In this document: piece after piece, positions 1 through 64,000 of the stretch | Position numbering within the stretch: position 1 is the first letter of the stretch | Layout of the letters: every line of letters starts with the position of its first letter | Assembly: GCA_019096195.1 (NCBI GenBank) | Contig: JAGTXK010000052.1 | Location: 62,001 to 126,000, forward strand | From: Boletus sp. NGJ | Lineage: Eukaryota > Basidiomycota > Agaricomycetes > Boletales > Boletaceae | Direction of reading: 5' to 3' | DNA: 64,000 nt | The notes under the pieces: generated by a model | What the model saw: only the letters and a program-made list of their open reading frames with translations | Told to the model about the DNA's origin: nothing | The model's database searches: none | Translations under genes and position numbers: made by a program

Positions 1-1552
1 GAAGGGGTATTCCCATACACGTGGGACCGCGAGTGCTTCGGTCTTCGAGTTATTAACGGGCCGAGGGTGAGTAAACATGACCCATATCGAGTAGAACGCC
101 ACTCGGTAGAAGTGATAGAATAGTAGCGCCGGAGAAGGAGCGATGCTATGAATGATGGTTTCAATGAAGTCAATTTTCAGATAGAAGCTAGATGGCGTAC
201 CCAGAGAGGAGGGATACGGGACCACGGACGCATTCGCCACCGCATTCAAAGTATTCGAAACAACCATTTTGAAGCACCCGAAGGCATTCATCTATGCTAC
301 AATGCATCTCAACGTTGCACAAACTACCATGTGAATACATACCATCTGCGCCAAAGAGGTCGTACAGCGCGACACTCAGGATGTTTATCGTCGATGCCAA
401 CGGTTTGCGAGCCCAATGCCAGCGAGCAAGTATGTCAGAAATCTGATCCCAATTGCTGTAATTCGCGACCTCGCCTAGCATCTGCGCCAACAAAACCACG
501 TCGTTAAGAGCAACGGTCATTCCGCCGCCAGTAAGGGGGTGTCGCATATTCCAGGAATCACCAAGAAGGAAAACACCTTCTTTAGTGTATTTTCCGCCTT
601 GTTTTACAGACGGTAGGAATGAATTTGGCATGCGGCGCAAGCGATCTCTGTCCAGTGCTTCATGGATAACTACATGTAGGGATGTAGGGAGTTGAGGTAC
701 AACATTTGTAAGGATATGTTCCTAAAGGCATGTCAGCGGAGGGCATCGCGCAAGAGAAGAATTCCTTACCTTGAGGTTTGACGGAAGTGGATGTTTTACA
801 TCTACCAGCATGCGGGTATCGTGTTCTGAAATCTGGTACAAGAGGACTGGTCCGTGTCCTTTAACGAGAGCAACAGTACCATGTTGAGGTATTGGTAATC
901 GTGCATTCTTGAGGATAGCACCAATGAAGTAGCTTCGTGTTGACAGCTGACAGGCAGACTTGCCCATAACTGCATTTCTAAAATTCGAGAAGCACCCATC
1001 CGCGACGATGACCAAATCTGCAAAAAATGGTTCCTTTTCGTCTTTAGAACTATTTTTGCCAGGAGTCAAACGCGTTGCACGAACACCCAGCACTCGTTTG
1101 GTGTGTTCGCATTCTATGAGTTCGTTCGCCGTAGCTTCGATCACGTCTACGCCTGGTGCACGCTTGGCATACTCTCTCAAGCGCATGATAAACCTGCCAT
1201 GGTGGAAACTGCGACCCTGCCGCCCATCCGGATAAGGAATGTGAACGAGACGACCTGACTGTACGACGCAATAACCGTGTTCTGGAATAGAATCGATCTC
1301 CTCCAAGGCACCCTCCATGCCAAGTTTCTCCAATGCAGCTACACCACCAGGCTGCATCAACTCGCCCACTATACGGTCCGGTTCGGAAAGGGAGCGTTCC
1401 AGGAGTGCGACGCGAATGGGAGAACCGCGCAATGTTGAGGTTATAGTAGAGAGGGCATGTGCGAGTGCTGAGCCTGCGACGCCGGCACCGACGATGAGGA
1501 TGTCGTAGTGGTTCGTGCGCATTTTTACTTGACGGTGGTCGTCGAGGATCAA
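1..1552 (-). CDS. ERG1: Squalene monooxygenase (squalene epoxidase), 3' end cut by window
   Basis: FAD-dependent enzyme that converts squalene to 2,3-oxidosqualene in ergosterol synthesis at the ER membrane. Exons read on the minus strand are 1552-770, 721-201 and 145-1 (open). The N-terminal dinucleotide fold is clear (ILIVGAGVAGSALAHAL), followed by GELMQPGG. The late FAD motif GVFLLGDSWNMRHPLTGGGM sits in exon 2. Exon 3 starts the hydrophobic C-terminal membrane part (APSPALLFYHFYRVAFYS) and runs off the window start. Introns are 48 and 55 bases with GT..AG ends. The start may be the ATG at 1552 or the in-frame ATG at 1522, which lies closer to the FAD motif. The gene is divergent from RAD1. 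I see no lesions. The assignment is secure by family motifs; only the exact start is uncertain. Confidence 0.93.
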
Positions 1553-1944
1553 ACGACTTTGAAGTTTGAAGTGAGCCGAGTCCGTGATTCTCTCAAGTTG
1601 GAGTGCGCTTTAATTGCTGACTCAGCAAGCAAAAGTGGGCTCATTCAATCAGTAGAAATTTTGTAACACTCATCCAAGTCTAGTATTGTGGGTAAATTGC
1701 GATTCTATCAAGTGTGCCCTTTTCAATAAAGCGGTTCGCGTGCCATCGGGTAAGAAGAATCCCCCGTTTTCTGTAGTGCATTCTTCAGGGGCTTCCTGCT
1801 TATGTAAATTCTCAGTTGTCGCCAACAAAACATATTGACATTTGATTCAACCTCGCACTGCTTAGTTGTAATCCAGATTGAACCAACGTTCAAGCCGAAC
1901 TTCCGTGACTGCACGGATAACTGAGCTGGTTCGAAGGACGCGAC
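1553..1944. promoter_or_regulatory. Shared divergent promoter region of ERG1 and RAD1
   Basis: This gene-free stretch of 392 bases separates the start codons of two divergently transcribed genes. It must hold both 5' UTRs and promoters. I see no specific binding site that I can name with confidence. Confidence 0.5.
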
Positions 1945-4900
1945 ATGGCAGCACCACTGCTCACATTTCACAAGGAAATTTTGGAAGAGATACATGACCC
2001 CTCTACGAGCGACCTACTCGTCCTTGCCCGCGGTCTCGGGCTACGGCGAATAATATGTACGTTGCTGAAGATTTACGACTCTCCACAGAACTTGGTTCTC
2101 CTCGTGAACGCCACGCCGGAAGAAGAAATTGCTGTCGGTGAGGAGCTCGGTATTATGGGTTGTCGAAAGCCCGGTTTGCGCATCGTCGGTTATGAAATCG
2201 GGAAACGAGATAGGTTTGTCCTTGCTTCACCAACTCTGCGAGGGCCTCAGGTGTTCACATCCCTCAAGACAGGATCTATACAAGAAGGGTGGCCTTATTT
2301 CAGTGACGTCTCGGATATTAGTCGTCGATATGCTACAGTCCGACATACCCATCGAGCTCATTACCGGTATCGTGGTCTTGCACGCCGAAAGGTAAGTTCC
2401 CATTCGTGTCAAGTAGCGTAACTGTGAACGCGCTTCTTCAGAGTGACGGCACTTGCATTGGAAGCGTTCATCGTTCGACTGTATCGCGAAAAGAATATCA
2501 CTGGTTTCCTAAAGGCATTTTCAGATCAACCCGAATTCATCACCAGTGGGATGTCGCCTCTGAAAAATATCATGAAAGAACTCCAGCTACGGACTGTTCA
2601 CATCTATCCCCGGTCAGTTACCCTAACGAGAAGAAGGTCACCTTCTGATTTTGAACTATTAGATTTCACCAGTCGATTAAAGATACACTCGAGAATCGTA
2701 AAGCTGATGTCGTCGAGTTGTATCAACACATGTCGGAAAACATGTCAGCCATTCACCATGCGATAGTACAATGTATGACGACCACGCTCTCCGAGTTAAA
2801 GCGCTCGAATACATCGGTGAGGTTACATGCTATATCTTATGACCACAACATTGATCCCTTTACTCTAGCTCGACCTAGACGATCTTACTATTGAAAGTGC
2901 TTACTTCAGGTCGTTCGATGCAGTAGTGCGGAGACAGCTTGATCCCGTGTGGCACAAGGTAGGGCCAAAGACGAAGCAGCTAGTCAGCGATCTTGCGACA
3001 CTAAGACGTCTCTTAACGTGCGTGATTCCATGTCACCAGCGTATCCGTCGTTGATCGCACCTCATTCTAGCTACCTGTTATCCTATGATGCTCTCGGGTT
3101 CCACGCATACCTCGAGGCGCTGGTAGCATCTAACACAACAACTGCAACTGGCGCTACGCGACAAAATCATTCTCCGTGGATGCTTACAGATGCTGCCAAC
3201 ATCATCTTTCAAACTGCTAAACGACGATGTTACACCCTTTCAAGAACCAACGCTGATCGTCCATTGGGAGTGATGGACCCTGTGGATGACGAAGATGCGT
3301 GGGACGCGTTGGACGACATAGAAGGACGTGGAAAACGACCATCAGCGAGACTCCAGAAGCCCTGGATCCCTGATGGCATGGACCCCGTTCTCGAGGAACT
3401 CCCGAAATGGGATTTGCTTGCGGACGTACTACATGAGATTGAAGAAGAGATCATGAGGCAAGAGTCTGTTTCATCATGTGAGCCTTTTCCTATGCTTGAC
3501 ACACCGAAATGGTGACACGACACCTTTCAGACTCTCGTGGTTCGAATACTGTCTTGGTTATGACATCCTCCCCTCATTCCTCTGTTCTGGTTAGTGAGTT
3601 CTTGTCAAAAATGGATGTTGACGCGCCGAAAGGGCAACGGGGGAGGAAGATGATGGAATCCAAGTTACGCCGTTACCTATATTGGAAGGGTAGACTCGCG
3701 AACCAAAAGAACGAGACATCTGTGCAACCCGAGAAATCTGCACCTCGGGCATCTGGTAGTGCTGGTTCTGCGGGAGTGAGCGAGGCGCTGCAGAAGAAGG
3801 ACAAAGAAAGGGCAGCGAGGAGTGCGAATCGACGAAGAATTCGTGGTGGTGCCCCATCGTCCACTGCGCCGAGTAAACCCAAGGAAGGCTCCAGACCTAA
3901 GGACGCAATCGTGTTGGACGACAGTGAGGAGACTGCAACATTGTAAGATTTCTTTCTCGTTTTACCGCAAATATTGTGCCTCAGTATGTGCGTTCATCCA
4001 GCTTCGCAGCGCAAAGTACATCCATGAATGACCTCATAGTTCTTGAGGGGGACATGGAACTACTGGAAGTGATGCTCGCCAGTCAATTCGATGCCGATTT
4101 TGATATGCAATATGGTATACTTCCGCCTCGACAAACGGTGGTCGTACGTGCCTACTCAGACGACACGGATGACCAGGTCTTAGCAGAGATACAACCCAAG
4201 TTCATCGTGATGTTTGAGCCTAGCCTCGAGTTTTTGTGCGCCGTATCGAGGTGTACCGCAATTCGAACCCGGGCTTGGGTGTGAGAGTCTACTTTATGGT
4301 GTATCAGCTGAGCTGCGAAGAACACAAATATCTGGCTGGGCTGAGGCGTGAAAAGGAGTCCTTCGAACGTCTCATCAAAGAGCGCGGTGTGCGTGTATTT
4401 CGTTCATAGATGGATCACATACCTCACTCACTCCTCCCGTGTAGTCAATGCTGCTTCTAATCTACGAGGACAAAAGGCTTGGGAGTAAAACCGGAGAACA
4501 GATCATTAAATCGATCAGTTCGCGTCTGGCGGGTGGACGAAAAGAGCTCAGTACACAAGCCTCCCAGGTTTGTTGGCACAGTTCTTGACCATCACCCCGA
4601 AGTTGATGGGCTTTTTAAGGTGATCGTTGACATGCGTGAGTTCCGGTCGACCCTACCTTCGTTACTGCACGCGTCGGATCTCCTGGTTATTCCTGCGACG
4701 CTGACCGTTGGTGATTACGTTCTCACGCCGGATATCTGTGTCGAACGGAAGAGCATACCGGACTTGGTTTCGAGTTTCAATAGTGGGCGGTTGTAAGTCG
4801 TTGCTCTGCTGCATCTCCAGCTCCATATCTCCGCTAACCCGACCTCTACACAAGATACACGCAGTGTGAACTTATGTCAGTGCACTACAAGCAACCCGTC

Positions 4901-5483
4901 CTGCTCATCGAGTTTGAGGAAAACAAAGCGTTTGAGCTTCAAGTTTGTCCTATCCATCCGCGCCTACCTACATGAACCAATTTATCACGTACAGGCAATC
5001 TCTGAGACGGCCAAGACATATGCCAAACCCTCAGCTAAGCAGCCTCCCAAGAAGGCTGGTACATCTGTCGAGTCTGACCGAGCGCCGCCCTCGATCCAGT
5101 CTAAACTCGTCTTGCTCACGCTCCACTTTCCTCGTGTACGCATCATCTGGTCATCCTCTCCATACGCGACGACGGACATCTTCAACGACCTCAAAGCGAA
5201 CAACTCTGAGCCCGACCCTTCTCGAGCCATCGCAATCGGGGCCGAAGAGGATCCGAATGTGGGTGCAGGGGTGAACGCAGCTGCGGAAGAACTCTTGCGG
5301 TGCATACCTGGCGTGACGGCCAAGAACGTCAAGTATGTGATGAGCAAGGTGAGGAGCGTGCGTGAGCTGTGTGAGTTGGGGAGGGATGACGTACAGGGGA
5401 TACTAGGCGTCGAGCCTGGGAATCTCTGTTGGGATTTTATCCATCGAGGGGAACGGAATAGGCAAACTGGACGAGGGTCGTGA
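1945..5483 (+). CDS. RAD1: DNA repair endonuclease RAD1/XPF
   Basis: Catalytic subunit of the structure-specific nuclease that cuts 5' of lesions in nucleotide excision repair, acting with ERCC1/RAD10. Exons: 1945-2213, 2269-2391, 2442-2612, 2663-2816, 2869-3017, 3071-3477, 3531-3942, 4002-4388, 4445-4567, 4620-4792, 4855-4942, 4995-5483. Exons 1-3 carry the helicase-like part ([19 protein letters not shown]). The nuclease core lies at the exon 10/11 region with [19 protein letters not shown], i.e. the GDX(n)ERKxxxD active site intact. The last exon has the helix-hairpin-helix ([19 protein letters not shown]). Exon 8 needs a frame change at a run of five T at 4231-4235: PSLEF is in one frame and [13 protein letters not shown] in another, where family members read through. 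Three or six T would restore continuity, so this is probably a consensus error, though a real lesion is possible. Confidence 0.92.
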
Positions 5484-5764
5484 GTCGGCCGGACCGTCCG
5501 GGGCTGGACCTTGTGCCCCTGAGTGAGGTCAGTTTTGGAGTTCTAACTTGGTCTCGGTTCTGATGGAACTTGGTGTGATTGTCTTGCCTCAGACTTTTGT
5601 GACGTACCTAATATGCAACTGCTTGGATCGGTAATATGTCATGTACACTGTGTTGGCGCTTGTTGCTGAAGCGGCGTCTAGTGCTGTCGTTGGTCCGGTG
5701 TCCGCCAAACTTGTGTGCCGTGGAGCAAACATCCGACACCCCTCTTGGAACGGGCAATGTGTTA

Positions 5765-6130
5765 CCCAGGCCAACGCGGCTGCTTGCTAGACGTGATCTC
5801 GCCGAAGTGCACGCTCTCGCTCTCAAGAAGGCAACTGCCGGTGGCCCGGGCGAGTACTTCGTTCATCGGGCAGTAGCAGTGGTGACTGGTCGCTCGATTG
5901 GCTTGGATTTGGGTTTGCAGAAAAAGATCCATCAACTGACGGCCGATCCATCGTCCCACCGTTATCTTCAGGGCTGAATTTGCGAGGCCTCAATGAACAC
6001 CAGTCCATTAGCATGGAAAACGAATTTCGAAACTGACGTGTCTGACCATGGTGGTATGTAGTACTACGTTTCTTCGTGAGTCGATACCGCCAACGACTCG
6101 AATTCATTGTTGAAACTCTGTGACCCTCCC
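5765..6130 (+). pseudogene. Decayed 3' fragment of an NAD(P)-dependent reductase (copy of the gene at 7.9-9.5 kb)
   Basis: The stretch reading DLAEVHALALKKATAGG matches DLAEAHALALGKEAAGG of the intact reductase 3 kb downstream. Further nucleotide similarity follows through the next intron and the last exon (for example GATCCATCAACTGACGG against GATCCATTAACTGACGG, and CCGCCAACGACT shared). The copy corresponds to about 9090-9390 of the intact gene. It lacks the N-terminal Rossmann motif and has no continuous frame, so it is a broken tandem copy. Sequence at 5640-5765 may be a more degraded continuation. Confidence 0.7.
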
Positions 6131-6534
6131 CGTCACTAGCATCCGAGGAATCCACAGAGTCATGAGTCGTTCTTCTTTCCTCGATCACGGAGACGACAAA
6201 GGATACAATTTCTGATAATGATGCCCGTGGAGGGTAGATATCAGTGTAGGAAGGGCTGTGGATAAGAGAATGAGTCAAGTGGTGGGGAGACCAATGTTCG
6301 GATTTGTCTTCCATCCATGAAAACATGGAAGCTTGATTCATACTAGGTATCAAGCCTGGTTTGGCCAAAGCGTCAGGAAAAGTACTTGTTGCCAAGGAAT
6401 TATAAGCCCTTACGAGGGCTTATAAGATCCTTACGGTAAAAAGTATCGTACATAATTAGGCTTACCAACTGGCCAGGAACCCTAGGTGCTCATCCACTAC
6501 TGCCGCTCGTCCCCCACCCTGCAATATCTTCGCC
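6131..6534. other. Intergenic, with a perfect 11-bp stem hairpin at 6400-6425
   Basis: No gene is visible. A perfect inverted repeat with arms TTATAAGCCCT / AGGGCTTATAA and a 4-base loop lies at 6400-6425. Its role is unknown. Confidence 0.4.
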
Positions 6535-7391
6535 ATGGATAATATGAATACTTCCCCGCTTTCTGCTTCTTCGAAGTCTTCTACCGAGTATAATCCCCAA
6601 CCCCCCCCTTTCATTCAGCCAGTCTCTCCCTCCCAACTTTCAATCCCCCCTCGAACGCCATATCGATGAATCGGAGGTGAACAAACACCTCGTGTTCAAC
6701 TCCTCCCTTCCACCACTCCCGCCTGAAAAGGGAGATGTCACTCCCAGAGAGCGCGTCATTGCGGCCAACAGGAAGATGCGGGAATTGCACCCTAAATCTA
6801 AGTATCGTAGCTCTCTGGTCTCCTGAACTGCGATTTGCGATGAGGGGTGTGGGTAGAGCATCAATCCCCTGCCTGACAACCCAGGACATAATAGAGGTCA
6901 GTTCTAAGCACATATGCTCTTGATTTGTTCTAATATCGATCCTACATCAGGGGAACGATATTTTCCAAACGGGCTTATCGCAGTTGCCCAATGAGCTATT
7001 AAGGAAGGTTCATGTTGCTAAACGCGCGTCAAGAGACTGCATTCTCGGTCGTCTTCACACGAATCTTCGTGAGATTGATGCCCTGGAAAAGATGAAAGAC
7101 GTCATTTTAGAGATGCACAAACAAGATGGGAGCGAGCTAGCTGCTATTAGCAATGACTTGGAGCTCTTCAGGGAAGAGGTAATGGTTCGTGGTGACTCTA
7201 TCGACGATGATATAGCCTATCGCCATGCTGTTTACGCCGACGAATTCACGGCATTGGCATCTACCAACACACAGATCAACCTTATGCTAGGTCTCTCCGA
7301 TCCCAAGTCGACCTCCGATGAATCGGAATCAGTCATGTCCGGATCTGATGAGCCGGACGGTAGTTCCGTGGCGGAAGTGACGGAAAAGTGA
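6535..7391 (+). CDS. Small hypothetical protein with coiled-coil-like C-terminal half
   Basis: I do not recognise a family. The ATG at 6535 opens a Ser/Pro-rich leader (MDNMNTSPLSASSKSS). A continuation ERHIDESEVNKHLVFNSSLP in another frame follows, linked across a run of eight C near 6600-6607. The middle part (PEKGDVTPRERVIAANRK) then probably splices by two short introns into the last exon at about 6950. Likely joints are SSL|DIIE at 6814-6886 and IIE|GND at 6899-6950. The last exon encodes QLPNELLRKVHVAKRASRD and a charged helical segment (IDALEKMKDVILEMHKQ), and ends with an acidic Ser-rich tail. The exon model and frame change are inferred. If the C run is miscounted the gene is whole; if not, it is broken near its start. 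Confidence 0.5.
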
Positions 7392-7932
7392 AATCTGGCG
7401 GAAATTGGCTGAATGATAGATGGTTTGTTGGAAGGAGTTTACCCTTTGTACTTTTCCCGACGAGGCAGCTTGAAAGTGCAACGAGCAGCAGAAAATAATT
7501 GTGCAGAAGTATAAAACAGGCACGGTGCGCGGTGTGAAAATCAGGAAATAGCCTGAGCAGAGACTCCCAAGTTCGAGTTGCAATTGATCAGATGATAATT
7601 CGTGATTGATCATCCTGTTCGGCTCATTGAACTTGGAAAGCTCACAAACTCCATCTTGACAATGCCAGGCCAGCTTGCAGTATAACCTTATTCTTTAACG
7701 ATGACTTTCGCTACTGGTGGTCACCCGGGTTATCAATGACGCTCCAAGCCGGAACACGGGAACGTTTGTTGTCTTTGACACTGGTAGATATGGCGGGCCG
7801 AGGTATAAATATAAATATAATGGGAGCGACTTCACGGAAGACCAAAAATCCGCAAGGCTGTTATCGCAGCTGTCCTCTCAACACTCGGGTCCCGATTCGT
7901 ACAACTCACCTCACCTATACTCGTAGCGAACG
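7392..7932. other. Intergenic, promoter side of the reductase gene
   Basis: No convincing gene. A TATA-like run (ATAAATATAAATATAATG) lies at about 7805-7822, some 110 bases before the reductase start, and is a plausible core promoter element. Confidence 0.35.
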
Positions 7933-9523
7933 ATGCCTGCCGTTCAACCGCCTGCCAAAGTACTCGTATCGGGCGCGACGGGGTACATTGCCGCGTGGGT
8001 CGTGCGGAACCTCCTCGAGAGAGGGTATGCCGTCCGGGGCACAGCAAGATCTCTCACCAAGGGTGATTTTCTCAAGAAGGTGTTTGCTTCGTATGGAGAT
8101 CGATTCGAGGTCGTCGTCGTAGAGGATATCGCAAAGGTGAGTCCGAGACGGTCTTTCACGGCATGTACCAGTGCGTCTCCGGGGTCGTGAACGGTGATGA
8201 TTGTATGTGCTTATCATTTCCCGGTTAGGATGGGGCATTCGACGAGGCGGTCAAAGGCGTGGATGCTATCGAACACACAGCGTCGCCTTTCCATATGAAT
8301 GCAGTTGACCCTGATGGTGAGTCGCTGAGAGGTCCCAAAACACCCCACTAACCAACCTTTTAGAGCTCATCAAGCCAGCCGTCAACGGTACGGTTGGAAT
8401 ACTAAAGAGCATTCTCAAGGACGGGTACGTCTATCGAACATGTCATGCAGCAGCCAGATCGAAAAAACGTCCAATCTCGGATGAAACAGATCAACCAAGG
8501 TTAAACGCGTCGTGATCACTTCTTCCGGAGCAGCCGTACTCCGAGAAGACCCAAAGCCCATTACGTTCACAGAGTCAGACTGGAACAACCAGTGTCTTGA
8601 GATTCTCAAGAAATACGAGAACGAAGGGAGGAGGAACGAGGCTCCTAACTTGGCGAAATACCGAGCATCCAAGACACTCGCAGAAAGATGTAGGCAGCGT
8701 TTCTTCTGTACTTTGAGCGGAACGGCTGACCGGTGATCCACGCAGCTGCTTGGGAATTCGTAAACAGTCCTGAAAACAAGTCTCGTATCAACTGGGATTT
8801 GGTAGTACTCAACCCACCATTTGTAAGTCGAAGCTTTAGGCGACTGCACTACTTTTGCAAGATTGACCATCTTATCCTTAGGTCTTTGGGGTAAACGTTC
8901 AGAATTTGTGTACTGCAGACTGGAAATTCCTAACTTGACTCTTTCACCATGATAGCCGGCCATCCACGAGGTCACCACGCCTGCTTCTCTGAACACCTCG
9001 GCTGCAATATTCTACAACTATGTCGCTGACGGTGCCAAGGCTAATGCAGCAGGAAACGAGTTCCTTGCTAACACGGGTACTTGCTGGATCGACGTACGTG
9101 ACCTCGCCGAAGCGCACGCCCTCGCTCTCGGGAAGGAAGCCGCGGGTGGCGAGCGTTTCATCGTCAGTGCTGGTAAGTCCAGCCTTCCTTCGCTTGGTTT
9201 TGGCGAAAGAAACGATCCATTAACTGACGGACATATCCCACAATGACGTATAGGGCTCTGGAAATGGCAAGACTTTAGTGAGTACAAGCTCCGAGATCGA
9301 GAGACGAACTGACGCATCTTCAGTCGATGCCGCCAACGACTTGAGTCCACCACCGAAGCTCTCGACAACCCTTCCAGTCGGCATCCGAGGTGCGGGAAAG
9401 ACTGCAGAGCACTTGACCATCTACGATACGGCTAAAGCGAGTCGCATCCTTGGCTTGAAATATCGGACTATCGCGGAGACGGCCAAGGATACGCTGGCCG
9501 ATTACGAAGCCCGCGGGTGGTAG
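7933..9523 (+). CDS. NAD(P)-dependent epimerase/reductase of the dihydroflavonol-reductase-like (extended SDR) family
   Basis: Extended short-chain dehydrogenase related to fungal ketoreductases and aldehyde reductases; the substrate is not deducible. Exons: 7933-8136, 8229-8316, 8364-8424, 8490-8689, 8746-8822, 8882-8890, 8956-9172, 9254-9277, 9324-9523. The N-terminal cofactor site reads VLVSGATGYIAAWVVRNLL. The catalytic region has VVITSSGAAVL and then YRASK (YxxxK). The sixth exon is only nine bases (VFG) and joins NPPF to PAIHEV, rebuilding the family motif NPPxVxGP. The C-terminus (YRTIAETAKDTLADYEARGW) is typical. All joints keep frame. A broken partial copy lies 3 kb upstream. Confidence 0.9.
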
Positions 9524-10187
9524 ATAAGGACTTTGGGCAGCGAGAGAAGAGCTTTAACTTTGTATGTCGAGTGAACAACAGCGTGGAGTTTAGATTCGTG
9601 TATTTCGTGAAGAGGTTCTTATAGAAAAGTGCATCACGGATGTGTACATGTCCTTGATGATGGTAAGGCTTGCACAAGAAGCATGCAAGAGATTGGAGGT
9701 CGCCAGGGGTCGAAACACGAGGTGGATGGACACGACCGGACGGATGACGGGCACGACAAGGAGTGCTAATTAGTATCGCTCGCGCTGTGATTGATGACAA
9801 GTAGAGCACGCAAGTAGACGCCATTAACTTCTGACCACGAGTGGAATATGTTAAAGTGTTTTGCGATTCGATAATTTGATAGGCACTGATGGGCCAAAAA
9901 ATTAGCGTGCTACTGGTTACTCTTGTATACTTGAGCGTTTTGAACTCACCTGATAAATAGAATCTGTATGCATCTCGACCGTGGGGTGTTCCTGGACCGC
10001 TGGACCACAATGCTTTGGCCGACAAATATTGACGCCGTTCCTGCATCGAAAAAACAATTGAAGAGTATATTATATGATATTCATACACTAAACCACAGTA
10101 CAACGGGAACGGGACAAAGTCCGAACCAGGCAGCGACAGACTTTATGCATACTAAAGTTCACATCCATGAGCAAGACGTCTGTATTA
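9524..10187. other. Intergenic between reductase and RTF2 3' ends
   Basis: Convergent 3' regions of about 0.66 kb. I see no supported gene. Part near 10,150-10,187 may be a last small exon of RTF2, because a GTAAGT donor lies just before its in-frame stop. Confidence 0.4.
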
Positions 10188-11233
10188 TTATAGATGATCA
10201 CTTACTCTAGTGAACGTTCCCATGGTGGTGAATGTTTCTTTCCTTGGTGGCTCATTCTTTCCACGGTATAATGACTTGACAGCATCGCTCATGTTCGCCT
10301 TGCGCTTAGACTCCTCCACAGCGAGAGAATTCGTAAGCGCTCGTGATGCAGCTGATATTGTGGGGTTGAGGCCAGGTGCAGGTGAAAGGGAGTGCCTTGC
10401 CGATGTCGATTTCTTCTTTTTCAAGACAGTAGCGGCCTCCTCGACGACAGCATCCGTGCCGGCTTTCCGTTTCTTCGGTTTGGACTTGACAGGCTCGCGT
10501 GAACGACGGAGGTCCATCGCCACGCGCATGCGCTGTTCCTCGTCTTTGGAGGGATTGATCGTCACGACGTCGGATGTTTGCGAGAATTTGGTGGCACATT
10601 GGGGACAGACGTCGAGCTCTTGTTTGTGAGCGGAATCGCCATTGTTCCCCTCGCCGCTTGACAACTCCCTGTTAGGTGGATTTGGACCAAGTAGCGCCCG
10701 TAGACCGGATTGCGAAAATACGCAACCACAAGGGCGAACGTATACAAACGGTTGGAGCCCATTCATCTCCTTCAAATTGAGAGGGCAGACGAATTGCGGG
10801 ATTTCAGTTGGCGGTAGGTCGGTAGAAGTAGTGGGTGTCGGTCTCGCTGTGAGCTTTAGTGTTTTGACATCCTGGATCAAAGGTAAGTATGGGGGTATAA
10901 AAACCATGATAGATCAGCGTACCTTGAGCGAGCGTACGTGTCCACATATCTCCTCCCCGTCTCCATATGCCGACTTGTCTAATAGATACTCAATTATAGC
11001 ATCTTTGTTGTACAGCTTTCCTAGGTCGCAAGAAACCACAGGTTCCTGAAGCAAGCGCTACAGCATAGAGTTAACACAAGCTGACTGCGTATTGTGAGTG
11101 AAAGACGCACTTTGGAAAGCGCACAGAAAAACCACCTGGCTCGTACTTGATTAGCCTTGTCTGCCTGCTCGGTTTTAGCCTTGGTCTTTACAAGATCGCG
11201 TCTGTCGGGGATACTTCCCCCGTCATTACCCAT
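10188..11233 (-). CDS. RTF2: Replication termination factor 2 (RTF2) family protein
   Basis: Nuclear C2HC2/RING-like protein; the family acts at stalled replication forks and in splicing-linked roles. Exons on the minus strand: 11233-11111, 11057-10923, 10871-10188. The start MGNDGGSIPDRRDLVKTK is the conserved family N-terminus, which fixes the ATG at 11233 over one at 11248. The RING-like part follows: FFCALSKRLLQEPVVSCDLG, VCPLNLKEMNG, and later CGCVFSQSGLRALL and CPQCATKF, giving the paired Cys ligands. The Lys-rich C-terminal half (KPKKRKAGTD) and the end GTFTR fit the family. A strong GTAAGT donor lies directly after GTFTR, so the true stop may be in a short downstream exon. Divergent from PSD1. 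Confidence 0.9.
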
Positions 11234-11641
11234 GGTGATGACTGTCAATAAAGTTATGTAGTCAGCAAGTTGCTCCTTGAGGTGTCGATGACTAAGACTC
11301 TAAAATTGGGACTAGTTTGGAACTCCGACTGTGTCAACACAATGTCAAACAAATCAAGCGTGCAAAGTTCAGACCTCGGTGGACACGCATAGAGTTCTGA
11401 GAAAAATGGTACTGAAAACTGCGTTGTACCGTCGCACTCGAGAAGGTTTAGATTGAATTACAAGCCCAAGGAAAGAGACAATGGACAATGGTTGTTTGTA
11501 CTGGTTATTTTTGAAAGGTCTTGCCTTTTTCAGGGAGGCCCGATCGCGGGAAATGTCGACTCGGACTGTGCTGTTCAGCTCTTAAGGCTCGCAGCGGCTC
11601 GCCGTTCAGTTCCGCCCTCTTTCATGCTCACCATATCATAG
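11234..11641. promoter_or_regulatory. Shared divergent promoter region of RTF2 and PSD1
   Basis: About 0.4 kb between the two start codons. No specific site identified. Confidence 0.45.
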
Positions 11642-13604
11642 ATGTTCTATAAAGCCATAATGAAGGGGAAACGGCCCCTCCAGGCCGCCTCTCATGTCAT
11701 TTCTTCAACCACGACCGCCGCAGCCAACACGTCTTCAGCTCTTTTTTCTAGAGTATTTGTAAAACGAAGAATCAGTTTATCCGGAACAGTACGCTCTCTG
11801 AACAGGAGCGCTTTCAAGAGGTCTTTCTCAACGAGGAATGTTGCTCCTCCTGAATCACCCGACCAGCTGCCGGGCGCTTCGTCGGCTGCACCGCTCTATC
11901 GTACGCTCCTCGTACCCGTTGTACACCTCCGATCTGACATGCAATTGTCATACAGGGAAAATTATAACAGCATGGACTCAAACTCCTACGAAATGGTACC
12001 CGCTCCCTCTGGCCGTCGGTGCACTTCTCCTCGTCGTTATCCAGTATCACAAGAAGACGTCACGTGCGCAGAGAGAAGTCCATGTCGACGAGGAGGGTCG
12101 TGAGGTAATAAAGCTTAAAGGTCCCTGGCAGGTGCGTACACGTGTTCCCTTCATTTTACCCGTCATTAATTCTGCCCAGGTTCATGTAATGGGTGCTTTA
12201 CCGCTGCGCAATCTCTCTCGGGTCTGGGGTTATCTGAACTCGTTCGAGCTCCCCATTTGGATTCGTCCCTACGGCTTTCGATTCTACGCTTATGTTTTTG
12301 GATGCAATTTGGATGAGATCGAACCGAGTGACTTGAGAAGATATGCGAGTCTAGGGGAATTCTTTTATCGGAAGCTGAAACCGGGTGTACGACCAGTTGA
12401 CAGTGCTGTCCTTGTGAGTCGTCGTCTTCAGGACTTTACGAGTGCACCACTGAGTGCCCTTTTAGGTCAGTCCAGCCGATGGAACCGTACTTCACTTTGG
12501 TACCATCGATAACCTACGTGTGGAACAAGTCAAGGGGATCACCTACTCCCTAGATGCACTACTGGGCGTAGAGCGGTATGACCCCAGCAACCCTTCGTCG
12601 CCGACGTCAACGGTCCTAGAATTTCCCGGGGATCAAGAGTTTGTTGATCATCACGAGTTCGCCATTGTTAATGGGATAGAATACAGCCTCGATAAACTCC
12701 TAGGAACCTCGACACCCAGCACACCTGGTTCAATGATTCCCGTTGAGCGGACGACCTCGGATTCTGATGGCGCCGACGAAATACCCCATAAACACGGTGC
12801 CCAAATCGATGCGTCGGTAGCGCAAGAAGGCAGTCTGCAGGAGATTCTGGCGCACAATGCTTCTGTCGCCCGAGAAATGGGTGTTCAATCGGCGTTGGGG
12901 GAACGCAAGAGAAGTATATCGGGGACTAGCGTCAGAAACGGAAACGCACTCTATTTCACTGTAATATACCTTGCCCCAGGTGATTACCACCGTTTCCACA
13001 GCCCTACCGCATGGGTAGTCGAGAAACGAAGACATTTTGTTGGTGTGTGGTTTCTCTATCGAAGTCATTCTGGTGTAGGTATACTGACATACAGTTCAGG
13101 CGAACTGTTTTCGGTATCACCGTACATGGCTAAGCGTCTCCAGAACCTATTCGTGCTCAACGAGCGGGTGGCCTTGCTCGGCCGATGGAGATATGGTTTC
13201 TTCAGTATGATCCCCGTCGGCGCAACTAATGTCGGTAGTATCAAAGTGAACTTTGACTCTGTGAGCACGCCTCAATCATTCTCTAGAACATAGATCTGAC
13301 ACATCCTGCGTACATCCGCCAGGCCCTTCGCACGAACCTCCGTGGCCGTCCTCCCCCACCCGGGACATACACTGAAGCTGTCTACTCTGCTGCGTCCCCG
13401 TTGCTCAACGGGCAGCCTCTAACTCCGGCACAAGAAATGGGTGGTTTCTGTCTGGGAAGTACGGTCGTCCTCGTTTTTGAAGCGCCAAAGAATTTTGAGT
13501 TTGCCATCAAGGCGGGTCAGCGTGTCAAGGTGGGCAACCGGCTTGGGGATGTTCCTCGGGCGATCACCGCCAACGTTGGGAAGCCGAAGCAAAAGACGGA
13601 ATGA
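11642..13604 (+). CDS. PSD1: Mitochondrial phosphatidylserine decarboxylase proenzyme
   Basis: Inner-membrane enzyme that makes phosphatidylethanolamine from phosphatidylserine. Exons: 11642-11900, 11956-12131, 12180-12413, 12466-13042, 13100-13260, 13323-13604. The N-terminus is rich in Arg/Ser ([18 protein letters not shown]), fitting a mitochondrial presequence. A hydrophobic segment follows ([15 protein letters not shown]). Family motifs in order: [45 protein letters not shown] with the catalytic His, and [13 protein letters not shown]. The last exon has LGST ([14 protein letters not shown]), the autocleavage site whose Ser becomes the pyruvoyl group. All key residues are present. A long acidic insert in exon 4 ([20 protein letters not shown]) repeats part of the preceding segment. 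I judge it intact. Confidence 0.94.
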
Positions 13605-13939
13605 CGGACATCTTCATCCGGTCTTTAATTGTCCTCTCCCCGCATCAGTTCCCGGGCCATCAATCTGAATCGCGGGACGTATAAAAGGATGTCAAAACGA
13701 CACGGGGATCCCAAACTTGTATAGACAATCCGGGGTAGTTATTCGTTCGCCCGTGCTTGGCTCGAGTGTGTGAGTTATACAGTATCTTGCATGCTCGGAC
13801 GTTTGGTGCATTCCACACTTTTATAATATAATGAATTTATCACGGGAATCTGTATATACCTACATCCGTATTCCACTGTATCTCGTATGAAGTCTACTAT
13901 GGTATCACCGGTACCGTCGTCGGATCAGACCTATCAAGG
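13605..13939. other. Intergenic after PSD1
   Basis: Nothing recognised. It ends where similarity to the downstream duplicated block begins (about 13,940). Confidence 0.4.
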
Positions 13940-15848
13940 CCATCACTGCGAGCGAGCGTAACAGCCACTACAGCATCCCCGATTTGCGGTGCATTGATGT
14001 CGTCTCAACGGTGTAACAAGTCAACCCCTGTGTAGAAAGTTAGTGGCTATTACATGGGCGAAGCCAGTTCAAGCCCTGCCCTCGAAACAGCGTGCACGGA
14101 CACTATCCGCAGCCATGCGTCTTCTTCACTAGGATATGCGGTAATCGGGAGATGGGATGATGGTTACGAGTGATCACAGCGGTCCATTATGACATGCATA
14201 CCAAGCACAAACGACCCTATTACCATGTCTGCTTCAGAGAGCAGGATAATCGCTATTTCACACCACCTTCACACAGACGCCAGTTGAGTTGGACGAGTGA
14301 CCGGTGGTGGTCGTCCCTGACGTTGTGCGACATATGTTGCATTTTTCTTGGTCGAGCAGATGCGTTTATTATGAATGAAGTGGCGGGTATCATTAAACCA
14401 GTGACGACTTTTTGGCCACGCAGATATTGTTCGAGTCAACTGACATGTTTTCATAATACGCGAGTGCCTTCAAGTTGAAGGAACGATTCCTCGTTGGGGC
14501 ATCCCCGGAGTGCAATCTGGTCGCTAGACTGCCCGGGATGACCTGCCCGCGAGCAAGCGCCGAAAACACAGTTAACAGAGCGTGTGCACTGGTCTATATC
14601 AAGGAAGGGAAACCTGTACACATTGCAACGAAAGCAGACGGACCACAGCTTGCTTGTTGACTCTGTCCATTGCTGAGCAACAATCTGTCGCTGACTGACA
14701 GTTGACAAGAGCATTCTCCGGCCATCGAAATCAATGTAGGTCACAGCATACGTGCAATGGAATTCTGAGCAGATGGCGAGTATCTCGTGAGCGGAGATGA
14801 TGAGGGGGTTCGAGTGTGGCAAGTGGAAGACGGGAAGCTAATGGCAACAATGGCAGCGAAGCATGTCTCGTGTCTCGCTGCCTCGAAGGATGGCAGATGG
14901 ATCGCAGCGGGGACTGAGAGAGGCGAGCTGATTATGTGGGACGCAAAGACACTCGAAAAGGTCTTGACGCACAGGGACAACAATAGTGTCAGCGCAGTCG
15001 ATTTCTCACCAAACTCGTCTCGTCTCGTCGTTGCAGCATCATGGTTGACTAGCACAACCACAGTTTGGGACGTCGCAACTCGCACACCAGCAGCGGTTGA
15101 TCCACTCCTCCACAAGGGTTGCGTGAGAGCAGCGAAATTCTCGCCGCAAGGTGATTGAATCGCGACAGCCACCAGAGACAGCGTTCAGGTTCACGACAGC
15201 AGCGATCTCATGGACATCCCAGTAGGAGTAACCCAGTGGTGGGACAACACCGGTCCCCTCTGGTCGAACGACCAGCTCTTCATCGTGTCCGACAGCAGAA
15301 TCAAACAAATCGAATCATCCACCGGGTCACTAGTCTCAGAATGGCCAGTTCCCAATACCGACCACTCCCGGTGTATTCTCCTGCCGCAAGGCAGGGAGTT
15401 CATAGCATACTCTGCAGAGCGTACTGTTACGCTTTGGGACACGTCGACACAGACCCGGCTCGGTCTCATCCAACACACTCGAGACATTCACTCAATTGCC
15501 TTGTCACACAACGACCAGTTTCTCGCAATCGGTGGAGAGGATGGCAAAATCACCATCAAAAATCTCCGAGACGTCCTGCCTTCATCTGTTTTCACTGTAA
15601 GTATCATGTATGGTCGGATTAAATGCCGTATCGGAGTAGTTCTTTTGCCAATCCGACTTGCTTCGCTCTTCGTTCGACGTGGACACTGATCGCTTCGTCG
15701 CTCAGGCGCCATTCATTGACATCAGTGATTCTGCACTCAATTCCTGGAAGCAGGACCGGCTCGTTGACACAGAAGCATCACTGACAGGAACAATCACCGG
15801 TTCTACGCACCCGAGCCATCACGCACTCGCCAGTCGAGCCCTTGTGCT
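13940..15848 (+). pseudogene. Truncated duplicate of the 5' (WD40) part of the WD40-TPR-HET gene
   Basis: From about 13,940 the sequence follows 17,530-19,617 closely. It includes the presumed start (ATG at 14225 against 17873) and WD40 repeats reading DEGVRVWQVEDGKLMATMAA, VSAVDFSPNSSRLVVAASWL and NDQFLAIGGEDGKITIKNL, then the same GTAAGT donor after VFT. Similarity to this gene stops abruptly at about 15,848, inside the exon beginning APFIDISDSALNSWKQ. From there the sequence continues as a copy of the neighbouring minus-strand WD40 gene. The TPR and HET parts are absent. In-frame stops and many short indels interrupt it, so it cannot encode the full protein. Confidence 0.85.
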
Positions 15849-17150
15849 CTGGAAGTGTCTGAAGCGGAGGGCATGGGTACGGCATCTGACTGCAATATAG
15901 CATGGGATGGTCCCGGTGGCCGTGTATCGTCCTCACAAGAATCGGAAGAAAGGGCCAATGACTCCGGGAGCGTCAATGCCGAAGCAAGAGAAGAATGGAG
16001 TGATCACTAACCTCGTCATAATTGAACTCGGGAGCAGGTGTGCTCGATGGCACTTCAACCTATGCCATCATGAGAACTCGCTTTGAGTGGGAAACAAACA
16101 AACTGATACCTCGAGGAGATCATCGCCGTCTTCGTTATGTTCCTCGGACTCGAGTGGACTGGGATTCGCAGATTGTCCCTGTTGTGTGTACACAGTGACA
16201 ACCACAGCACAACTGCTTTAGTATTGGGACGACAAAATCCTACGGCTTTTGAGTTACGTGGATTGTTGTCATGGTCGCCTGATGTCGAAGATTCAAGGTC
16301 ATCATGTTGTACTTTGAGAGTAGATACCTGCATAGATTGTCAATGCGGGAAACATAATGGGTCCTGTCCGACATGCTGGGACTATAAAGGCACGGATACT
16401 TACATTGAATGGACCAGTATTACAAGTCCGGGAGAATCTTGCATGAATGACGATTTTTCCGTCCTGTCGTCCTGTCGCAAGAGTGACTGGCTACTGTCTG
16501 GTGAGATAGCAATTAAGATTGCTTCTTTGGTGTCCTCAACGACAGGGCCAATCCGAGACAATCTCGATGTATCCAGGAATGCAATGGAACGGTTTCCAAA
16601 GGTGGCGATGAGTTTGCCGTTGGCGGCTAGAGCGATAGAGTAGATGTCCCTGTGGAAAATTTGTGATTCAGCAAGCAGGGACGCAGTGGACATATCGAAT
16701 GCCCTAATTTTCAAGTTGTTGTCACACAGAAATGGCGAAGAACTCCATTCCCGTATGCTCTCAGTGACCGTCTGCAAGTCCGAACCATTGTCGAATCCCA
16801 TTATCATTCCCGCCTAAGACATGCTTTCCGTCGGGGTAAAAAGCGACTGCGAACACCCGTTCAGAGCGACCGGTGCCCAGAACTACTGTTTGGTCTTCAA
16901 GTTACTGAATGGTCAGCATTACTCTATCACTCCTCGGAACCGCTACGCACCGATATTCAAATCGACGACATTCTGACCAATGGTACACAAGTCGTAGTGT
17001 TGGAAGAGTGAAAAAACAACGTATGTTTTTCGGTTAACTCCCGCTGCGCAAAGTCACTGCTGTATAAACACGTTGCCTCGTTCTCAATTTCAATATGGTG
17101 CGTCTGCCTCGTGTCCTTGGCGCTTATCTGGATTGTTTCCAGCTAGGTGA
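15849..17150 (-). pseudogene. Truncated duplicate of the minus-strand WD40 gene at 24.5-26.3 kb
   Basis: This block matches 24,772-26,460 in the same orientation. It holds the tail exon sequence, the last WD40 repeats (SLLAESQIFHRDIYSIALAA, NGKLIATFGNRSIAFLDTS) and the 5' end of the gene (up to about 17,020). About 430 bases that encode most N-terminal WD40 repeats in the parent (roughly 25,630-26,065) are missing, and the 3' end of the gene lies beyond the junction at 15,848. Long runs, such as 15,900-16,330, are almost identical to the parent, so the duplication is recent. It is not a functional gene. Confidence 0.85.
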
Positions 17151-17872
17151 CCTCATTGCGATGACCAGGCAAGCAGTCAATATCAGCAAAACCTTGAATC
17201 TTTTCCAAAGGTAGGCTGCGATTATCCGTCATGTCTAGGCTGCAACGAGTGTATGATCTGCACTAGACCGATATAGATATACATACCGGGCAGAAAATAC
17301 AGCACGTTCTTGTGCTTCCCAACTGTCTCTCCGGAGCTCGAATGGTCGCGCTCGCATACTGCCTCATTGGCGCTAGCAATGCCCTTGGACGCTCAACAAC
17401 ATGCTCCCTGGCTCACAACGGGCAGTCTGTCTGACTGACTCAGATCTGCATGAAAGCCATGGCATTGCCAGAACTTGTCCTCAAGTGCTGTTCGAAGCGA
17501 TCCTATGTACACAGTGCTGTATGCACGTCAGTGTGATCAAGCGCTAACAGTCCCTACTTACAGCATGCCCAAGATGCGGAGTTCCGATTATCGTCATGTA
17601 GTGGCGCAACAAACCAACCTTGTGCGGGAGAAATCTGCGGCTAGCAAATGGGGAAAGAACGTCCTGCCCGTTAACGGCATGGACCGACACTACTATCCGC
17701 AGCAACATGTCTTCTTCACTGGGATATGCGGGACCTCTATGAGGAGGTAAAATTCGGATGAGGACACGTCCCTTGCGGGGGTGCGTCCGGGTCCAACAAA
17801 CTGCCTGCGAACCAGGTGACGTTGAGGGCTATGAAGTCCATACTGTCAGTGAATACAAACGACCCTATTACC
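17151..17872. other. Upstream region of the WD40-TPR-HET gene
   Basis: No gene supported. The part from about 17,530 is the parent of the start of the duplicate (13,940 onward) and should hold the promoter. Confidence 0.4.
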
Positions 17873-20800
17873 ATGTCTGCTTCAGCAGAGCAGGATAATT
17901 CGCTGGTTCTCACACCACCTTCACTACAGACCCCACTTGAGTTCGACGGGCGACCGGTGGTGGTCGCCCCTGACGTTGTGCGACATATATAGTATGCTTT
18001 TTTCCTTGGATCGGTCGAGCAGATGCGTCTATTATGAATGAAGTGGCGGGTATCATGAAGCCAGGTGACGACTTGTTGGCCATCGCTAGATAGTTGTTCG
18101 ATGTCAACTGACATGTTTTCATAATACGCGAGTGCCTTCAAGTCGAAGGAACGATTCCTCGTTGGGGACATGCGCCCGGAGTGCAGTCTGGTCGCTAGAC
18201 TGCCCGGGATGACCTGCCCGCGAGTACTAAGCAGGCGCCGAAAACACGGTTGACAGCGCGTGTGCACTGGTCTATATCAAGGAAGGGCAACCTGTATCTA
18301 CTTCATGCAACGAGAGCAGACGGACCACAGCTTGCTTGTTGACTCCTGTCCATCGCCGAGCTATTGAACATTCTGTCGCTGATGGCCACACCATCGACAA
18401 TGACCACCGGTGCGTACTGGAAAGATTGAGCTGCGTTGATGCTGACAGTTGACAAGAGCATTCTCCGGCCATCGAAATCAATGTAGGTCACAGCATACGG
18501 GCAATGCAATTCTCGAGCTCATGGCGAGCATCTCGTGAGCGGCGATGAGGAGGGGGTTCGTGTGTGGCAAGTGGAAGACGGGAAGCTAATGGCAACGATG
18601 GCAGCGGAGCGTGTCCTCGTCTCTCGCTGCCTCGAAGGATGGCAGATGGATCGCAGCGGGGACTTGAGGAGAGGCGAGCTGATTATGTGGGACGCAAAGA
18701 CACTGCGCAAGAAGGTCTTCACGACACGAGGACGACCACCGCCCATAGTGTCAGCGCAGTCGATTTCTCACCCGACTCGTCTCGTCTCGTCGTTGCAGCA
18801 TCATGGTTGACTAGCACAACCACAGTTTGGGACGTCGCAACTCGCACACCAGCAGCGGTTGATCCTCTCTCCACGACAATTTCGTGATAGCAGCGAAATA
18901 CTCGCCGCAAGGTGATCGAATTGCGACGGCCACCATAGACAGCGAAGTTCGGGTCTACGACAGCAGCGATGGCCGCTTGCTCATGGACATCCCAGTAGGA
19001 GTAACCCAGTGGTGGGACAACACTGGTCTCCTCTGGTCGAACGACCAGCTCTTCATCGTGTCCGACAGCAGAATCAGGCAAATTGAATCATCCACCGGGT
19101 CACTAGTCTCAGAATGGCCAGTTCCCAATACCGACCACTCCCGGTGTATTCTCCTGCCGCAAGGCAGGGAGTTCATAGCATACTCTGCAGAGCGTACTGT
19201 CTTGTTTTGGGACACGTCAACACAGACCCAGCTCGGTCTCATCCAACACACTCGAGACATTCATTCAATTGCCTTGTCACACAACGACCAGTTTCTCGCA
19301 ATCGGTGGAGAGGACGGCAAAATCACCATCAAAAATCTCCGAGACGTCCTACCTTCATCTGTTTTCACTGTAAGTATCATATATGGTTGGATTAAATGCC
19401 GCATCAGAGTAGTTCTATTGCCAATCCGACTTGCTTCGCTCTTCGTTCGACGTGGACACTGATCGCTTCGTCGCTCAGGCGCCATTCATTGATATCAGTG
19501 ATTCTGCACTCAATTCCTGGAAGCAGGACCGGCTCGTTGACACAGAAGCATCACTGACAGGAACAATCACCAGTTCTACCCACCCGAGCCATCACGCACT
19601 CGCCAGTCGAGCTCTTGTGCGAACACATCTGCGACATTGGGAAGTAGCGGTCGACGATGCAGAAACCGTCAGTCTTCGTTTACTCTTCCGCACGTTTATG
19701 CTCACTCTGCTCTGTGTTACTGCAAAGTCCATCAAAATTCGACCATCCGTCATTGGCTACGTCGCAAAGAGTGTCGCACTCATCGGCAGGGGAAAGAAGA
19801 AGGAGGGTCGCCGGGTTTTCGACTTCGTGTTCAGGCACTGTGACCCAATTCACGTGGATCTTCTCCTTTTGATGAAGGTGTGTATTCGCCGTGCAGACCT
19901 TAGTTGCCCCTAAGCTGCTTATTGACTCAGGCTGTCGTCTTGTTCATGGCCGGAGAACACGACGATGCGATATCGCGCGTTGGGGACCTCATTTCTGAGA
20001 TGCCTTTCAACTCAATATTCCATGTGGTTCAGGCACGTCAATGACACGCTGTGACATGGTGAATATCACAACTGACGCATCTACAAGGCATATATGTATT
20101 TTCTTCTTGGGAACGAGCATATAGAAAAAGACGACTACCAGGGAGCAATTCAGTCATTTAAGCATGCACGAGACCGAATGCGATACTACGTAGGGCTTCC
20201 TCTCTCCATCTCATTGGTAAGTTTCCTACCAATTATTTCGCGCCGTGTGGACACCACTCATTCTCTTCAACAGATATCTGGTTGGAAGTGTGATAATGTT
20301 GGCGTGACGATTCAACAACGTCTTTGCGAAGCCCTGTATGCAGCAGGTCACACAAAGGAGGGAGGCGAATCACTTCTCAAAATGGTAGATACCTTTGGCA
20401 CAAAGGTCTATATGAGTAGATCCATCATCACATGGGTGTCTGGTGGGGTTTCTCTTCCTCTTACTGCCATATATTTATATTTGACTGATTTTTGCAGATT
20501 TCACTCGACGGTGTCTCTCTGCTCGCGAAAGTGATGTAACCCGACACGACGAAGTGACGATGCCTCAAGCAATCCTCAGTTCAACCGCCACCACGCCGCT
20601 TTTGAGAGAGTGGGCAAAATCAACATTAGCGAGTGGTTCATGGAAAGACGCCATGGTTGATGCTGTCAATGTAAATACACATCTTCTTTTGAGATCCGAC
20701 ATCTCTTGTGGGTCTGACATTCTTGGTTTTGGAGTTCATGCTTCCGAGATTTGCAATTTATCGGGTCATTTGTGAATGTCTCGAAACGATGGACCGCATA

Positions 20801-23749
20801 ACGGACGCGATTGAGTGTTTGCAACAACTGGTGAGCGAATTGGCAGGGGAAAAGGACACGCATGGTGAGCACGCGAAACGGTTCCCTGGTGAGGTGTCGT
20901 GTATGTCGCATGGGTGGCATTTAGTTGACCGCTCTCTCAGACCTGAAGCATTGGCAGCGCTGTGCGGAAAAGCTAGCGCGCTTCGAAGATGCAGCAGCAG
21001 ATGCCCAACGACATGACGATGCGATTATTCAGTATTCAGCTGCATTGTCCCTCAATCCTGCTCGCCCGCAAGACTTCTTCATCAAGCGAAGCAAGGAATT
21101 TATGGCAAAGTGGTCATGGGAGGATGCCTTGGATGATACGAATCACGTGTGTTGTTTGCGCCTTGCGCAGGTCTGACTGACCTTGTGCGACCCGGAATCA
21201 TCAGGTAATAATACTCAATCCGTTGTCTACGTGGGGCTACGAGAGTGTGTTGACAGAGTGGGCAAAGGCCAAACTGACGGATGGTTCGTGGAGGGACGCC
21301 TTGAGAACTGTTGGGGGTGTAAGTGTATCCCTCCATTGACATGTATTAAGAAATCAACATCTGATTTCAAGTTCAAGGTGCCGAGACTGATAATGTATCG
21401 GGCCATGTGTGAACTTCTCGAAACAGTCGACCGTGTAATGGATGCTACCGAGTGTATCCATGAATTAGCAAATGAATTAGCGCAGGAGATAGAAGGCAAG
21501 GAGGGGAAATGGGTTCTCGGTGAGTGATTGTGCCTGCGACATAGGTGGCATCCGTGTGACCACTGTCAGACTTCAAATCTCGATGTTTTGGGAAGCTAGA
21601 GGACCTCGGAGATGCCGCAATGAACACTCAGCAATATGACGAAGCCATCTCTCAGTATTCAGCTGCATTGTCCCTGAATCCTACTACCCCACAAGCCCAG
21701 ATCTTTGTTAAGCGAAGTAAGGCACGTGCGGCGAGGGGCTTGTGGGAGGATGCATCCAATGATGCAAACGAGGCATGGCATTTTTGTTACCCCAGGAATG
21801 TCTTTATTAATGGGGATTGCCAGGCCATCAGTCTTGATCCATCGTCACCATCTGGCTATGAAAGGAAATATGTGGCGTCACGCGGAGCAGGACATCATCA
21901 AGATACATTGCATGCGTTCGAGACCATGCTGTTGAAAATGACGCAGTCGACTGATCCAGAGATTCGTGGTGAGGGTGATGACTTCATACTAGGGATTATA
22001 TACTAATTTTGTCCCGTAGAGCGTTGTCGCCAGTACACCGAAACGAGAGGAGTGATTCGCAAAGCCATTCAGGATGCTATTCGTGAGTCGCCGCGAGTGC
22101 TCATTAACACCACTTCTGGCCGTCTCTGCAACAAATCTGAGCAAGCTACTGCATTTGAACTACTGCCAGTCTTCACAGAGCTCATCTCGTCCAAGACCGA
22201 ACGCATGGACTATTTCCGTATCGAACAAGAAGTTGCACAGTACTATCGTTATGCCACGCTTTCACACAAGTGGGAGGACAATGAACCTCTATTCGAAAAG
22301 GTCTTACACATTGTGGTGTACGATCTTGAGGAGTCTCCCACTCATGACAAGCTGCAAATGTTCTGCAAGATTGTGCAGAATGCCGGGTTCCATTGGGCAT
22401 GGAGCGATACGTGTTGTATCAACAAAGCAGATCACTTCGTGCTCCAAGAAGCCCTTGTCGCCATGTTCAAGTGGTACCAGGGTTCTGCTCTGACGATCAT
22501 TTTTCTCTGTGGCGTTCGCTCTCCATCGCAGCGTGGTGATCTCGCGAAGAGCATTTGGAATACTCGTGCCTGGACATTCCAGGAATATCATGCATCCAAA
22601 GTGGTCCGATTCTACACCGAGGATTGGACGCCGTACATGAATATTGACATTCCTAACCACAAGGAGTCGCCCGATATCATCTCGGAGATGGAGGTGGCCA
22701 CCGGTGTCTCGGCACGAGCCTTGATGGCACTCCGACCAGGCTTAGACGACATCAGGGAAAAGCTGTGTCTAGCTTCAATACGAAAGACGACGTTCGTGGA
22801 GGATGCGGCATACTCGCTACTTGGCATATTTTCCGCCTCGTTGTCGGTTGTATATGGCGAGGGGGACAAGTCACTCGGGCGACTCCTGGCACAGCTACTC
22901 ACGAGCTCGGGAGACATGAACATCCTTGCGTGGACAGGGAGATCTGGCAGCTTCAATAGCTGCCTACCTGGAGATATCACTGTATTCCACGAGTTGCCGA
23001 CATCGCATATTCCGCCAGCCATCAAAGGTGGCGAAATGGACGTGATCATTGCCGGATTGCGTGTGTCTTCACTCAATCTCGCCTTGGCTATGAAGTTATA
23101 CGACCGACTCGACGAGCTCCCTGTACCATTGTTTGTGGGACAACGGATGAAGCTCCCGTGCATGAGATTCAAGCTGGGGTCTCTATCGCCTTCTCGGAGC
23201 AGGTCTGAACGTGTTTTCCGTGCACAGACAGCTGCACTCGGGATCGTGCAGATTCGGACTAGAGTGGATCTCTCTCGACTGGACTCTCTATACCTCATTC
23301 ACCCTTGGATTGACTTTCTCCTTGACCGACGGCCTGTCGGGAGCGTAGCAGATATGATATCTGAAGAGAACACTGATGACTGGTCTTCTTTGGTTAGCGA
23401 GTTGGCATCATTCCTCGGCCCCTCCGATATCACACTGGCAGAAACCCAAGAGGTACGGCCCATTCCCCTTGGACTGCCGTTGGGTGAACGGTCTATTACA
23501 CCTACCCCCTCAGATGCGGCATCTCTCCGGCCTCCTTCGTCTATATTGCAGACGGACAAGGAGATGCGAGCCCTTCGACTGATAGCTCGACTGAGACAAC
23601 CGTTTGGAGCACTGTTGGTCACCCCGACCCGCCAGAATGTAGCAGAATACAGGAGGGTCGCTTCGGAGAGTAGGATCACTGTGCAGGTACAGGAAGGCAC
23701 GTCGTTGAACGCGCTGGTAGACAGCGCGCGGATGTTGGATGTGCTTTGA
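17873..23749 (+). CDS. WD40-TPR-HET domain protein (heterokaryon-incompatibility type); 5' part disturbed
   Basis: A large multi-exon gene with three parts. WD40-like repeats occupy about 18,500-19,370 (LLWSNDQLFIVSDSRIRQIE, NDQFLAIGGEDGKITIKNL). TPR-like helices lie at about 19,930-22,000; two related units read DDAIIQYSAALSLNPARPQ and DEAISQYSAALSLNPTTPQ. A HET domain spans about 22,200-22,900 in the long last exon: YRYATLSHKWEDNEPLFEKV, then WAWSDTCCINKADHFVLQEA and NTRAWTFQEYHASKVVRFY, then the YSLLGIFSASLSVVYGEG motif. HET domains trigger cell death in fungal non-self recognition (family knowledge). From 18,884 on, frames and splice joints hold. The first kilobase carries several small indels relative to its own duplicate, so either the WD40 start is damaged or translation begins downstream. 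It converges on the minus-strand WD40 gene. Confidence 0.82.
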
Positions 23750-24511
23750 CGACCGGTTTCAGGTCTTATTCACGCTGGTACCTACGTGTCGACGCGCGGT
23801 GGTGTACATGCGCGTACGCGGCCGATAGCACGATTACCGTGGAAGTGCGGGAGGACGTCCCCTTCGATGAGCCTCTCGACAATGTACGCATACTGTACTA
23901 CTTCAAGGAACCACGAAGGAACCTCTGCACGCTTAGAGTTGGTCGGTGACCTTCGAGTAAATATCCTAGGGAGCTCCGATAGGCTTATCAGGATTCTGCG
24001 AGATACACAAACTGAAAGGAATGCAGGGGTCCATGTAATACATTGAACCACGTGGATCAATGTGCTCCATCGTGTGTAATTGAGCGGCAACACAACAACC
24101 ACATGGGATATCTGACTCGAATCGAAAGCCTGAGGGTACCGTAGCCCGATTCTTCCTGATGCTGATCCATTGTAAGTCTCACAATGTAGGTGAACGCAAA
24201 GTAACGCGCACCGTTGGTTGGACCACCGCGGGCGAGGGTTGGGATGCATTGGTCGCTTGTTGCGCCTAATGGGACGTGAGCTGACGTGACGAAGTCCACC
24301 ATCGCCAGAAAGAGACGAACCGGGCCCGCTTCCCTTGTATCCACAGCACCTTGTCCTCCACTACGAGAAGCATCATTGTTTGGAGGTTTAGGAATAGTGG
24401 TCTTGCTACGTGATTTATCCTGTGGCGTGTGATGAGTTCCTGCATACAAATCCGAGGAGCGACGAACTCCCGGCCTTCTAACGGTTTTTGCGACCGCTCG
24501 CTAAGATATAT
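23750..24511. other. Convergent 3' region between the HET gene and the WD40 gene
   Basis: No independent gene. On the minus strand an open stretch at 24,057-24,449 could be extra 3' exon sequence of the WD40 gene if splicing occurs at the GTAAAC just before its stop; I could not decide this. Confidence 0.35.
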
Positions 24512-26302
24512 TCAACTCATTGCATTCGATCGTCCATCGAGGAAAGCACTCACTCGCTTACGTTTACCTTCAGCCATCCACGAAGGTCCTTCATTTGTAG
24601 CAGCTGGTCTCACTGAGGAGTGGGAAGGTGATCGATGATCAGCAGGCTCACGCGACTTCCCGGTGTGTCGATCTGGCTTATGCGAAGCCGCGCCTTTCTT
24701 ACCCATTCTCTGTCGCCACTTTTTGAATATTGAATAGCCCTGTGGTGACTCGACAGTGTTGAGATTTCCCTCTGGAAGTGTCTCTGAAGCGGAGGGCATG
24801 GGTACGGCATCTGACTGCAATATAGCATGGGATGGTCCCGGTGGCCGTGTATCGTCCTCACAAGAATCGGAAGAAAGGGCCAATGACTCCGGGAGCGTCA
24901 ATGCCGAAGCAAGAGAAGAATGGAGTGATCACTAACCTCGTCATAATTGAACTCGGGAGCAGGTGTGCTCGATGGCACTTCAACCTATGCCATCATGAGA
25001 ACTCGCTTCGAGTGGGAAACAAACAAACTGATACCTCGAGGAGATCATCGCCGTCTTCGTTATGTTCCTCGGACTCGAGTGGACTGGGATTCGCAGATTG
25101 TCCCTGTTGTGTACACAGTGACAACGTCAGCACAACTGCTTTAGTATTGGGACGACAAAATCCTACGGCTTTTGAGTTACGTGGATTGTTGTCGTGGTCG
25201 CCTGATGTCGAAGATTCAAGGTCATCATGTTGTACTTTGAGAGTAGATACCTGCATAGATTGTCAATATGGGAACATAATGGGTCCTGTCCGACATGCTG
25301 GGACTATAAAGGTACGAATACTTACATTGAATGGACCAGTATACAAGTCCGGGAGTATCTTGCCGAGATCATGAATGACGATTTTTCCGTCCTGTCGTCC
25401 TGTCATAAGATGGCTACTGTCTGGTGAGATGGCAATTGAGATTGCCTCTTTGCTATCCTCGACGACAGGGCCAATCCGAGACAAACTCGATGTGTCCAGG
25501 AATGCAATGGAACGGTTTCCAAAGGTGGCAATGAATTTGCCGTTGGCAGCTAGAGCGATAGAGTAGACGTTCTCATGCAGAAATTGTGATTCAGCAAGCA
25601 GGGACCCAGTGGACACATCGAATGCCCTGATTTTGTTGCCACGGGATGTCCCAAAAATTCGCTGGCCATCACTTGACCATGCAAGCGGAGTGGACACCCG
25701 GTCAGGTATGTCAATTTTGATGGTGATGAGCTTGTCACCAGTATGACTGTCGAAAATCTGGATGGACACCCCCACAGAGGCAGTGGCGACGTGCTCCAAG
25801 TCGCCATTCCGGGAGAATCGAATTCCAGTGACTGGCGCGTCATGTTTGAGCGGGCCAACGAGTCGCTCCCCGGTCGTGATGTTCCAAATGCTCGCATGTT
25901 CGCTAGTCCCGGTTGCAAACCTGGTCGAATCTGGGGAGACATCGACCGCCCACACCACATTTCTGCCCTCCACCTCGATGACCTTTTCATGCATTTCTCC
26001 GTCCCACACACTTGCACCCATCTGTAAAGTCCCACAAACTACCCACTTGTGATCCTTCGACACAGAAATGGCGCGCAACTTCATTCCCATTTGCTTTCTG
26101 ATCTCTTGACCGTCTGCGAGTCGCCATCGTAGAATCCCATTATCATTCCCACCCAAAACATGCTTTTCGTCGGGGTAGAAAGCGACCGCGAACACCCGAT
26201 CAGAGCGACCGGTGTCCAGGACTACTTTTTGGTCTTACTGAATGGTCAGCATTACTCTATCACTCCTCGGGGCCGCTACGCACCGGTATTCATCGACGAC
26301 AT
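24512..26302 (-). CDS. WD40 repeat protein with disordered C-terminal tail
   Basis: Exons on the minus strand: 26302-26284, 26233-25326, 25250-25035, 24984-24937, 24886-24512. Together they give 1566 coding bases, all joints in frame. The start is MSSMNTDQKVVLDTG. Repeats with WD40 character follow: VFAVAFYPDEKHVLGGNDNG, VVWAVDVSPDSTRFATGTSE, VTGIRFSRNGDLEHVATASV, VYSIALAANGKFIATFGNRS and ISIAISPDSSHLMTGRQDGK. The tail from exon 3 is polar and Ser/Glu-rich with a basic patch (YSIFKKWRQRMGKKG). The last repeat (DGKIVIHDLGKILP) and the intron right after it match the HET gene's last WD40 repeat and intron, so the two convergent genes are paralogous there. No catalytic domain is seen; a scaffold or sensor role is inferred. 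A deleted copy lies at 15.8-17.1 kb. Confidence 0.85.
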
Positions 26303-26451
26303 TCTCACCAATGAAACCCAAGTCGTGGCTTTGGAAGAGTGAAAAAAAAAGTATTTCGGTTTACTCCCACCGCGCAAAGTTGCTGTATAAACACGTACGT
26401 GCCTTGTTCTCATGCGGTGCGTCAGCCTCATGTCCTTGGCGCTTATTCTTA

Positions 26452-27297
26452 CTGTAGCCGTCTGTATGGAAGCAACCGTAACGCGTAACGCTAGGTGGTT
26501 GCGTCGCTAAAAATAACGCATAACGGTGTGCTGGTTGCTAAAATTTTCTGGCGTCACGCAACTTGGCCAGCTTGGTTGCTAACGATAGCAACGTAACGCA
26601 TAACAGTGGATAAAAGGTAGTTACAAGCATTCATTGAAGTTAATAAAAGCCCAGATGTCCTTGTACTCCCCTGCAGCCTCCAATGAATTGTTAGGACCTT
26701 TTACTGTGCTTTGAACACAAAGTGGGGCACTGTCCACCTCGGCAGGAATCTGAGCCACATCTAAGCCAAGGGCATCGTGAATCACCGCACTCGATGGGAC
26801 ATTGGCGTCATCATCGTCATCATCACAGTCCACAGAGTCGTTGAGTCCATGGACAACACCCATCCGATCTTCGATCTCTTTGTGGAGTGTGGAGTGAGTG
26901 CGATATTCGGAAGGTGTTCAAGCAAACTCTGTAGATGATGGATCCGTGAGATGAGTTCTGAGGATGGGCCTTTGTGAGTCGGAGAGGTCATAGTTGAGCT
27001 ACAAGTCCATAGCAGTACGAAGTGCTGGTACAAATTTTCTGAAAATTTCGCTCATGGCTGTACTATCATTCTGTTTACAATAATGACATAGAATGTCCAT
27101 TCCTATATAACCATATACTGTTACTCCGAGTCCAAGTCTGAGTCTGGTTGCTAAAGGTTCCCCCATAACGCCAGCACCGGCCACCAGGTTGCTAACAATG
27201 GCAACATAACGCATAATGGGGGTCCGGTTGCTAAGCACGGAGTCAGGGGTAAGCGTAACGCACTCCCACCCGGTTGCTTCCATACAGACGGCTACAG
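26452..27297. mobile_element. Small TIR DNA transposon (846 bp), TA target duplication, probably non-autonomous
   Basis: The ends are perfect 27-base inverted repeats (26452-26478 and 27271-27297) beginning CTGTAGCCGTCTGTATGG. They are flanked by TA on both sides (26450-26451 and 27298-27299). Subterminal 30-base direct repeats starting GGTTGCTAAC lie at about 26,573 and 27,187, each able to fold (GTTGCTA / TAGCAAC), with further GGTTGCTAA and AACGCATAA motifs. A minus-strand open stretch near 26,621-26,900 has an acidic run (DCDDDDDDANVPSSA), but I recognise no transposase. The TA duplication fits Tc1/mariner-like or similar elements; the family is not settled. The matching position in the upstream duplicate (about 17,140) has no insertion. 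Confidence 0.85.
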
Positions 27298-27821
27298 TAG
27301 TTGGCTCCAGCTCGTTGCGAGTCATGTTAAGTAATCTTCAACTTTGTCTTCGAATTTTCCACTACGTTTTACTCCCATTTAAACGCTGCCCACCTGTGAT
27401 TCCCACCCAATCAGCTGGTTGTGCCCTCGTCGAAACACTTGAAAACAATAAGTGATGTGCACTGTCTGAAGATCTTAATCCTGCGCCGCAACCCCTCATC
27501 TTTGCATTACTATCTAGGCGAGCAAGCTCGGGCATCTGTGCCAGCCCTTCAACGCAAATCGTGGCACCGCCCGCGCTCTCATTTTGGATGTGTCAGACGC
27601 TGATTTCACGGCTGCTCCGATCGACACTTCATCATCCTCTTTGTTCGCGGCACGAAGGGATTGCGCTCATCATATCTAGTGACGCGGATTCTGTTGTCAG
27701 AACCCATTTGTCGCTCGCTTTGCCTTCAGCCTGCTTGGCGACGTGCTATGTATTCTGTCTAGCTTCTTGTGTGACTCCCAACTCCCAACCCTTCCCCTCC
27801 AACTTGACTATTGTATCCAAC
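27298..27821. other. Intergenic, upstream of the SDR gene
   Basis: No supported gene. It contains the 5' region of the short-chain dehydrogenase. Confidence 0.4.
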
Positions 27822-29060
27822 ATGGGAGCACTCTCCTCCATCACCAGCTTCACAGCCGCGGGCGTACCAGACATGCCCGGCAAGGTCGTCCTCGTCACCG
27901 GTGCCACGGCTGGTATCGGCAAAGAGACTGCTGGGGTAAGTACAGTATCTACTCCAAGCTTGCTGCTCCAAGCATTCAGGCTTGCTCTCTATGAGCTTCA
28001 CACTCAACTAATCAATCTTTTAGGTGTTGCTAACCAAGAATGCCAAAGTATGGATCACTGCCCGTGATCAATGCAAAGGTGAAGCAACCCTCAAAGAACA
28101 CAAGGACATCACTGGCAAAGATGCCAACCTCCTTGTTGTGGATCTCGCAAACCTGAAGAGCGTCAATGCAGCGGCCCAGGGATTCAATTCGTAAGGCTTC
28201 TATCCCTTTCGTTGTACTTGGGGGAAATTAACACTTGGTAAATAATAAGGAGACACAACTGAACGTTCTGTTTAACATCTCGTAAGCACAAGTCCCCGGT
28301 GATTTTCTGTCAGGAATTGCTGACCTACGTTGTCGAATCAGCGGTGTGAGGATTCCCCTCATTTATTTGCTCACGGATGACGGGTATGACCTTCAATTCG
28401 GTACCAATGTCCTCGGCCATTTCTACTTTACCAAACTTGTCCTTCCTATCCTACTCTCCACCGCAAAATCAGCACCAGACGGTATCGCTAGGGTCGTCAA
28501 CACCTCCTCTAACGGTCATTGGTTCGCCGGCCTCGAGTACGACACCATAAAAGAGAGTCCAGCGGGCAGAAAAGCCGGGGCATGGAAACTGTACCGACAG
28601 AGTAAGATGGTGAGGTCGCTCAAACAACGTTCAATTCTACTCATGGTATCGTTAGGGGAATATCTTCTTCGCTACTGAGTTGGCACGGCGGCATGGAGAC
28701 CAAGGTATTGTCTCGACGTCGTTGAACCCAGGTCAGCGTACACCCATGCTTAGCTAATCCGGGCAATCATCACGGCTCACCCGTACACTCAATAGGAAGT
28801 ATCAAGACCGAACTGCAGCGGCATTCGGGTGGTGCTTTCTCGGTGTGTGTCTTTCAAGCCCCATCCGTCCGGTGTATGGGGCTATCACCCAGCTATATCA
28901 AGGTACGTGCGCTTCACGACGTGCTCGCGTCCTCGATAATGACCACGCCATGTTCTGTAGTACCTCATTCCGTGGGCACGCACCTCGCGCCGATACGCAG
29001 GATCCCGAGATTGGGAAGAAGCTGTAGCGATGCTTGGAGGAACAAGTCAAGGACGTCTGA
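27822..29060 (+). CDS. Short-chain dehydrogenase/reductase (retinol-dehydrogenase-like)
   Basis: Classical SDR fold. Exon 1 starts at 27822 and ends at 27935 with the cofactor motif [18 protein letters not shown]. Later exons give [54 protein letters not shown] (NVLGHF), [12 protein letters not shown] and YRQSKM (YxxxK), then [19 protein letters not shown] and [11 protein letters not shown]. These are the expected motifs in order. The C-terminus reads [11 protein letters not shown] and then TAG at 29025-29027, followed in frame by [10 protein letters not shown] and TGA at 29058. Relatives usually read KLWxWLEEQVKD, so the TAG likely stands for Trp and trims about ten residues, or is an error. 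The exon bounds between 28,190 and 28,380 are only approximate. The substrate is unknown. Confidence 0.82.
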
Positions 29061-29282
29061 AGTCTGTCGTTTGCCGTGTCTTGCCGAACTAGTTGAATTT
29101 CGTTGCCCGAGACGTTGCGTTATATACTATAGTACCATGCACACACATCTAGCGTGGCTCCGAGTCTTACAGTGAACAAATTGTGATCGTTCTGCCTGTT
29201 GTCCTCCGACCATAGTTCCTCAGAAGCGCTTGTACGATACAATCTCAGAGACAATGAATGATATTACAAACATAACCTCAAC

Positions 29283-32200
29283 CTAGACTTGTCGAGCGGA
29301 TTTGCCTTTTACATTCGGAACATCCCTCCCGTGTTCCCATACCATATGTTCAGGAGTTGCCGTACTGCCGAACTTCACCTGCGCATTCAGGTATTCCGTG
29401 AAAGGTCGTTCTGTTTCTGGTATCTGCTGCAGGTGCACGAGATTTTGGAGAGCCTGCATGAGCGCCGGGTAGTTGGTCAAAAATGGATAGGTGGTGGTAT
29501 CGACACCAGCAGCATAGATGCGCAGACACCGGTCATCGACGTCCCGCTCAGGGAATGTAGCAGAGAACGATGGCGGTTGACCGAGGTCAGCCAAGATCGC
29601 AATGTAGGGAAGCGAATCAGAGTCTTGTTTTCTGTCTTGGCTGTTCAGATATCGACTTCTGCGGGTAATGTTGTGTAAAGCGTCCTTGGAACTCTTCGAC
29701 TCCCGAGCCTTGTCGGAAACGAGAATCTGCGACATTCGCGACTCCGCTGACGCCTTTTCGGGCCCGCCCTTGAAATAGATGGGTATCATTTTGTCGATGA
29801 GAGGCTGTTGGTGACAACACTGCACCGCACTGGTCCTCTGCCAGTGGCGTAGGGTCCACTCCTCCAAGCTACATGGTGTGGATCATCAGGTTCGACGTTA
29901 CGTTATGAAAAAGGAAGTCGGAAAACGAACCCTAATGCGTTCTCTTCCTTCGACCCAGCGATGTTCGCTTCCATGCAAACCCAATGCGAGAAATTCAGAT
30001 ACGCATGCTCGAACGTTTCGCGTGCTAGCAATGCTTGAGTGTCACCCTTGTCCCACATCTGGGGTCCGAAGACGAATTCAAGCCAATCCACAACGGGGAT
30101 CATTTGACAGTCGGCGAGATGACCTTCCCATGTCGTTGGCATCGCGGTGGCCACATTCTTCGGGTGTGTGCGGATGAAGAAGTCTTTGGCCAGAAGCCAC
30201 AGCAATCGGCTAGCCAATTCGCCACGTTGACCCATGTCGATCATGCCAGAGTTGACTGTCTTCAGTAGAGTCCCCAGAGCGTCTCCCAACATGGTAGGCT
30301 CTGCATGGAGATCGCTTGCGGCTACGCAGGACAGGAGCGGTTCAGATGGATAACTTGTGAATCTCCAATTGCGGTCCAGGGTGGTCGCAAGACATATGCG
30401 TAGGTGGCTCGCCACACCTCTCTCCAGATACTCGACCGAATCTGGGTGTCCCAACGTGATATTCAGACCGAATCGTTGTCCCAATATCGCGAGCACGTGG
30501 TTGGTGTCACGAGGATCGAAGCCTCCAGCCCCGTATAACTTCCAGGACGCTGTGCGCAACACTTTGCGCGTTTGCCTGTGCGCGGTCTTGAGAGAAATCC
30601 ACCTATCCGCCATCGCGCACGAGTCAAGTAAGTGGCGATAACAACTTGAAAGGGAAAGCGTCTTACAAGGGTCTCCCATATCCCAGGATGTGGTCTAACC
30701 TTGAAACATCCTCCACGCCAACTTCCCCAAGCCCCAATGCGCTCTGGTCCCATCCCAGCTGAGTGTACGGTGGGAAAAGCTGTTCGCCATCCACAGCAAC
30801 GCGAGCAGAGTTATCTGAGTCGATAGATGATTAGCAAGTTCGTGAGGACATCATCACACTTACATTTTTGATTTGGGGGCGAGAAGTCGGCCACTTTCGA
30901 AGTCGTCGAGGCAAATACGACCCAGACACCATAGTTCTCTGCGTATGTGTAATCGCTGACTGCTCTGCAAAAAATGTCTGCCGGGCGGTATCCATCTCGA
31001 ATTGGAATGGTTGGACTAAGCGGGTGTGCTTCGTCGATTGCGATCACCAACTTGGGCTCATGGGGAGCATCGGGGAATATGCTCGCGAGACGAGCACCGA
31101 CTTTCTTGTAGGCAGCAGAAAGAACCACAGAAAAATGGGAGGAGACAAGGGGCTGGATTTTTCGTTCTGGTTCGGACCGCGTTAGTACTCAGCCACGAGT
31201 TCTCCGACACGAGTTGAAATATCTACCAGATAAGGAGAGCATTCCAAGCTTCTCAGTAGTTTTACCAACCTCTGTCTCTGTGGTCTTCGAATCCACATCC
31301 GGCATGGAAGGTCCCTTTGCTAATGCACCAGATTGTTGAGGGAGGCTTTGCACAAGATCAGCATGAGCCTATAGAAGGTTGTCAAATCGCATTTCGGCAC
31401 AGAACAATGTATCCACACCTTTTCGTACTTTTCACTGAGTTTTTGAAAGAAATCCCTCCGAGCAGTGGACCTCGGAGGGTAGGTCATGTCGCACATCTGG
31501 TCGACCCAACGCATGATGCCTGCCTTTGCACTGCGTGTGGTATAGTTGCTCGAGAGATACTCGTCGAGCGTGTCAAAAAGAGCGATGAAGAAGGCGTAAC
31601 AGATTGTTTGGTACCCCTCCGCGGTAGAGGGGAAATTCGTCAAGATGTCCGAAGGAATTGGATCACGCCCGGGGAAACCCACGACATCTTTTTCCTCGCG
31701 CAAGTTCATGTAAATTACGATGACATCCTTTTTTCTTAACTGGGGATTGATTCAGTCGCCGCATATGCTTGTGAAAATGAGAGTCGTTTACCTCGGTGAG
31801 CAGCCTTGATTTCCCCGTTCCTGAACTTTGGACAATGGAACAAAATTTAGCGTAGTACCCGGGCCCAGGAGCGACCGCATTTTTCTGAAACAATTTCTCG
31901 TTGTGTATCAGATACTCGTAGAAGCCGTCAACAGCTGCGCCACGGTATTTTGCCTCGAAGGACCCTGACAAGCCTTGAGCTAGATCTATCCGAGGTCGTT
32001 AGTCCATCCTGTGTGGTTCTGGTCAGATGGCAAGATGCTGAGCACTTACCAGTTCCTGTTATGGGATCTTGTGCTGGTGGTTCCGGTACCGCTGCTGGCG
32101 CTTTGAGGATAGCTAGTACAACGTGGGAGTGTCCATCAAATCGTGAACAAATGTCGGACAGGAAGCCACTGAGACACGTACCGAGATTTCGAATTTCACG

Positions 32201-32474
32201 GTAGGATTTTCCCTTCCACGCAAAATCGAGCATATCTCGTAACTCTCCATGGGTTTTGATCAGCTTCAATGCTTGCCCCAAACTAAGGTACGTCGTGTCC
32301 ATGTCACCGTTAGAGTTTTCGATGATAGCATGGAGGAGCGCGTAATATTCAAGATTGGAACTGAGATCGGAGACGTCACCACTTACTATCTTCAACGGCC
32401 TTATCTGTGACCGCCCTATCGAGCTCGTTATGAGTAATAGCGTCGAAGCGATCTGAGAGACTCTCGAGGGGCAT
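29283..32474 (-). CDS. Large P-loop NTPase of the basidiomycete Crinkler-like (SSGTGKSR) family
   Basis: Multi-exon gene read leftward. The N-terminal exon has MPLESLSDRFDAITHNELDR at 32474, then SNLEYYALLHAIIENSNGD. The Walker A motif SSGTGKSRLL is near 31,810, and VIVIYMNLREEKD follows. Walker B, KLVIAIDEAHPLSP, is near 31,040. The long C-terminal part (LLSRLLWLLAKDFFIRTHP, PVVDWLEFVFGPQMWDKGD, and PYIAILADLGQPPSFSATF near the end) matches the domain order I know from this expanded family. I relate the family to CRN/STAND-like NTPases by inference; its role is not established. The link between the first exon and the next segment at about 32,380 is unclear, so the start is uncertain. It sits in the same island as the HET and WD40 genes. 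Confidence 0.72.
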
Positions 32475-33365
32475 GATGTCGAATTGTTGTAGTACTAAAC
32501 CATTTGACGAGCCGCTTTTATATCGCCAATGATGGAGCACCCACAAATGGTGGACAATGATTGATCCCGGGCCACAGCATTTGTGGTACTGCCGCACTTC
32601 TATCATTTGTTCTACATAAATGTCAACCAAAATGTCCAGAATGGCGGTAATCTTGGCCACAATTAACACATTGGCATACTCCACCATCATCACGTCGTGT
32701 CCACACAATCCATAATCCCCTTCAACGCGTCGCCGATTTCTGTTCCGTCGATGTTGGACGGTGACCGGTGACCGATCTACTGCGCCGCGACCTCTCTCGA
32801 CCCCCCTACCTCCCTTTTATGGTCTCTCGCATCTCTCTCTGCGCTGCCACTGCGACGTGATTTACCCTCACCAGCGTCGAGCACAACCCCGGGCTAAGGT
32901 GGTACAGTGGATATATACTCTTAATGCATATGCATATCCTCTGAAATCGCAAAGACTAGCGCACCACCACGATTATTCAGGACGACGATGTGTGACACGC
33001 AATTTCATACTGCCAAGAATCACCCTTTCATCCTTGCGTAAATCCGGAGCTGATGCGTGATGTCCATAGTCCGCGAGTGTAGATTCACGTAGTAGACATT
33101 CCTCTTGATCACCGTCCTCCTCTCTGGAAACGACTGAAGAACCTGGGCTGGTGGTGGAAGATGGACCAATGTCGTACACCATATATCATTCCTACTACTA
33201 CGCCCGACCAGCTGGGCGGAGGCATACCATTTAGAAACGATGCAACCAAAGCAATTAGTATACGGATACAACACACTACAACAAGAGTCCCTTTGAAGAA
33301 GACACAAAAATGCCGTCTAGATCAACGTCCCAACCTACAACAATCATTTCGTTGCATCTCCTCTC
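32475..33365. other. Intergenic between the P-loop gene and the OPT gene
   Basis: About 0.9 kb; no gene supported. It should carry the P-loop gene promoter and the OPT 3' region. Confidence 0.4.
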
Positions 33366-36300
33366 TCACCGGCACCCAAACGTCTCGCCTGGCGCGAGCT
33401 GACGGACGGGTATACCCAGCGCATCATAGTTAGTTTGGAATACCTGCAAGCGGGATAGGATAGAACGTAAATATATCGGGTCGTTCTTCCTAGACTCGCC
33501 CGTGATCAGACTCACTTGATTACCCCACCATTTCTGTATGGTGTTCAGACCGATCTGCGAATAGACGCAACACCCCACATCGAGATGCATCCCGTCAGTG
33601 AATGTGAGAAGCGGGTTTCTTGTACTCACCGTGCCATTTCCAGGGTATTGGAGACTATCCAAACGCAAGCGGCGACGAATTCAGTTTCAGTTTCATTCAT
33701 TCAAGTGATGGGGAACGACATACGTAAAAAAAATTGTTAAAACTGACAGTGCCAGACCCGCATCGAGCGCGGCCGAGAGTACATCTAGCAGTGCGTGAGC
33801 GAACAAGGAAAGGTTGGAGAAAACGGATCCCTTACAATTGTATTTTGTCCACCAAGCAAAATACCGTCTGTAATGCACCCGTCAGTAAGAGAAGGGGATA
33901 GAACGTGATCGCCTCGCGAACCTTCGAAGCAAGTATTGAAAAATGAATCCAACGAGTCTTGTTTGGAATGTCAGTTTGCATACATGATGAGTATCGCAAA
34001 GGACGTACGCCCAGGGTATAAAATTCAATGCTGTCGCTGGCGGAATAAGGTATGTTCCATTAAATATGACGGGGCTAAAAAGGGTAGAGATGAGCAAATC
34101 AACAGCATCCCCTTGAAAAGGGAATACAGATTGATCTCACAAACTATCGATAACGTCAGCGTCGACTATCATTAAGGAGTACACACCACCTACTTGATGT
34201 ATCGCAAAAAACTGTTCGGCCACTTCTTCATCAGTAGCCAAGGAATAACGGGTGCAACAGCCCCGACGACAAAGAAATACAAGAGCGCTGAGGGTTGGTC
34301 AGCCGATACTTAGATTAGCGTGAGAATGGTAATTTACAACTAATATCAATGATCAGCAATCAGTCGATGAGTGAGAAACTAGTTGCACATACTTGTATAG
34401 ATGGCCAGAGGAAAACTGGAGCTTCGGCCCGACAACGCCTAAATGATACCATCCCGTGAGATAACTCTCACTGTCATATCACTCAACACACCCACCCCAT
34501 ATGATAGACGCCGTTGCAAACACCTGGGTACTTGGGCATACAAATCTGTAAAAACTTAGCATAACCGTTGAGAGGGTGATACGAGACCGTGATGTACCCG
34601 TCTTTCTGCGTATCGGAGCATATGTCCCTGCCAGAGCAGGATGAATCATGCATGGTTCATAGATATGGTGTGTTGGGCTCACGGAATATGATCAAACATC
34701 CACGATTGTACGAGAAGTTGGGTAGTCCCAGCGATGACGACACATATAATCTGCACGAGTCAAGTACGTCGGCGAACAGAGCAACGTCGTAACAACTAAC
34801 CTGACACCAAAACATGGTACATGGGGGAATTTTCATATAATGCCCAAGTTTAAAGTCCACTGTAAAGGTTAAAGCCTGCGACATCGTCTAGCCGCAGACT
34901 TAGCACATTGCACTGACGAAGACACCGTACCATTCACTCACTATATATCCAAACGTCTTGAATAACATTGTAGCGATAGGACGGCCGGGTAACGCATAGC
35001 TTGACCCAGCTCAGCCCGGGGACCTCGCAAGGAAAAGTAGTGCTCGTACCCGATGATAAGTTCCGTGATCACACTAGGAGGGACGTGAGAATGTATCAAC
35101 TATAAGCACAGGAAAGCCTACTTAAGTCCGACTTGCTGATTCGTGATCGCTTGAATCATACCGCATGGAATGACATAAGTGAATGCTTCGCGAAGACTCG
35201 CGCGTTAGCGATGGGTAGTGTCTATGACGACCGAGAATGCGGATTTACCTATAAGCAAAGCAATCACGAAAGCCCATACTGGCATTTGCGTATGCCACAG
35301 TTCAATGCTAATAACACCCAGGGTGAACATGACGGCAAACAATACGAGATACCACCAATCAGGAACTATTAAGGGTGCATGAGGAGAGTGGTAAGCGTGA
35401 CGGGAGCTCTATGTTTGATAGCAGTAATATTACCTTGCGGGTACACACTCATCAGGCGAGCATGGATGTCTGGTTCCTCTCTCAAGGATCGCTGACTTTG
35501 CCGAATAATCTGCTTTCGGAAGTGAAGGAAGGTATGGACGAGAGTGGCTGTGGTATGGAGTTTTCATAATAGCACTCCTTCCATGTAACGAAAGGAATCA
35601 CCTGTGATAGTAGCAAACGATAATCTAGACATCGAGCGTATTTAGGCAAATCGAGTAGTCGCAGGATAGACGTACCCATATGATATGGCGAAGGACGTCC
35701 TAATGGTCTTCGAATGAAGGGCTTCTGAAACTACCAGGGGCAAGGGGACGTACGACATGAATACTGGGCTATACGATTTATATGCATTCATATCCAGCGT
35801 GACTTGCGGCGTCAAAATTCGGGTGACATTGTACGGGTGCATCGTATTATCAAAGACCTGTCGCGATTGAATCCTACGTCAAAAGCTCAGCGTGCAGACC
35901 CAGTACCGTGGTTATCAATCATTCTCACGGCATATACAACGACATCCAGGTGTTTGTGAACTGGCCGCCGGAGGCTGCGAGTAAGCTGAGTTTCAAATAC
36001 TCCCAAAAGGATCACGGACGTAGAGTATGGGCGTTACGATCCCTACACGATAAGTCAGCGCGGATAAATTGCGTTGTTACAACTTCTTGCGACTCACAGT
36101 AAAACACCACGAAACCAAAGAGAATATTAGCCGCGGCCCACCCTAATCACGGATGTAAGCGAAACGGCTGGGCAAGAGTCGCACAAATTCCTACATGGTG
36201 TGGCTAGAGGTGAGCCAATGTACCTAGGTATCGAACATCATCAATTCCTATCGAACCAAGCCACATTGAGGAATACGCACGCGATTTGGCTCCAATCGAA

Positions 36301-37862
36301 CGTCAAAACAGACATGCCCTGTGCCATCATTTCATGCGCATCTCGACAGTGGCTCATTCGTAATCACACTCACCATCCCATGGATGTAACTTGCCACCGT
36401 TCACCTTGTCAACGAACAACGCAAAAAATAGGCGGAATAAGCGCGACATACCCAAACAATTGTGCAATGACTTCCGAGCCAATTTGAGCCACACAGTCGA
36501 TTAACCGAAAAGCCCCGTGACTCACCCGCATTTTCTGGCCATATCCAAGTAACCCACGAGAAATACGACAGTCCCTGGACTAACCAAAGGGAGTTAATCA
36601 GCTCTTGGGAGTGTCGGATTTCCAGGCCAACGACGCACACAAATACCCAGGAACGAAGTCTGCGTATCACCGATTTAATGTCATCTCCGACAGTCAGCGC
36701 AGTGGAAGAATAATAGACTCACACCATGTATACGATGCTGCGAAGGCGTACAGGAAGAATCGCTCTCGGCTTATACCACCTAGCCGTCCACTCCCCGCGT
36801 ATTGTTGCGAGTGAAGGGTATTGAACAATGCACAGGACACAAGCGTGGTCGGCCATATCATGCTGGCCGGCACTACAAGAAATCGACGGGCGATCCCACC
36901 CGCCGAGAAACCAATTAACTGCGTAGAAACAACTAGTAACCATTGATCTGAGTGCAAACAAAAAAAAGGTGGCAAGCGCCGTGCATCAGCCGAGAGACAC
37001 TTCTAGAGAGTGAGACATGCGGACAAGTAAAACTGAAGCGTTGGTTGTAGTACACCCTCTGTACGGCAATGATGTCGGTCTAGATTGGAGCATTTGAATA
37101 CACAAGGTGGTTCCTTCAGGTGCACAGACTAACCGCATAAGCCGATGGCGATCCAACAGAGGCCATGATCTACAAAACGTAAATAACTGGAAAGGGAGTG
37201 AAGCAAATGGTCCAGAACAGGACACTAACCGTTATCAACACATGTTCTTTGATAGAGAACGGACCTGGATTCAACGAAATACCGAATATTCGTTTTCGAG
37301 GCATGTAGGCTGCCATGAGACTCCCGAGCGGATACGAAATTAATTGTGCAACGATGCCTACGACGGGCACAGCGGGGTAGCGGAAGAAGAGAAATTGGTT
37401 GACGCCAGGGATGAGCACCGACCATGCCAGGCCGAGCACCCAAGTTCGTAATGTCATCACGGGTATCGACGGATCATCGGTGTTGGCTACAGCAGAGCGT
37501 ACTTCGGGGTATGGCGAATCGTCATCAAACTCGACAGTTCGGTTCGGGTCAAGATTAGGATCGTCAAATTCTGACGTGAGTTCCTATAGATAACATTCAA
37601 GGTCACGACTGAGGGGACAATGGACGTAGACCACGCACCGAGATATCGGTGGCTGGGTTGATCGCATAGTTTGAATGATATCAGGGACTAGGACAGTCTC
37701 ACAAGACCCACCTGAGTGGAGGGTACGAACATGGTCGTCCGGCTCCGGCTCCTTATTTTGGCTTCCTATCGTCAGAACCTCCGCAAAATATTCATGGGAA
37801 GGCGTGCTGAACCGTCGCGATGGATAGTCCGGCGACGAAGAGGTGCGCTCGAAGGACATCAA
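33366..37862 (-). CDS. Oligopeptide transporter (OPT family)
   Basis: Multi-pass plasma-membrane proton-coupled transporter of small peptides or glutathione (family knowledge). It reads leftward from [17 protein letters not shown] (37862). Recognisable exon segments in order: [267 protein letters not shown], and the last exon [10 protein letters not shown]. These follow the family order from N- to C-terminus, so the gene looks whole. At least 16 introns break it, with exons often under 100 bases. I did not resolve every boundary. Confidence 0.9.
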
Positions 37863-39010
37863 AAAATTTGAGGGAAGACGAGCAGTGTGAGACTGGCGCC
37901 AGCTTGAAGACCTAGAAAAGAGTGGGAGTTTTGGCGAGCATTCAAACGTGTTCCTGAGTGCTGACCGTCGCGTAATTATGGAAATTGCTCAAGTAAATAG
38001 CCACCGAGTGATCCCGGTTGCAGTGGTGTCTGGAGTGAGGTGCGCCTGTACCACCGTGGCATGAAGCATCTACTATCCGCCGTGTAACATATACAGTTCA
38101 GTACCGAGAAAGGCCCAGAGAATACTTACATTGGGAATGTTCAAGTTTCACTTCGAATGGCCGGAACCGTCGTACCATCATAAAAGCAGTGACGGGAGAA
38201 CTCACCGGATTACATAATCTTTAATATTCCAAAGGAACATTGTATAGCCAGGCTTCAAGTTCCCTGCTATTGCCGAGCCTACACCACCAGATCTGTATGT
38301 GAGGAATGTCTACTGAGATTTATATCTAATATCGAATGGTTAGGATAGATATCTCTGTATCATAAACATGCTCTCTGACAGATTATAATTGGCACGATTT
38401 GTGCAAATATCCAGTCAGATCGTGCTCCTGGTAGGACCAAGTTGGCAACGAGCTGCTCACGCTCAGTGTGACTGAGATGTACATTCAACTTTCTTCATTC
38501 CTTGAAAAAAAAAAGAAAAAAAAAACTTTGCTGCTCTCCATGATGGGTTCAAATCGTTTCATCAGTTCCTTCGACCTCAATCCTAGACTCATTTTAGGGT
38601 TAGGGTCTGTCGCGCTGTGGCCCCAGTTTGGCCGCTGCACAATGGTAGCGCTGGCTAAGTTATTCATAGTGCCAGGCGAACAGCGAAGGAGTTTGCCATT
38701 GTCCACCTGCTTTCTCCGCTAAAATGACGAACAACTACCGTAGATCACAAGGCTGGCTTAAATTGTGCTCGTTACTAAGGGTCCCCATGACTACGCAACT
38801 TCTATTCTCAACGTGGAAAACAAGCATGGGGTCCCAACGATATCACTTGTTCACGAGACAATTAACATAATGCATCTGAGGCACTCACAAGGTCTAGATT
38901 GTCAGGGACTGGCTAAGTCCACTTGCCGATCGACGATGGGAGGTACGTGTCGGATGGTAAACTCGTCCTTTGCGTTATATTAACACCTAGACTAGTGTCA
39001 CCGACCTGTC
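37863..39010. other. Intergenic, promoter region of the OPT gene
   Basis: About 1.15 kb upstream of OPT and downstream of ORC5. It holds an A-rich tract at about 38,508-38,526 and two adjacent TTAGGG units at 38,594-38,605. No gene supported. Confidence 0.4.
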
Positions 39011-40968
39011 TCAGGCTGGATCCCACATCAAGTCGTTAAGTGGAACGTCCAGATCCCGTGCAAGTGCCAATGCAACATCATACGATATCCCACATTTGAA
39101 CATCGGCGGTCCGTCTAGCTTGTCCATCGCGCTCGTTCTATGCAACGCCCGCATAAGAGTCAGTTCCGCGATCTGTGACGTCGATTTAATGTTTTTGCTG
39201 CCTGACAACCAGGACAAGTGGCGTACCTTGGCGTAGATGTAAATCCGCCCAATTTCCATATCCGTATATTCTCCCGGCAGCTCAAATCGAGGGTCATGCG
39301 GTCTTGTCTCGTAATCATTTTCTTCCAATAAAGAACCCAAGATTGCAAGCAGTCTATCCAGTGGAAACGTCGCAGGGCCAAGCAGCCGTTGAGAAGCCTA
39401 TTAAAATGAATATGGTCAGTTGGACGACCGAAGAAATTGGAGCTCAGGCCCGTACCTTGACAACTGTTTGTACCCCTCCACTTTTCTTCGGAGAACTCGA
39501 TTTCCTCCGCTTCTTTCTTCGTTCTTCTGGTCCTCGGCTAAACATCCGTATATCGCTCTTGGGCGGATTTGCTGATGCCAAGAACGCCGCGATAAGAATA
39601 AATTTCGACATTCGTGGAAGATGGTCCACTTTGAAACCCGGAACCGGTTTCACCTTGCTTGAAAGACCATCGCGATTGGACGTGGCCGACGTTTGACCTG
39701 CATCATAATCGTGGTTTGCAGCCCAGTCAGCGGCATTGTCGAGGCGTGGATAGAGTGCATCTAAAGCCGCAGTAAATGTGGGCAAAAAGAACTTGAACAA
39801 CCGCAAACGGCCATCCGTTCCCGGGGGTTCGAGTTCAGGGGGATCAGATCCCTCCTCCTCCGCTTGCCGCAACAATTCTTCGTATTGACTGATAACTGGC
39901 TTCACGAAGCCCGGCCACCGAGCTGCGGCGACGTATTGGAGCTCGAGGGGATCGGTTGTGTATATTGATACGGCATTGTAAAGCGTCTCCACGTACTGTT
40001 CATAGAGCGGCTGTAGAGCGGGATGGCAGGTTATGTGGGATGTATCAGACGACGATGTACTGCGGAACGCAGACACGAGCCTTTGGATGACATCTGCAAT
40101 AACAAGTCGCCGAAAGAAAACCTAAAAATCTGCGTTGTGAGGAACTCACTTTGTTTGGCCAGGGATTCGACGTCGACATAATACGGGTCAGGTGATGCAC
40201 CGAGGGCGGGCCGGATGTTTTCCCAACTGACCGATGATAACAGGATGACCGAGACTTTGATTCGCGACTATACGAAGGCCACGCCGATCAGCGACACGCT
40301 TTCCTCCACTTGAGGTCGCTCCGGACGCGTAATGAGATGAAGAGTTGACTGACCAGTTCAGCTAAACGAGAGAGAGGGACGATTAACTCTGGAACACCCT
40401 CGCTGAGCCTCTCAGCTCTCTCGATCAAGATCACCATCGATGAATTCTGCTCGTTCGAAGAATCGACGGCCTTTCCCTTTCCCTTTCCTTTCCTTTTAGA
40501 GGGATCGCCAGTACGCTCGAGACGTAGCCTCCTGAGCCCATGCAGAAAACTGTCAATGCTGTCGTTGTATCTTTGTGGATCATCTCCAGGCCATACTTGA
40601 CAACCATCCTCCCAGGAGGGCTTCCACCGCGCGAGCGTGTTGAGGACGGTGTCGTAAAATATGCGCGGGGTGAAACATGCCACAGCATTTACATGCGCGT
40701 AGAGAGTGGGCGGAGCATCTGGAATAGAGGAGACGTCTTGAAAGATGGCGTCGATAACCAAGGTCGTGACGCGCGGGTTGTTCGCGTCCGTGACGTATAT
40801 GAATGGTGGCAGATACGTGGATGCCAGAGTAGTCAGATGCGTGATAAACGACGTGTAGCCGGGATGAGCATCAGAGATCTTCTGGATAAATGCTTCCTCT
40901 TCATCCATATTCTCTGATTCAACCGAGTCGGTGACGCCTGAAGTTGAAATGTTCGTTGTGCTGTTCAA
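39011..40968 (-). CDS. ORC5: Origin recognition complex subunit 5
   Basis: Subunit of the six-protein complex that marks replication origins and loads MCM. Read leftward from 40968. The N-terminal AAA-like part is followed by IERAERLSEGVPELIVPLSR, then by an intron (GTCAGT donor) giving RLAEL|SRIKVSVILLSSVSWENIR and ALGASPDPYYVDVESLAKQ. The ORC5 C-terminal domain has ARWPGFVKPVISQYEELLRQ, then SKFILIAAFLASANPPKSDI, a basic linker (RRKKRRKSSSPKKSGG), and the winged-helix-like end (TSQIAELTLMRALHRTSAM). It stops after LNDLMWDPA. Where Walker A is expected the sequence is FIYVTDANNPRVTTLV without GKT/S, and the Walker B position reads VILIERAERL, so ATP binding may be lost. Divergent from the CIR-N gene with 94 bases between starts. 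Confidence 0.88.
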
Positions 40969-41062
40969 GTCAGGGTTGTTTGGCCTTATTTTATTCTAAA
41001 GCCGTTGACTAAGCAAATCACACACCCTTCCTTTCCCTTCCACAGCCGGCAAGGCGACAACA
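40969..41062. promoter_or_regulatory. Compact bidirectional promoter between ORC5 and the CIR-N gene
   Basis: Only 94 bases separate the two divergent start codons, so both promoters and 5' UTRs overlap here. Confidence 0.5.
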
Positions 41063-42018
41063 TGGGGAAATTGAACATCGCACACCACAAGTCCTACCAC
41101 CCCTACAGACGGGACAACATCGAACGCGTCCGAAAAGATGAAGAAGAAGCAGCTCGTAAAGACGCAGAACAAGAGGGCCGCATCGCACTCGCGGATGCAG
41201 AGGCTCGGCTGGTGATGTTGCGCGATCGCGCAGGGATCGATGGGAAGGGAAAAGAGAAGGCAGATAAAGCAGAGGGTGCAGTTAGTGCAGGAGTAGGACC
41301 GGGGGTTGGAGCAGGGATTGGGTCTGGGAAGCATATCAACCTTTTCGAGGATCTGGAGCAGGTGAGGGTCGCTGGTATGTTCTGTCGCATTCCTTGCTAA
41401 GGATGTGGTATTACAGCAAGCGACGATGACCGCGATCCGTGCGACCAAAAAGACAACACCCTCGGAAACTGAGAAAGGCATCCCACTTGCACCAAGTGCC
41501 AAGGACTTAAACCCCTGGTACTCAGACAAAGCGAAAGCCACACGTGGTCAAGTTGGAGAGGATCAGGAGGACGTGAAACGGTACGCAGTTTGTCGTATTA
41601 ATAAACGTCTCCTGACGGAATCGACAGACAAAGGGATCTCCGCGTTAAATCTATGAATGACCCGCTTACCTCTATAACGCAACAACTGGCCACTCGCCCA
41701 TCTTCACAACCATCACTTCTCTCAAATAACTCACGCCCCAGAAACCAACGTTTTTCTCGCCATCCTGATCATCCCCCAGCTTCCCTTCCACCACTACCGA
41801 AGCAACCAGATCCAACAACCGCACGTTTAAATCGAGAGTCGTCGGAGCGCGAACGCGCACTGGCTCTCATTCGCCGGAAGAAGCGGGAACTGGCAGGTAG
41901 CGAAACACCAAGCACCGTCCATGGTGGTATGGACGATGGATACGGCGATGTATACAATAAGAGAGCTGTAGAAGAAGCTCACGCACACAGGGATAAATGG
42001 CGAAGAAAAGGTTGGTAA
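41063..42018 (+). CDS. LENG1-like protein with CIR N-terminal domain
   Basis: Three exons: 41063 to about 41,359, then about 41,419 to 41,580, then from about 41,629 to 42018. The N-terminus MGKLNIAHHKSYHPYRRDNI with the following basic and acidic helix (ERVRKDEEEAARKDAEQEG) is the CIR N-terminal domain, found in LENG1 and splicing-related proteins. The segment HINLFEDLEQ, then PWYSDKAKATRGQ, and the final RDKWRRKGW fit LENG1 homologues. The joints KR|QRDLRVKSMNDPLTSITQQL keep frame. It is probably nuclear and linked to pre-mRNA processing (family inference). Charged and mostly disordered. No lesions seen. Confidence 0.8.
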
Positions 42019-42169
42019 GACACCTCGTCAGGGAATTTGCTTGGTCATTTTCCGGATAACTTAGATTGTACTACAAGATGTAAGACTGAATGTCGAACGA
42101 CGATCAGCACTCACTAATATTTGTGAGGACACCGCTCCATATTTGTGTGTACTAGCCATAATGAGGTGA

Positions 42170-43807
<1,638 letters not shown>

Positions 43808-44291
43808 ATGACAGCGCGTGCAGGGTGACCCGGGCAGCGAATTTTCGTCATATGTATGCTAGGTAGGATCTGTAAGTAACTTATTCGTAGCGCACTATTC
43901 CACGACGTATAGTACCATCCAACTGGTGTACATCACGATTCTGGACCGACTGTCGCTCAAATTTACGAGTCATCCAAAAGCGTTCATTCCGCGATTACAT
44001 CGAATATCATATACGTAGCCGATACAGTAGACATTGGTAAAAGGAGAGGAGGCATGCCAGGATAAACGATAGTAACGGATGTGTGTAAAACGAGCGAGAT
44101 TTGTCGACGTTCGCGTTAAAAAACGAAGAGCCGGGGGAGCAGCCTAGATCTGGATCCAGAGCAGGTATAAATAAAGGCTAGGAACAAGGAAAACAAGAGA
44201 TACGAACGAGAAACACGCAAGGGTCAGGGAGGGCGGAAAATCAAAAAAGAAAAAAAAAATACGAGGACGAAGCGGTAGTATGGCATCTCCT
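43808..44291. other. Convergent 3' region between MET2 and the dynein tail gene
   Basis: 484 bases with no coding similarity. On the minus strand it starts with a T-rich tract typical of a 3' UTR. No linker or motor sequence of dynein is found here. Confidence 0.5.
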
Positions 44292-47200
44292 TTAGAACCG
44301 CCTCGACCCACCACCGACCAAGCCCTCGATTGAATGATGTTCGAGCTCGTTCCTCGCCTTCAAGATCGACGCGTGCATCTCCTTCATCGCATTTCCTAGC
44401 TTGACGCCGAATCGACTCAAAATGTCCCTCTGCCATGCGTCGTACTTGGCGTTCACCCGCGCTTGTACCTGTTCGTAATCGACGACGCAAACGCCGAAAC
44501 CACGCTGCGTTTCCGAGGTGTCGAACGTCGATCGCGCTTTTTTGATTTCGGTGAGGAGCTGTTGCCAGTGTGCGAGCGAGTCTCCGAGTCGGTTGAAGAC
44601 GTATTCGGCTTCGAGATCCCAGAGGGATTGGAATTGAAGCCATTTGGCGACGTAGTCTTTCAGTTGCTGGACCTTGAGTTCCACGAGGGCGAATGGCCGC
44701 TCTAGGGTATTATCGGAAAAGTGTGTCAACTATGCAAGCGCGTCTGTCAGCAAGACAGGCAAGCGCAGACACTATAGTTCACCCACGAGAGAAGTGTACG
44801 TCGTTTCAGAGGCGAGATTCCGTTGCATCTGCAAACCAATCTCATATCTCGAACTTTGAATACGGCGTAATCGGCAAATGACGCCTACACACAGATTAGC
44901 ATTGCCACGGCAACTGATCCAAGTAACACTTACCAAGCCAGTCATGCAGTTGTTTGATCCACGTCGAACGAGCATACTCTATTGGAGGGTCAAGGAAGAT
45001 GACTTGGTTCTGTATCCGAATCTCGTGCACAATAGGTTTCAAGGCCATGTTTCCTTCCAGCATCTGCGGAGACCTCGTAAGCATGCCCTCAGAAGTGTGA
45101 CAAAAGATGACCGACCTTCTCTTCCCGAGCACCTTTTCCGGCTCGTCGTTTGTTAGTTATGTCACGTAGAGGCAGGAGATCGCGACGGGTATCTCCATCG
45201 TCCGTCCGATCAAATTCAGAGCACCAGACTTGAATGACGTGCGTGAGACGCTGCAATAGTATCCCCTCTATTCGCTTATCCAGTTCCGCCACCCAATGTT
45301 CCAAATTGGCGTAACCTTCCAAGTTCAAACGATCAATCTAAATAAAGTGGAGAAAAAAAAAAGATCAGCATGGCACGTTGCGACGGTGATAAAAATTCGT
45401 ACCGCAGCCTGAACCTTGCTCAAAAGTTCCGAAAAGGCTTCGTGGGTATACGCACATGTTGCTAGGTCTTCAACTGCCCGAAGGATGTCCCGATACAAAT
45501 CGATCACGTTGTTCGTCTTGTCTTGCAACACCGAAACCACGCTAGCGAACTCGCGGACAAATTGGATATGTCTGTTGTCTCGCCCATCGCCACCGGACAC
45601 GAAACGAGCCGTGTCATACTGGTTCACAAAATAGTCCCACCGGATGCTCATGCCTGGGAGGTTGTAGTCTAGCGGGTGCGCAAGGGTGACGAAGCAGAGA
45701 ACATACCCTTTGCAACCATCCTCTGAGCTTCGTTACGATATTCGGCGACAAGCCATTCGATCCCTTGGTTGTGCTCCACCAAATCTAACGTTTGTCCATA
45801 TGTCCTAACCGTTTCCATCAGCGATACAGCGTGGGGATACACCCTTTTAGCGTCCTTTGCCATATTTGTAATCATGTGTGGGACTTGGAAGTTGAGCCAA
45901 AGCAAGTTTCGAACTTCCTTGAACAGGGTGATCGTTTGTGGGTCAAAGTTGACCGCCAGTTGGAACCCTCCACCACGCAACCGTACGATCTCGAAAAGTC
46001 GTCCGTTGACGGCCATGTCCCGTCGGTTGATGTCGTGTAGCCAAGCTTCGAAGACAGGTCGAGTGTCAAGTTTCTTGCGGAAAGCAGTTGATTCGGATTG
46101 AAGCTTCTGACCCTCGGCGTAGAGTTCCCATCCTTTCCCAAGGACGTCCTCTACACGTTTCATGTACGTCAAGAGTTGTCGCTCGATTTGCCGGGCCCAA
46201 ATGATAGCCCCAGCGATTGGCGGAAGGTCGCGCATTTGAGACATGTGATACGCTTCCGAGAACCGGTATTGAGTTTTGAACTGGCAAAGACGTCGGTGGC
46301 ATGTCCAAGACCAAGAAACTTAATATTCACCTTATCGTGTAGACGCTTAATATCTTCTTTCACAGAGTCAATAAGCTGTGTTTGATACTCTTGGATGGCA
46401 CCTCGGATCTGGGGGGTGGAGATCATTGCATATACCTAAGATATAAGAGAATGGAGCCGACCTTGGGTCGAACGAACAAAGCATTGAACTTGGAGAACAC
46501 TCTAAACATCTCGTTCGCGTTACGTGCAGTGCCTAGCCTATCGCGCAGCCTTGCAATGATTTGGTTCTCCACTCTTGCCACCCGTTCGTTGTATGCATTT
46601 TCAGCAGCGACCCAGATTTCAGTGCCCTCTGTGCGAAGGATCAACGCCCCATGCTCAGGTCAAGCACGCAAAGTCGGACTCACCAACAGAGACATCCAGA
46701 GACGTCGATCCGCTTAACTACTTCGTATGCCTCCTTCACCTCCTCTTCCATATCCATTCCCCCCACTTCTTTCGTAACACTGCCCAACCCCTTTGTCGGA
46801 CCCGTCATCACTGCAAGCTGCTCGTGTTGTTTCCGCCAATCCTTTAGATACCTCGTCCGTTCCTGTAACTTGGCGTGCGCGGGGACCACCTTGATTGGGA
46901 TGAACTTCTCTGACCGTCTCCTCGTAACCTCACGGGCAACATTCGTGAATTCCTTGATGAGATCGTCCCACGTACGGAAAATGTTCATCGTTTGGGACAG
47001 TAATCGATCGAATGTCTCATATGGTGTGTACGGCAGTCGATGCGATGTAAGTACGCGGAGTAATTGGTCATTGAAATCTCGAGATATGGCCTCCACGAGA
47101 GGAAGCGCGCGTCGGATTGGGTAAGGGGAGAGCTTGAGCTTGCGGTTAATGTGCCCAAAAATCAATATAAGCGATTCCTGAATCTTGTCAAGGTCCGTAG

Positions 47201-48457
47201 CCGAGAGAAGCTCGTTCAGTGGGAAGTCTTTCATCAATTGATTGTACTTGTGGACTGATTCATGTATTGATGAGGCGCATACACTTCACACAAGAGCGTT
47301 TGCTGGGTACTCACCAAGATCCGTAGAACTATTCAAACCAGTGTCCGCAATGAAACTGACCGTTGCGTGGAACCGTTTTGCGTTTCTGAGGCACTCCATG
47401 ACCATGTTCACTTCTTCGGTCCGTAGTTGGGCTTCGATTCCTTCCAACGCCCTCTCCAAACTCAACCAGAAATTGATTTCTTGTGAAGCAGTGCCGGAAG
47501 ACACGTCGCGAGTGAGCTTTGTGACTGCTTGGATAGATTTGATCCATGAGTTCACATGCCCATGTAGGGTGTTAAGGAAGGAGCTGTCGTTGAGGAACTT
47601 TGCGGGTATATGTGAAATATTGGGTCTTTGACCCATCGCCTGGGCCTTTAATGCGAGTCAGTTACGATTCAAACACCCAGTAAAACCACCGGACTTGTTC
47701 GACAGCCCGCTGGATGACGGGATGGATTATGAGATGCGTTTCCGGTATTTCAACGTTTTGTTGAAGATGCAAAAGGGATAACTCGAGCTCCGCGAACTTC
47801 TTTTTCGTCATGGGTATTCCTATACGCAAATGAGCTGAGCACGGATTGCTTTGACTATACCTGCTTACCCAATTTGCTGTCGCCATCTTTGCCAGCGCCG
47901 CGCGCACCCACAAACGCATCGAACCATGGCTTCACACCGCAACTCACCACAGCATGCAGACTCTCATATGGCGTCTCCTCACCCCCAAACAAATTCAGAA
48001 TATGTAGTTGGGTAGCTAGAGAAGTGAGCGGATCTAGGGTTGGACCGCGCTTGATGAGGGCTAGCGAGGTGATGTTTGAAGGGGAATAAGTAAGCTGAGG
48101 GGTGAGTTGATAGTAGAATCTTGGAGGACCATCCTCTGCTATGCGTTAGATCGGTTCGGGCCAGAGCCAAGCCTACACCTCACCCTCTGTGTCTTCCTTG
48201 ACTTTGACGACATATATGACGCCCCCGCCCTCCGCTGCAAACCTCGATACTTTCTCGTCGAATTCATCGTCGAACAGTGACATGAGTTCTTCCGGGTACG
48301 CGCCAAGCACCGGGGGTAGAAGCGAGAGAAGGTACGAGCGGAAAAGAGAGACATCGAGCGGCAGAGGTGCATCAACAGGATCGTCATGGGAAGGTACGCC
48401 GTTGGAGGTGGAACTCGTCAATGGCGGCGTTGAGCCGTTCCCATTCATCATTGCCAT
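44292..48457 (-). CDS. Cytoplasmic dynein heavy chain, tail region only
   Basis: Read leftward from [20 protein letters not shown] (48457). Exon segments follow the dynein heavy-chain N-terminal tail (DHC_N1): [142 protein letters not shown]-like segments, LHDWL, and finally [20 protein letters not shown] and [15 protein letters not shown]. The protein then ends with LVGGGSRRF and a stop at 44292. Usual heavy chains continue with the linker and six AAA modules, over 4000 residues in all; here only about 1200 residues are encoded. MET2 on the other strand occupies the next DNA. Either the heavy chain is split in this lineage or this is a rearranged partial gene. The tail binds intermediate and light intermediate chains. 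Confidence 0.85.
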
Positions 48458-49061
48458 GAAGGCAGGTGTGAGTTGGATCGTCGCTGGTCGTGGTTTAGAT
48501 GAACAAAATCGTTCGTGGACGCTGATTGTCGACGCAGCTACGGTCCCTGTCGCCCTTCGCGATGATGAGCAGACGCGTCTGCGACGTGAGCGAAGCCCTA
48601 GCAGAGAGTTACTTTAGTTGTCAAAACTCCCACGCTGATAAGTCCAATAAAGGACTTGGCCAAAATAAACTCACAGAAATATTATTGTTCTCTCTCTCGG
48701 AAGATCATCAAGACAAGAGACGACAAACACGACAGCCAACATCGCGTCCCTGACATAGCAGTCAAGTGTCTTCATCGTGATGCTAGTCTGAGCAATTTAA
48801 AGGCCCGGTACGAAAACTGGACACGTCTTGGCTCTTGTACATAACAGTTCCGCCCACTTATTATTCCGCTCTGGCACGGTCGGTCGAATTTTGCATCCGG
48901 CTCTGTGGTAAGTGATCTTGTCTCTTACAGACCGTAGTCCGCCATTGATGAATGCTATCTGCCATGATCATAAATCATTTATATGACAAAGCCTAAGTGC
49001 AAAGTGCGGAAACTCAGAAATATGTATCCTCCAGGGATGTGACGTATTGATCTCATCGAGT
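48458..49061. other. Intergenic upstream of the dynein tail gene
   Basis: About 0.6 kb, presumed promoter. No gene supported. Confidence 0.4.
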
Positions 49062-49207
49062 AGACTTTCTCATAATGCATAGCATCGAGGAGCTGCACTC
49101 GAACCCTCCCCTCCCCAAGCCAAAATACACTTTAATAATGTATAAATCTTACATTGCATCTGCATCAACATTTGTTGCTCCCGATGCTATGCATTGTGAA
49201 AAAGTCT
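49062..49207. repeat. Small foldback element (146 bp) with 26-bp imperfect inverted ends
   Basis: The arm at 49062-49087 (AGACTTTCTCATAATGCATA...) pairs with 49182-49207 at 24 of 26 positions. The 94-base centre has no reading frame. No clear target duplication flanks it. It could be a MITE-like relic or a structured RNA region. Confidence 0.6.
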
Positions 49208-49245
49208 GCTGTACAAGACTGTAGTGCTCAAGGGAACCGACTCGT

Positions 49246-50650
49246 CTAGATCATTGACTCGGACATCATATCCTTCAACCGGCCTTCCTCTATCCGAGGT
49301 ATGAACTCCACGTCGAAAGGAACTGCATATGGGACAATGCTATCCGAATAAGCACTTGTGACGATCGGTGCATCAAGCCGCTCCACGATGCGGAACGACC
49401 AATGTGAGAGTGCGACGAGAAAAGTTCCAGGACGCATCGTATACTGGATGTTTTTCATCGCTTGATGAATCCGGACGAGTCCCTGGATCGTCACTCGATG
49501 TCGGAGTCCGACTTGCCATACGCCAAATACAGAATGACCGACGCAGCACATACATGCAAAGTTTTCTGTTGGTTCAGGCGAGCAACGATGGATTGACGAC
49601 GACTAGTGGCTCCGGACCGACAGGTGATCCTACCCGTATAGCTTTGGCCGAAGGTAGGATCTCCAATGGTTTCCGCCCTGGTCCTGACGATGTCGTCCAT
49701 AGAGTGTGCCCAGGACAATGGCTCGCGAACAGGTCGCTGTACATCGATCTGGATGGCATTCCCTTGTTGACGTACATTCCTGGATATGGAAGCCGGTTGA
49801 GCAATATCACAACTTTGAGGTCCCATTCTAGAGACCAAATGGATCGCGTTCGATTGGAAATAGTAAGCGCACAGTCACTTGGAAAATCCAGGTCATGGCT
49901 TAGCATTAGGCATGCGATTGCCGCAGGAATCGAACAAAGGTCCAGGTAATAATTCATTCATAAGGACGCGTTTGCAACACACCGATAAACATCGACTCTC
50001 AAGGGATGAGATGGCTTATCTGGGTGGAAACCTATTTGGCGCTGGGTCAGAGACAGTATGCCATCTTTAGCTGGCTACAATGCAGATGCCAGTGGGTATG
50101 CACGGCCTTCCTGTACCGACGGAACCGCTCGCTGCTGTGCATGAGCAAGAATCACAAACCTTTGGATAAGAGCTCACTAGCAGCGATCGGGTGGGGACGG
50201 TCCTTGAGCGCACCGCCCCTTGGTTTCCATGCTCTCGATTGCAGCCTGTCCCGTCCGAATTGACGATCACAGACCAATGGCGTGGAACAGAAGCCCGAGG
50301 CAGCGCCATGTCATACGCATAATAAGGACACATGACACGTCGAACAAAAAGGAAATCGTTACTGAGTCCGGACCATAGGGCTTTGTGCGTGTACGTTTCA
50401 CTTACGATTATCAGCCATTTATCATATATGTACTAACTTACAAGCCTGCGAGTGAGATCGCCCTGTCCCCTTCCCTTCCCGTGTCTACGCGTTTCAACGA
50501 AGATCATATCGATGGTCGTTTCGACGATTCTGTTGATCATTCCTGCATTAGAATCATTTCCGAGGATCGCACTTTGATGTGCAATTATTACTCCTGGACT
50601 CAAACGGAGCAGGCCGGGATACAGTAATCGCGAGAGGAGCTGCACGACTA
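49246..50650 (-). pseudogene. Decayed gene, possibly a cytochrome P450
   Basis: No continuous frame exists. The minus strand shows scattered P450-like pieces: a GMYVNKG segment like the GYxIPKG motif, then DDIVRTRAETIGDPTFG before a damaged heme-loop-like stretch, and an end resembling P450 C-termini (YSDSIVPYAVPFDVEFIPRI) with a stop near 49,246. The spacing between these pieces fits a P450 C-terminal third, but the Cys ligand motif is not preserved. Upstream pieces to about 50,650 cannot be assigned. The family call is tentative. Confidence 0.35.
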
Positions 50651-51336
50651 GGGTCCCCCGTTGATGTTACCGACATGGGAAGTTGTCAGTGGTTCTCTCT
50701 CGAAGCATGTCACTAACGAAGCATAGTCGTTTCTCGGGAACGCATGCTTTGAGCGTACATGTCTCCAGTCCTCTCATGGGAAGGTATAATGACTGTTGAA
50801 TCCGTTGTGTTGCACGTACTCTGATGACATTGATGGGTTGTACTCAGAGCAGTCGTCCGAAAGTGCAGTGCATTTGGATCCAGCGGGTGGGTGGTCTTTC
50901 TACCTTCTGCAGAGGATTAAGATTGCGTGAATAGCGATACGGCGTTAAGGCGGCCGATGTCTGATGGTCAGATAACTGTGAGTAGCTTGCCCCGGGTTGA
51001 ATTCGTGACAGGTTTTGCCACGGAAGCTCCCTCATCATTTGTTGTATATATAACATGGGAGCCAAGCCTCGTTTTTTTTTTCGTTCACAGCATGTTTGGA
51101 ATTTGAAAACTAATTGGCTGAATAGGGAGCATAAAGGAGTGAAAAATGCAACAGAAAAGGAAGAAGATATAGATATACTACGTGTTGGTCGGATGACATG
51201 TAGCATGACACGATGGACCCGGGCGCGAGAGAAACTATCGAAATCGAGATAGAGAAGATGGTGGCCAATAAAGTCCGCTCGAGAGTACGCATTTCGAAAT
51301 ACATGACGCACTTTCTTTGAAAGCCGATGGACAGAT
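50651..51336. other. Gene-free stretch
   Basis: No supported gene between the P450-like remnant and the membrane glycoprotein gene. It includes the 3' region of the latter. Confidence 0.35.
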
Positions 51337-52631
51337 TTAAACGATCGGAACCGCGTGGGGGCGCTGTGCTGCTATATTCCGAGTCGTCAAGAATGATGCG
51401 GTGTCTGTAGGAGGGGGAGGCGAGGCACCCTGGAAAGACGAATACGAGGTAGGGGAGAGTACACTCATCCCCATTCCCACCTGCTGTGGTTGCATGGTCG
51501 TGTACGACGCGGGGGGTGGGCCCATCGATGTTGCCGAAAAGAGTGTGGACGGCTCCGATGGCCAACGTGTGTGCATACTCGTCGCGAGTGTAGGTTTGTG
51601 CGTGATCAGAGACGTGTTGTTGGCGCGCTGCCCGCGTATGTGCTTGTACAAAAAGTAACCCCCAATAAGGATGAGCAAGAAACCGACAGCGCCACCGACG
51701 CTGCCGCCAACGATGGCACCAACGTTGGTGCCACTTCCTGAGCTACTCGAGCTTGAATTTGTGCTCGAACTTGAGGGGTAATAGGCGGGCTGACCTGCGT
51801 GAGAATGAGAAAGGGTTCGGTGGGGTAGGGGGAGACTCACTTTGGTTGGCATAACCTTGTGCTTGTACTGTGTTGAACAACTCGTTCAACCAGCTTCCCG
51901 CTAGATCAAATGTTAAAAATGTAGGCATAACAAATGTAGGGACTCGTACGGTTGATGATAGCCCAGTAAGGTATGGAAGCATTATCCGCAAGGACATAGC
52001 CCTGCGGGAATATTCTTGTTGGTAGGGTCAGAGACGATCCGTGGTACGGAGGAACACAGCGAATGCTCACTGATCCTTGTAGTTTGAAGGACAGTTTTGG
52101 GAGAATGAGGGCCAACTGCCAATACGATTGTCAAAACGCCAACATGAGTCGCAGAGAAAGTACTCGCTTCATGATTTCGTTTGCATATGCCAGGTTCTGG
52201 CAAAGCGTGCAAGCCATCATGAGGTTATAACAAGACCAAGAACTGTTGACACCAAACCCGTGAACGAGAATCGAAACTCAAGAGAGGGTCGTACCAGTAA
52301 CAAGGAGTGGCCGTGGTGCCATTCGGCGGATTATAGGAGTACCCGGAAGGCAGAGCAGGTTGTGTCCAAGCTGTCCAAGTTCCAGGAAACAAGTAAGCAT
52401 CCCACACAAAACCCCGAAATGGTGGAACTTGCTATCCCCGACGCATGCCGCAATCACGTACGCGACTGTTAAACAGGGACTTCGTTTAAATTGGTCCGTA
52501 CTATTCATCCACCCATACTCAGGCAGGCACGTCGCATTCGAGGTGGGGATAAGAGTGTTTGGCTGAATGCCCCACACTTGAGGGAGCGAGAAGACTACGG
52601 TTATGAGGAGAGAGAGAATGTCGGAGGTCAT
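51337..52631 (-). CDS. Single-pass membrane glycoprotein of an Agaricomycete family (paralogue A)
   Basis: Read leftward from 52631. The start MTSDILSLLITVVFSLPQVW is a signal peptide. The extracellular part begins TCLPEYGWMNSTDQFKRSPC and goes on with LTVAYVIAACVGDS. Later exons give NPPNGTTATPCYW, then CYNLMMACTLCQNL, and YVLADNASIPYWAIINRT. A Ser-rich stalk (SSSSTNSSSSSSGSGT) precedes the membrane segment VGGAVGFLLILIGGYFLY. A cytoplasmic tail of about 100 residues ends AAQRPHAVPIV. The pattern of a GW(M)N..(G)QSPC-type Cys-rich ectodomain, Ser-rich stalk and one membrane helix is familiar from Agaricomycetes, but the function is unknown. Paralogue B lies head-to-head. Exon bounds are approximate. 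Confidence 0.7.
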
Positions 52632-53703
52632 AGCTGTCCTGATGTTGCAACGAAACGAACAGCTTGTCGTCCAAATTGTAGGTTGAATGACAGTCTGCGG
52701 GAGACTATCTTGAGAGTGGGTACCAACTTAATGCGTGAATGGCTGTGGGAGCACGCCCGAGCGGTGGTGAGCAGACCAGGGTGCTGACGGTCAGGTGTCA
52801 CCGTGCAGGCGGTGATGAACGGAGTATCGTCATCAGGAAATCGAGACCGCCAGTAGTCACATGTGCATTAATGACACTCCTGAAACTGGGAATCAAGTCG
52901 GTGAGTGAACGTGCTAAATGCGTTTTTTCCAAGGATACATAGCCGCCTCTTGGCAGTGGTGGGAGTCGAAGGGCCGCCTCGTGGTGGTAAAACTTCCTGG
53001 TTCGAAAACTACCGACTTACACGCATTTAGCAGTATCATGTGGGTACTCCAAGTCGCAAAGGTTCACTTGCTATAGCTACAGAACTCTTCTCTAGCTATC
53101 ATATGATGTGACATTCAATACCGGCAACAAGCATTCGGCAAATATTTCAACAAGAATAGCTTGAGGTGTTACATGCCTGTGTCACGTTCCTTATAGTAAT
53201 CATTCGCCTGGCAAGCTGAACTCAATCTTTCTTTAGATCTTCGTTATCGGGATCACCCTGCTGCATAATCCAGTAGTAAGCAAATTCTGTACATGAAACT
53301 ACCAGGTATATGGTTAAACTCGTAAAGAATCATGCATTCAGGAACGTCTGTTTATCTTGGCGCTCCTGTTAGAGTCTGCTGACCGCTTTCCGATTGGCGT
53401 ATTATCGTGGCTATGGCTCACACCCCGACTCGTTCCGGACAAAATGGTCAATTCATACTTGCCACGTTCTCAGGATTCTGCTTCGCGTGGATGGCAGATT
53501 ATACGGAGCGCCAACTGTCAGAGCCAGTCTAGTTGCCGTCGTCAAGCATGTCACACACCTCGTTCCGCAGTAGAGAACAACTCTCATCCTAGTTTCCTCT
53601 GCCCACATAGACCATCTTCGAGGCGCCAATCCTCTCCATTTGCATCCTCGTTCTGTCGTTCCCTGTTGCTCCACGACCTTAGTCATTGGTAAGATCGATT
53701 ACG
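52632..53703. other. Divergent intergenic region between the two membrane glycoprotein paralogues
   Basis: About 1.07 kb. Its right end has a hydrophobic open stretch (ILSICILVLSFPVA, about 53,622-53,664) that may be the signal peptide of paralogue B, but no ATG precedes it in frame. Confidence 0.4.
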
Positions 53704-55299
53704 ATGACCACGAATTCGACTTGCTTGAACTGGATGTCAAACCAAGAAGGGCAAAATCCTTGCACAGTTGCACAGGAGGTTGGTCAACTATGCAACTCAG
53801 GGTGTGAGTCAAATCTCAATCGCTCGAGTGGACTTTGCACCCGATAACAGTAGGTTACTTGCTCTCCATGCTGACTCTTTATACTAGACATCGTGTCTAC
53901 GGCCAATTTTCCAGAAAGCAATTATATCCCGAACGCTACGACAGCTAACAATTTGTACCTGGTACGAGATTCGTGATTCAGTTCAGTACATAAAAGAATG
54001 CTCATACCAAATAGTTCTTGGTCGTTTTACAACCTTTTGAGTGCCTGCTCCTTCTGCGTTGGACAAATTCAGTACACCAGGTCAGTCGCTTCATTATGTA
54101 TGCATATTCATCTCATGCTCTCATAGCTGGAGTGCATGGACCACTAGCTGCGGGAGTTATGGCTCGAATAATTCGTGAGGCAGCCTCGAGCTTGATGTCA
54201 TTCAAAACCTAACGAATGGTGCTTTCAGGTTCCTTCCACCTGGACTCAGCCTCTCGCAAGGCATCCCGTACTGGGCCGCCACAAACCGTGGGGGTTTCAC
54301 CAATCCCCTGTTCTATTAGCATCTCACATTTCCTCCTAGCTTCCACTTGGGACAACGGAATATTCAATATGACGCAAGCAACAAATACGGCAGAACAAGG
54401 TACCTACCTCCAGTTTAGCGCCAACTCAACTGATCATGTTTTTTTTTGGTATATTGCTACTACAAGTTAAGTCGGATGTGACTGGTGTACCCCTCCCGAC
54501 GTCAACTACGACAGCTTCGTCTGGTTCGAGTGTATCGGTCGGTGCGATAGTTGGGGGGGTGATAGGAGGCATTGCAATCATTCTCATTGGAGGACTATTG
54601 ATTTTTTGGATGGTGCGCCGCCGCCGACGCCAAAGAACGTACACGGCCCCCACTGGGGTCCCGTCCTTCAACCCCTCCCAGCCAGGCATTGTACCCTCGA
54701 CTTGGAACCGGATCCCAGCGCAGCCCACCCGTGATGTCGCATCACCTGTCCATTCCAGGACGAACCTAGCACCGACGTCGCTCGTCTCGCATGTTTCACC
54801 CAGTTTCTCCTCAACTAGACAAAACACGGCGCCGCCCATCATGGATGCCGCTGACATGATCACTCCCTTCCTTGCCACGTCCACCACGCACCAGAGGAAC
54901 CGATCGAACACGTCCCCGCTGCCAAACAAAGCCGACGAAGCTCTGTCCGAGCGTGTGGAGGCTTCCAGCGGACAACGCGCACGACTGAATCCACCGTCGT
55001 ATGCGGCTTCTGTGGTACCCGGGTCTTCTGAGGCACCAACTACTTGGCCACGGAGGTTGTCGATGAGGAAACACAAGAGACAGAAAGGGAGTGCATCAGG
55101 AACGACAATGTACTCGGGACATTCGAGGACGTCGACGAAGGAGAGTGTGATTACTGACTGTGCTGGTCCGCCAACTGTACGGAGCGCGGAGGGTACTCAG
55201 GCTGTGAGTGCTGGTGGTGTGGGCAGTGTTGATGGTGTTGATGGTGTTGGAGGCCGTGGTGTGGAGAATGAGATCACACACAGGAGGACGAGAATATAG
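53704..55299 (+). CDS. Single-pass membrane glycoprotein of the same family (paralogue B)
   Basis: The first clear coding part is TCLNWMSNQEGQNPCTVAQE then VGQLCNS, the same Cys-rich start as paralogue A. Later exons give NYIPNATTANNLYL, WSFYNLLSACSFCVGQIQYT, WSAWTTSCGSYG and IPYWAATNRGG. The last exon carries the membrane segment IVGGVIGGIAIILIGGLLIF, a basic stop-transfer (WMVRRRRRQR) and a cytoplasmic tail of over 200 residues rich in Ser/Thr/Pro, ending HRRTRI. The tail is about twice as long as in paralogue A. The start codon and signal peptide are not settled: the ATG at 53704 gives no signal sequence, so an upstream exon is expected. Function unknown; a surface sensor or wall-linked role is only a guess. 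Confidence 0.65.
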
Positions 55300-55655
55300 G
55301 ACCAGTGTCCGCCCGTGGTCTGACATTGCGTATACTGGTGTCAGAGAGAGATGAGGAGTGGATGATCTAGTCCCGGAGTTGCGGATTCAGAGTCGTGGGC
55401 TATACATATATATGCATTGTGATCATTAACATATTGAGCCCACGTGAGTAAGCATAGTAGTACCATAGATGTATCGATATGTCGCTGGTCACGTTCGTCG
55501 ACTTTGCACGCAGTCAAGTTCCCTAACGTTCTTCGTGATTGACAATGGGATGTGAATGGGGTCCTGGTCGACTGAGACAACGAGAGCCTCCCAGCCATGC
55601 TGGTTAATCCATCAGGTTCAGTGTAGACCGGGTAGTAGTATCCCATAGCATGCAT
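55300..55655. other. Convergent intergenic region
   Basis: Short 3'-to-3' gap between paralogue B and MRF1. Nothing recognised. Confidence 0.45.
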
Positions 55656-57212
55656 CTACTCTGCATTACCAACGGCCTCTTCCATCATCTCTTCCTCCCA
55701 ATTGCGCCTCGTCGCAGCCAGGAATTCCTCTACGCCATCACCCTCCATAAAGGATTGAAGATTCATCAACGACAGGCCGACCCGGTGATCCGTGACCCGG
55801 TCCTGGAGAGCGGAGACGTCAACCTAGACCACGCCAACCAGCATCGTGAAACCAGCCACTCACCTGTGCATAATTGTACGTCCGAATCTTCTCGCTGCGA
55901 TCGGCCGTCCGGATCAGATTCTGTCGGGTCGCACGACGCTCGGCGATCTCTTTGCTAATTTTCATGTCCATGAGGCGCGCCCGAAGTACTTGGAATGCAC
56001 GACGCTTGTTCTGGGACATGAGACGCGTGAATTCCATCAATCAAAAAGCGCTAGGAAGCGGTGCGAACCTGGTGCTGACTCCGCTCATCCTGCATTGACA
56101 CTGTAACACCCGTTGGAACATGTGTCAGACGCACGGCCGACTCAGTTTTGTTGACATGCTAAGAAAATCTGTGATAAGTGACCCTCGGCGCCAAACATGC
56201 ACGGACACGAACCTGTCCACCTGCACCACGCGAACGCATCACCTCGATCCGTACATCTTCTATCTTGAACAGGTTATCGTCCGCAGCGGGTTCGGCCTCT
56301 TCGCTGAGGGGAAGCACCTACGCAAAGTGAGAAATGAGACAGCATCCAGCGTGAATTGAAACCTACGATGATCGCGATGGTACTGGTATGCACCCGTCCA
56401 CTCGCTTCCGTCACTGGAACGCGTTGTACACGATGCACCCCCGTCTCCCATCGCAGCGTATCATATGCGCCGTCCCCTTTGACCTCCACGATCGCATCTC
56501 GTATCCCTCCACCCATCAGCTCCGTGCTCTGGATCACGTCCGCACGCCACCCCCGAGCGTGGGCGTAACGAACATACACCCTCAACAGGTCCGTCAAGAA
56601 AAGTGTCGCCTCTGAGCCCCCCACGCCGGCTTTTAGCTCCAACAACGCCGAAAACGACCGTGTCTGTGATGGCGGAACGAGCAAGGAAGGAAAGGTCGTC
56701 GAGAGATACGTCGACAAGCTCTCCTTGAGCGTCGTGAACTCCTCTTCGGCCAAGGAACGCATGGTTGGATCTGGATCCTTGAGGAGTGGGAGCGTATCTA
56801 GCAGGGACTACTGAGGTCGTTATGTACACCAAATACGTCTTCGAGCCCCCGAAAGAATCCAACGTACCTCCCTTGTCTTCACCCACGACGTCCACGCGTC
56901 GTACAGAGGTTCCAACTCCTTGACGTGACGCGCCCGCGCAATCTGTTCTGGAGACGACACGGCTTCGGACATCTTTCTTGAGAGGTGAGTCATAGCGAAA
57001 CGCCTGTTTCTCAAGCGACTTGCCTTGGAAAGCAATTCTTTTCTCCTCTCGATGCGCTTCTGTACAGCCTGCAGAATGCGTGCGCCATCATTTTCGAGTT
57101 GATTTATGGCGCTTGCGCTGGGTAGAGTGGACTGAGTACGATTTGAATGTACGAGTACATGCTGAGCAGAACGTCTCAGTGGTCCATGTACTCGTAGCAA
57201 AACGCTCAACAT
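55656..57212 (-). CDS. MRF1: Mitochondrial peptide chain release factor 1
   Basis: Class I release factor that reads UAA/UAG on mitochondrial ribosomes and hydrolyses peptidyl-tRNA. It reads leftward from [20 protein letters not shown] (57212), an Arg-containing presequence; an upstream in-frame ATG at 57296 gives a less typical start. Segments in order: [80 protein letters not shown], and [13 protein letters not shown] at an exon end, joined to [23 protein letters not shown] is the catalytic motif. The final exon after an intron at TYNYAQ is [20 protein letters not shown] and ends GNAE with TAG at 55656-55658. All motifs are present and the gene looks functional. Confidence 0.93.
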
Positions 57213-58700
57213 TGAGTTGTGCAAGGTACCGTAAACCTCATGAGTGCTGCCCCGGATCGGGATCGGGTGTTTGTTTATTTTCAAAGCCTTTACCAAACAA
57301 CGCTCTGCTTACGTCATGCAAGAGGCACTGAAAGTCATCACTGAGTCAACCAGAACGTACTTTATTCATGCTGCCGTGGCGCGTTCGGCCTCAGCTCAGC
57401 TATACAAAAGATCGACGGCTACCTGGATAGTCGATGCAAGGCCCGCACTGCTTCGAGCAACGCTCGCCAACGCAGGTCTGTCATGTCGATTATCACAAAC
57501 GCGCCGGAGCTTGCAGTACATGTGAATGCGGGCGAGGTACTCGACGTCAAACATACTCATACTCTCGAAGATGAAGACCGGGATGCTTGTAGTTCAAAAA
57601 GTAAGTCGTTTGCATAGCTTCCGCTCCGTACTTGCGGTGCATAGCAATTCTATTTCTCGAGCTATACATACTAACGTTATCGTGCAGTGGTCGAAACAAG
57701 CCCATGCAAGTGGAACGTTATATTAGCCTCCGCGTCCGAAATCATGGAACCAGCCCTCCGACACATTCCCTCCTTCCCCCCGTGCAATCACTTTGGTCTT
57801 GCCATTGTCAACTCGGCCGTCATTCCGAACATTCTTAATTGCTTCGTACGTTCTGCTTTTACATTGCTCGTCATTTATACCGTGCTGCAGTATGTACACG
57901 CCGGCACACATGCGCAAAGTAGCGCATATCAGAGAATGTACATACTCCAACAGAATAAAGCATTAATTTGCATTTATGGGCAGGTGGAGAACTGCATCCG
58001 AGCACAGCAGAGCGCAGAAATGCGCATAAGACGAGCATTGGTCCGGGAGTACACTAGTTCCACAGGGAACACATTCGAGCAGGCGACGGCATGGTTGAAC
58101 ATACTTGATCAGATAATCCTTATGATTTTGGTCTCACGTCGTGCTTGTATCTTCCTACCGCTGTTTATTTCGTATATACTTTCTGCTCACACATCCAAAC
58201 AGATGCCGACTGATCTTCAACGCACGGACCAAAAAGTCTGGGTATGATTTGATGACCTGTTACGCGCAGATTCTGCGACGAACGTTGGCTCGGTATACCC
58301 TCATTGATGGTGTTCCCTGTAGCTGTGATCTGGACCCTACCGTGCATGCCATGCACCACTATTGTTCGTATGCCGACGGATGTTGATACGGTGTCTACGA
58401 TAATCAATATGAGACATTTGTGCACAAATATATCTATAATTTGGACAGGATATTCGCATCCGGTTAAGTAATGAACTGCGACGCACTCGGATGTGCGAAA
58501 TTGGTCAGGCGGCGATACGGAAATTGTCGAGGGTAATATGGTGGCATAGTGGGAAGGGGATGATGATGGGCGAGACTGCAAAGACCGCGGAATGAACGGT
58601 GTCAGCGGCGACTCACCACAGGTCGTGGCATTGAAGACGAAACATGTGAGCGCCGGGAGCGACCCGACAACGTGCCGATAGACTGAGTTGATCCACCCGA
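57213..58700. other. Weakly coding or gene-free stretch
   Basis: An open frame of 186 codons lies at 57,687-58,247 (+) with a hydrophobic segment (AFTLLVIYTVLQYV), but I recognise no family and the splice context is unclear. It may be a small gene or chance. Confidence 0.3.
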
Positions 58701-60900
58701 AGCACCCCTGGCGCCTGCGCAACGACGAGACGAGACACCCGAGCGTCATGCTCAGAGGAGAGTGGGACCGAGGTCGGGAGTTGTGAAAACCGCGCCGAGG
58801 ACGGAAGAAGGAGGGGCTGAGGGCGTCCTCGGGCTGTAGATGAAATAAGTGTCAGTGCTGGAACGCGATAGAACCGAAATTGTGGTAAAGCTTGTCAGAA
58901 ACGCCAAGGTCGTTAATGGCTGGTATACACAGTGAGGTAGGGTGATGGAACTTGGATATCTTGGTGACCGATGATCTCTGATTGTGATTTTTCCGTCCTC
59001 GCAACCGGCCACGAGGAACTGGTCCCCTTGTTCTCTGGAGGGGCGTCATCGTTCGTATATTTCGAACTCAATAAGACGATTTACACGGTGTAAAGTGAGC
59101 TCTTCATTGCTTGCTAGGCAGAAGGGTGCGTACATGTTGTCGTGTACTGTACCATCCAGTAACTTTGGAGACCGCCAATCTGGTGGATACATCGGATTGC
59201 TTGATATTGTTGTCAGGTACGGCGAAAATGTTTCGAGCCGTCACCCAGGCGAGAGCATCGTTGACTCGTGAGTGATGGTCGTTGCTGCAATTGCCTTCCC
59301 TTGTGACCGCTATCAGAGAAGCGGTCCAACCAAAGTGTCTGAGGCTCCAGCGTGTCCAGTGAACATGATCTGGTGACCGTCGAGTCGAGCAGGCAGGGGA
59401 GAAAACACTTAGTAACCAAGGTCATGGGGTATGCCATCGCCCCTGTGCGCGAGGTCGTGTCGCTCTGCGTCACCAGCCATGTCCCGTGCGTCCCGTTACT
59501 CCATTAGCCGATAGGATGAGGCCATCTGTCAATTTTCGAGACAGTGATCAACACCGACATGACATTCCTTGATAATTGTCATGACTCTCGCTTGCCCTAC
59601 AATCCTAACCGAGTCGCCGTCGTCACTCACGATGTGTAATATCCTCCCGTTCGTCGACGTGGCCAGCGCCATACTCTGCGGCACCGGCCATGCAGTGGAC
59701 GGCATTACATCCTTCGTTTCGATCACTGATCACGCCTGTGTTATCATAGTCAGCCACAAGACCAGTTTCGAACTGTTGAACTACACAAGGTCAATCTGGG
59801 CCAATGCGTGTTACCCCTATCGTTTCAACCCAAGGTCTGAGGTATCCCTGCAACCTGAAAGAGGCTCAGGCATACTTATTGCCACAACAAAGCAGTATTG
59901 TGATCGGAGAGCATGAAAAGAGAGGAGGTTTGAATTAATATGAGGTGAGTGATAAGTAAGATATTTGCTACCTCACGACCCGGTGTCATTAGTCTTTTTT
60001 GCACCTTGTTTTCGACATGCAGGAAGGTGATACAGTACGTCGTCAATACGGTCTAGGCACAAACAAAGGTAATAAGTATCTTCAAGATAGAAGGGAAAAT
60101 AAATAAAAAAGGCCAAGGTGGCGCTTCTACTTACGTAATGTTATATAATCCGGGGTAATTGTAATCCCACGCGAATTGCGGGTTGACCGCACTGTGCAAC
60201 GTACTACTGTATCACTAAGATAATGACTTACCAGACGTTCGCCAAAATCAATTATGACAGCAAACAGTTCTCTTCCTCGGTCATCAACTCTCCAAGGCCA
60301 CCAGAAAATCGTCAAATTTCGGACCTCAACCCCGTTCGGAAGACCATACTGTCCCCACCTTGCAGCATCCTTCCGGTGACGAGATAGGTTACTTTCCGAG
60401 TGCTAAAAGTAGTCCTTTCTCTATTTTTGAGCTGGCTGAGTCTGCATGGTACGTTGCCAATCCAACCTGTGGCCTGATCCGCATCGTTGCGTTAATCTAT
60501 CACTTGATCAAGGCAATTGGGTCCTTCAAATTCGCACCTTCTCCGCGCTAACCCTCCCAAATTTTATCTTTATGTTCCGTTGCGCTTCTCGTAGCATGCG
60601 GTGCGAGCGGCGGCGATTGCATCACATGTACAAAAGAGTTCGGAGACGCTCCGTTATCGATATGGAGCATACCTTGTGTTGTTTTGAGTCGAACGCCAGC
60701 GTGACCAAGGTCACGCACTGCATTGACATGCTCTCCAGGGGTTCGTTTGGTTGCCTCCTCTCGTCCAAAGGTTCCCTGATATTTGCTATTCTGGGATCGT
60801 CGTCAGAATACCCGTACGTGGCATGTGTTTCCCTCGGTGTGTAGCGTGTCGGCTACTAGGTCATGCTGAGTCTGACGATTCCTGTAGGCGTGCGATGCAT
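58701..60900 (-). pseudogene. Decayed WD40 repeat gene, same family as the island WD40 genes
   Basis: On the minus strand near 58,960-59,010 the sequence reads QFLVAGCEDGKITIRD, matching QFLAIGGEDGKITIKN of the HET gene's last WD40 repeat. Upstream pieces read ARNIFAVPDNNIKQSDVSTR, like DQLFIVSDSRIKQIESSTG, then NMYAPFCLASNEELTLHRVN. Another WD-like piece (NGRILHIVSDDGDSVRIV) lies near 59,650, and a further one (GEHVNAVRDLGHAG) near 60,720. No frame links them, so the gene is broken. The 5' limit is approximate. Confidence 0.5.
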
Positions 60901-61729
60901 GAGATGTGACACCAGCTTCAGTAGTGGCTAACTCTTTTAGATTGTCGCGAGATAGATAGTCTTGGAGGTTCAATGTATAGCTGGCACTTTCATATCGATG
61001 CACTTCGTGGTGGGTACTTGCATGTAGCCACCTGCAGACAAGTCGAATTAGGTGCGGCATTTTTACTGTATATGGTTAATGAATGACCTGACGGCTCAGG
61101 TGATTGAGATCCGGATGGTTGCATGACGACTGTCTTCCCCCAACGGCCGCATCTGAGGTATCTCTACAGATCCAACTCCATCCAAGTAATTGACAGTTTT
61201 GAACACTCCAGTTATGTAACCAACCCAAGGGTTCGGTGATGCGCGTCATCAGTTCGTCGGATGGCCTTCCACCACACTGAACTCGTCCTTCGGATCACCA
61301 TTTGCCCTCAAGTTCCTTCCTGCCCTGGTTTCAAACCAAGGATCTGTTTTGACTCTTTGACCGCGGCCCCATCCAAGGTACAGGTGTCTGCCACATGTCT
61401 TTCAATTTGAATTTTGTTGATGTTCTCGTCCACCTGACAGCAGCAACCTGGGGCCCGATTACCTCACAGGCGTCGCTGACGTGCATGCCAGCGAAAAATA
61501 CTTGGTTTCCCTTGTATCAAGTACGTTTGTGTCTTGCCTCCTGTTATTACGGATCTAACTTGTTACCGAATGCAGGTCATCGTCTTCGTTCTCACACTCA
61601 TCAGGTTAGGTGTAATCCGCGCATAGCGCTCGCGACCCCTGGCATGAGTATATAAATGACCTCCTTCTTTCTCTCTATCAAATTTATTGTCCATTTTTGC
61701 GACATCTTCTCTTCCCTTTGCCTTGAGCC
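60901..61729. other. Intergenic, promoter region of the GH55 gene
   Basis: About 0.8 kb without a supported gene. A TATAAA-like stretch (GAGTATATAAATG) lies at about 61,645-61,657, roughly 75 bases before the start codon, a good core promoter position. Confidence 0.45.
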
Positions 61730-64000
61730 ATGCGGTTCAGTTCTGCGTTGCTCCTTCTCAGTACAATCTTATACACCTCCCGAACTGCTTCTGGTCTGGG
61801 CTCGTCTTGCTCGTCTGCTCTAGGTGGCGGCACGGCAGCATCAACTGATCCATATTGGCTCGAGACAATCACACACCAGGGAACCGCTCCATTCAATCCC
61901 AACCCAAGTTCATATCAAGTTTTTCGCAACGTTAAAGACTATGGTGCCAAGGGTGATGGCGTCACTGATGATACAGCCGCGATCAAGTTAGTTATCGATG
62001 ATCTCGCGAGGGCTTTCGTTGATGTTCGCGTTCGTAGTGCAGCTATGTCGTCAGGAGGTCGCTGTGGTGGAGGCACTTGCTCCGAGTCGACGTATGAGGT
62101 TCTTCTTCGTCGATGCTTTTTGGGCTAACTCGTATGCGTAGTCTGTCTCCGGCGATCGTGTATTTCCCTCAAGGGTAAATTCGTCGAATTGGATTAGCGT
62201 GTGCGCCGCGCTGACCCCATGATTAGCATTTATTTAGTTACGGCACCTATTGATACCTATTACTATACCCAAATGATCGGAGATGCCAAGAATCCTCCAA
62301 CTCTTCTCGCAGGCTCGTCATTCATCGGATTCGCTGTCATAGGTCAGTCCCGTCGGATCTCGTCGTGGAACTGGATCTAAAAGTGAAATAGACACCGACC
62401 CTTACATTCCTAATGGTTACGGCGCTGAGTGGTTCACCAATCAGGATAACTTGTACGGATTATCGAATACCTTTCGTCTTTCATGTGCTGAGATTCGTCT
62501 CGATGTAGCTTCCGCTCTGTGCGGAACTTGATCATCGACTTGAGGCAGATTCCCTCCGGGAACCAGGCATTCGGTTTACACTGGCAGGTGGCTCAGGGGA
62601 CTTCGTTGTTTAATATCGTGGTCGAGATGTCCACTGCCTCTGGCACGCAGCATCAAGGTAAGAAAGGAGCTGCATCTCTTGGGATGAACCTAATTTTTTG
62701 TGACAGGGATATTCATGGAGAACGGAAGGTTGGCATTCATTATTTTTTTTCGGTAATATATGCTTGGTTTATACTGACACGCCTCGATCTCTCTAGCGGT
62801 GGTGTCATAACAGGTAAGTAGCCATAAACGATGTACAACATGGACGCTTACATCTCGTCAGATCTTGTTTTCAATGGAGGTAATCAACGATCTTCAGTGA
62901 ACGGAACAGAATAATAGACTCTCATTCAGGACACATTGGTATTGAGGTTGGAAACCAACAGCTCACGGTTCGCAACCTTACAATCAATAATGCTAACATT
63001 GGTGAGTGGAAGGGGTGATGTATGTAAACGGACACTCATCAGGTACTTCCCAGCTGTATCGAATATCTGGGACTGGGGTCCGTTGTTCCACTGTGGATCA
63101 AAGAGACGTTTCCCTGACATCTCCATCAGGGTTCACATTCCAAGGTGTTACTATCAACAACTGCCAGGTAAGTGGATTTGAGTTGCTTGCGCTTTGAAAG
63201 TGGAGCATGCCCGATCCTTTTGTACAGGTTGGCTTTGCCATAGGAGTTGGTGGAGAGACGATAGCGACTCAGGTGAAGTATTTCACCATGGACACCTTTT
63301 TTTTTTCCATTAGTAACCAGACGTATTCAGGGTGTTGGTTCGGATGTCATCGTCGATGCAGTCGTTACCAACACACCCATCTTCATTCAAGCATCTGTCG
63401 CCAGTAACGGCACCCTTCCGTACTCCTTGATTCTCAACAATATCCAGCTGTCGGGCGTTCCAACGGCAGTCGGCGATGCCAATGGAACTACTATCCTCGC
63501 AGGAGGTACTACTACTATCGCCTCGTGGGCTCAAGGAAACGAGTACTCCGGAACTAGCGGCCAGAAGACCTGGGTACAGGGCAACATTGCCTCGCCCAAC
63601 AAGCCCTCAGTGCTCCTTGACAGCTCGGGCCGAATCTTTGGAAAAGCACATCCTCAATACGCAAGCTACGCAGTGGACCAGTTCATTAGCGTCAAGAGCC
63701 AAGGTGCCAAGGGTGATGGCCAGACGGATGACACTAGTGCTATCCAGAACGTCTTCAACCAGGTATACCCCTGGATTTGTGTTGGCATTGGAATCGCCAT
63801 TTTAACATGTTTGTCTCACAGTACGCAGGGTGCAAGATCATTTTCTTCGATGCGGGTGTGTACTATGTCACAGACACGATCTCCATTCCTGCGGGAACTC
63901 GGATTACCGGGGAGGCATGGTCCGTCATCCTCGCAGGAGGCAGCAATTTCCAATCTCAGGGCAACCCGCGCGTCGTTGTACAAGCAGGCACTTCTGGCTC
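61730..64000 (+). CDS. Secreted GH55 exo-beta-1,3-glucanase, 3' end cut by window
   Basis: Extracellular enzyme that cleaves beta-1,3-glucan of fungal walls. The start MRFSSALLLLSTILYTSRTA is a signal peptide. The first pectate-lyase-like half follows: SYQVFRNVKDYGAKGDGVTD with DDTAAIK, then RCGGGTCSES, VYFPQGTYLV, PIDTYYYTQMIGDAKNPPTL, and NLIIDLRQIPSGNQAFGLHW. Several very short exons come next (GIFMENGS, GGVIT, DLVFNGG, HIGIEVGNQQLTVRNLTINN, FQGVTINNCQ). The second half begins with SVKSQGAKGDGQTDDTSAIQ and IIFFDAGVYYVTDTISIPAG. This double GAKGDG layout is diagnostic of GH55. The gene is open at 64000, so the active-site region of the second half is only partly present. Confidence 0.92.

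Follow-up and report, generated by a model that had tools for sequence, protein, structure and literature searches.

Split cytoplasmic dynein heavy chains have been described in several groups of basidiomycetes. In S. commune, the heavy chain consists of two gene products, dhc1 (1180 amino acids, tail) and dhc2 (3450 amino acids, motor), as reported by Brunsch et al. 2015 (PMC4540427). According to the same report, Agaricomycetes and Dacrymycetes share this split as a conserved feature, and the heavy chains of Ustilaginomycotina and Wallemiomycetes are split at other sites. In its Table 3, ten of the eleven agaricomycete rows show a Dhc1 that ends in SIEG-L-x-G...RRF and a Dhc2 that starts with SSTAAAV, the row of C. 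cinerea being the sole exception. The two genes are reported to lie on one scaffold, up to about 500 kb apart, with dhc2 linked to matA.

The window analyzed here is a stretch of 64 kb (C75:62001-126000) from a genome of 32.8 Mb in 141 contigs. It contains a dynein heavy chain tail gene on the minus strand, which, judged from its sequence, is almost certainly the dhc1 of an agaricomycete two-gene cytoplasmic dynein heavy chain. The complementary dhc2 is located on contig C81 of the same genome.

Organization of the tail gene

Ten minus-strand open reading frames (ORFs) of the locus were scanned with Pfam. The DHC_N1 domain exceeded the cut-off in three of them (E 1.2e-45, 7.8e-23 and 1.2e-19), matched a fourth below the cut-off (E 9.3e-4) and was absent from the other six. 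Of eight ORFs of the gene searched against PDB sequences, seven gave matches. The reference comprises chains designated cytoplasmic dynein 1 heavy chain 1, with 4646 residues, which we take to be human. Reference residues ~101-177, 327-479, 541-596, 622-820, 950-989 and 1033-1159 are covered. The match of ORF 45325-45732 to a dynein heavy chain construct is weak (E 5e-4), and ORF 45089-45337 remained without a match in both the Pfam and the PDB searches. No motor domain was found within dhc1, which bears out the preliminary description in that the linker and the AAA modules are missing.

The edited gene model proposes 13 exons, 12 introns and about 1,170 codons (Table 1), against nine introns reported for dhc1 (PMC4540427). 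The raw output of the gene-model script comprised 1,132 codons and 14 introns, and comparison with the raw frames revealed wrong short exons near 46.7-46.85 kb. Two proposed introns, 46780-46851 and 46718-46766, were rejected, as they were judged to be artefacts of a frame discontinuity.

The protein terminates in the Dhc1-type arrangement of SIEG, L-x-G...R-R-F and a stop. Nine residues follow SIEG, as opposed to eight in Table 3 of PMC4540427, so that the terminal peptide is one residue longer than in the ten matching rows. Closely matching endings in that table include SIEGLVGAPRRF, one residue shorter. These nine residues had been regarded as unrelated, but they are the conserved C-terminus of Dhc1; ten of the eleven agaricomycete rows end closely alike.

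An alpha/beta-hydrolase gene on the plus strand is arranged tail-to-tail with dhc1 at a distance of 484 bases; of its three ORFs scanned, one matched Abhydrolase_1 (E 5.3e-9). The close, convergent neighbor that had been described is thereby confirmed, and it is probably MET2 (homoserine O-acetyltransferase).

Table 1 Features of the dhc1 locus, in positions of the 64-kb window.
Feature	Position	Strand	Evidence
dhc1 (tail gene of split heavy chain)	44292..48457	-	Gene model, Pfam DHC_N1 and PDB matches
dhc1 exon 1, proposed start MAMMNGNG (putative start codon)	48184..48457	-	Gene model; ORF without Pfam match
dhc1 exon 2	47869..48135	-	Reference N-terminal residues ~101-177, E 4.6e-9
dhc1 exon with DHC_N1 match and frame discontinuity	46684..47254	-	ORF 46680-47285; model; residues 327-479; reference order at 530-554
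dhc1 exon with strongest DHC_N1 match	45707..46280	-	Pfam, PDB match, model
dhc1 last exon	44292..44729	-	Reference residues 1033-1159, E 1.1e-40; model
Dhc1 C-terminal extension LVGGGSRRF and stop	44292..44321	-	Compared with Table 3 of PMC4540427
Convergent alpha/beta-hydrolase gene	42251..43807 (limits approximate)	+	Abhydrolase_1

The DHC_N1 tail, said to run cleanly through the gene, is confirmed as a tail, but its reading frame changes by one base near 46,690-46,710. Here, VKRIDV and LDVSV, which are neighboring stretches of the reference (VKEVDGLDVSKEGTEAW), lie one base out of frame, and no plausible intron was found at 46.69-46.71 kb. A similar one-base change is present in dhc2, just after the P-loop of AAA3, near C81:1,274,555. 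Since a discontinuity of this kind occurs in each of two genes that are open elsewhere, both are probably residual assembly errors. It is very unlikely that the change is a true lesion and dhc1 a dying gene. A second contig, C22, carries the same letters at this place, which would fit a true lesion, but the similar discontinuity in dhc2 points to assembly error, the dhc1 model is elsewhere open across its 13 exons, and dhc1 is the only tail gene found.

The motor gene and the heavy chain inventory

The preliminary description had suggested looking for a second gene that starts near the linker and for a second, full-length heavy chain. The former was found at C81:1,269,610-1,281,021, starting at reference residue 1159/1160. 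This gene, dhc2, carries the remainder of the tail as well as the linker and motor. In profile searches, AAA_6, DHC_N2 and Dynein_C each matched one region genome-wide, all on C81, and six of the seven exon stretches scanned there showed further matches (AAA lids, AAA_7, AAA_8, MT stalk, AAA_9, AAA_lid_11 and Dynein_heavy). The heavy chain is thus divided between two genes, at a site other than that of Ustilago, as had been considered.

The first coding exon of dhc2 consists of ATGGAG only (two codons) and is followed by a 56-base GC-AG intron (exon and intron, C81:1,269,610-1,269,671). Joined across this intron, the protein starts with MEAFSPSNSSTAAAVTFITFVQ, a Dhc2-type start of the form ME...SSTAAAVTFITFVQ that differs by one residue from the one listed for S. 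lacrymans in Table 3 of PMC4540427. Upstream in the SPSNSSTAAAVTFITFVQ frame itself, a stop is reached before any ATG (ORF 5532-6041 of the C81 piece, in which position 5611 is C81:1,269,610). The second coding exon corresponds to reference residues 1159-1235 and the next to 1236-1422. The dhc2 model of 3,434 codons is raw script output and approximate, with wrong short exons near C81:1,270,866-1,271,069, 1,274,546-1,274,588 and 1,275,539-1,275,645 on comparison with the raw frames. The resulting protein lengths, about 1,170 and 3,434 amino acids, are near the 1180 and 3450 amino acids of S. commune (PMC4540427).

A full-length heavy chain was not found in the genome with AAA_6, DHC_N1, DHC_N2 and Dynein_C. 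All listed matches of these four families exceed the cut-off, and the counts are lower bounds for large families. In the AAA_6 control, three of 14 control genomes showed matches, none of them above the cut-off. DHC_N1 gave six matches genome-wide, confined to the dhc1 locus and its near-identical copy on C22. The heavy chain inventory found with the four families comprises one motor gene and one tail locus in two contig copies, and the two genes form the sole heavy chain set found in the genome.

The copy on C22 bears on whether dhc1 could be a truncated extra copy, produced by rearrangement beside an intact full-length gene, as had been offered as an alternative. The assembly does contain two copies of the locus, one on C75 and one on C22. 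Over 46,131 aligned bases (C22:1-46,129 and window 17,870-64,000), the identity of the two contigs is 99.98%, as fits redundant or allelic contigs, and none of their ten differences (eight mismatches, two gaps) lies inside dhc1. Their identity extends to C75:136,000 and C22:56,129, the limit of the pieces compared; between the last 10 kb of C75 and the collinear C22:141,000-150,999, no match of more than 150 bases was found. From this comparison, C22 looks like a redundant or allelic contig that differs further out, and not like an extra gene. In addition, the only motor gene found has no adjoining DHC_N1 match in the whole-genome search, and the C-terminal peptide of dhc1 is conserved across species (PMC4540427). 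As far as the assembly reaches, a truncated extra copy is unsupported, given that the four domain families revealed no full-length heavy chain, and we give this reading practically no weight. Apart from the dhc1 locus, window positions 14222-17127 contain diverged local repeats, stretches with a similarity of 82-94% to parts of C22:1-8577 (window 17870-26446).

Equally minute is the probability that a misassembly at 44.2-44.3 kb has cut a normal full-length gene. Residual one-base problems do seem to be present in the assembly. However, C22 and C75 are identical at every position across the gene end and the convergent neighbor, though possibly from the same reads; the motor gene has a start of its own, with a spliced two-codon first exon; and this junction has also been reported for other species (PMC4540427).

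Position of the break within the tail

As placed by alignment, the break in the dhc1/dhc2 chain is inside the tail and not at the tail/linker border, where it had been presumed. dhc1 stops at reference residue 1159 and dhc2 resumes at 1159/1160 without a gap, between ELEQHSVD and TSDAVTFITYVQ of the reference chain in the alignments of both exons. Both ends meet at the same reference residue and are complementary. The DHC_N2 match in dhc2 begins at C81:1,270,205, about residue 1320 by alignment, so that the Pfam domain starts roughly 160 residues past the break. The 6f38 chain, presumably a tail construct, reaches residue 1455, about 300 residues past the break.

Two other published breaks lie in the motor. 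In U. maydis dyn1/dyn2, the break is inside the fourth AAA module, and in Wallemiomycetes it is between AAA1 and AAA2, as opposed to the tail here (PMC4540427). With the present break at residue 1159/1160, AAA4 is uninterrupted by it: AAA_8 (D4) matches at profile positions 39-251 of 259 within one exon of the motor gene, and the P-loop immediately precedes it in this gene. Likewise, AAA_6 (AAA1) is located in the second gene, and a break of the Wallemia type is absent. The likeness to the dhc1/dhc2 system of S. commune and other Agaricomycetes includes the break point, the Dhc1 terminal peptide, the Dhc2 start and the presence of one locus each (PMC4540427). The split had been proposed as a different solution; it is the one already described for Agaricomycetes and Dacrymycetes.

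The dynein tail consists of nine helical bundles (PMC5473941). Single-sequence structure predictions of the two exons at the break show helical segments that end loosely at the break, weakly, given their low confidence (mean pLDDT 53.6 and 54.7). In the two-gene heavy chain, Dhc1 supplies the N-terminal dimerization region and most of the tail; what remains of the tail, together with the linker, AAA ring, stalk and C-terminal domain, comes from Dhc2. The two chains would have to assemble non-covalently into one working heavy chain. Most likely, the break permits this by falling in a short loop that connects two helices of the tail, where neighboring helices and accessory chains would hold the pieces together.

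Joining of the two transcripts by trans-splicing into one full-length mRNA would be another way to restore the chain. The two-codon exon and intron of dhc2 place an acceptor just upstream of the conserved SNSSTAAAV, and a GT (GTCGGT, a weak donor) directly follows the SIEGL codons in dhc1. This GT, however, belongs to the codon for the valine of LVG, and this valine is missing from two of the ten matching rows, with LQG in F. mediterranea and LLG in S. lacrymans (PMC4540427). Furthermore, ten of the eleven rows conserve the Dhc1 terminal peptide at the protein level, the products are treated as two proteins in that report, and no report of such joining was found in the titles and abstract openings of the papers surveyed. 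Trans-splicing is accordingly an exceedingly improbable explanation, and we retain two separately made chains.

The two-codon exon and its intron may also be viewed as a conserved relic of an intron of the fused gene, marking the origin of the split, although this is unlikely. Two Dhc2 rows of Table 3 start with MEVR (PMC4540427), which may fit a read-through of the GT donor after ATGGAG. In a bolder form of the relic-intron idea, the dhc2 acceptor and the dhc1 GT after SIEGL may still permit dhc1 and dhc2 transcripts to be joined occasionally, giving one heavy chain.

Linkage and significance

In this assembly, dhc1 is located on C75/C22 and dhc2 on C81, where the nearer end of the contig is about 458 kb away. 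A peptidase M3 gene beside homeodomain genes is a typical setting of matA, and such a gene adjoins homeodomain genes at C130:71-77 kb (C130:71423-77067). C40 has a second peptidase M3 gene, and C35 a further homeodomain match. Further homeodomain matches were observed on the 12 kb contig C132 (C132:1966-11073); the loci on C130 and C132 are possibly two alleles of mating-type locus A. Unlike in the published genomes (PMC4540427), dhc1, dhc2 and the candidate mating-type A region lie on separate contigs here, the contigs being unordered. The end pieces of C75 (10 kb each) gave 84 and 108 scattered partial matches, as expected from dispersed repeats, the best-scoring being to C111 at 93-94% for the right end and to C31 at 85% for the left end.

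The arrangement is real, ordinary and already published (PMC4540427), and is found here in one more genome. The small additions are the two-codon exon of dhc2 with its GC-AG intron and the location of dhc1 and dhc2 on different contigs. As a whole, the locus extends the tail-split dynein already published to one more genome and places the break at residue 1159/1160 of the mammalian heavy chain. Biologically, a working motor that is made as two separate pieces is striking, but such a motor had been reported in 2015 (PMC4540427).
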